Below, in pieces: positions 1 to 35,084 of a stretch of DNA of 35,084 bases. Position 1 is the stretch's first letter, and every line of letters starts with the position of its first letter. The notes below the pieces were generated by a model. The model was not told the DNA's origin, did not search any database, and worked only from the letters and a program-made list of their open reading frames with translations. The stretch comes from Pyrinomonadaceae bacterium (lineage in GTDB: Bacteria > Acidobacteriota > Blastocatellia > Pyrinomonadales > Pyrinomonadaceae). A program made the translations under genes and the position numbers. The stretch covers positions 1 through 35,084 of the forward strand of contig JAMQPI010000178.1 in assembly GCA_023717565.1 (NCBI GenBank), read 5' to 3'.

Positions 1-110
1 TTTGGAGTGCGGCGGCAAGGCTTTGCGCGACGCCGCTTTGGATTCTTGAAAGTCTTTCGGGCTCATCAACCCAAAGCGGCGTCGCGCAAAGCCTTGCCGC
101 CGCACTGCAA
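1..110. repeat. Long palindromic intergenic repeat, complete copy
   Basis: Positions 6-41 and 71-106 are perfect 36-base inverted arms around a 29-base loop, so the element folds into a very stable hairpin. The same 36-base arm recurs at 35013-35048 with a different loop, so this is a dispersed repeat family and not a single-copy terminator. No target-site duplication or transposase is visible. It could be a REP/MITE-like element. Identical stems with diverged loops suggest the stem is what is conserved. Confidence 0.85.
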
Positions 111-122
111 AATGGACGTGTC

Positions 123-167
123 CTGTAAAAAGTGACAGTTACTGAGGCCCCCGACGAGCGATAGAAT
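123..167 (+). promoter_or_regulatory. Promoter with CTGTMA-AAAG-TGACAG palindrome, site 1
   Basis: The near-palindrome CTGTAA-AAAG-TGACAG (123-138) runs into GTTAC (138-142). A TAGAAT -10-like box lies at 162-167, with 24 bases between GACA and the box. The hexamer at -35 spacing (TTACTG, 139-144) is poor, so an activator bound at the palindrome probably replaces the -35 contact. The lipoprotein gene starts 87 bases downstream. The same arrangement occurs at 3551, 6278, 15091 and 16029. Confidence 0.6.
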
Positions 168-253
168 CCCTCGCCTGAGCTTATTCTGCAAGATCCCCCG
201 ACTTATTACATTCGTGCCTTTGGCGCTGAAACACTGAGATGAGGAGGCGTGAT

Positions 254-835
254 ATGAAGAAAATGCATTTGGTTGCGGGCCTGGCGCTGCTCGGACTGGC
301 GCTATCTGCATGTCAGCAGGAAGCGGGCACGCCGTCTACCACCAATACGAGCGCGACTTCCACGACCGCGGCCACCGGTAAGGAGGACCCAGCCGTGGTT
401 GAGGAGGTTAAGGCGGTGCTCCAAAAACATGACAAGGCGCTCAACGACAAAAACGTCGATGCCGTGCTGGCAACCTTCTCAAACGATCCGAGGACAGTAG
501 TGCTCGGCACCGGTGAGGGAGAGCGGTTTGTCGGGGAGCAGACAATCAGAGAAGCCTACACCGAAATATTTAGAGACTACGATCCCGGTACCTTGATTAC
601 CAACTGCGACTGGAAGACCGGAGGAGTTGATTCGGCCGGCACGACTGCGTGGGTCGCTGCAACCTGCCAGGCGCAGGACTCTCTGAAGAGCAAGAAGCGA
701 GAGTATGTGCTCAATGTTTCGGGGGCGCTCCGGAAGGAAGGGGACGGTTGGCGGTTTGTGATGCTTCATATGTCCAATGCAACCAACGCAACACCACCAA
801 CCGAGGCCAACGCGAAGAGTGCTGCCGCAAAGTAG
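254..835 (+). CDS. NTF2/SnoaL-like lipoprotein
   Basis: Predicted secreted lipoprotein of 193 residues. A lysine-containing N-terminus and hydrophobic stretch end in the lipobox LSAC, so the mature protein should be lipid-anchored. A low-complexity Ser/Thr/Ala linker follows, then a domain of about 125 residues with the SnoaL/DUF4440 (NTF2-like fold) pattern: a helical start (VLQKHDKALNDKNVDAVL), then LGTGEGERFVG and a C-terminal GDGWRFVMLHMS strand. Such domains bind small ligands or act as enzymes; no substrate can be named. I chose ATG 254 because AGGAGG sits six bases upstream at 242-247; the in-frame ATG at 239 would place that ribosome site inside the gene. It is preceded by promoter site 1. 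Confidence 0.82.
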   Translation: MKKMHLVAGLALLGLALSACQQEAGTPSTTNTSATSTTAATGKEDPAVVEEVKAVLQKHDKALNDKNVDAVLATFSNDPRTVVLGTGEGERFVGEQTIREAYTEIFRDYDPGTLITNCDWKTGGVDSAGTTAWVAATCQAQDSLKSKKREYVLNVSGALRKEGDGWRFVMLHMSNATNATPPTEANAKSAAAK

Positions 836-844
836 ATTGGCGAG

Positions 845-959
845 CGTGAATCGTAAATCGTGAATCGTAAATCGTGAATAGTTAAGAACCCGGATTGATC
901 AAGTTCTCGCGAATGCTTTTTCGATTTTCGCTTTCACGATTCACGATTAACGATTCACG
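845..959. repeat. Tandem-plus-inverted repeat upstream of the RiPP precursor
   Basis: A unit related to ATCGTGAATCGTAA is repeated about 2.5 times at 845-878. Its inverted counterpart is at 933-959; the outer 24 bases pair with about two mismatches, enclosing a loop of roughly 60 bases. The element lies just before the precursor's ribosome site (TTGGAGA at about 970). It may be a dispersed repeat of the genome, a leader hairpin or an insertion scar. No coding function is seen. Confidence 0.65.
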
Positions 960-982
960 ACCTACCAGATTGGAGAACACCC

Positions 983-1315
983 ATGAGTGAAGAAAAGACA
1001 CATGAACAGGGAGCTGCGGAACCCAGTGAGCAGGAGTTGAAGAGTCGCAGAGATTTTCTGAAGAGTTTGGGGCGATGGTCATCAATTATCATCGGCGCAG
1101 CGGCAATGGGAGGGCTGATGCCACCCGAAGATGCTGCCGGGTGGGTTAACGGCAAGGCGGCGTGGGTTAACGGTCGCGGCGGGGGCGGTGGTGGCGCCGC
1201 GTGGGTGAACCGCTCTACCGGTTCGGCGGGTTGGGTGAACCGGGGAGGCGGATGGATCAACGGTGGGGGCGCCGGTTGGGTGAATCGCAGAAGCAGCTGG
1301 GTTAATCGTCACTGA
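983..1315 (+). CDS. RiPP precursor with Tat-like leader and seven W-[VI]-N core motifs
   Basis: A 110-residue protein. Residues 1-20 are acidic. SRRDFLK (21-27) matches the twin-arginine consensus and is followed by a short hydrophobic stretch (34-46), so Tat export is likely. Residues 53-110 are Gly/Ala/Arg-rich and carry W-[VI]-N at W54, W61, W74, W84, W91, W99 and W106. Trp-X-Asn fits the aromatic-X-X motif that triceptide-type radical SAM/SPASM enzymes crosslink into three-residue cyclophanes (Xye, Grr and Fxs families). The region resembles GrrA-type glycine-rich precursors in composition, but I cannot assign it to a named family. ATG 983 has GGAGA seven bases upstream. The two maturation genes follow on the same strand after a strong hairpin. 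No cysteine is present, so thioether products are excluded. Confidence 0.8.
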   Translation: MSEEKTHEQGAAEPSEQELKSRRDFLKSLGRWSSIIIGAAAMGGLMPPEDAAGWVNGKAAWVNGRGGGGGGAAWVNRSTGSAGWVNRGGGWINGGGAGWVNRRSSWVNRH

Positions 1316-1345
1316 ACCAAATTCTGGCGCCGCAATGAAAACAGG

Positions 1346-1428
1346 AACACGATCCACGAAATCACACGAAACCACACGAAGCAAGGCAACCGTTTCGTGT
1401 GGTTTCGTGTGATTTCGTGGATCGTGTT
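1346..1428. repeat. Perfect 35-base inverted repeat between precursor and maturase genes
   Basis: Arms 1346-1380 and 1394-1428 are perfectly complementary with a 13-base loop, built from a CACGAA/TTCGTG-rich unit. The hairpin lies after the precursor stop (1315) and before the partner gene (1472). It is followed by TTTTCTCTTTTT, so it could partly terminate or stabilise the precursor transcript and set a high precursor-to-enzyme ratio. It may equally be a dispersed repeat. Confidence 0.8.
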
Positions 1429-1471
1429 TTCTCTTTTTCCCAGCCTTGGTCCGACAACAACTGCGGAAGTC

Positions 1472-2290
1472 ATGGACGCTCTTATCTACAACATTCCCGC
1501 TCGCCTGGTTGGAGCGTACCAAGGTCGCCGCGTGATCGTGCGTTCTCACGACCCCGCCGAACTAGCAGACTCTATTTCACAACTAAAACCGGATGACGTC
1601 CTTTACGGCCAACTGCTTTCCCTTGACGTGGATGTTACGCCATTAACAAACTGGGAACAGTCCTTCCCCCTTGATCTGGTCATGAGGGACCCGGCTGAGT
1701 TTCCACTCCTTTACCGCTTCTCACATTTGCTCGACAAGCACAGGATCAGAGTCTCGATTCCGGTTACAGCCGGATTCGCAAAAGCTGTCTGGCTGACGCT
1801 CGCGCTCCACTTCCCGGTGAAGTTGGAAGTTGGCCAGCCTGATCAGGAGCTGGTCGAAGAGTTGCATAAGGTCCTGGAGCTTTACCTTCATCGTTCCACT
1901 GTCTCCGAACCTGTTGAATACTTTCACAGCACCTTCCTCTCGTACTTCCATCAGGAACCGTCGAGCCTCTGGTTCATTCAGGAGGAAGACCCGGAGCAGA
2001 TTAGGTTCGTCTCCGATAATGGCGAAGAGAGCGTATCGAAACGACTGAAGGGATTGCCCTTCCCAAACCTGAATGATCTTCGGGCAGAAGCACAGCAACT
2101 GGGCGGCGAAAAGAGCGAGTGTGATGATTGCGAGTTCTTCGATCGCTGTGGCGGTTACTTCAAGTGGCCAAACAAAGACTTTAGTTGTGAGGGTGTAAAG
2201 ACTCTGTTCGGCACCATGAGAACTGCGGCCGCGGAGTTGCGAGCGGATCTCAATCGCGTTCCGATAGCACTGGGAGCACCACAGCGATGA
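1472..2290 (+). CDS. Radical-SAM partner protein with partial SPASM-like cysteine cluster
   Basis: A 272-residue protein, not assigned to a named family. There is no CxxxCxxC motif, so it should not cleave SAM by itself. The C-terminus has C217-x2-C220-x5-C226-x12-C239, including CGGYFKWP, which copies the CX2CX5C part of a SPASM/Twitch auxiliary cluster but lacks the usual CX3C. The rest looks like an alpha/beta scaffold and contains the paired phrases VGQPDQELVEELHKVLELYL and FPNLNDLRAEAQQLGG. It may be a catalytically dead radical-SAM-like subunit that binds precursor or supports electron transfer. I chose ATG 1472, with GGAAG just upstream, because the longer reading frame to 1397 starts inside the perfect hairpin. 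Its stop overlaps the next start as ATGA, implying translational coupling. Confidence 0.75.
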   Translation: MDALIYNIPARLVGAYQGRRVIVRSHDPAELADSISQLKPDDVLYGQLLSLDVDVTPLTNWEQSFPLDLVMRDPAEFPLLYRFSHLLDKHRIRVSIPVTAGFAKAVWLTLALHFPVKLEVGQPDQELVEELHKVLELYLHRSTVSEPVEYFHSTFLSYFHQEPSSLWFIQEEDPEQIRFVSDNGEESVSKRLKGLPFPNLNDLRAEAQQLGGEKSECDDCEFFDRCGGYFKWPNKDFSCEGVKTLFGTMRTAAAELRADLNRVPIALGAPQR

Positions 2291-3534
2291 TGAAAAATCA
2301 CCTCTCGATAATTTTCCTCCCCACCAACAAGTGCAATGTAAATTGTGAATACTGCTTTGAGGACAAGACAGACGACCGGATGACGCTCAACCAACTGACG
2401 CACGTCACCAATAAGATTTTTGATTTTCTTGATGAAAGCGACATCAGTGCATTGACGCTTCACTGGCAGGGAGGCGAGATCATGACGATGCCTCCGAGTT
2501 GGTTTGAAGAGGCCCATGAAGCGATCGATGCCCTTGCCAAGGCCCGGAACAAAAAGGTCGATCATGGCCTGCAAACGAACATGATCGCCTACTCGCCGCG
2601 CTGGAATAAGGTAATTGCTAACATGTTCGGCAACAGTGTCGGCACCTCAATGGACTATCCAAATCTCTACCGCAAGATGTTTACTGCCGGCCCCGATGAA
2701 TACACCAGAATTTGGAAGCGAAATGTTCGGACTGCGCGAGATGCCGGAATCAAGGTCGGTGTGATCGCTGTCCCCAACCAGGCGACCCTCGCTGTTGGCG
2801 CCGAGGCCTTCTACTCTTTCTTTGTTGATGAGTTAGGCATTACTGATTTTCAGGTCAATACTCCTTTTCCAGGCGGCGAGCAAAACGGCGTGAAAAAGGA
2901 TCTGGCGCTCGAGAACGAAGAGTTGAGCCGGTTCTTCGTCGACCTGGCGGATATCTGGGCGGACCGCGGACGCGACGCAGGCGTCAAGCTTGGCCCAATC
3001 GATCAGCTGGTCGAATACTTTTCCGGCGAGCCGAGTTGCTTGCCCTGCATCTGGCAGACGAATTGTGCGGACGAGTTCATTTCGATCGACGCGCGTGGCC
3101 ACGTCGCACAGTGTGACTGCTGGGTTACCAGCTACCCCGAGTACTTCTTCGGAAACATCTTCGACCCCGGATCACTTGCTGATTTGCTCAAGAACAGTCC
3201 GGCTCGCAAGCAATTCCTCGAGCGACCGGCGAAGATTCTTGATCAAGGATGCATCGAGTGTGACTACCTGTCGCTTTGCCACGGCGGCTGTCCCGTCAGG
3301 ACTTACACCTTCCGCAATACTCTGTTTGAGAAAGACCCGTACTGCCAACTTTACAAGAACCTGTTTCGACATACCGAAGAATTGGCGGCTATACTTGCCG
3401 GCGATCAATTTCTGCCTGCCGGTTCTCTACGTGCTCAACGCGGAAAGTCGTGTAGCAGCCACACGGCGATCGACAATGATTTGTCCTGGCAGGTCGGGCC
3501 GCTCGTGCAGATCGACCGTCGCCGCAGTCTGTAA
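2287..3534 (+). CDS. Radical SAM/SPASM peptide maturase
   Basis: A 415-residue radical SAM enzyme. The SAM-cluster motif is C16-x3-C20-x2-C23 (CNVNCEYC). The SPASM region is complete: C260-x10-G271-x4-C276, then C322-x2-C325-x5-C331-x3-C335 and C353, enough for two auxiliary 4Fe-4S clusters as in anSME, GrrM and XyeB-type enzymes. Given the upstream precursor with W-[VI]-N repeats, the likely role is C-C crosslinking of Trp to Asn side chains; this is inference. The gene overlaps the partner gene by four bases. An alternative is anaerobic sulfatase maturation, since anSME has similar length and motifs and a CSPTR sulfatase lies downstream, but the coupling to the partner and precursor favours peptide maturation. 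Confidence 0.88.
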   Translation: MMKNHLSIIFLPTNKCNVNCEYCFEDKTDDRMTLNQLTHVTNKIFDFLDESDISALTLHWQGGEIMTMPPSWFEEAHEAIDALAKARNKKVDHGLQTNMIAYSPRWNKVIANMFGNSVGTSMDYPNLYRKMFTAGPDEYTRIWKRNVRTARDAGIKVGVIAVPNQATLAVGAEAFYSFFVDELGITDFQVNTPFPGGEQNGVKKDLALENEELSRFFVDLADIWADRGRDAGVKLGPIDQLVEYFSGEPSCLPCIWQTNCADEFISIDARGHVAQCDCWVTSYPEYFFGNIFDPGSLADLLKNSPARKQFLERPAKILDQGCIECDYLSLCHGGCPVRTYTFRNTLFEKDPYCQLYKNLFRHTEELAAILAGDQFLPAGSLRAQRGKSCSSHTAIDNDLSWQVGPLVQIDRRRSL

Positions 3535-3550
3535 CCTACAGACGTTAGTT

Positions 3551-3586
3551 TTGACAGTTCACAGGAGAATGCTTTCCGTCTAGAAT
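3551..3586 (+). promoter_or_regulatory. Promoter with GACAGTT element, site 2 (half site)
   Basis: TTGACAGTTCAC (3551-3562) matches the right half of the shared element, and TAGAAT lies at 3581-3586. The 24-base gap between GACA and the -10 box is the same as at sites 1, 3 and 4. The left palindrome half is missing, but TTCACA at 3558-3563 is a better -35 hexamer at 17-base spacing, which may make an activator less necessary. It drives the sulfatase gene at 3651. Confidence 0.5.
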
Positions 3587-3650
3587 ATCAACATTATTCA
3601 CACCGCAGCCGAATCGCGATCGCGACGGCAAATTAGTTAGGAGAAACAAA

Positions 3651-6026
3651 ATGTCAACAAGTCGCAAGATCCGATTTGCACATCTGCTGCTTTTTACAAT
3701 TGCCGCGCTGACCTTTGGTTGTAATCAACCGACGGAAGAGACTGCTACTTCCAATAGTGCGGCATCCGATAAATTAGACCGCACAGTCCTACCGATCCCT
3801 GAACCAAAGAGGCAAACCTACAAGGAGTTGGATGCCCGAAATGCAAAAGCACCGGCACGATGGGAAGTGAAAGCCCCCGAGGGAGCCCCGAACGTAGTCG
3901 TCGTATTAGTCGACGATATAGGTTTTGGGGCCTCTGCCGCTTTTGGCGGACCAATCAATATGCCCAATCTGGATAAGGTCGCCGCCACAGGACTCAAGTA
4001 CAACCGCTTTCACACTACTGCATTGTGCTCACCGACACGCGTTGCGTTGCTCACCGGTTACAACCATCACAGCAACAATGCGGGATCGATCATGGAAACC
4101 TCGACGGCATTTCCGGGCAATACCGGCGTCAGGCCCCAGTCGATAACTCCGATGGCTGAAGTTCTCAGGCAGAATGGATTCAGCACGGCGGCCTTTGGCA
4201 AGTATCACGAAACGCCGCCTTGGGAGATCTCGGCGGCCGGGCCATACGACCGTTGGCCGACACATTCCGGGTTTGAAAAATTCTACGGCTTTATCGGCGG
4301 CGAGACGAACCAGTATGCACCGCTGGTCTACGACGGGACCGCTCAGGTCGAGCTTCCGGAAGATCCGAAATATCATTTCACGACCGATATGACCAACCAG
4401 GCAATGTCGTGGATGAAATTCCAGAAAGCGTTGAGCCCGGACAAGCCGTTCTATATCTATTTCGCACCCGGTGCGACTCATGCACCGCATCATGTTCCAG
4501 CCGAGTGGCGTGACAAGTACAAGGGCAAGTTCGATCAGGGCTGGGACAAGGTTAGAGAAGAAACCCTGGCTCGCCAGATCAAACTCGGTGTAGTACCGGC
4601 TGGAACAAAGCTCGCTCCGAAACACAAAGACATCAAAGATTGGACGGCGCTGTCGGCGGACGAGAAAAAGCTGTTCACCCGGCAGATGGAGACATATGCA
4701 GGCTTTGCCGAACATACCGACAACGAGATCGGCAGACTTTACAGTGCCATTGAAGAAGTTGGGCAAGCGGACAATACATTGTTTGTCTACATCGTCGGCG
4801 ACAACGGCGCCAGCGCCGAAGGTCAAATGAACGGGACGTTCAATGAGATGTCGTTTTTCAATGCTGCGCCGGAAACTGTAGCGGGTATGTTGGAGCATTA
4901 TGACGAGTGGGGCGGCCCAAGCACGTATCCGCATTATCCTGCGGGATGGGCAGTTGCCATGGATACTCCGTTCACTTATACCAAGCAGGTGGCCTCTGAC
5001 TTTGGCGGCACGCGTAACGGAATGGTGATCCATTGGCCAAAAGGAATTAAGGCAAAGGGCGAGGTTCGGTCGCAGTTTGGTCATGTGGTCGATATCGCTC
5101 CAACAGTTTACGAGGTCGCCAAGATCCCGGCCCCAAAAAAGGTGAACGGAATAGATCAGGATCCACTTGAAGGCAAGAGCCTGGTTTATTCGTTTGATAA
5201 TGCCGGTGCGAAGGAGACACATACCGTTCAGTATTTCGAGATGTTCGGAAACCGCGCTATCTACGCCGACGGTTGGTATGCGCGTACTATCCACAGGCCG
5301 GCGTGGAGAGGAAAGGCCGACCAGTCGCTTTTGGAGGATCCGTGGGATCTTTACAATTCTAACGATGACTTCAGCCTGTCGAACAACGTCGCCACCACTA
5401 ACGCGGACAAGCTGAAGGAACTCCAGGCACTGTTCATGACTGAGGCTGAGAAATATCACGTGCTGCCGATCGACGACCGGCTGCTGGAAAGGACCAACGC
5501 CGAACTTGTCGGCAGGCCGACGGTAATGGAAGGACGCAACACCGTCACGTACGGGCCGGGCATGAAAGGCATGGGCGTCGATATCTTCATCGCCACCCCG
5601 GGCAAGTCTTATACGATGACGGCCAATGTCGATGTTAAGGCAGGAGATAACGGTGTGATCGTCGCTCAAGGTGGTAGGTTTGGAGGATTCTCGTTCTATC
5701 TAAAGGGCGGTAAACCGGCATTTACTTACAACTATCTAGGTCTCGAGAAGTGGGACGTAATCTCGTCACAAGCCCTGAGCCCGGGTAATCACATTGTCGT
5801 TTACGAGTTCAAATCCGATGGCGGACTGGGAAAAGGCGGAGTCGGAACGATCACTGTCGACGGAAACAAGGTCGGCGAGGGGCGCATCGCCAAGACTCAG
5901 CCGGGCATTTTCTCAGTTGATGACCTTGCTGACGTCGGCACCGATGACGGAACCCAAGTGACGGACTACGGCGGGTCTCGTAAGTTTACGGGCACGCTCA
6001 ATAGGGTAACTATCGTAACCAAATAG
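3651..6026 (+). CDS. Arylsulfatase lipoprotein (formylglycine-dependent)
   Basis: A 791-residue type I sulfatase of the alkaline-phosphatase superfamily. The N-terminus is a lipoprotein signal with lipobox LTFGC (Cys24). The domain opens with NVVVVLVDDIGFG, whose paired aspartates bind calcium. The active-site motif is C126-S-P-T-R followed by VALLTG; Cys126 would be oxidised to formylglycine. GDNG near residues 383-386 supplies further metal ligands. The last 170 residues (from GPGMKGMGVDIF) form a beta-rich LamG-like domain seen in long bacterial arylsulfatases. The substrate is unknown. AGGAG lies nine bases before ATG 3651. Its promoter carries the shared element, and a strong terminator follows at 6048. 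No FGE-type maturase is present in the window. Confidence 0.95.
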   Translation: MSTSRKIRFAHLLLFTIAALTFGCNQPTEETATSNSAASDKLDRTVLPIPEPKRQTYKELDARNAKAPARWEVKAPEGAPNVVVVLVDDIGFGASAAFGGPINMPNLDKVAATGLKYNRFHTTALCSPTRVALLTGYNHHSNNAGSIMETSTAFPGNTGVRPQSITPMAEVLRQNGFSTAAFGKYHETPPWEISAAGPYDRWPTHSGFEKFYGFIGGETNQYAPLVYDGTAQVELPEDPKYHFTTDMTNQAMSWMKFQKALSPDKPFYIYFAPGATHAPHHVPAEWRDKYKGKFDQGWDKVREETLARQIKLGVVPAGTKLAPKHKDIKDWTALSADEKKLFTRQMETYAGFAEHTDNEIGRLYSAIEEVGQADNTLFVYIVGDNGASAEGQMNGTFNEMSFFNAAPETVAGMLEHYDEWGGPSTYPHYPAGWAVAMDTPFTYTKQVASDFGGTRNGMVIHWPKGIKAKGEVRSQFGHVVDIAPTVYEVAKIPAPKKVNGIDQDPLEGKSLVYSFDNAGAKETHTVQYFEMFGNRAIYADGWYARTIHRPAWRGKADQSLLEDPWDLYNSNDDFSLSNNVATTNADKLKELQALFMTEAEKYHVLPIDDRLLERTNAELVGRPTVMEGRNTVTYGPGMKGMGVDIFIATPGKSYTMTANVDVKAGDNGVIVAQGGRFGGFSFYLKGGKPAFTYNYLGLEKWDVISSQALSPGNHIVVYEFKSDGGLGKGGVGTITVDGNKVGEGRIAKTQPGIFSVDDLADVGTDDGTQVTDYGGSRKFTGTLNRVTIVTK

Positions 6027-6047
6027 ATCCGTCCCTGGCTCAACACG

Positions 6048-6083
6048 AACGGCTGTAACTCTTGAGAGTTACAGCCGTTTTCA
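6048..6083 (+). terminator. Rho-independent terminator of the arylsulfatase gene
   Basis: Perfect 14-base arms (6048-6061 and 6066-6079) enclose the loop TTGA, and the stem ends in TTTT followed by CATT. It lies 22 bases after the sulfatase stop. Confidence 0.9.
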
Positions 6084-6277
6084 TTCCGCGAAACAATTGT
6101 GAGTTGGCAGGTTTGGATGCCCACAGGCTTGCTGCCTTGTAGTCAACAACCTTACTTAGGTTTCTGCTTAGCTCTCTTCTTTTTCTTTGCGAAGAACGGA
6201 CGCTTGAAGACACACTGAGTGGTACTGGAGCTGGTTGAGCTTAGGATCCAATGGCTAAGTTAGATGTTCCGCTTAGC
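6084..6277. other. Intergenic stretch without a recognised gene
   Basis: Between the terminator and promoter site 3 I see no gene with a start codon and ribosome site. The minus strand is open for about 30 codons ending at 6152 and would give a very basic tail (AKKKKRAKQKPK), which might be the end of a lost gene. Confidence 0.5.
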
Positions 6278-6322
6278 CTGTCAAAAGTGACAGTTACCTG
6301 CTAGTTTTCTCGCCGCTAAACT
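6278..6322 (+). promoter_or_regulatory. Promoter with perfect CTGTCA-AAAG-TGACAG palindrome, site 3
   Basis: A perfect 6+4+6 palindrome covers 6278-6293 and continues as TTAC. The -10-like box TAAACT lies at 6317-6322, again 24 bases after GACA. The palindrome centre is about 43 bases before the expected transcription start, the usual position for a class II activator. The gene starting at 6364 follows; this is the clearest of the five sites. Confidence 0.65.
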
Positions 6323-6363
6323 CAAACTATAGCTTGACCTGTCTAATAAGAGGAGAAACCAAA

Positions 6364-6828
6364 GTGAAACTCATTAAAGTCTTGATTCTTTGTGTAGCAG
6401 CGCTGGCTGCGGTTCCCGCCTTCGCGCAGGACACCAACATGCAAATCTTGCTCGACAAGGTGAAGGCAGACAAGAAGCTGGTGGTAGCCGCAAACATGGA
6501 TCTCAACGAAGCCGAGGGAAAAGCGTTCTGGCCGATCTACGATGCGTACCAGAAAGATCTTCAGGCCATCAACGACCGCCTCGGCAAAACTATTCTCGCC
6601 TACGCAGACGCCTACAACAAAAATGCACTGACCGACGCGCAGGCAAAGCAGTTGACCAACGAAGCGCTGACCATTGACCAGGATGAAGTCACCATGCGCA
6701 AGAGCTACGCGGCCAGGCTCGAGCGCGGGTTACCGGGGAAGAAGGTAGCGCGTTACCTCCAGATCGAAAACAAGATCCGAGCCGCGATTCGGATGGACCT
6801 GGCGGCCGGTATTCCGCTGGTTCAGTGA
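6364..6828 (+). CDS. Small periplasmic helical protein (Spy/CpxP-like composition)
   Basis: A 154-residue exported protein. The signal peptide ends in VPAFAQ. The mature part is almost entirely helical and charged, with FWPIYDAYQKDLQAI, LTDAQAKQLTNEAL and the C-terminal VARYLQIENKIRAAI, resembling LTxxQ-type periplasmic chaperones in pattern, though no LTxxQ motif is exact. A role in envelope homeostasis is possible but unproven. The start is GTG 6364, because GAGGAG lies eight bases upstream; the in-frame codon at 6334 would come before that site. It is the first gene after promoter site 3, and the second sulfatase follows 97 bases later with no obvious terminator, so the two may be co-transcribed. 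Confidence 0.75.
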   Translation: MKLIKVLILCVAALAAVPAFAQDTNMQILLDKVKADKKLVVAANMDLNEAEGKAFWPIYDAYQKDLQAINDRLGKTILAYADAYNKNALTDAQAKQLTNEALTIDQDEVTMRKSYAARLERGLPGKKVARYLQIENKIRAAIRMDLAAGIPLVQ

Positions 6829-6925
6829 TGAGCAGCTACGAGTGAGCAAGGAATTAGGCAGCTACGGACGAAACGCCCCGCACTCCGTAAACATTAACCT
6901 CCAACTATAGGGAGCGAAGACATCC

Positions 6926-8578
6926 ATGATTCTCAAATACAAACCAATGTCGGCAAGACGAAGCCGCTCCAAGTTCGTCTTATTCGCGGCAGCGTGTGTG
7001 ATGAGTGCGTTGGCCGCCTATCTGATGGCGGTTCCAGGTCCAACCCGGGCGGCGAATAGCGCACCTCAGCCCAAGAAACCAAACATCCTCGTACTGTTCG
7101 GGGACGACATCGGCATGTGGAACGTCAGCGCGTACAACCGCGGGATGATGGGCTACCGCACGCCCAACATAGATCGCATCGCGAAGGAAGGCGCGATCTT
7201 CACTGACGTCTACGCGCAGCAGAGTTGCACGGCCGGGCGTGCGGCGTTCATCACCGGCCAGTCGCCGATCCGCACCGGCCTGCTGAAGGTCGGTCTCCCG
7301 GGCGCTCCCGAAGGGCTCCACGCCGAGGACCCGACGATCGCCAACTTGCTGAAGGCGCAAGGCTATGCGACCGGCCAGTTCGGCAAGAACCATCTGGGCG
7401 ATCGCAACGAATTCATCCCGACGGTACACGGCTTCGACGAGTTCTTCGGCAACTTCTACCACCTGAACGCCGAAGAGGAGCCTGAGCAACCCGACTATCC
7501 AAAAGATCCGAAATTTAAGGAGCGCTTTGGCCCGCGCGGCGTATTCCATTGCTTCGCGACGGACACTGACAGCACACTCCCCGACGACGGTCGTTTCGGG
7601 AAGTGGGGCAAGCAGCGCTGCGACGACACCGGCCCGCTGACCAAGAAGCGGATGGAAACCGTCGACGAGGAAGTGCTCGCCGAGACCACGAAGTTTATTG
7701 ACAAGAAGCAGCAGGAAGGCAAGCCATGGTTCGTCTGGTTCAACACGACCCGTATGCACATCCACACCCACCTCAAGCCGGAGTCGAAGGGCAAGACGGG
7801 GTTGGGAACGGCCCCGGACGGAATGGTCGAGCATGATGGGCACATCGGGCAACTGCTGAAGAAACTGGACGACATGGGCATCGTTGACAACACGATCGTG
7901 ATCTGGACGACGGACAACGGTGCCGAGGTATTCAGCTGGCCCGACGGCGGCACCACGCCGTTTCGTGGCGAGAAGAACTCGAACTGGGAGGGCGGCTATC
8001 GCGTGCCGCTGGTCGTCCGCTGGCCCGGCGTGATCAAGCCCGGAACCGAGATCAACGAGATTATTTCTCACGAGGACTGGCTGCCAACACTGCTGGCCGC
8101 GGCTGGCCAACCCAACGTTAAGGAGTCGGCCCTGACCGGGTTGAAGGCAGGCGCATCGACCTACAAGGTCCACTTCGACGGGTACAACCTGCTGCCGTAC
8201 TTCAAGGGTGAGACGACGGTTTGGCCGCGCCACGAGTTCATGTACTGGACCGACGACGGCGACCCGGCCGGTTTGCGTTTCAACCAATGGAAAATGGTCT
8301 TTCTCGACCAGCGCGCGGTAGGTTTCAACGTCTGGCAAGACCCGCTGGTTGTGCTACGGTTCCCCAAGCTGTTCAACCTCCGCTCGGATCCGTTTGAGCG
8401 TGGCGAGCAGACCGCCGGCTACGTTGACTTTCGTGTCAATCACGCTTTCCTGGTAGGTCCGGCCATCGGATACGCCGCCGTGTGGATCCAGAGCTTCAAG
8501 GATTACCCGCCGCGTTCGAAGCCTGGGAGTTTCAACCTCAGTCAGGTGATGGACAAGCTGTCCAAGCCATCGCAGTAG
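6926..8578 (+). CDS. Sulfatase with CTAGR active-site motif
   Basis: A 550-residue type I sulfatase with an N-terminal membrane/signal segment (about residues 17-42). NILVLFGDDIGMWN gives the metal-binding aspartates; C101-T-A-G-R followed by AAFITGQ is the formylglycine site in its CxAxR variant; TDNGAE supplies the later metal ligands. HxHxH-rich RMHIHTHLK fits the sulfate-binding histidine region. The substrate is unknown. Base composition is richer in GC than the upstream sulfatase (41 of 60 bases at 7201-7260 against 33 of 60 at 4501-4560), which may reflect transfer. A GGAG lies 11 bases before ATG 6926, so the in-frame ATG at 6947 is a possible alternative start. Confidence 0.93.
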   Translation: MILKYKPMSARRSRSKFVLFAAACVMSALAAYLMAVPGPTRAANSAPQPKKPNILVLFGDDIGMWNVSAYNRGMMGYRTPNIDRIAKEGAIFTDVYAQQSCTAGRAAFITGQSPIRTGLLKVGLPGAPEGLHAEDPTIANLLKAQGYATGQFGKNHLGDRNEFIPTVHGFDEFFGNFYHLNAEEEPEQPDYPKDPKFKERFGPRGVFHCFATDTDSTLPDDGRFGKWGKQRCDDTGPLTKKRMETVDEEVLAETTKFIDKKQQEGKPWFVWFNTTRMHIHTHLKPESKGKTGLGTAPDGMVEHDGHIGQLLKKLDDMGIVDNTIVIWTTDNGAEVFSWPDGGTTPFRGEKNSNWEGGYRVPLVVRWPGVIKPGTEINEIISHEDWLPTLLAAAGQPNVKESALTGLKAGASTYKVHFDGYNLLPYFKGETTVWPRHEFMYWTDDGDPAGLRFNQWKMVFLDQRAVGFNVWQDPLVVLRFPKLFNLRSDPFERGEQTAGYVDFRVNHAFLVGPAIGYAAVWIQSFKDYPPRSKPGSFNLSQVMDKLSKPSQ

Positions 8579-8652
8579 GCCGAACGGGCGTTTCGAGACT
8601 CGTGAAGGCAGAAGCAGCAAAGTGACGGAGGCATAAACGCTACAAAGCCATC

Positions 8653-8685
8653 GGGCCGCATCCGCCGTAATGGCGCGTGCGGCCC
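8653..8685. terminator. GC-rich hairpin after the second sulfatase
   Basis: GGGCCGCA (8653-8660) pairs with TGCGGCCC (8678-8685), and an inner GCC/GGC stem extends it. There is no T tract, so termination is uncertain. The hairpin covers the GTG at 8677 and argues against that codon as the next gene's start. Confidence 0.45.
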
Positions 8686-8724
8686 GCTTCGGACGCGGGG
8701 TTGTGTACCCGCGTCAACAAACAC

Positions 8725-11244
8725 ATGAACGGCAACACAAAACTTACTCCGAGGTCATCGCTCCTACCGCCGAGTCTGGTTTTTCTCTCAGGCGCTGCGG
8801 CACTGGTTTACCAGACTCTGTGGGTGAAGCAGTTGGCGCTGATCGTGGGCGTGGATGTGTATGCTGTTACGACCGCAGTCAGCGCCTTCTTCGCCGGCCT
8901 CGCGATCGGCGGCGGCTTGTTCGGTCACCGTGCCGACCGTTCGACGCGGCCGCTCCGGCTCTTCGCGGAGTTGGAAGCGGGCACGGGTCTGCTCAGTTTC
9001 GCCATCACGATTGTGCTGGCGCACACGGCTCCCTATTTTGTCTCCATTGAGTCTTCGTCTCGCCCAGTTGCGTGGGTTCTGCTCTTCGTCATGATCGGTC
9101 TGCCGGCCATGTTGATGGGCGGCACGCTTCCTGCTCTAGTGCGCGCAGTTGCACCGGTCGAGAAAGCCATCGGCCGGGTCTCAGGAAATCTCTATGCAGC
9201 GAACACCGCCGGGGCCATCGCCGGCGCTCTCGTTGTGACTTTCCTGCTCGTTTCTGTTCTGGGCGTCCGCGGCTCTGCCGGCGCTGCCGCCACTCTGAAT
9301 TTTGTGGCCGCCGCTCTGGCGCTGTTGGCTGACCATCGGATGAAGGCACGTGTGCCCGTGAAAGTGTCCGGCGCCCGTTTTCCACAAGGTGTGTCGCTGG
9401 CGCTTGGTCTATACGCGTTGGCCGGCGGCGTCGCATTGGGCTACGAGGTCGTCTGGACGCAGGCGATCGTTCAATTTCTAAGCACGCGGGCGTTCGCTTT
9501 CACGGTGGTGTTGGCGACTTACTTGATCGGTCTTTTCCTGGGTAGTTTGCTTTGGGCGCGTTTCGCCGATCGTGTACGGAGGCCATGGATGGTCTTTGGT
9601 TGCCTCATCGCCGCTGCCGGTGCGAGCGCTCTGATGTTGTTGGCGAGCCTTGGGCCATGGCTGCCAACCACACAAAGATGGCTCGGTGGCATTGTTCTGA
9701 ATACCACCGGGAGCGAGCTTGCCGGGATGTGCGCCCGCTTCGCGCTGGCTGCCGCAATTGTGGTACTTCCGCCCACTATTCTCCTGGGCGCGGCCTTCCC
9801 AGTTGCAGTTCGACTCGCGGGGGGCGCTGAGCGAATCGGCCGCGATTTGGGTGCGCTCCTGGCGCTCAACACAGCCGGGGGCGTCGCCGGAACTCTGCTG
9901 ACCGGCTTCGTGCTGGTACCGAAGTTCGGCCTGGTTCACACACTCGGTATCCTGGCTGTCGCCGCGGCGGTGCTCGGCGCAATTGCCATCGCGCGCGGAG
10001 CAAACTTCCGCAAGCCGGCCGTTGCGGGGGCGATGACTCTAGTGTTGGTTGTAGTAACAGGCGCGGCACTCGTGCCAGGTGATCTCCTGGCGCGTCTGCT
10101 CACCACATCGCGTGGAGGCACACTCGTCTTTTACCAGGAAACCCCAAGTGGTACGGTTGCCGTGCTGGAGCAGTTCGCCAACTCTGGTTCCTTTCACCGG
10201 CTTTACATCCAGGGGGTTTCCAATTCCGGCGACACAATACCCTCGCTTCGCTACATGCGTCTGCAGGCACTTCTGCCGCTCCTCATTCATCGTGGCGAGC
10301 CGCGCTCAGCGCTGGTAGTCGGTTTGGGAACAGGTATCACTGCCGGAGCCCTGCTCACTTACGACGGGCTAGATCGTCGTGTGGTCGCGGAGTTGTTGCC
10401 CGCCGTCGTCAGTTCGGCATCGATCTTCAGTGGAAATTACGGCGTCACTTCCGATCCGCGCGTGACCCTGCGTTTGGCCGACGGCCGCAGAGAACTTCTG
10501 CGCAGCAGCGATAGCTACGACCTCATCACCCTCGAGCCGCCGCCTCCCTCCGCGGCCGGAGTGGTCAATCTCTACTCTCGTGATTTCTATACACTCGCCC
10601 GCCGGCGCTTGAACCCTGATGGACTCGTGGCGCAATGGTTACCGCTGGCGACGCAGAATGACGAGGACTCGCGCTCCCTCGTTCGAAGCTTCGTGGATGT
10701 CTTCCCGCACACAACCCTCTGGACGACTGAGTTTTACGAAACGCTTTTGATCGGATCAGTGGAGCCGATTCAGCTCGACGCCACTCGGATTGCGGAACGC
10801 TTCGAGCGGCCAGGCGTGACCGCTGCGTTGAGGGAGGTGGGAATTGCATCACCCGCCGCGTTACTGGCGACTTACCTAACGGATCGAGGCGGTCTTGAGC
10901 GTTTCGCGGAGGACAGTCCAGCCACAACCGACAACTTTCCGCGGATCGAATATGCGACATGGGTCCGTCAGGGTGAAATCACTCGCGTGTTGCCACGCGT
11001 GCTGGCGCTGCGAACGGATCCGGTTATCAGCAACGCAAACGAGTCAACCACGGCTGCAATCGCGACCGAACGACGTCGCCTCATGGACTTCTATCAGGCG
11101 GGTTTGTACGCCCACGTGGGAGAACGAAAGTTGTCGGCCGACAAGATGGTCAAGGTTGCCATGGAGGACAGATCGAATCCCTACTACTCGTGGTTTCTGG
11201 CCGGAACTTCTGAAGGGAAATCGGGGGCGCTCGCTCGCCGTTGA
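8725..11244 (+). CDS. Fused MFS-type membrane domain and spermidine synthase-like domain
   Basis: A large polytopic protein (839 residues from ATG 8725). The first part, about 480 residues, has many hydrophobic helices with MFS-like repeats (SGAAALVYQTLWVKQLALIVG near the start, ALYALAGGVALGYEVVWTQ halfway). The C-terminal part has the aminopropyltransferase/methyltransferase fold: LVVGLGTGITAGAL for nucleotide-cofactor binding, RLADGRREL and then TLEPPPPSAAGVVNLYSRDFY where true spermidine synthases carry catalytic Asp. That replacement suggests a non-canonical reaction. Proteins of this architecture are common but poorly understood. The start is uncertain: the in-frame GTG at 8677 lies in a hairpin, and ATG 8725 lacks a clear ribosome site. 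The end is shorter than relatives that carry TPR tails. Confidence 0.88.
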   Translation: MNGNTKLTPRSSLLPPSLVFLSGAAALVYQTLWVKQLALIVGVDVYAVTTAVSAFFAGLAIGGGLFGHRADRSTRPLRLFAELEAGTGLLSFAITIVLAHTAPYFVSIESSSRPVAWVLLFVMIGLPAMLMGGTLPALVRAVAPVEKAIGRVSGNLYAANTAGAIAGALVVTFLLVSVLGVRGSAGAAATLNFVAAALALLADHRMKARVPVKVSGARFPQGVSLALGLYALAGGVALGYEVVWTQAIVQFLSTRAFAFTVVLATYLIGLFLGSLLWARFADRVRRPWMVFGCLIAAAGASALMLLASLGPWLPTTQRWLGGIVLNTTGSELAGMCARFALAAAIVVLPPTILLGAAFPVAVRLAGGAERIGRDLGALLALNTAGGVAGTLLTGFVLVPKFGLVHTLGILAVAAAVLGAIAIARGANFRKPAVAGAMTLVLVVVTGAALVPGDLLARLLTTSRGGTLVFYQETPSGTVAVLEQFANSGSFHRLYIQGVSNSGDTIPSLRYMRLQALLPLLIHRGEPRSALVVGLGTGITAGALLTYDGLDRRVVAELLPAVVSSASIFSGNYGVTSDPRVTLRLADGRRELLRSSDSYDLITLEPPPPSAAGVVNLYSRDFYTLARRRLNPDGLVAQWLPLATQNDEDSRSLVRSFVDVFPHTTLWTTEFYETLLIGSVEPIQLDATRIAERFERPGVTAALREVGIASPAALLATYLTDRGGLERFAEDSPATTDNFPRIEYATWVRQGEITRVLPRVLALRTDPVISNANESTTAAIATERRRLMDFYQAGLYAHVGERKLSADKMVKVAMEDRSNPYYSWFLAGTSEGKSGALARR

Positions 11245-11311
11245 CTTCAACCGCAAAGATGAGAGAACAGAGACAACTCAATCAGATCGGGATCAACCCA
11301 GGGGTAGCACA

Positions 11312-12319
11312 ATGATGAAAACTGCACGCAGACAAACCCTCATGGTCGCCGCGCTTTTTTGCGCAGTGGTGTTCACAACGACGGTCGCTAAGGCCGCGGA
11401 CCCGCTCCCCTCGTGGAATGACGGTGCCGCGAAGCAATCCATCGTGGACTTTGTAAAGCGCGTCACCACACGCGGCGGCAAGGACTTCGTGCCAGAGCCG
11501 GAGCGCATCGCTGTGTTCGACAATGACGGCACGCTCTGGGCGGAGCAACCGATGTACTTCCAACTTCTTTTCGCGCTCGACCGCGTGAAAGTCCTCGCGC
11601 CGCAACATCCGGAATGGAAAACTACGGAGCCGTTTGCTTCGCTGCTCAAGGGCGATGTAAAAGGTGCACTGGCAGGTGGACAAAAGGCACTGGTGGAAAT
11701 CATGATGGCGGCGCACGCTGGCATGACGACTCAGGAGTTCGAACAGATCGTTAAGGACTGGATCGCGACTGCGAAGCATCCGGTAAGCAAGCGGCCTTAC
11801 ACGGAAATGGTTTATCAGCCCATGCTGGAACTGTTAGCCTACCTGCGCGCCCACGGCTTCAAGACCTTCATCGTTTCCGGCGGCGGCATCGAGTTCATGC
11901 GACCCTGGACAGAGAAGGTGTATGGCATTCCGCCCGAGCAGGTTGTCGGCAGCAGCATCAAGACGAAGTTCGACATGAGCAGTGGACAGCCTGTGCTCAT
12001 GCGACTGCCGGAGGTTAACTTCATTGACGACGGGCCCGGCAAACCAGTCGGCATCAATGAACACATCGGCCGGCGGCCAATCGCCGCGTTTGGTAATTCC
12101 GACGGCGACTTGCAGATGCTCCAATGGACCGCGGCCGGCAACGGCGCGCGCTTCTGTCTTTACGTTCATCACACCGACGCCGAGCGCGAGTGGGCGTACG
12201 ACCGCACATCGCACATCGGCAAGCTCGACAAGGGCCTCGACGAAGCCACGCAGCGCGGCTGGACTGTGGTGGACATGAAGAAGGATTGGAAAACGATATT
12301 CGAGCCCGCTAAAAAATGA
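11312..12319 (+). CDS. Exported HAD-superfamily phosphatase
   Basis: A 335-residue HAD hydrolase with an N-terminal signal peptide ending VAKAADP. Motif I is D70-N-D-G-T-L-W, with D70 as nucleophile and D72 as acid/base; motif II is FIVSGGG; motif IV is [10 protein letters not shown]. The helical cap lies between motifs I and II. This matches the phosphoserine-phosphatase-like branch, though the substrate cannot be named and the protein should act in the periplasm. ATG 11312 has AGGGG about seven bases upstream; open sequence extends upstream but runs inside the preceding gene. It lies between the synthase-like protein (gap 67 bases) and a small membrane protein (gap 19 bases), probably one operon. 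Confidence 0.9.
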
Positions 12320-12338
12320 CCGGCAAGGGAACAGAACG

Positions 12339-12731
12339 ATGAAAACCAAACCGCTGTTCGTCGCGACAGCTGTGATTGAAATCGGCGCCGGCCTGGCGCT
12401 GATCGTATCACCGGCGTTGGCGGCATCGATTCTGCTCGGGTCGCCGTTCAACACTCCGGCCGACTCAGTCGTGGGGCGCGTGGCTGGGGCGGCGCTACTT
12501 GCGCTGGCCACCGCTTGTTGGCTGGCACGCAACGACGAACACAGCCGCGCGGCGATCGGTATCGTCACTGCCATGTTGCTATACAATGTCGCCGCTGTTG
12601 TGGTGCTCGCCTATGCGGCGGTAGGCTTGCAGCTATCAGGTATCGGCATTTGGCCCGCGGCTGTGCTTCACTTAGTGATGGCGGTTTGGTGCGTTGCAAG
12701 TGTAGCAGCGGGTCGAAACGCGCCGAGATAA
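12339..12731 (+). CDS. Small membrane protein with four predicted helices
   Basis: A 130-residue, strongly hydrophobic protein of unknown function. Four membrane helices are visible: about 5-30, 44-63, 72-95 and 101-124. The only polar loop is LARNDEHSR between helices 2 and 3. No catalytic motif is seen. It begins 19 bases after the HAD phosphatase stop and shares its high GC content, so it is probably the last gene of that operon. Confidence 0.75.
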
Positions 12732-12780
12732 AGAATAGGGAGGGGAAGACGCGGAGGAGGGGAGACGGGGAGAAGGGATA
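12732..12780. other. Purine-rich tract
   Basis: Almost only A and G on the + strand between 12731 and 12780 (repeats like GGGGAGA and GGAGGAGGGG). It separates the GC-rich operon from the next gene. Such tracts can be dispersed repeats; no function can be stated. Confidence 0.5.
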
Positions 12781-12840
12781 GTGACTTGGGGGAGTAGACG
12801 GATCGATGGAATGATCGGAGATTTTCATGAGAGCAAAAAA

Positions 12841-13335
12841 ATGAGAGACACAACTCGTAACGGACTCAACGTCGTACGCATCAGCCTACTAGCCAGCGCC
12901 CTTCTAGCAGTGTTGAGCATTGGCACTCTTGTCGGGCAGAGTCGAATGGGGCTCGCACCTGTCGCTCAGGATCCACCAGCCTCCCCACCTTATGTGAGCC
13001 TCGCTCCGGACAACCTCGATTTTGGTGATCAGGTGGTCGGATGGAGAAGTGTCGCAAAGAGAATTACCCTCAAAAACACGGGTGGCAGCGCTCTAAATAT
13101 CGACAGTGTCGAACTCGGCGGCGACAATCCGACCGCCTTCGCCATCTCGAGGGATACGTGCACGGGGGCAACGGTTGAAGCAGATAAGGCTTGCATAGTT
13201 GACGTCACCTTTACGCCGGCACGCACTGGTGGACGAAATGCGCGGCTGAAAATAAATGACAATGCCCTCGATAGTCCGCAGAGGTTAAGGCTCAAGGGAA
13301 ACGGCATCAATTCAAGTGCCGTGCCTCCGTTCTGA
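12841..13335 (+). CDS. Exported ASH/choice-of-anchor-D domain protein
   Basis: A 164-residue protein with an N-terminal signal or anchor (hydrophobic 13-31). One immunoglobulin-like domain follows, with LDFGDQVVG, ITLKNTGGSALNI, a cysteine pair (DTCTGATVEADKACIV) and VTFTPARTGGRNARLKI, the pattern of ASPM-SPD-2-Hydin or choice-of-anchor D repeats. Such domains are usually repeated in long surface proteins; a single one in so short a protein is unusual. The role is unknown, probably surface adhesion or packing. The start is uncertain: ATG 12841 gives the cleanest signal peptide, while GTG 12781 and ATG 12811 are also in frame. Confidence 0.75.
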   Translation: MRDTTRNGLNVVRISLLASALLAVLSIGTLVGQSRMGLAPVAQDPPASPPYVSLAPDNLDFGDQVVGWRSVAKRITLKNTGGSALNIDSVELGGDNPTAFAISRDTCTGATVEADKACIVDVTFTPARTGGRNARLKINDNALDSPQRLRLKGNGINSSAVPPF

Positions 13336-13546
13336 AATCGGTTGCTATAGACATCTCGCCCCTGCGGGGTGAAACCTAGAGGCTCTCGGGCGCTTGCAGC
13401 TTGCATGAACCTAGGGGAGCTTCTGGAACTTCGTTGACCTCCATCGAGTGTCGAATGATAAATCGGCTTCGAACATCGCATTGGCCCAATCCAGACTGGC
13501 AGGTTTGGGTGTGGTCGAGATCCAATCGACACGCAGGCAGACCAAT

Positions 13547-14257
13547 ATGAGCCGCAGCAGAACTCTGCTCCTTGCTGGCTTTGTTCTGATTCTTATCCGT
13601 GGCACTGCACTGGGCCAGACCTCAAGCACAGCAAAAGAATTCTGGCCGAAATTGACCGTGACGGTTGAGCTGCGGTCGAAGACCCGTGTTCAATTCTGGT
13701 GGCAAAAGCAGGACGGCGAAGACTTTGACTTTAACGAGTCGAAGGTTGGAGCAATCATCAGCTACCGGATGAAACCGATTGTGAAGCCGCATCGCCGAGA
13801 CATTGATGAGGAAAACGAACACACGCTGGTGATCGGGACCGGCTACGAATATCTGCAAACCGACCAGAACGGCACCACCAAACGAGAACACCGGATGATC
13901 ATGGAATCAACCCCTCGGTATCTTCACGACATCGGGTTGTTGCTGCAGGATCGGAATCGCGTTGAGCTTCGTTGGGTTGACGGAAACTTCTCTGCGCGCT
14001 ATCGAAACAGACTAACCGTCCAGCGTGGGTTCAAGTTGGACAAATTTCGCTTTACACCCTACGCGTCTGGGGAGTTATTCTACGATGGGAATCACCATTC
14101 ATGGAATCAGAATCAGTACGCTTTTGGTGTGCAGCTACCTTGGAAAAAACGCTTGATGCTTGACATCTACTATCTCCGGCAAAACTGCACCACTTGTAGC
14201 CAGGACCCTTTGAACGTTCTTGGCGTCACCGTCAATCTGTTCTTCAGAAGGAAGTGA
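13547..14257 (+). CDS. DUF2490 outer-membrane beta-barrel protein, copy 1
   Basis: A 236-residue protein with a signal peptide ending TALGQ. The mature part begins KEFWPKLTVTVEL and alternates polar and hydrophobic residues as beta-barrel strands do. The block DRNRVELRWVDGNFSARYRN is characteristic of DUF2490. It ends in an aromatic strand (VTVNLFFRRK), fitting an outer-membrane barrel. The function is unknown. Near the end CTTC gives two cysteines that could pair. The start is ATG 13547; longer in-frame sequence to 13448 has no signal. A second member lies at 15219 on the other side of a DUF4239-type gene. Confidence 0.82.
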   Translation: MSRSRTLLLAGFVLILIRGTALGQTSSTAKEFWPKLTVTVELRSKTRVQFWWQKQDGEDFDFNESKVGAIISYRMKPIVKPHRRDIDEENEHTLVIGTGYEYLQTDQNGTTKREHRMIMESTPRYLHDIGLLLQDRNRVELRWVDGNFSARYRNRLTVQRGFKLDKFRFTPYASGELFYDGNHHSWNQNQYAFGVQLPWKKRLMLDIYYLRQNCTTCSQDPLNVLGVTVNLFFRRK

Positions 14258-14309
14258 GAGTTTTCCATTGGTCATTAAGATAAATGACAAATAGAGAACG
14301 GAGAATAGA

Positions 14310-15056
14310 ATGACTTCCATACAAGTCTGCGGGATCGTGTTTGCGTGCGTGTTCGGAGGTGCGCTCCTTGGACTGTACCTTCACTCGGCTCTATCCGACC
14401 GGCATTTGACTGCCGAATCGCGGGATCTAGTGAAGTTGGGTATGGGCTTGATCGCCACCATGTCTGCCTTGGCTCTGGGTCTGCTCATCGCCACTGCGAA
14501 GAGTTCATACGACACCCAAAGAAGCGAAGTCGTACAGATCTCCGCCACAGTCGTTTTACTCGACCGCGTATTGGCTCATTACGGACCTGAGACGAAAGAA
14601 TCTCGCGAACTGCTGCGGAGTAGCGTTTCCAACTACGTCACTCTACTTTGGAGCGAGCCTGGTTCTCAGGCTCAAGTCGGAGCAACGGGTGGCGAAGCTC
14701 TCTTTGGCAAGATCGAGGAACTTGCGCCCCAGAACGACGCTCAGCGCTCGCTCAAGACGAGGGCAGAAAGCATGATTGTCGAACTTGGAAGAATGCGCTG
14801 GTTGCTCGTCGCCCAAAGCAGTAGCGAAATTCCCAGGCCGTTCCTGGTGGTACTGATTTTCTGGCTGACGATCATTTTTGTCAGCTTTGGTCTCTCGGCT
14901 CCGCGGAACGCCACCACTCTTATCACTCTCTTCGTGTGCGCCCTATCGGTGTCGTTGGCGATCTTCCTTATTCTCGAGCTGAACCGTCCGTTTGATGGGT
15001 TTATTCAGATCTCTAGCGCCCCGCTACGCAACGCACTGGCGCTTCTCGGTCAATAA
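14310..15056 (+). CDS. DUF4239 (bestrophin-like) membrane protein
   Basis: A 248-residue inner-membrane protein. Two helices near the N-terminus (about 5-25 and 44-64) are followed by a cytosolic or periplasmic helical domain of some 110 residues, then two C-terminal helices (about 178-198 and 203-224) and a short tail with ELNRPFDGFIQIS. This 2+2 layout and the NRPF-[DE]G signature are those of DUF4239, sometimes called bestrophin-like. Function unknown; an ion channel role is only suggested by the name. AGGAG-type signal (CGGAGAATAGA) precedes ATG 14310. It sits between the two DUF2490 genes. Confidence 0.8.
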   Translation: MTSIQVCGIVFACVFGGALLGLYLHSALSDRHLTAESRDLVKLGMGLIATMSALALGLLIATAKSSYDTQRSEVVQISATVVLLDRVLAHYGPETKESRELLRSSVSNYVTLLWSEPGSQAQVGATGGEALFGKIEELAPQNDAQRSLKTRAESMIVELGRMRWLLVAQSSSEIPRPFLVVLIFWLTIIFVSFGLSAPRNATTLITLFVCALSVSLAIFLILELNRPFDGFIQISSAPLRNALALLGQ

Positions 15057-15090
15057 TGCAGGAATCAGATACCGTGCGGCGCTCTGAAGC

Positions 15091-15135
15091 CTGTCAAAAG
15101 TGCTAGTTACGCCGCCTCTCGGTGCAGCATAGAAT
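15091..15135 (+). promoter_or_regulatory. Promoter with CTGTCA-AAAG element, site 4
   Basis: CTGTCA-AAAG-TGCTAG (15091-15106) continues as TTAC, and TAGAAT lies at 15130-15135, with the same 24-base gap as at the other sites. The right half differs at two positions from the perfect palindrome. The DUF2490 gene starts 84 bases downstream. Confidence 0.58.
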
Positions 15136-15218
15136 TCCACGGTTAAATGCGAGCTTGTTGATTTGGCGCTATCTCTGTGCCTTCGCATGCTGGGGGTGAT
15201 CGTGCAAAGTGAGGTGGA

Positions 15219-15920
15219 ATGAAGTGTGTGTCGTGGAGAGTTGTGTGCCTCCTGGCATTGGCGGCCGCATTCAGTTCCGGCGCCCGGGCTCAGCAGGATT
15301 CCGCCACCGTAAAACAGTTCTGGCCGGAAGTTGACTTTTATGTCCCGCTAAACGAAAAGTTCCGGCTCTTTTTTCTCGCCACAACTACTAAGGCTGAAGA
15401 GACGAGGGACAATTTGGAGGGACAGGTTGGAGCTCACATCGATTACCACCTTAACAAAAAGGTCAGTCTGCGGAGTGGTTACCGTTATGGCTTCTCCCTC
15501 GGTGGCAGCGACCCCTTTAAGGAACACAGAGTCGTTTTCGAGCAAACACTGCGGCAACCCTTGCCACTTGAGGTGCTCCTCAGCGATCGCAACCGCGAGG
15601 ACTTGCGGTGGGTGAATGGTGTATTTTCGGCCCGGTACCGCAATCGCGTCACGCTCGAGAGGGAGTTTAAGGTTCTGAATCGCCAGATCACGCCATATGG
15701 ATCAGCTGAAGTCTACTACGACAGTCGTTTCAACACGTGGAATCGGAATCGCTTGACGGTCGGTTCTCAGTTCGCTTTAAAGAGGGGGGCGCCGTTGATC
15801 AGCTTAGTCGTTCCGAAAAGACAATTAGTGCTGGACCTTTACGTGGTGCGCCAAAACGACAGCCGCTCGCAACCGAATCGCGTTAGGGCATTGGGTGTGG
15901 CTTTCAGTATCTACTTCTGA
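15219..15920 (+). CDS. DUF2490 outer-membrane beta-barrel protein, copy 2
   Basis: A 233-residue protein with a signal peptide ending ARAQQ. It is paralogous to the product of 13547-14257: both start the mature part with KxFWP and share LSDRNREDLRWVNGVFSARY and the following NRVTLEREFK. Both end in short aromatic strands (here AFSIYF). The protein should be an outer-membrane barrel; the ligand is unknown. Its own promoter carries the shared palindrome, while copy 1 has no such element within 200 bases upstream, so the two copies may be regulated differently. The ribosome signal (GAGGTGGA) is close to ATG 15219. Confidence 0.85.
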   Translation: MKCVSWRVVCLLALAAAFSSGARAQQDSATVKQFWPEVDFYVPLNEKFRLFFLATTTKAEETRDNLEGQVGAHIDYHLNKKVSLRSGYRYGFSLGGSDPFKEHRVVFEQTLRQPLPLEVLLSDRNREDLRWVNGVFSARYRNRVTLEREFKVLNRQITPYGSAEVYYDSRFNTWNRNRLTVGSQFALKRGAPLISLVVPKRQLVLDLYVVRQNDSRSQPNRVRALGVAFSIYF

Positions 15921-16028
15921 TCCTTATTAGCAGGAGGATGGAGTCACCACTCTCCAAATTGCCATTTTTGATAGAATTCAGGCATCTCAAAGCCCCTCAC
16001 CGCCTCTGGTGGGTTATCCGGGACATAA
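15921..16028. other. Intergenic stretch before promoter site 5
   Basis: The 353 bases between 15920 and 16274 hold a promoter-like site at 16029-16074 and a 17-codon reading frame at 16199. I see nothing recognisable before 16029. An open frame from 15938 to 16252 overlaps the promoter and resembles no protein family. Confidence 0.45.
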
Positions 16029-16074
16029 CTGGTAAAAGTGACAGTTACGTTGCTAATAGTCGTTGCCATAGACT
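16029..16074 (+). promoter_or_regulatory. Promoter with GTGACAGTTAC element, site 5
   Basis: CTGGTA-AAAG-TGACAG (16029-16044) continues as TTAC, and TAGACT lies at 16069-16074, with a 25-base gap. The left half has two mismatches to the palindrome. The next sizeable gene starts 200 bases downstream, leaving an untranslated leader of about 190 bases that contains a 17-codon reading frame. Confidence 0.55.
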
Positions 16075-16198
16075 CTGGGGCGAAATTGGACGATGGACCC
16101 GGGATCCTTTCGTCGGATGCGGTGCCGCGCCGAAGTATGCGGTTAACTACCGCCGAACGTTAACGAGCTTGAGAATTTTTCCAGGAGGAGACCTGACC

Positions 16199-16252
16199 AT
16201 GATGTCTCAGAAGTTTCCACACATCCCCGGGCAGTTAGGATTTCCGGGGTAA
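16199..16252 (+). CDS. Possible 17-residue leader peptide
   Basis: A short frame with an unusually strong ribosome site (GGAGGAG at 16184-16190, eight bases before ATG 16199). It encodes MMSQKFPHIPGQLGFPG and stops 21 bases before the next gene, which has its own AGGAG. It lies inside the long leader after promoter site 5. Proline and glycine residues near the end could stall ribosomes. It may be a regulatory leader peptide or chance. Confidence 0.4.
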   Translation: MMSQKFPHIPGQLGFPG

Positions 16253-16273
16253 CCGCGAATAGGAGCGTAGAAA

Positions 16274-16867
16274 ATGCGAACAGCAACAAAAGCGATTCTG
16301 GCAACCGCCGTCATCGCAATCGTCAGCGCGCTGCTAGTTACGAGCAGTAAGACTTCTGCTCAGGATGGGACCAAACTGGCGAAGACCATACATATTCAAG
16401 CTCAGGCGATGGGAACGTCAACCCAACTTGGGCAAAATGCTGGTGTAAACCTGATCATTGAGGAGTTCTCAACCAGCGACGACCAGAAAGCGCTGCTTGA
16501 GGCGTTCAAAGAGAAGGGTAACGAAGGTCTGGTCAACGCCTTAAGCAAGATGCACAGCAAAGGCCGCATGGCCATCATCGGCACCCTGGGTTATGACGTT
16601 AACTATATCAAGAAGTTTGACATGCCTGACGGGAGTACGAAAATCCGTATGGTCACAGATCGCCCTATTAGATTTGGCGAAGCATGGGGCGATACTCGTT
16701 CCATGGACTATAACCTGTCTGGAGTCGAGATCATTCTAAGTAAGGACGAGAAGAAAAACTCGGGGGTCCTGCTGCCAGCCTGCAAGCTCAAAATTGATAA
16801 GGAGGGCCAACTCCAACTTGAATTGCTACAGAACGAGTGGAAACTCGTGAATGTGCGGGAACGCTAG
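16274..16867 (+). CDS. Exported protein of unknown function
   Basis: A 197-residue protein that I do not recognise. The signal peptide (about residues 1-30) ends KTSAQD. The mature part is beta-rich in its second half, with IHIQAQAMG, IGTLGYDVNYIKKF, KIRMVTDRPIRFGEAW and a C-terminal LQLELLQNEWKLVNV. The phrases TDRPIRFGEAWGDTRSMDYN and LSGVEIIL are typical of a family of small acidobacterial exported proteins seen in similar contexts, but no function is known to me. AGGAG lies nine bases before ATG 16274. Transcription probably starts from promoter site 5, about 190 bases upstream. Confidence 0.75.
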   Translation: MRTATKAILATAVIAIVSALLVTSSKTSAQDGTKLAKTIHIQAQAMGTSTQLGQNAGVNLIIEEFSTSDDQKALLEAFKEKGNEGLVNALSKMHSKGRMAIIGTLGYDVNYIKKFDMPDGSTKIRMVTDRPIRFGEAWGDTRSMDYNLSGVEIILSKDEKKNSGVLLPACKLKIDKEGQLQLELLQNEWKLVNVRER

Positions 16868-16990
16868 GTCGTTCATTGAGACCAGGCCGAGGCGTTCGTC
16901 CCGAAGCCAGTAGCATGCGAAGCAAGACTTCGTTCTCGCTCCTACCTTAAATCGGCTTCGTGGCCGAGGCCTTTTCGGCAGTTGGAGCAG

Positions 16991-17630
16991 ATGAAACCCT
17001 TCGCTGAATTCGTCAAGACAACGCTGATTGGCGGGTTGCTGGTGTTGTTCCCGCTGTTTGCTTTCGTCTACATACTTGTTCGCATTGCCGGAGCGCTAAC
17101 GGGTTTCATCAAGCCGCTGCTCGGCTTCATGCCTCAGAATCGGTTCGTAGGCGTGGGCGTCGCCGACGTTGCCTCGGTCGTCATCTTACTGTTCGTTGTT
17201 TTGTGACCGGGATGATCGTAAAAACATCCGTGGGCAGCGCATTGTCCCTACGGATTACCAACATTCTGATCAGAATACCGGGATACAGATTGTTTGCGCG
17301 AATTGCCCGTATCATGTTTGATGAGGAAGATGCGAGCGGTACGCCGGTAGTGGTGCAGCGAGGTCACACCAGACAGATGGCTTTTTAGTAGAGGAAAGCA
17401 GCCCCGACGAAATGACCGTCTTCTTTCCCAGCGCCCCCAGTCAATTTTCAGGGAACATAGTCATAGTGAAAAGTGACACGGTAGAGAGGTTGAATGTTCC
17501 CGCGTCGGAAGTGGCGCGCGTGATAGCCACTTTTGGAGCCGGAACGAGGGCGCTATTGGTTGACCGGCAAACGAAACATGACCCCGACGGCCCCACTGCC
17601 CCCATTCCGTCCCAAAAAGCTGAGGCATAG
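16991..17630 (+). pseudogene. DUF502 membrane protein gene with two frameshifts
   Basis: Three successive reading frames together give one complete DUF502 protein of about 210 residues. Frame 1 (16991-17206) holds two membrane helices; frame 2 (17203-17388) has ITNILIRIPGYRLFARIARI; frame 3 (17350-17630) has EMTVFFPSAPSQFSGNIVIV, the hallmark of the family. Each junction is repaired by one added T: in the TTTT run just before the first stop (about 17199-17202) and in the TTTTT run at 17383-17387. After repair, FLVEESSPDEMTVF reads through without a gap. The lesions may be real mutations, assembly errors in T runs, or two -1 frameshift sites. The downstream 17684 gene is intact. Confidence 0.75.
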
Positions 17631-17683
17631 GGATCGGTGCCCGTTGATTACGCTCGGGTGCCAACTAGAGGTAAGGAGACATC

Positions 17684-20059
17684 ATGAAGAAGTTAATCTT
17701 GATTTCAACACTCATAATGACGTTTCTGACTGTTAGCTTGGCTCAGGACCCCGGTTGGCCGCGAATGAAGTCGAGTCCGGCCGGAAAACTCGTCTACTAT
17801 CAGCCTCAGGTCGACGATTGGAACAATCACAAAGACCTTGCCTTTCGCATGGCCTTCTCACTCACACCAGCGGGCGGCAAGCAAACTGTTGGCGTCCTGA
17901 ATATTCGGGCACAAACGGATGTTAACGTCGACAATCGCACCGTGGTTATCAGGAACCTAACGATCACCGATACTCACTTTCCTTCGCTTGATGCCGGCAC
18001 GGGCGCGCAGATGGACCAGTTGGTGAGGACCTTCTTACCGCCGGGAAACTCCGTCACGATCTCGCTGGATCGCCTGATCGCGTGCGTTTCGAAGAAGCCG
18101 TCAGCGCCAAGTGTACTGGTGCGCAACGATCCGCCATTAATCTTCGTCAGCAACAGCCCGGCGCTTCTGGTGCAAGTAGACGGCCAGCCAGTCCTTGGTC
18201 AAATTCAAAGTACGAAGTTGCAATTTGTAGTTAATACGAACTGGCCACTCTTCTTAGACAAGTCGCTTTCCAACTACTATTTATTTACCGGCAAGCAGTG
18301 GCTAATGTCTACGAGTTTGAATGGTCCCTGGCTAATAACTGCCACCCTCCCCAAGGACATGTCCAAGCTGGCTACCGACCCACAGTGGTCAGGTCTGGCG
18401 AAAGCCATCACGCCACCAGCAACGGCCAGTGGCTACGCGCCGACAGTTTTCTATAGCACCGGTCCGGCGGAGGTTATCCTCTTCCAGGGGCAGCCAGTGT
18501 ATTCCAAAATACCGGGAACTCAGCTGGTTTACGCAAGCAATACTGACGCCGATCTGTTCGTTTATGGACCAACGAACCAGTACTTCTATCTAGCCGCAGG
18601 TCGCTGGTTTAGCAGCAGCAGCTTGCAGGGTCCGTGGACCTACGCAACCGCACAATTGCCCGTCGATTTCGCGCAAATCCCGCTCAGCAGTCCGGCAGCG
18701 CGAGTGCTGGTTTCCGTTCCGGGAACCGAACAGGCGAAGGATGCTGTATTGCTAGCCCAGATCCCGACGACCGTGACGGTAAGTCCAGCCACCGCGGCGG
18801 CCCAGGTGAAAGTCTCCTACTCAGGCACGCCCGAGTTTAGACCAATCGAAGGGACATCACTTTCCTATGCCACTAACACGACCGATAAGGTGATCAAAGT
18901 CGGCGACATTTATTACCTTTGCCTCCAGGGCGTGTGGTTTATGTCGACGACGCCTCAGGGACCGTGGCAGACGGCGACTTCCGTACCTCAAGAAATTTAC
19001 ACCATTCCACCAAGCGCTCCGGTTTACAACGTTACTTATGTAACGCAGACAACTACTTCCGACGGGAATGTGGAAGCCAGCTACACCGCCGGGTATATGG
19101 GAACCTTCATCGTGGGAGTAACGGTAGGCGCCGTCATCGCCGGCGGCACTGGTTATTACTATCCGCCGTATCTCTATTACCCGGCCGTAGGCTATCCCAT
19201 CTATCATCCGTATGTCGCCACTTATGGTTATGGCTCGTACTACAACTCGTACACTGGAGCGTACGGCGTCGCCCGGGGCGTCTATGGTCCATATGGCGGC
19301 GCGACCGGCTATGCGGCGTATAACCCATACACCGGAACATATGCTCGCGGCGGCAGCGTCTATGGACCATACGGCAGCGCCAGCGCTGGTCGGGCATATA
19401 ACCCCTACACCGGGGCCTACGCTCAAGGCGGAACAGTTTCGACTGCATACGGAAGCAGAAGCGCGGCCTCAGGATACAACCCGTCTACGGGCGTGGGAGC
19501 GGCAACGAGGCAGGGCTCGAGTCCCTACGGTCAATGGGGCAGTTCCGTCGTCAGTAACGGAAATCAAGCTGTACAGACGGGTCATGTCTCAACGTCTCAA
19601 GGTACGGTCGCAGGAGCACGTTCCACGAGCGGAGCAGCGGTCGCTGGCGGAAGCGGGGGTGGCACGGTGGCCAGGAGTTCAGGCGGCGACATGTATGCGG
19701 CGAAGGACGGTAACGTCTACAAGAACACGGGTAGCGGTTGGCAGAGCTACAACAACGGGGGTTGGAATTCGGCAAATGCTCAGGCGCAACAAGCACGGAG
19801 TTCTGCTGCGACAACTGGCGCCGGTGCTCAGACCCGCAGCTCAGCAGCTACCGCTCAGCAAAGAGCTCCGACTCAAGAGATGAGTCAGGAGTTTCAGAAC
19901 CGTCAGCGGGGCGCAGCGCAGAGTCAGCAATTTCAGGACTTCCAACGCTCCGGTGATGGATTCGGGGGTGGTGGCGGCGGCGGCGGTCGATTTGGTGGCG
20001 GCGGAGGCGGTGGATTCGGTGGTGGCGGCGGTCGAGGTGGCGGTGGGGGACGACGGTAG
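17684..20059 (+). CDS. Large secreted protein with Tyr/Gly repeat tail
   Basis: A 791-residue exported protein with a signal peptide ending VSLAQ. Residues about 25-470 form a beta-rich region with at least three repeats of the pattern YLxxGxWFxSxSLxGPWxxA (for example YYLFTGKQWLMSTSLNGPW and YFYLAAGRWFSSSSLQGPW), which resemble WG-type repeats of carbohydrate-binding or surface proteins. A hydrophobic stretch (FIVGVTVGAVIAGG) precedes a Tyr-rich region with four copies of YNP[YS]TG, and the end is Gln/Ser-rich then Gly-rich (runs of G with R). The likely role is at the cell surface or in the matrix. A secreted Gly/Tyr-rich fibre-like tail is plausible. AAGGAG lies eight bases before ATG 17684. 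Confidence 0.85.
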   Translation: MKKLILISTLIMTFLTVSLAQDPGWPRMKSSPAGKLVYYQPQVDDWNNHKDLAFRMAFSLTPAGGKQTVGVLNIRAQTDVNVDNRTVVIRNLTITDTHFPSLDAGTGAQMDQLVRTFLPPGNSVTISLDRLIACVSKKPSAPSVLVRNDPPLIFVSNSPALLVQVDGQPVLGQIQSTKLQFVVNTNWPLFLDKSLSNYYLFTGKQWLMSTSLNGPWLITATLPKDMSKLATDPQWSGLAKAITPPATASGYAPTVFYSTGPAEVILFQGQPVYSKIPGTQLVYASNTDADLFVYGPTNQYFYLAAGRWFSSSSLQGPWTYATAQLPVDFAQIPLSSPAARVLVSVPGTEQAKDAVLLAQIPTTVTVSPATAAAQVKVSYSGTPEFRPIEGTSLSYATNTTDKVIKVGDIYYLCLQGVWFMSTTPQGPWQTATSVPQEIYTIPPSAPVYNVTYVTQTTTSDGNVEASYTAGYMGTFIVGVTVGAVIAGGTGYYYPPYLYYPAVGYPIYHPYVATYGYGSYYNSYTGAYGVARGVYGPYGGATGYAAYNPYTGTYARGGSVYGPYGSASAGRAYNPYTGAYAQGGTVSTAYGSRSAASGYNPSTGVGAATRQGSSPYGQWGSSVVSNGNQAVQTGHVSTSQGTVAGARSTSGAAVAGGSGGGTVARSSGGDMYAAKDGNVYKNTGSGWQSYNNGGWNSANAQAQQARSSAATTGAGAQTRSSAATAQQRAPTQEMSQEFQNRQRGAAQSQQFQDFQRSGDGFGGGGGGGGRFGGGGGGGFGGGGGRGGGGGRR

Positions 20060-20147
20060 CAATTCGTCCGGAATACTCGATGGCTGACATCCAGATCACC
20101 TGATCGAAGTTGTTGGAGTGGGGGCTAGGAAAACCAAAGGAGCACCT

Positions 20148-20942
20148 ATGAATTCTAAATCTATCAATGGGAAAGTCGCCCTGATGAATACAACTTCTGC
20201 GGTGCTGCTGGTGTGTCGGCCGCCCGCGGTTTTGCTGATAGCCATCTTGCTGTTGGCAGTCAAGGGCCTGTCCGTTAGCGCGAGCTTTGAATCCGCTTTC
20301 CCTCAGGGAATGAATCCCGAGCAAGTGGCTGCCGCGATAAAAGCAAACGCTCAAGCGTTGAAGACTTTTAACTATCAGCAGCGGATGCAGCTGCAACTGA
20401 AGGGCGAGACGAAGAAAGTAACCCTCACCCAGATGAGTTATGACATGCATGGAAACGTCCAAAAGACGCAGCTGAGTGAAGATCCACCACCGGACGCGTC
20501 CCAGCAGTCTTCTGGCGGTGGTAGGGGAGGTCGTCTCAAAGCAAGAGTCGTCGCCAAGAAAACGGGTGAGTTCAAGCAAATGATGGGGGAGATTTCGGAC
20601 CTCGTAAAATCATACTGCGAACTCCAACCACAGCAGTTGCAGGCAGCGCTCAAGCAGGCCACATTTTCGCAAGGGCAGGGTGACATGGCCGGATCAGTTC
20701 AGATTCAGATGCGCAACGTGATTCAGCAGGGAGATTCACTGACGTTCTGGATTGATCGAACGGCGATGCTCTTTCGGCGAATTGTGATTGCGACGACCTA
20801 TGAACAGAATCCAGTTACTGCAACGGCCAACTACGCTATGTTGCCTACAGGTCAGGTCCACATGGCCCAGGCAATAGTGAACTATCCACAGAAGCAGGTC
20901 GTCGTGGAATTGGACAACATGAACTATCAGAAGAACCAGTAG
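20148..20942 (+). CDS. Exported protein of unknown function
   Basis: A 264-residue protein with an N-terminal hydrophobic segment (about residues 18-42). The mature region opens with FPQGMNPEQVAAAIKANAQALK, then FNYQQRMQLQLKGETKK and a Ser/Gly linker (SSGGGRGGR), and ends with a series of beta strands (VQIQMRNVIQQGDSLTFWID, ANYAMLPTGQVHMAQ, KQVVVELDNMNYQK). The strand pattern recalls outer-membrane lipoprotein-carrier or LolA-like folds, but there is no firm match. AAAGGAG lies five bases before ATG 20148, which excludes the in-frame ATG at 20118. It begins 88 bases after the Tyr/Gly-repeat gene and may share its transcript. Confidence 0.78.
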   Translation: MNSKSINGKVALMNTTSAVLLVCRPPAVLLIAILLLAVKGLSVSASFESAFPQGMNPEQVAAAIKANAQALKTFNYQQRMQLQLKGETKKVTLTQMSYDMHGNVQKTQLSEDPPPDASQQSSGGGRGGRLKARVVAKKTGEFKQMMGEISDLVKSYCELQPQQLQAALKQATFSQGQGDMAGSVQIQMRNVIQQGDSLTFWIDRTAMLFRRIVIATTYEQNPVTATANYAMLPTGQVHMAQAIVNYPQKQVVVELDNMNYQKNQ

Positions 20943-20999
20943 GGTTTAGTCTCCCCCAAACTTTTCTAAGTCAAACTCCCGCCCGCCAAGATTCATCTT

Positions 21000-21146
21000 T
21001 TGGCAAAAATACTACTCAAGAGGCTTGGACTAATTGCGATTGTCATCGGTTGCGCGTTTGCTACGGCCGGGGGTCAGCCCACAGTCTCATCGCCAGTAAA
21101 AGAAGAGAGCGCCGCGTCAGACCGAACCTCGGGCGAAGCCTTCTAG
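21000..21146 (+). CDS. Possible 48-residue exported peptide
   Basis: A short frame starting with TTG 21000. It encodes a basic start (LAKILLKRL), a hydrophobic core (GLIAIVIGCAFATA), a cleavage-like site and a polar tail (PVKEESAASDRTSGEAF). The pattern is that of a signal peptide with a small mature part, but there is no clear ribosome site. The 461 bases from 20943 to 21403 otherwise hold only the inverted repeat described next. Confidence 0.35.
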   Translation: MAKILLKRLGLIAIVIGCAFATAGGQPTVSSPVKEESAASDRTSGEAF

Positions 21147-21161
21147 CTAGTGTCCACGAAA

Positions 21162-21290
21162 CAAGCATGTCCGACATGCTTCAGCTTGTCGTTGAGATTG
21201 GAAAGGCTCAGTCTGCGACGTAACGAGTAATATCATTGCTTGAGTGTTGGCCAGTCTCGACGACAAACTGAAGCATATCGGGCATGTTTG
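21162..21290. repeat. Imperfect 36-base inverted repeat encoding related micro-peptides
   Basis: Arms 21162-21197 and 21255-21290 match at 31 of 36 positions in inverted orientation; all five differences are transitions, and three of them would still pair as G-U in + strand RNA. A partial third copy lies at 21291-21307. The left arm holds the + strand frame MSDMLQLVVEIGKAQSAT (21167-21223); the right arm on the minus strand reads MPDMLQFVVETGQHSS. The element ends 114 bases before the histidine kinase gene. Confidence 0.6.
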
Positions 21291-21403
21291 GAAGCATATC
21301 GGACATAGCCATTTCCGAAGCCTCGCTTTGTTGCTGACCGAACGTTTCTTGAGTACCATCAGCGGAGCCTTCAGCAGTACTGCCGGGCGCCACGAGGGTC
21401 AAG

Positions 21404-24400
21404 ATGTCCGAGGCGGTCGCAACTCCCCAAGCCGAAGCGAGCGCGAGAGTAACCCGCGACGATGCTGGGCTGCGCCAGTCAGCCGTGGTCGCGGTTCTGG
21501 TTTGTGCTGGTTACTATCTGACAGCGAAACTCGGGTTCGCCTTTGCCCTTCATCCAGGCTCGGTATCCACGCTCTGGATGCCTAACTCGATTTTGCTCGC
21601 TGCGTTACTGCTCACTCCGACTCGTTTCTGGTGGATCATCATCGCGGCGGCATTCCCCGCGCATCTTGCCTCGGAGCTGCATAACAGTGTTCCAGTTTCC
21701 ATGGTTCTGTCATGGTTCCTGAGCAACTCAGTTCAGGGGCTGCTTGGCGCAATCTGCATCCGCAAGGTTATTAAGAGCCCGCTCCAGCTTGAGAGTTTCA
21801 GGCACTTTACAGCGCTGGTTCTCTTTGGAGTTTTCCTGGCTCCTTTCCTCTCGTCGTTTCTGGATATCGGATTGGTGAAACTCAATGGTTGGAGTCCTGC
21901 CCCCTTCTGGGAACTCTGGCGGATCCGTTTTCTCGCCAATGTGGTGGCTACACTTACGGTCGTCCCTGTAATACTCACCTGGGCCAATGGCGGCGTTGAG
22001 GCGTTGCGACGAGCATCTCTATGGCGTCACTGCGAAGCTGGTCTCCTGGCTGTGTGTTTGTTCGGAGTCAGCGCCATTGTGTTCAGCGCGCAATTTTCTG
22101 TTACTGAAGGAGGCCCTTTACTACTCTATGGTCCACTGCCGTTTCTGCTTTGGGCGGCCGTGCGATTTGGTCCGAGAGGAACGAGTACGCTCCTGCTGGT
22201 CGTGATGTTTCTCGCGATTTGGGGGGCGGTGGGCGGGCACGGCCCCTTCGTCGCTAAATCGGCCGCCCACAATGCACTTTCGATCCAATGGTTCTTGATA
22301 GTCGTTTCCATTCCCATGATGTCACTCGCAGTTGTATTTCAGGAACGCGAGCGGGCTCGGGAAGCCGCGCGGGAAAACCAGGAACAGCTCACGATGGCGT
22401 TGGATGCGGCCCAGATGGGCACCTGGGATTGGCACATAAATGAGAACACGGCGAGATGGTCGGAACAGACAAAGAAGATCTTCGGCCAATCCCCGGCTGA
22501 TAAGCTTTCAGCAGAAGTGTTTTTTTCAATGCTGCACCCGGATGATCGGCCGGCTGTTGAGCAGGCGATAACTCTAGCAATCGGTGAAGGCGCGCCCTAC
22601 GATGCTGAATTTCGAGTCCCGCAGCAGGACGGAAGTGTCCGCTGGGTGCGAGGCAAAGGGAAAGTTCTTTACGATCACGAAGCGGGCAAAGCCTCACGCA
22701 TGGTCGGTCTCAATGCGGACATAACGGAACGGAAGCAAGCCGAGCACGCACTATGTGAGAGCGAAGCAAGGTTGGCACGAACTGAGGCTTTCTCGCTCGT
22801 AATGGTCACTCACGTAGGCCTGGACGGAAGGTGGCTAAAGGTTCCACCGACTCTTTGTGAACTGCTCGGGTATACCGAGGAGGAACTCCTCTCAGTCAGC
22901 TTCAAGGATGTCACTCACCCTGATGACTTTCAGGCCGACTGGAGCCAATGCCAACGATTGATTCGTGGCGAAATCAAATCGTTTGATCTGGAGAAACGAT
23001 ACTTACGCAAAGACGGTAAGACCCTCTGGATCTACCTGAACTGCTCTGTCGTGGAAGATAGCGACGGGAAACCAGTTCATTTTCTGACCTACATCAAGGA
23101 CATCACTGATCGAAAGCTGGCCGAAGAAGCGTTGCGCGAAAGTGAAGATCGATATCGTAGTATGGTTGAGTCCCAGACCGAGTTGATCTGCCGTTTTCTG
23201 CCTGACGCGACCCTCACGTACGTAAATGATGCCTATTGCCGCTATTTTGGAAAGAGCCGCGAGGAATTGATTGGTACCGAGTTTGTCGATCTCTTACCGG
23301 CCCCGATTCGCGCCTGGGCCAAAGAAGAAGTTGCCTCACTCGTCGCCAATCCCCGGACGGAGGTTAGTGAACATGAGGTGCTCTTGCCTGACGGTCGGAT
23401 CGGTTGGCAGCAGTGGATCAACCACGCGATCCCAGGAGCTGACGGCAAGATTCTCGAGTTACAGGCGATTGGCCGCGACATAACAGAACGCAAGCGCGCG
23501 GAGCAGGCTCTGCGCGAGAGTAACGCGCGAAATCAGGCGATCCTGCGGGCCCTTCCCGATATGATGTTCCTGCACACCAGGGAAGGAGTCTACCTGGACT
23601 ACTACACGCGCGATCCGGGTTCTCTGCTCTTACCGCCCTCAGCGTTCATAGGCAAGAACTTGAGGGAGGTTCTGCCTGCAGAACTGGCCGAGAGCATTCT
23701 GGAGTGCGTGGAAAGACTCGACGGGACAGACGAAACTCAAGTGTTCGAGTATTCACTGCCGATAGATGACGAAGATAGGTATTTTGAAGCGCGGCTAGTC
23801 GGTGCGGAAGGCGACAACGTCTTAAGTATCGTGAGAGATGTTACTGAGACACGCCGCGCAGCCGATGCTCTGCGCCGCGGTGAAGAGAAACTGCTCGAGA
23901 GCAATCGGGAAATCCGTGAGCTGGCCGCCCGTCTAATTACAGCCCAGGAATCGGAGCGTCGACGTATCTCCCTCTTATTGCACGACGACGTGAGCCAGAA
24001 CATCGCGGCTCTGGGCGTATCTATCAGCCGGCTTAAACGCAAACCTCCGGCTTCCTCCGAACAAATGGGTGAGGAGCTGGATCGCCTCGGTCAGCAGATT
24101 AACAACTTGACTACTCAGATTCGGCACCTGTCGCATCAACTCCACCCCGATGTACTCGAGCATGTGGGACTGGTGGCCGCTCTGCAGTCGCAGGTGTCGG
24201 AGTTTAGCCATGAGGAGCGGATCGAAGCGACGTTCAGCGCCGAGGTAGGAGAACGTCCGCTCCCGTTGGACATATCTCTCGGTCTGTATCGCGTGGCGCT
24301 CGAAGCCATGCGGAATGTGTCCCGCCATTCTGGCGCGAAATCGGCCAACATCTCCCTGTCGGAAGCAGACGGGTTTCTAACGCTGGAAGTGTCCGATTCG

Positions 24401-24556
24401 GGCAGAGGTTTTGATGTAAACAAAGCTAAGCGCGGCAGCGGGATTGGATTGGTTGGGGCGGAAGAGCGCGTCAAGCTTTTGCAGGGAAGTCTCGAAATCA
24501 AGTCAAACCGGAACCTCGGAACGAGCCTGGTTGCCAGGATTCCCCTGGTGAGATAA
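21404..24556 (+). CDS. MASE1 sensor histidine kinase with four PAS domains
   Basis: A 1050-residue membrane kinase. Residues about 25-310 are a MASE1 sensor (eight or so helices; FALHPGSVSTLWMPNSILLA is typical). Four PAS domains follow at about 326-445, 452-570, 579-700 and 705-820, three ending in DITE/DITD-RK linkers. The kinase part is of the NarX/DesK type: RRRISLLLHDDVSQNIAAL carries the phosphorylated H860, and the ATPase has VALEAMRNVSRHSGA and SDSGRGF. It should pass phosphate to the regulator that begins two bases after its stop. The ligand of MASE1 is unknown. GAGGG lies five bases before ATG 21404. Confidence 0.93.
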   Translation: MSEAVATPQAEASARVTRDDAGLRQSAVVAVLVCAGYYLTAKLGFAFALHPGSVSTLWMPNSILLAALLLTPTRFWWIIIAAAFPAHLASELHNSVPVSMVLSWFLSNSVQGLLGAICIRKVIKSPLQLESFRHFTALVLFGVFLAPFLSSFLDIGLVKLNGWSPAPFWELWRIRFLANVVATLTVVPVILTWANGGVEALRRASLWRHCEAGLLAVCLFGVSAIVFSAQFSVTEGGPLLLYGPLPFLLWAAVRFGPRGTSTLLLVVMFLAIWGAVGGHGPFVAKSAAHNALSIQWFLIVVSIPMMSLAVVFQERERAREAARENQEQLTMALDAAQMGTWDWHINENTARWSEQTKKIFGQSPADKLSAEVFFSMLHPDDRPAVEQAITLAIGEGAPYDAEFRVPQQDGSVRWVRGKGKVLYDHEAGKASRMVGLNADITERKQAEHALCESEARLARTEAFSLVMVTHVGLDGRWLKVPPTLCELLGYTEEELLSVSFKDVTHPDDFQADWSQCQRLIRGEIKSFDLEKRYLRKDGKTLWIYLNCSVVEDSDGKPVHFLTYIKDITDRKLAEEALRESEDRYRSMVESQTELICRFLPDATLTYVNDAYCRYFGKSREELIGTEFVDLLPAPIRAWAKEEVASLVANPRTEVSEHEVLLPDGRIGWQQWINHAIPGADGKILELQAIGRDITERKRAEQALRESNARNQAILRALPDMMFLHTREGVYLDYYTRDPGSLLLPPSAFIGKNLREVLPAELAESILECVERLDGTDETQVFEYSLPIDDEDRYFEARLVGAEGDNVLSIVRDVTETRRAADALRRGEEKLLESNREIRELAARLITAQESERRRISLLLHDDVSQNIAALGVSISRLKRKPPASSEQMGEELDRLGQQINNLTTQIRHLSHQLHPDVLEHVGLVAALQSQVSEFSHEERIEATFSAEVGERPLPLDISLGLYRVALEAMRNVSRHSGAKSANISLSEADGFLTLEVSDSGRGFDVNKAKRGSGIGLVGAEERVKLLQGSLEIKSNRNLGTSLVARIPLVR

Positions 24557-24558
24557 AC

Positions 24559-25194
24559 ATGAGCCGCACGAAAGTCCTCTTGGCAGATGATCACCAAATG
24601 TTCTCGCAAGGGTTGCAGGGCTTGCTGGAGGACGAGTTTGAACTGGTGGGGATCGTGGCGGACGGGCAGGCTCTCGTTGAAGCAGCACAGAAACTCGATC
24701 CTGACGTCATCGTGGTGGATATCTCAATGCCTGTGCTTAACGGCTTAGACGCTGTTCGTCAACTCAAAGCGAAGGGGTTTGAGGCCAAGATCATATTTCT
24801 GACGATGCACGCCGACGACCGCCTGCTGGCAGAGGCCTTTAGGTGCGGGGGAAGTGGTTACGTTTTAAAGCAATCGGCTGGTGAAGAGTTAATTCTGGCT
24901 ATCAGGCAGGTGCTCGCGGGTCACAAATATGTGACGCCACTCATCGCGACCGAGTGGGTGCAGGATGTTAGCCAGAGCATGGACGGCGCAAAAAGATCGA
25001 CGCTCACGTCACGTCAGCGTGAAGTCCTGCAATTGGTTATCGAGGGCTGCACCATGAAAGAGGTTGCCACCCGGCTGGGGATCTCGACGCGCACGGCCGA
25101 GTCCCACAAGTATGAAATGATGGAGGGGCTGGGTGTCGACAACACTGCTGAGCTGATCCAGTATGCGATAAAGCTCGGCCTTACTTCTGAGTAA
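24559..25194 (+). CDS. NarL/FixJ-type response regulator, pair 1
   Basis: A 211-residue regulator. The receiver (1-120) has D10-D11 (LADDHQMF), the phospho-acceptor D54 (VVDISMP), T82-type switch residue in LTMHADD and K104 in VLKQSA. The C-terminal LuxR HTH covers about 148-205 (LTSRQREVLQLVIEGCTMKE, ISTRTAESHKYEMME). It begins two bases after the MASE1 kinase and is certainly its partner by position. It is paralogous to the regulator at 30390 (same length; shared ELIQ-A-K tail). A palindrome likely to be its operator follows its stop at 25208. Confidence 0.93.
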   Translation: MSRTKVLLADDHQMFSQGLQGLLEDEFELVGIVADGQALVEAAQKLDPDVIVVDISMPVLNGLDAVRQLKAKGFEAKIIFLTMHADDRLLAEAFRCGGSGYVLKQSAGEELILAIRQVLAGHKYVTPLIATEWVQDVSQSMDGAKRSTLTSRQREVLQLVIEGCTMKEVATRLGISTRTAESHKYEMMEGLGVDNTAELIQYAIKLGLTSE

Positions 25195-25207
25195 TTTGCC
25201 TATCCCC

Positions 25208-25230
25208 ATCCGTATTTATACGGATTGTGG
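25208..25230. promoter_or_regulatory. Palindrome ATCCGTAT-TT-ATACGGAT, candidate regulator operator
   Basis: A perfect palindrome with 8-base arms and a TT centre covers 25208-25225 and continues as TGTGG. GTATTTATACGGATTGTGG (25212-25230) recurs with one mismatch at 31059-31077. Each copy lies just after one of the two paralogous response regulators. It is 117 bases before the sigma-54 activator gene and may control it. Confidence 0.55.
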
Positions 25231-25346
25231 CCGTCTGCGACGCGGTGTAGATTTCCCTCGCTCATACTCTTTGTTTTTGCCCGACGATCTTGTCTTGGGA
25301 TGAAGTGCATCGCGGCACATCTATCGCGATTAGCTAACACTTCTTT

Positions 25347-28310
25347 ATGTCCAATCTCCCCGCCAGCTTCGTTCGAGACTTACTGGTCCATGCCTTTACA
25401 GCAATTTCTGCGCTCGCGCTGCTGTGCGTCCTTCCTTGCCGGGCAACTGCCGAAGAGCCCAAGCGAGTTCTCGTGGTGTTCTCCGACGACCTTAGTCAAC
25501 CCGCTGTGAGCATGATCAACGAGTCGCTACGTTCCACTCTCAAGAATAACTCTCCCGCGCGCATCGAGATTTACCCGGAGTATCTCGACATCCGACTGCA
25601 GCTCAGCGAATACGAGAAAGAATTGCTTCCGTTGCTGCGCCGGAAATTCACGGGAAGAAGATTTGACTTGGTCTATGCGGTTGGAGCTCCAGCCTTAAGA
25701 CTCATCTTGCAGAATGGTGCTGAACTCTTTCCCCAGGTCCCAACGGTGTTCGCGGTCGTGGACCACTCTGAGATAGCCGATCTCACGCTAAGACCAGATG
25801 TGACCGGAATCTGGGGGAACATTGATTTTAGACCAAATCTGGAGCTTGCTCTTTCACTGCATCCCGAAACTCGGCGAGTGGTGATCGTGGGAGGCGTAGC
25901 GGAATATGACGAGTACTGGCTTAAAAAAGTACGTAAGGACTTCCAGTCATACGAAAGCAGAGTGGAGTTCAAGTATTTGCTTGGGCTCAGCATAGCTGAA
26001 CAGAAAGAGGCGCTGGCCGCGTTGCCAGAACAGACGTTAGTGTTCTTTGTCTCGAACACGCTAGACATCGCCGGCAGCTTCTATACAAATCCTGAAGTTC
26101 TCGCCAGGATAGCCCCGGCATCCAACGCTCCTGTCTATGGAATGACGGATGCACAATTCGGTCATGGGATTGTCGGCGGAAAACTAGTCAGCTTCGAAGC
26201 CATGGGGTCCGAACTAGGCAGGCTGGGTCTGCGAATCATGGCCGGCGAGAAGCCCGATGAGATTAGTCCTCACGCAGTCGACAGCGTTGTTATGTTTGAC
26301 TGGCGCCAGCTTCATAGGTGGGGCATTGATGAAAACAAGTTGGCCGTCGGCAGCATCGTCCGCTTCAGAGAGCCGACCGCGTGGGAACTATATAAGTGGC
26401 ACATCGGTGTCGCGGTTTCGCTCATCATGCTCCAGGCGCTGCTCATCGTTTGGTTGCTAATTAATAGGGCCAGGCGCCAAAAAGCGGAAGCAGCTTCAAT
26501 AGCTAGCGAGGAACGGTATCGCAACGTTGTAGAGACGCAGACAGAGCTAATCTGTCGCTACCTCCCGGATACCAGCCTGACATTTGTTAACGACGCTTAC
26601 TGTCGACACTTTGGCAAGACTCGCGACCAACTAATCGGCACCCAGTTCACCCAACTTATTCCGGAGCACGCTCAGGAGGCAGCGCTCTCCCACGTGGCTT
26701 CGCTAATCGAGAACCCTCGCGTGGAAACATACGAGCACGAAGTCATTCTGCCCAACGGTGGCAGGGGATGGCAGCAATGGGTGGACAACGTAGTGGCGTC
26801 CTCAAACGGTCACGGCGTCGAGCTGCAGGGAATTGGTCGCGATGTCACCGAGCGTCGTCAGGCCGAAGAGGCCTTGCGGTCGAGCGAAACGCGGTTTCAA
26901 ACTTTGGCTGACAGTGCTCCTCTCTTGATTTGGATGTCTGGCGCCGACAAACTTTGTAGTTACGTCAATCAGGGTTGGCTGGAGTTTACCGGCCGGAGCA
27001 TTGAACAAGAACTCGGCAACGGCTGGACCGAGGGGATCTTTAGTGATGATTACGAGACGTGCTGGGAAGTCTATAGTTCGGCGTCTGAGCGCAGAGAGCC
27101 ATTTAAGATGGAGTATCGCCTGCGCAGGGCTGATGGGGTTTTTCGTTGGCTCTACGTTTCAGCAACTCCGCGATTCGATGAAGCCGGAGAGTTCCAGGGG
27201 TACATCGGTTCCTGCCTCGATATCTCAGACCGCAAAGAGGCCGAAGAGGCTTTGCAAAAGGCACACGAAGAAGTGAATAAGTTGAAGAACCAACTCCAGG
27301 AGGACAACATCTACCTTCAGGAGGAAATCAAGCTGGCCCACAATGTGGATGAAATACTGGGAGAGAGCAATGCGATCAAATACGTCCTTTTCAAGATTGA
27401 GCAGGTGGCCGAAACTGATACCACGGTGTTGATTCTTGGGGAGACCGGCACCGGCAAGGAACTGGTTGCTCGCGCCCTCCACAGCCAAAGCCTGCGCAAG
27501 GATCGGCCGCTCGTCAAAGTAAACTGCGCAGCTTTGTCGGCGAGTCTGATTGAAAGTGAGTTGTTCGGACACGAGAAGGGCGCCTTTACTGGCGCAGTGA
27601 CGCGCAAGATGGGCCGTTTCGAATTGGCTGATGGGGCCACACTATTCCTCGATGAGATTGGCGAGTTGCCACTGGAGCTGCAACCGAAGTTGCTGCGCGT
27701 AATCCAGGAAGGCGAACTGGAACGACTCGGCAGCTCCAAGACGCTTAAAGTGGACGTGCGCATTATTGCGGCCACTAATCGCAACCTGACGTTAGAGGTC
27801 GAGAAGGGACAGTTTCGCGAGGACCTATGGTATCGGCTAAATGTCTTTCCGATCACGGTACCGCCACTCAGGCAGCGCAAGGAAGACATCCCCACCATGG
27901 TTGAACACTTCGTTGCCCTGTTCTCCAAGAAGGTCGGGAAGGGCATCACCTCAATCTCAGCTGTCACGCTCAACAAACTTCGGGAATATTCCTGGCCGGG
28001 AAATATTAGAGAGTTGGCAAACGTCATCGAACGGGGCGTGATCAATGCGCAAGGGTCTGTGCTGCATATCTCAGACCAATTCGCTCAATCGAAGGCGGCA
28101 GACTTAGCTGATTCAACTCAAACGCTGGAAGAGGTAGAGAGAGAACACATCACCCACATACTTGACCAAACCGCGTGGCGCATCGAAGGCCCAAATGGAG
28201 CGGCAAAGATCCTGGGGCTCAATCCCAGTACTCTCCGGACGCGAATGCAGAAGTTGGGAATTCACAAGAACGTGCGCAGCTTTAGCGCGGGGTCACAATC
28301 CAGCTCCTAA
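25347..28310 (+). CDS. Membrane-bound sigma-54 activator with periplasmic-binding sensor and two PAS domains
   Basis: A 987-residue one-component regulator. After a signal or anchor (about 12-37), residues 40-340 resemble ABC-type substrate-binding proteins of the ABC_sub_bind family ([34 protein letters not shown]). One membrane helix lies at about 353-374. Two PAS domains follow (388-505 and 512-635), then a short coiled coil ([20 protein letters not shown]). The AAA+ part has Walker A GETGTGKE (698-705) and GAFTGA (745-750), the sigma-54 contact loop. The end is a Fis-type HTH ([20 protein letters not shown]). A periplasmic ligand sensor joined directly to a sigma-54 activator is unusual. 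No convincing -24/-12 promoter was found nearby. The start ATG has no clear ribosome site. Confidence 0.93.
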
Positions 28311-28688
28311 CCCTTCAATCCTTTCTTGAATCGAAATCCTCCGGATAAAAATTATCGTAATCCGGTAATTGCCTGGCTCCACCGCTCCAGCCTCATGTGC
28401 GCTTCCGCCGAACCAGACTGGGAATCTCTTGAATCGCGCAGAACTGCGGTATACCACGGCTGGTTAACGGTTTCCTTTCCCTCACTTGGACCCTTAGAGG
28501 AATTGTAAACACAACGGACACTTAACTTATGGGATCACTGCTCGCAACCGCAATCCCATGCACAGTGTTTGCAATAGAAACTGGCGAACCCTACAGAGTC
28601 GTGAACCCGGATCGACAGTCGATCCTGTTCGCTCTTGTTTGCAGCCAGGTCAGACGCCTGGAAAATACCAAATTACCGGGGCAGGAAA
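28311..28688. other. Intergenic region with several short palindromes
   Basis: No firm gene. CCGGAT and ATCCGG (28342-28366) enclose AAAAATTATCGTA; GGATCGA-CAG-TCGATCC is a perfect palindrome at 28609-28625; ATGGGAT and ATCCCAT flank 28529-28560. A 56-codon frame at 28529-28699 lacks a ribosome site and overlaps the next gene. The palindromes could be operators for the monooxygenase gene. Confidence 0.45.
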
Positions 28689-29009
28689 GTGATAGTTAAC
28701 ACAACCAGAATGACTGTGCGGCCAGAAAACCGCGGCGAGCTTTTTCAGACAATCAAGCCTCTACTGGATCCGATAAGAAGTAAGAAGGGATGCCTGGCTT
28801 ACGACTTCTATGTCGACGTCAATGATGAGAACTCAACTGTATTGATAGGAGAATGGGAATCACAAGAAGACTGGACCAACCATTTAGAGTCTCGCGATTT
28901 TGCAGTCCTACTCGGGGCGATTACGATCCTGAGCAGTCCGGACAGTGTTGATTTCAAGCTGCTTTCGGCAGTTGTAGACGAGGAGCAGTTAGCTCGTCTT
29001 CGGGCCTAG
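28689..29009 (+). CDS. Antibiotic biosynthesis monooxygenase (ABM) family protein
   Basis: A 106-residue ferredoxin-like-fold protein. It has the ABM pattern: an opening strand with VNTTRMTVRPENRGEL, a long helix (FQTIKPLLDPIRSKKGCLAY), DFYVDVNDENSTVLIGEWES and WTNHLESRDFAVLLGAI. Such small proteins act as monooxygenases, quinol-type redox enzymes or binding proteins; the one cysteine (in KKGCLAY) is in the usual helix-strand turn. I chose GTG 28689 because it opens the conserved strand and follows AGGA, although the spacing is short; ATG 28635 and ATG 28710 are in-frame alternatives. It lies between two signalling genes. Confidence 0.82.
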   Translation: MIVNTTRMTVRPENRGELFQTIKPLLDPIRSKKGCLAYDFYVDVNDENSTVLIGEWESQEDWTNHLESRDFAVLLGAITILSSPDSVDFKLLSAVVDEEQLARLRA

Positions 29010-29160
29010 TGCGGGGCCGTGATTGCCGAAAACAATGGCACGGGAAGCCGTCTAAAACGCTCTCGACTCCTGTAACTTGGCCGCCTCCCAAGTTACCAAC
29101 CAAAACCTGAAGTTTGGGTACCTCAAAGCAGCGGTCTGCCCGAGTTAGGTAATCACGAAA

Positions 29161-30282
29161 GTGCCAAATATGATCGAACAATCATCTGCGGGAGAAACAC
29201 AACTAAGCCCTGGGGTGCGAACCTACCCCTTTGAGCAAACAGGACTCAAGACCGAGGTCCTTCTGCAACGCATGGTAAATGCCTGTGCCTCAAACCTCGC
29301 GGTACTTGATGAGTCTGGAAGGATTCTCTACGCAAGCAGGGGCTGGCTACTTGAGCAGAACGCCCTGGCCGCGAATGTTGATGGGTTAGGGCTTGAGCAT
29401 CTGCAGTTCCAGACAGGCTCTGGACAACCTTCTCCGGAGATGTTTGCTTTGGCTGCTGATATTCAGAGGATTCTTGACCAACGGGCTACAGAGCTCCACA
29501 AGGAGTATTCATGCCGAAGCGCGGGGGGCGTGAGTTGGTTCCTGGTTCATGCTGCTCGACTCGAGCTGTCTGAATTGGGTGGTTTCAGAGTCCTGGTCAC
29601 GCGTGAGGATGTCACCCGGCGCCGGCATGCAGAAGAAGAGCTGCGGAATCTCGGCGGTCGCCTGATCAGGGCGCAGGAAGATGAGCGTCGCCGGATCGCC
29701 CGGGAACTTCACGACGATTTGAGTCAGCGCCTGGCAATCATCGGCATTGAGATTGATCAGTTAAAGCAGAAAATGGCACCGGAGCAAACTGACTTGATCG
29801 CGAGGACCGAGAAACTGTCAACCAGGGCACGGGAAGTCTCCGAGGAAATTCACCGACTCTCCTATCGACTGCATCCTTCCAAGCTGGATCATCTTGGTCT
29901 GGCTGCGGCCTTGGAGAGCCTGTGCATGGAGTCTGCGGAGCATCAGGACCTTGAAGTTGAATTTCAGCAGGACGGATTTCCCGCCCCGCTGGCCCATGAC
30001 ATTACCTTGTGTGTGTTTCGCATTGCTCAGGAGTCATTGCGTAACGTCATCAAACACAGCGGCGCTCAAGAGGCGCGTGTGAAGCTGACTAAAACCCGGA
30101 ATGCTTTACGCCTGCGAGTGTCAGACAATGGCTGCGGATTTGATTATGGTTCCCCAAAGACCACCAGAGGCCTTGGATTTATCAGCATGAGAGAGCGTCT
30201 CCGGTTAGTCGGGGGAGAAATCTCAATTAGGTCTCGCCCAGCACAGGGAACTCAGATTGATGTCCTGGTTCCTCTCGGTTGA
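29161..30282 (+). CDS. Soluble PAS histidine kinase, pair 2
   Basis: A 373-residue kinase with no membrane helix, hence cytosolic. A PAS-like domain covers about 30-155 (SNLAVLDESGRILYASRGWL), followed by the NarX-type kinase: RRRIARELHDDLSQRLAIIG with H184 as phosphorylation site, then YRLHPSKLDHLGLAAALE and an ATPase with RIAQESLRNVIKHSGA and SDNGCGFD. It lacks the MASE1 and the extra PAS domains of the kinase at 21404, but its catalytic end is closely similar. The start is GTG 29161; ATG 29170 is also in frame and neither has a strong ribosome site. The regulator gene follows at 30390. Confidence 0.9.
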   Translation: MPNMIEQSSAGETQLSPGVRTYPFEQTGLKTEVLLQRMVNACASNLAVLDESGRILYASRGWLLEQNALAANVDGLGLEHLQFQTGSGQPSPEMFALAADIQRILDQRATELHKEYSCRSAGGVSWFLVHAARLELSELGGFRVLVTREDVTRRRHAEEELRNLGGRLIRAQEDERRRIARELHDDLSQRLAIIGIEIDQLKQKMAPEQTDLIARTEKLSTRAREVSEEIHRLSYRLHPSKLDHLGLAAALESLCMESAEHQDLEVEFQQDGFPAPLAHDITLCVFRIAQESLRNVIKHSGAQEARVKLTKTRNALRLRVSDNGCGFDYGSPKTTRGLGFISMRERLRLVGGEISIRSRPAQGTQIDVLVPLG

Positions 30283-30389
30283 ACGAGACTGCGAATCCGG
30301 CTGGTCCGCGTCAGCAGAAGAGCATTAGCAGGACTAACCAGGCTTCACCGATCACGAGTAGTTTTCCCCGAGCATTTAAAGGAGCAACT

Positions 30390-31025
30390 ATGAAACGCAA
30401 ACGCATCATACTGGCGGACGACCACGTCATCCTGTTGGACGCTATCAAGAATTTGCTCGAACCTGAATTCGAGATAGTGGGAACGTTTAATGACGGGCAT
30501 GCTTTGCTGAGCGGTGCACCGGAACTAGACCCGGATGTGATCGTGCTGGACATCGGAATGCCGAAGATGAACGGCCTGAGCGCTGGTCAGCGCCTCAAGC
30601 AGATGTTGCCGAGAGTCAAATTGATTTACTTGACGATGAACCTGGATCCAGATTTGGCCGCTGAGGCTTTTCGCCTTGGCGCCTCGGGTTACCTGGTGAA
30701 GAACTCGGCCGCTACGGAACTGGTTCACGGCATCCACGAGGTGTTGCGAAATCGTTCCTACATCACCCCGCTGATGACCAAGGGCATGGTCGGATCGTTT
30801 CTGCAGAATCTTGAGCGAAAGAATTCCAACAGACTCACTCTGCGTCAAAAAGAAGTGCTCCAATTATTAGCTGAGGGTCGCTCCATGAAGGAGGCAGCGT
30901 TTATCCTTAACGTTACGCCGCGAACTGTTGCCTTTCATAAGTACACCATGATGGAGCACCTGCGACTCCGCACCAGTGCGGAGCTGATCCAGTTCGCGTT
31001 CAAGAGTTCGATCGTGGCTGCTTAG
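30390..31025 (+). CDS. NarL/FixJ-type response regulator, pair 2
   Basis: A 211-residue regulator, equal in length and closely related to the product of 24559-25194. The receiver has LADDHVILLD, D54 in VLDIGMP and K104 in LVKNSA. The C-terminal HTH reads LTLRQKEVLQLLAEGRSMKE and VTPRTVAFHKYTMMEHL. I chose ATG 30390 because AAAGGAG lies six bases upstream; the longer frame to 30279 would have no ribosome site. It lies 107 bases after the soluble kinase. The candidate operator copy at 31059 follows its stop. The pair looks like a duplicate of pair 1, with a different sensor module. Confidence 0.92.
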   Translation: MKRKRIILADDHVILLDAIKNLLEPEFEIVGTFNDGHALLSGAPELDPDVIVLDIGMPKMNGLSAGQRLKQMLPRVKLIYLTMNLDPDLAAEAFRLGASGYLVKNSAATELVHGIHEVLRNRSYITPLMTKGMVGSFLQNLERKNSNRLTLRQKEVLQLLAEGRSMKEAAFILNVTPRTVAFHKYTMMEHLRLRTSAELIQFAFKSSIVAA

Positions 31026-31058
31026 TTCTTCCAGGGCATTCGCCCAGCCCGCAATGCA

Positions 31059-31077
31059 GTATTTTTACGGATTGTGG
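31059..31077. promoter_or_regulatory. Second copy of the ACGGATTGTGG element
   Basis: GTATTTTTACGGATTGTGG matches 25212-25230 at 18 of 19 positions. The left half of the palindrome is degraded here (only GTA-TTTT-TAC pairs). It lies 20 bases before the reading frame at 31097 and 34 bases after the second regulator gene, the same position as copy 1 relative to its regulator. Confidence 0.5.
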
Positions 31078-31096
31078 GGAATGGTAGAAAAATACA

Positions 31097-31468
31097 ATGA
31101 GAGAGTTGATCTCAAAACCCTTCGCACCTGCAGGGACCGGTTCAGCGACTTGGGAGCCGGTTGCTGGAATTGGAGAAGGGAGACTGGGTCAACCGCAGTG
31201 GGCAGAGTGTTACTTACTCGAGTGGGAGATTCTTGTCTATCAGCAAGATACGTTTTGGGAAGCGTGCTTCTTCAAGTGGGGCAGTCACCACGAACACGTT
31301 ACGGCGTTTTCGTTGATGGCCGCCCGGCGAAACGCAATGGATCGGATTGAATTCCTGGAGAACCGGCATCGCGCAAAGAGATCGGCCTTTAATGCTAGTT
31401 ACAATCGCGGCCGCGACAAGCTGAAGAAGATAGAAAGGCATAACGATTATGAGAAGCAGCTCGGGTAA
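31097..31468 (+). CDS. Hypothetical protein, 123 residues
   Basis: A gene I do not recognise. The protein has no signal or membrane helix. The middle is aromatic and acidic (WEILVYQQDTFWEACFFKWG), and the end is basic (RGRDKLKKIERHNDYEKQ). Codon choice looks like that of neighbouring genes, but there is no clear ribosome site. Its end overlaps the start of the next gene by 20 bases. It lies downstream of the second regulator element and may be a target of that regulator. Confidence 0.45.
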   Translation: MRELISKPFAPAGTGSATWEPVAGIGEGRLGQPQWAECYLLEWEILVYQQDTFWEACFFKWGSHHEHVTAFSLMAARRNAMDRIEFLENRHRAKRSAFNASYNRGRDKLKKIERHNDYEKQLG

Positions 31469-32378
31469 TACGTTTCTTCTCGCAACTCTGGCGCTCTTGT
31501 TCGTTTATGCTGGGCTAACCGCAAATGCCCAGGGATTGGCGCCGATATTTAGAGGTGATCACGGTCTCAAGTCGGGTAGCCAACCTCCTCCAGGAATCTA
31601 CGTGACGAACCTCACTTTGTTTTATGACTCCGACACGATCAAGAGTACCGACGGTAGCTCCACTCATAGAGTCAATCTCGCTCAAGGAATCAACGCTACC
31701 GCAGTCACCTTTGTATCAAAGAAGAAGTTTTTGGGCGGGCACTACAGCTTCACGGCGGCCCCCGCAATTGCGAATGTCGCCATTGACACACCTTTCGCCG
31801 GCAGCGAAACCGGCATTGGAATGTCCGACTCATACGTCCAACCATTCCAGCTTGGTTGGGAGAAGAAACGGGCCGATTTCGTAGTTGGCTACGGATTCTA
31901 TGCGCCCACTGGCAGGTTCACTCCAGGCGCATCCAACAATACGGGATTGGGCATGTGGTCACATGAGTTTTCAGCTGGGACAACCGTCTATCTGGATAAG
32001 AAGAAAGAGTGGCACGCAGCGACTGCCGGATTCTATAACTTTCAATCGAAGGTCAGAGATACAACTCGAAAAGTTGGCAATTTGGTGTCACTCGAAGGTG
32101 GAGTGGGTCGCAGCTTCAACCACTATCTGTCTAATGTTGGGGTGGCATATTTCGCTCAATGGAAAGTAACCAGGGACACCAGCATTACTCTCCCAAACGG
32201 ATTCCAGAACAAAGATCGTTACTACGGAGTTGGCCCGGAGATAAACACCGTCATCCCGATAAACAAGACCACGATGACCAGCTTTGGCATCCGGTATTTG
32301 CAAGAAGTTGGCAATCGCGTCGCTACGCAGGGCAGTCTGTTCTACATGTCGTTCACAATCGTGAGACCGGCTCACTGA
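31449..32378 (+). CDS. Outer-membrane protein of the phenol-degradation MetA-like family
   Basis: A 309-residue protein with a signal peptide ending ANAQG. The rest alternates strands as in a beta barrel. It matches the SphA/Phenol_MetA_deg family (PF13557) in pattern: VNLTLFYDSD-type first strand, GGHYSFTAAPAIANV, the central FVVGYGFYAPTGRF and the closing YRVGPEI-type stretch (here DRYYGVGPEINTVIPINK), ending GSLFYMSFTIVRP. Members are thought to pass hydrophobic compounds through the outer membrane. AAGG lies about ten bases before ATG 31449. Immediately after its stop lies a broken mscS fragment, which suggests that a rearrangement joined the two. Confidence 0.82.
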   Translation: MRSSSGNTFLLATLALLFVYAGLTANAQGLAPIFRGDHGLKSGSQPPPGIYVTNLTLFYDSDTIKSTDGSSTHRVNLAQGINATAVTFVSKKKFLGGHYSFTAAPAIANVAIDTPFAGSETGIGMSDSYVQPFQLGWEKKRADFVVGYGFYAPTGRFTPGASNNTGLGMWSHEFSAGTTVYLDKKKEWHAATAGFYNFQSKVRDTTRKVGNLVSLEGGVGRSFNHYLSNVGVAYFAQWKVTRDTSITLPNGFQNKDRYYGVGPEINTVIPINKTTMTSFGIRYLQEVGNRVATQGSLFYMSFTIVRPAH

Positions 32379-32392
32379 AAGCAAATACCGGG

Positions 32393-32876
32393 AAGTCAGG
32401 TGATCTGATTCAGGCCGCCCGGGGTGCTGGGCACCGTCGAAGAAGTGGTACTGTTTGTCACGACCATCAACACCCTGGACAATGTTCATACGATCGTCAG
32501 CAATTCGAAGATCTTCGGCGATAACATCCAGAACTTCTCGACAAATCCATATCGCCGGGTTGATCTGGTGGCCCAATTGAATCATTCGGTGGATCATAAT
32601 GAAGCCATCGAACTGCTCAAGAGTCGCCTCAGCAAGATTCCTAACGTGATCGATGCTCCTGCTCCCGACGTTGAGATTCTTCAATTCACCCCGATGGGTC
32701 CGGTGTTGGCAGTGCGCCCGTATGCTGACAACCAGCATTACTGGCAGGTATACTTCGATACCAATAGGCTAATTCGCGACACCTTCGGCGAAGCGGGGTT
32801 TCCGGCGCCGGGTCAATTTGTTTTCGTGCGAAATTCAAATGGCGAGGAAGCCTTTGCCAAGACTTCGGCACATTGA
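32393..32876 (+). pseudogene. Truncated and frameshifted MscS-type channel fragment
   Basis: From 32393 the sequence reads KSGDLIQAA, then a single extra C at about 32420 shifts the frame, and the family motif continues as VLGTVEEVVLFVTTINTLDN, VHTIVSNSKIFGD, and RRVDLVAQLNHSVD to the stop at 32876. This is the beta and C-terminal domain of a small mechanosensitive channel. The N-terminal membrane helices are absent: the upstream sequence is the end of an outer-membrane protein gene. No start codon with a ribosome site precedes it. It cannot form a channel. The break could be an old deletion or a chimeric assembly. Confidence 0.72.
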
Positions 32877-32931
32877 AAGCCGAAATCACACGATGGCGAG
32901 ACATTCAACGATCTGACAGGAGCAACTTCTC

Positions 32932-33642
32932 ATGAAACCAGGAAATAGATACTTAGCATGCGCCCTTGCACTCGCTCTCTTGAGCGTCACTGCGTGGGGC
33001 ATCACGCCGCCTGTGTCCGCGACGGGCAACAGCTTACCTGCTGCAGCATCCCAGAAAAAGAAGCCGAGGATAAAGTACTACCGGCTAAACGCAAACCAGA
33101 CCTTGCACGTCCGGATAGGACAGACTATCAGATCAGATACCGCGCGAGTTGGAGACACGTTTACCACCACCGTGGTGGATCCTGTCTATTCAGCGAACGG
33201 AGTCGAATTGATTCCCCAGGGCAGTGTCGTAACAGGTCGCGTAACGTCGGTCCTGAAAGCAAAGAAAGACGGCAAGCCGGGCGCGATGGACGTCGCTTTC
33301 TTCAAATTGAGGTTACCTAACGGACGATCGACTGCGATAAACGGCTCACTGACGGATCTAAGTTCTGGCAGCACTTCAAGCGACAACGAAGGCGGGGCCT
33401 CAGCTAAGAAGATGTCTAAGCGTAACGTGAAGTTTATTGGTGGTGGCGCCGCGGGTGGGGCTATGATTGGAGCGCTGGCGGGGGGAGGAAAGGGAGCAGC
33501 GATTGGCGCCGCTATAGGTGCGGGTGCAGGTTTCATCGGCAAGAAGTTTAGGAAGGGTGATGAGGCCAAGGTTAATGAAGGGACGGAATTCGGCGTCATT
33601 CTGAATCAGAGCGTCGCGCTCCCAGCTTACAGACCTACCTGA
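32932..33642 (+). CDS. Exported glycine-zipper protein
   Basis: A 236-residue protein with a signal peptide (about 1-30). A beta domain follows with IKYYRLNANQTLHVRIGQTI, ARVGDTFTTTVVDPVY and LIPQGSVVTGRVTSVL, the pattern of conjugation-type or copper-resistance-type beta barrels such as TrbI/VirB10 C-terminal relatives. Residues about 165-205 form a glycine zipper (GGGAAGGAMIGALAGGGKGA, GAAIGAGAGFIGKK), which inserts in or packs on a membrane. The end returns to beta (GTEFGVILNQSVAL). The function is unknown. AGGAG lies eight bases before ATG 32932. A small CCTGAG/CTCAGG hairpin sits at its stop. Confidence 0.78.
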   Translation: MKPGNRYLACALALALLSVTAWGITPPVSATGNSLPAAASQKKKPRIKYYRLNANQTLHVRIGQTIRSDTARVGDTFTTTVVDPVYSANGVELIPQGSVVTGRVTSVLKAKKDGKPGAMDVAFFKLRLPNGRSTAINGSLTDLSSGSTSSDNEGGASAKKMSKRNVKFIGGGAAGGAMIGALAGGGKGAAIGAAIGAGAGFIGKKFRKGDEAKVNEGTEFGVILNQSVALPAYRPT

Positions 33643-33671
33643 GTGCGCTCAGGGAAAGAATAGAACTGACA

Positions 33672-34027
33672 ATGGAGGAACTGTTCAAGCACTATGCCGG
33701 TCACGTAGCGCTTTTCCTCGAAGCGGTTTCTGCCATTGTCATTACGATTGGGGCTGTCCAGGCAATGCAGGCCTACTGAAGCCCAAAGACCCGACCAAAC
33801 CATTTCGCAGGAGAAAGATGGTTTGGTTGGGATGTGGCGCGTGGCTGCTCCTGGGGCTTGAATTTGAGTTGGCGGCTGACATCATTCGCACTGCGATTGC
33901 CCCGAGCTGGACCGACATCGGTCAGTTGGGGGCCATCGCCGTCATTCGCACCTTCCTGAATTACTTTCTCGAACGCGATGTCGAGCACTACGGAGAAGCT
34001 GACTCCATTGAGGGCTCGCCAACCTGA
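33672..34027 (+). pseudogene. DUF1622 membrane protein gene with one frameshift
   Basis: Two frames make one DUF1622 protein. The first (33672-33779) encodes helix 1: HVALFLEAVSAIVITIGAVQ. The second holds the rest: GCGAWLLLGLEFELAADIIR, TAIAPSWTDIGQLGAIAVIR and TFLNYFLERDV, the core of the family. Adding one base near 33771-33775 (for instance making GGCCTAC into GGCCCTAC) joins them as MQALLKPKDPTKPF. The C-terminal half could also be translated alone from ATG 33818, which has AGGAG four bases upstream. It may be a real mutation, an assembly error or a frameshift site. Confidence 0.72.
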
Positions 34028-34087
34028 CGCACTAGACACATAGACCTTGAGACCGGCATCTGGTTTACGCAATGGAGGACCCCAAAC

Positions 34088-35002
34088 ATGGATACCAAGT
34101 CTCGATTAGATTCCACCTCCGAAGCTACCACAATCGCACCTGCTGAATTTCCGCGACCCTTTTCCTCACTGGTAGACGTGGAAATGTACGCGCTTTCAGA
34201 TCAGGGACACGTCAGGGCCAACAACGAGGACCACTACCTGGTAGTTCGCGGAGGGAGAGCGCTGGAAACTGTGTTAAGCAATTTAACTGAAAACCAACCT
34301 GGCTACTTATTTGAAGAGACCTTTTATGGGATGGTGATAGCGGATGGACTAGGTGGTGAGTCTGCCGGCGAAGTTGCTAGTCGCGAGGCGATCTACACTC
34401 TGATAAACCTGGTACTGAATACGCCGGACTGGCAAGCCAGGTGGACGAGTAAAGAAGAAAACACCGTGATGTGGCGCATGACCGATCGATTTCGGCGGAT
34501 AAATACAGCCCTGCTTGAACAGGCCGCAGCTGACCCGGGTCTCGCTGGTATGTCTACCACAATGACGGCGGCCGTTAGTTTCGCAAATAGTTTGATCATT
34601 ACCCACATCGGCGATTCACGCGCGTATCTTCTGCAGAATGGTAAGCTGCGCAGACTGACCCGTGATCATACTCTCGCCCAACGGCTGATCGATGAGGGGA
34701 TCCAGTCTCCAAATGATCAGCTTGTTAGGGGACTGCGGAATGTCTTGATGCAGGCTCTCGGCTCCCGCGAAAGCAAATGCGATCCCGACGTTCAAGTTTA
34801 CACGTTGGAGGAAGGTGATCAGCTATTACTGTGTACTGATGGCCTGACTGATATGGTCGATGATGTGTTGATCGAGTCTGTCTTGAGCCGAGGTAGTTCA
34901 GTGCAGTCAGCTTGCCAGAACCTGGTTGATCTCGCCTTGAGCAACGGCGGCAAAGACAATGTCACAGTTATACTCGCGCGATATTCCTTCCCGAAACAAT
35001 AA
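34088..35002 (+). CDS. PP2C-type serine/threonine protein phosphatase
   Basis: A 304-residue soluble phosphatase of the bacterial PP2C/Stp type. The metal-binding motifs are all present: SDQGHVRANNEDHY near the start, IADGLGGESAGE, GMSTTMTAAV, ITHIGDSRAYLL, LTRDHTLAQRL, LLCTDGLTDMV and GGKDNVTVIL. It is longer than StpA-type enzymes by about 40 residues at the N-terminus and a 25-residue insert (GRALETVLSNLTENQPGYLF) after the first motif. The usual partner would be an Hanks-type kinase, which is not in this window. GGAGG lies about 12 bases before ATG 34088, so spacing is long. It is the last gene before the terminal repeat. Confidence 0.94.
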   Translation: MDTKSRLDSTSEATTIAPAEFPRPFSSLVDVEMYALSDQGHVRANNEDHYLVVRGGRALETVLSNLTENQPGYLFEETFYGMVIADGLGGESAGEVASREAIYTLINLVLNTPDWQARWTSKEENTVMWRMTDRFRRINTALLEQAAADPGLAGMSTTMTAAVSFANSLIITHIGDSRAYLLQNGKLRRLTRDHTLAQRLIDEGIQSPNDQLVRGLRNVLMQALGSRESKCDPDVQVYTLEEGDQLLLCTDGLTDMVDDVLIESVLSRGSSVQSACQNLVDLALSNGGKDNVTVILARYSFPKQ

Positions 35003-35010
35003 GGTCGCTT

Positions 35011-35084
35011 GGAGTGCGGCGGCAAGGCTTTGCGCGACGCCGCTTTGGATTCTTCAGGTCCATAGAGCTCGCCAATCCAAAGCG
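35011..35084. repeat. Palindromic intergenic repeat, second copy, cut by the window end
   Basis: The 36-base arm at 35013-35048 is identical to positions 6-41. The loop (35049-35076, 28 bases) differs from that of copy 1 but shares ATTCTT at its start and GAGCTC/GGGCTC near its end. The opposite arm begins at 35077 and is cut after eight bases by the end of the window. Confidence 0.85.

Follow-up and report, generated by a model that had tools for sequence, protein, structure and literature searches.

A probable triceptide-type RiPP locus with a Tat-type precursor leader and a predicted pseudo-radical-SAM partner

Described systems and layout of the locus

Both the GrrA/GrrM systems (OscA/OscB; TIGR04260/TIGR04261), which are known from cyanobacteria, and the locus described here combine a Gly-rich repeat core with a SPASM radical SAM enzyme. 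The present system adds a Tat-type leader with W-S, a SnoaL-fold gene and a partner predicted to be of the pseudo-radical-SAM kind, and we know of no Grr system that has any of the three. Trp cross-linking would be shared with DynA/DarE, although the product type and precursor of dynobactin and darobactin are unlike those here. The pairing of an active radical SAM protein with one that is dead or incomplete also has a parallel in pseudo-radical-SAM/SPASM proteins such as TIGR04347, and we take TIGR04150 and the GeoRSP SPASM protein to be further examples. AmcA/AmcB, judged by name, would resemble the present system in having several cyclophanes per peptide. XyeB (XncB), FxsB and YhhB are SPASM radical SAM triceptide maturases; triceptides are defined by three-residue cyclophanes that join an aromatic ring to the C-beta at i+2. 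W-x-N is an established ring motif; in excerpts of PMC11002830, XncB makes Trp-Asn rings by linking Trp C6 to Asn C-beta, and OscB links Trp C7 to the C-beta of Asn or Asp. In thuricin CD biosynthesis two radical SAM-type chains, TrnC and TrnD, form one maturase, and excerpts of PMC12093266 describe the CX3CX2C of TrnD as dispensable and a model that puts TrnD on the leader; thuricin CD chemistry is thioether formation, unlike that considered here.

The window is a stretch of 35,084 nucleotides from a Pyrinomonadaceae bacterium (assembly GCA_023717565.1, contig JAMQPI010000178.1), and the features of the locus are given in Table 1. The locus probably encodes a RiPP system of the triceptide kind, in which a radical SAM/SPASM enzyme with a pseudo-radical-SAM protein as obligate subunit would form Trp-x-Asn rings in a Tat-exported peptide. 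None of the titles and abstracts among the literature matches listed describes a Tat/W-x-N peptide together with a pseudo-radical-SAM partner; most subscription papers and the key triceptide papers fall outside this scope, so that prior mention is possible. The two genes after the precursor overlap, as the first-pass annotation had claimed, and do so by 4 bases (enzyme ATG at 2287, partner stop at 2288-2290); the partner likely starts at ATG 1472 and not at an upstream GTG, judged by homology. That annotation was silent on the Tat-type leader and on the conserved upstream SnoaL-fold gene (254-835).

Table 1. Positions of the features of the locus within the window.
Feature	Position	Strand	Basis
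SnoaL-fold secreted protein gene	254..835	+	Pfam SnoaL_3 match over cut-off
Precursor peptide, 110 aa	983..1315	+	ORF and orthologue profile
Tat-type motif SRRDFLKSLGRWS in precursor leader	1043..1081	+	
Repeat core with seven copies of W-[VI]-N, predicted sites of three-residue cyclophanes	1139..1312	+	
Pseudo-radical-SAM partner (predicted), 272 aa, without CX3CX2C	1472..2290	+	Alignments, AF2 and Foldseek
Partner four-Cys tail C-x2-C-x5-C-x12-C, probable auxiliary Fe-S site	2120..2188	+	
Radical SAM/SPASM peptide maturase, 415 aa	2287..3534	+	Pfam Radical_SAM and NCBIfam SPASM domain TIGR04085, over cut-off
CX3CX2C radical SAM cluster motif, CNVNCEYC	2332..2355	+	Three Cys in 70/70 enzymes
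SPASM Cys C254, C260, C276, C322, C325, C331, C335, C353, plus C278	3046..3345	+	
Sulfatase downstream of enzyme	3651-6026		

Core and leader of the precursor

Seven W-[VI]-N motifs had been read in the 110-residue ORF at residues 54, 61, 74, 84, 91, 99 and 106, and all seven are present as listed. Every Trp (7/7) and every Asn (7/7) of the core falls within W-[VI]-N. When the 58-residue core was shuffled 200,000 times, a maximum of 5 motifs was obtained, 22 times, and 6 were never reached. A DNA tandem repeat artefact is ruled out because the motif copies use different codons (GTT or GTG for Val, ATC for Ile, AAC or AAT for Asn) and, within the precursor gene, Tandem Repeats Finder lists no more than a single weak 9-base row.

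The same regularity is seen across 69 precursors. Of their 546 Trp, 484 have Asn at +2, followed by Gly (21) and Asp (13), an Asn share that is inflated because the precursors were chosen with at least two W-x-[ND]. Position +1 varies (V127, I102, Y99, A67, G60, L24, N19, H17, F12), and other aromatic residues or His rarely precede x-N (Phe 0/47, Tyr 5/137, His 1/78). Spacing from motif to motif varies, whereas the i/i+2 spacing is strict, and relatives carry up to 17 motifs. One of the criteria for triceptides, an aromatic-x-residue motif in which positions i and i+2 are conserved, is found in these precursors, and a fixed Asn at +2 with a free +1 is what one would expect if Trp and Asn formed three-residue cyclophanes.

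Most precursors were selected by the rule R[RK]xFL. Trp occupies RR+10 in 67/67 precursors with this motif, and the next residue is Ser in 66 and Pro in one. This leader W-S, which follows the first Arg by ten residues, probably belongs to the site recognised by the maturase as well. A-x-A is present in 63/69 precursors. Curated TAT models score the window precursor at 12.2 and 11.6 bits, below their cut-offs of 16.7 and 22.7, and tatC is found in the genome of the window.

Enzyme, partner and neighbouring genes

The first-pass annotation had claimed CNVNCEYC and a full SPASM set in the second of the overlapping genes, and both are present: the CX3CX2C cysteines, eight SPASM-type cysteines and C278 are each invariant in 70/70 enzymes (the window and 69 relatives; 9 of 78 loci were too partial and were left out). 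Another criterion for triceptides, a cognate radical SAM/SPASM enzyme that carries CX3CX2C and all of the SPASM cysteines, is thus seen in 70/70 cases. Among the matches listed (25 of 65), no full-length NCBIfam family is over its cut-off for the enzyme. DynA gives the highest family score of these (148.8 bits, cut-off 450), and both DynA and the anaerobic sulfatase maturase model TIGR03942 (136.7 bits, cut-off 349.45) outscore GrrM/OscB TIGR04261 (about 91.3-91.4 bits, cut-off 310) and XyeB (46.8/450); the enzyme also lies far below the cut-offs of FxsB (37.4/370), YhhB (50.3/445) and AmcB (85.3/425). For the precursor, no full-length NCBIfam family is over cut-off among the matches listed; GrrA/OscA TIGR04260 matches its core with 13.6 bits (cut-off 31) and matches 3 of 10 relatives' precursors with at best 16.0 bits, and one relative (L021) matches AmcA weakly at 14.7 bits (cut-off 40). 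The partner, too, has weak matches only. As the enzyme scores so far under the cut-offs of the triceptide maturases listed, its assignment to ring formation is drawn from the logic of the motif and from kinship at superfamily level.

It is unlikely that W-x-N is changed in another way, whether by a C-N or other bond between Trp and Asn, by a link between neighbouring motifs or at Asn alone (e.g. by epimerisation). Such a change would suit the top rank of DynA among the families listed and the Asp that takes the place of Asn in 13/546 cases, and dynobactin carries one C-C and one C-N link in excerpts of PMC11002830; however, the signature of triceptides is a strict i, i+2 relation in which the middle residue is free, and the spacing between motifs varies.

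The first-pass annotation had also considered the sulfatase as the target of the enzyme. The enzyme would then be an anaerobic sulfatase maturase that converts Cys to formylglycine in neighbouring sulfatases, with the peptide unrelated, which we regard as highly improbable. Two sulfatases follow the enzyme in the window, the L010/L015 contig has a sulfatase upstream as well, a similar ORF lies about 10 kb upstream in L011, the best solved-structure relative of the enzyme is anSMEcpe, and nowhere in the genome does the anaerobic sulfatase maturase model score higher. That score is nevertheless far below cut-off, and the window-type sulfatase occurs in only 2/78 loci within the stretch covered, against 56 with the precursor and 47 with the partner. 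The genome also has four FGE-sulfatase-domain matches over cut-off, from a broad family. Maturation of the sulfatase is unlikely because of this rarity and these FGE-sulfatase-domain proteins, and the sulfatase looks like a bystander to the proposed triceptide system.

CX3CX2C is found in none of the 54 partner loci, whereas TrnD keeps its cluster and cleaves SAM. The cysteines of the four-Cys tail are kept in 41, 42, 42 and 41 of 42 aligned partners, position by position, and the tail pattern is also present in 12/12 partner loci outside this alignment. With the AF2 model built on 38 sequences (pLDDT 91.6, pTM 0.89), Foldseek matches the radical SAM fold of ChlB (probability 1.00, TMq 0.61, E 6.7e-3); an earlier, weaker model built on 5 (pLDDT 77.5) matched anSME (0.98, TM 0.57) and CteB (0.99, 0.53). 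The partner is predicted from these models to be a pseudo-radical-SAM protein without CX3CX2C and with a four-Cys tail. A TIM-barrel-type protein with a zinc site and no kinship to radical SAM enzymes is unlikely. No partner match with E of 0.001 or less occurs among the Foldseek rows listed, where transaldolase barrels have the lowest E-values, and family searches with 38 partners gave weak matches only (best HxsC, E 0.004, in 7 members), with the TIGR04347, TIGR04150 and GeoRSP SPASM models absent from them. Against this, radical SAM/SPASM chains are best on probability and TM-score combined among the 50 rows listed per search, and the Cys tail aligns with the SPASM cysteines of the enzyme itself, in a profile match restricted to the tail (42 columns, probability 31%, E 5.2e-4). 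The first-pass description of a dead radical-SAM-like partner is thus supported by a confident structure prediction and the absence of CX3CX2C, and the sequence profile lends it weak support.

The product of the gene upstream of the precursor matches SnoaL_3 with E 6.4e-13 and, with a lipobox LSAC read by eye, is a lipoprotein. A similar ORF lies directly upstream of the precursor in L008-L011, and SnoaL profile matches occur in 44/78 wider loci. By these sequence matches, the secreted SnoaL-fold protein is the fourth conserved member of the gene set.

Distribution and proposed pathway

Enzyme, partner and precursor, the last searched with a profile from 5 orthologues, are found in the same 6/119 genomes of the window's family, and the other 113 have none of the three. 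The W-x-N block, whose presence at orthologous loci had been proposed as a test, stands beside the orthologous enzyme in 4/5 related family loci, and in the fifth genome (G369) it is found on a separate contig, in a match that contains one stop codon. The first-pass reading withstands this test and the one on the sulfatase. Scanning of contigs yielded 78 enzyme loci, a lower bound drawn from two peptide patterns only, of which 56 have a Tat/W-x-N precursor by a strict rule and 47 have the partner directly upstream. The precursor is upstream in 41 of these 47, and the full order SnoaL-precursor-partner-enzyme is seen in 35. In the Competibacteraceae clade the partner is unlinked from the enzyme in 7/7 genomes tested, with its own precursor beside it in 6/7. 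That the peptide is an unmodified Gly/Arg-rich exported protein with incidental neighbours can hardly be maintained, as the three genes share the same family genomes and precursors are linked separately to the enzyme and to the unlinked partner.

The strict rule leaves 22/78 loci without a precursor. Two of them (L047, L073) have one with a slightly different leader, and some others end at contig ends. Seven Competibacteraceae-clade loci (L016, L018, L024, L027, L030, L037, L044) show no precursor in more than 4 kb downstream, and the L030 genome, the one among them that was followed further, has a precursor beside its distant partner; L057 and L083 have partner and enzyme with no precursor upstream. 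L088 is a long-branch outgroup without partner or precursor. Cyanobacteria and Planctomycetes are not claimed as hosts because L017 (labelled Synechococcaceae) and L019 (labelled Phycisphaerales) are short contigs that nest inside the Competibacteraceae clade and are probably misbinned. A partner search of 297 genomes from the phylum found the window's genome only (1/297), which reflects the patchiness of the system, and the family-wide search settled the question; a scan of viral contigs found no partner relative. The gene set is conserved among bacteria from soil and water that belong to several distant phyla.

In the proposed triceptide pathway, enzyme and partner would join the Trp indole ring to the Asn beta-carbon two residues on through a C-C bond, with one ring per W-x-N and hence as many as seven in this peptide and 17 in those of relatives. 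The partner would be an obligate second subunit that has no SAM-cleaving site, keeps a four-Cys site and may also pass electrons. Leader binding is most likely its task, since the enzyme lacks a recognition domain at its N-terminus, its CX3CX2C beginning at residue 16. The Tat signal would double as the RiPP leader, and the stiffened peptide would be exported through the Tat pathway after modification, probably be cut at A-x-A just before the first motif and meet the co-encoded SnoaL-fold protein in the periplasm. More tentatively, these systems may constitute a RiPP class found across several phyla, with the Tat signal peptide itself as leader. A pseudo-radical-SAM subunit with one auxiliary cluster would read this leader and feed electrons to the active enzyme, and the long poly-cyclophane product would be a "stiff rod" placed in the cell envelope, with a SnoaL-fold protein as its dedicated receptor, and not a secreted antibiotic.

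If true, this reading would add a widespread branch to the triceptides. To our knowledge, three of its features have not been met before: export of the Tat type for a peptide that is already cross-linked, a dead radical SAM subunit that appears to be obligate, and a secreted protein as fixed companion. The dead subunit would allow the purpose of an auxiliary cluster by itself to be tested in a natural setting, and precursors with up to 17 motifs and a free middle residue would offer a natural library of substrates for the study of iterative ring formation. The gene set is present in the cultured hosts Lamprocystis purpurea, Thiorhodococcus minor and Chthoniobacter flavus, which makes the system directly testable.

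Motif design and leader of the precursor peptides

The precursor of the window opens with charged residues, followed by SRRDFLKSLGRWS, a hydrophobic segment and a Gly/Ala-rich core. The seven W-[VI]-N motifs claimed for it in the first-pass annotation are borne out; all read W-V-N or W-I-N and begin at residues 54, 61, 74, 84, 91, 99 and 106. All Trp and Asn residues of the core lie within these motifs, and six motifs were reached in none of 200,000 core shuffles. Codon usage differs between the motif copies.

Features in the window at and near the gene set
Positions	Strand	Feature	Details
1-115		Inverted repeat at contig start	Two complementary arms of ~30 bases (GGCGGCAAGGCTTTGCGCGACGCCGCTTTGG...), by eye
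254-835		SnoaL-fold lipoprotein gene	Upstream of precursor; Pfam SnoaL_3, E 6.4e-13
845-960 and 1355-1420		Short tandem units in inverted pairs, both flanks of precursor gene	CGTGAAT / TTCACGA; CACGAAACCA / GTTTCGTGTG; possibly hairpins or repeat elements
983-1315	+	Precursor peptide (ORF)	110 residues
1472-2290		Partner	272 aa; downstream of precursor
2287-3534		Radical SAM/SPASM enzyme	415 aa; 4-base overlap with partner
3651-6026		Sulfatase	Classical CSPTR site, by eye
6926-8578		Sulfatase	CTAGR instead, by eye

Motif statistics were drawn from 69 precursors, comprising 60 that satisfy a strict rule (R[RK]xFL, then at least two W-x-[ND]; from 56 loci), two found by a relaxed rule, six beside distant partners and that of the window. 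Each precursor carries 2 to 17 motifs (median 6), and 555 Trp residues were counted after the leader. Asn occupies +2 in 484 of 546 cases, a share that the requirement for at least two motifs somewhat inflates. Other residues there are chiefly Gly (21), Asp (13), Pro (8), Ala (7) and Trp (7), and a portion of the non-Asn cases falls within the signal sequence. Residues found at +1 are V (127), I (102), Y (99), A (67), G (60), L (24), N (19), H (17), F (12) and others; Arg takes +3 in 369 of 545. The place of Trp is seldom filled by Phe, Tyr or His, which are followed by x-N in 0 of 47, 5 of 137 and 1 of 78 cases. A three-residue cyclophane needs just such a pattern, in which the aromatic residue i and the Asn at i+2 are fixed and i+1 can vary freely. 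According to a review, the beta-carbon of the Asn two residues on is linked to Trp C6 by XncB and to Trp C7 by OscB (PMC11002830). In verrucomicrobial precursors at three loci (L067, L070, L074) the repeat design is distinct: W-[INF]-N motifs are separated by W-G-P-R or W-G-G spacers. One Competibacteraceae assembly encodes three different W-x-N precursors in succession, with 6, 16 and 9 motifs (L031, 8003-9461).

A Trp stands ten residues past the first Arg in all 67 R[RK]xFL precursors, and the next residue is Ser in 66 of them and Pro in the other; neither residue was used as a selection criterion. A median of 22 residues lies between this W-S site and the first W-x-N, and A-x-A is found between site and first motif in 63 of the 69 precursors. 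The window precursor scores below the cut-offs of curated Tat models, and tatC is present in the genome. We infer that one leader stretch serves as both a putative Tat signal and the maturase recognition site; the peptide would be cross-linked in the cytoplasm and then exported by Tat.

The enzyme and its partner

The enzyme had been described as having a radical SAM motif and a full SPASM set, and alignment of the window enzyme with 69 of 78 loci from the wider scan (nine partial loci left out) agrees: twelve Cys are kept in 70 of 70 enzymes, namely the three of CX3CX2C, the eight of the SPASM set and C278. Their spacing matches that of anSMEcpe, which by sequence also provides the closest solved structures (4k36, 4k37). 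Among the best 25 of 65 NCBIfam matches, only a SPASM domain model exceeds its cut-off, and the best family scores are 148.8 for DynA (cut-off 450), 136.7 for anSME (349.45) and 91.3 for GrrM (310).

The partner, which had been called a dead radical-SAM-like protein, lacks CX3CX2C in all 54 loci. Its four Cys (C-x2-C-x5-C, then a fourth some 12 residues later) are kept in 41, 42, 42 and 41 of 42 aligned sequences, and the pattern also occurs in all 12 partner loci excluded from that alignment on grounds of coverage. In anSMEcpe numbering they are the counterparts of the Cys of the second auxiliary cluster. The window partner has no Pfam match, and its one NCBIfam match is HxsC over the Cys motif (E 0.31; none at E <= 0.1). 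The best match among 38 relatives is HxsC at E 0.004, found in seven members, with a SPASM model in two. Profile-profile alignment with the enzyme covers the Cys tail alone (E 5.2e-4, probability 31%). An AlphaFold2 model from 38 sequences has pLDDT 91.6 and pTM 0.89. Among its best 50 Foldseek matches none reaches E 0.001; the lowest E-values belong to transaldolase barrels with TMq < 0.3, and probability 1.00 is given only to two chains of the radical SAM protein ChlB (TMq 0.54 and 0.61; E 2.8e-3 and 6.7e-3). A degenerate radical SAM/SPASM protein is thus the likeliest, not a proven, reading. The earlier description is supported by the absence of the motif and by the predicted fold, and weakly by sequence profile.

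Since an N-terminal recognition domain is absent from the enzyme, the partner is the natural candidate to bind the leader. In thuricin CD, TrnC and TrnD form one complex, the radical SAM site of TrnD is dispensable and a model places TrnD on the leader (PMC12093266). Alternatively or additionally, electrons may pass through the partner; auxiliary clusters can join in electron transfer between molecules, as a study of PapB indicates (PMC10470005). An envelope role seems likelier than that of a secreted antibiotic, because the conserved set (SnoaL gene, precursor, partner, enzyme) includes no transporter, protease or immunity gene, Arg follows most motifs and a secreted protein is co-encoded.

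Among the matches listed for NCBIfam release 20.0, no full-length model exceeds its cut-off for the window enzyme, its precursor or ten further precursors of the 69; the partner has weak matches alone. Full-text literature likewise gave no description of the system among the matches listed. Since the principal triceptide papers lie outside that literature scope, a sequence network may already have mentioned the system.

Distribution of the gene set

Enzyme (E <= 1e-20), partner and precursor each occur in 6 of 119 genomes of the family, and these are the same six (G000, G302, G368, G369, G377, G379). The order SnoaL-like gene, precursor, partner, enzyme is found in four of the five relatives (L008-L011), all with the W-x-N block. 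In the fifth (G369), the genes are spread over two contigs, C344 with the enzyme and C156 with partner and precursor, and the precursor match contains one internal stop. In L008, L009 and L011 the enzyme gene is not followed by a sulfatase. The L010 contig stops just past the enzyme and has a sulfatase ~2.5 kb upstream of the gene set; L011 has a similar ORF ~10 kb upstream. The nearest neighbours of the window enzyme are labelled Pyrinomonadaceae, Blastocatellia and Acidobacteria. The window assembly is fragmented (6.9 Mb, 735 contigs).

A wider scan of genome contigs against the enzyme alignment, using two peptide patterns, confirmed 78 loci. By label these belong to Acidobacteriota, Pseudomonadota (Competibacteraceae, Chromatiaceae, Accumulibacter, Methylococcaceae), desulfobacterial lineages, Verrucomicrobiota, Eremiobacterota (two assemblies) and Hydrogenedentes (one). 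Within the sequence available around each locus, at most 6 kb on each side, a strict-rule precursor occurs in 56 of the 78, a SnoaL-fold match in 44, making this secreted protein the fourth member of the set, and a sulfatase of the window type in two. By eye, a Chthoniobacter SnoaL-fold protein apparently has its own Tat-like signal (L075, 4242-4865). The partner lies directly upstream of the enzyme in 47 loci, with a strict-rule precursor upstream in 41 and the full four-gene order in 35. Two further precursors, at L047 and L073, have a slightly different leader; the sequences of L066 and L072 begin inside the partner gene, and L057 and L083 have no precursor upstream.

A supported clade of 25 enzymes, mostly labelled Competibacteraceae, has no adjoining partner. 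A partner-profile search found the partner elsewhere in 7 of 7 clade genomes searched; it also detected the partner in all three genomes searched in which partner and enzyme adjoin. Six of the seven distant partners are directly preceded by a W-x-N precursor, and a strict-rule precursor lies near the enzyme in six of the seven and in 15 of the whole clade. Precursor, partner and enzyme thus stay together in these genomes despite the split operon. Against this, seven clade loci with >4 kb of downstream sequence show no precursor there; in L030, the one of them followed further, a precursor lies beside the distant partner. In Candidatus Accumulibacter contiguus (L043, 5158-6001), the partner is encoded in two different frames, through sequencing error or decay.
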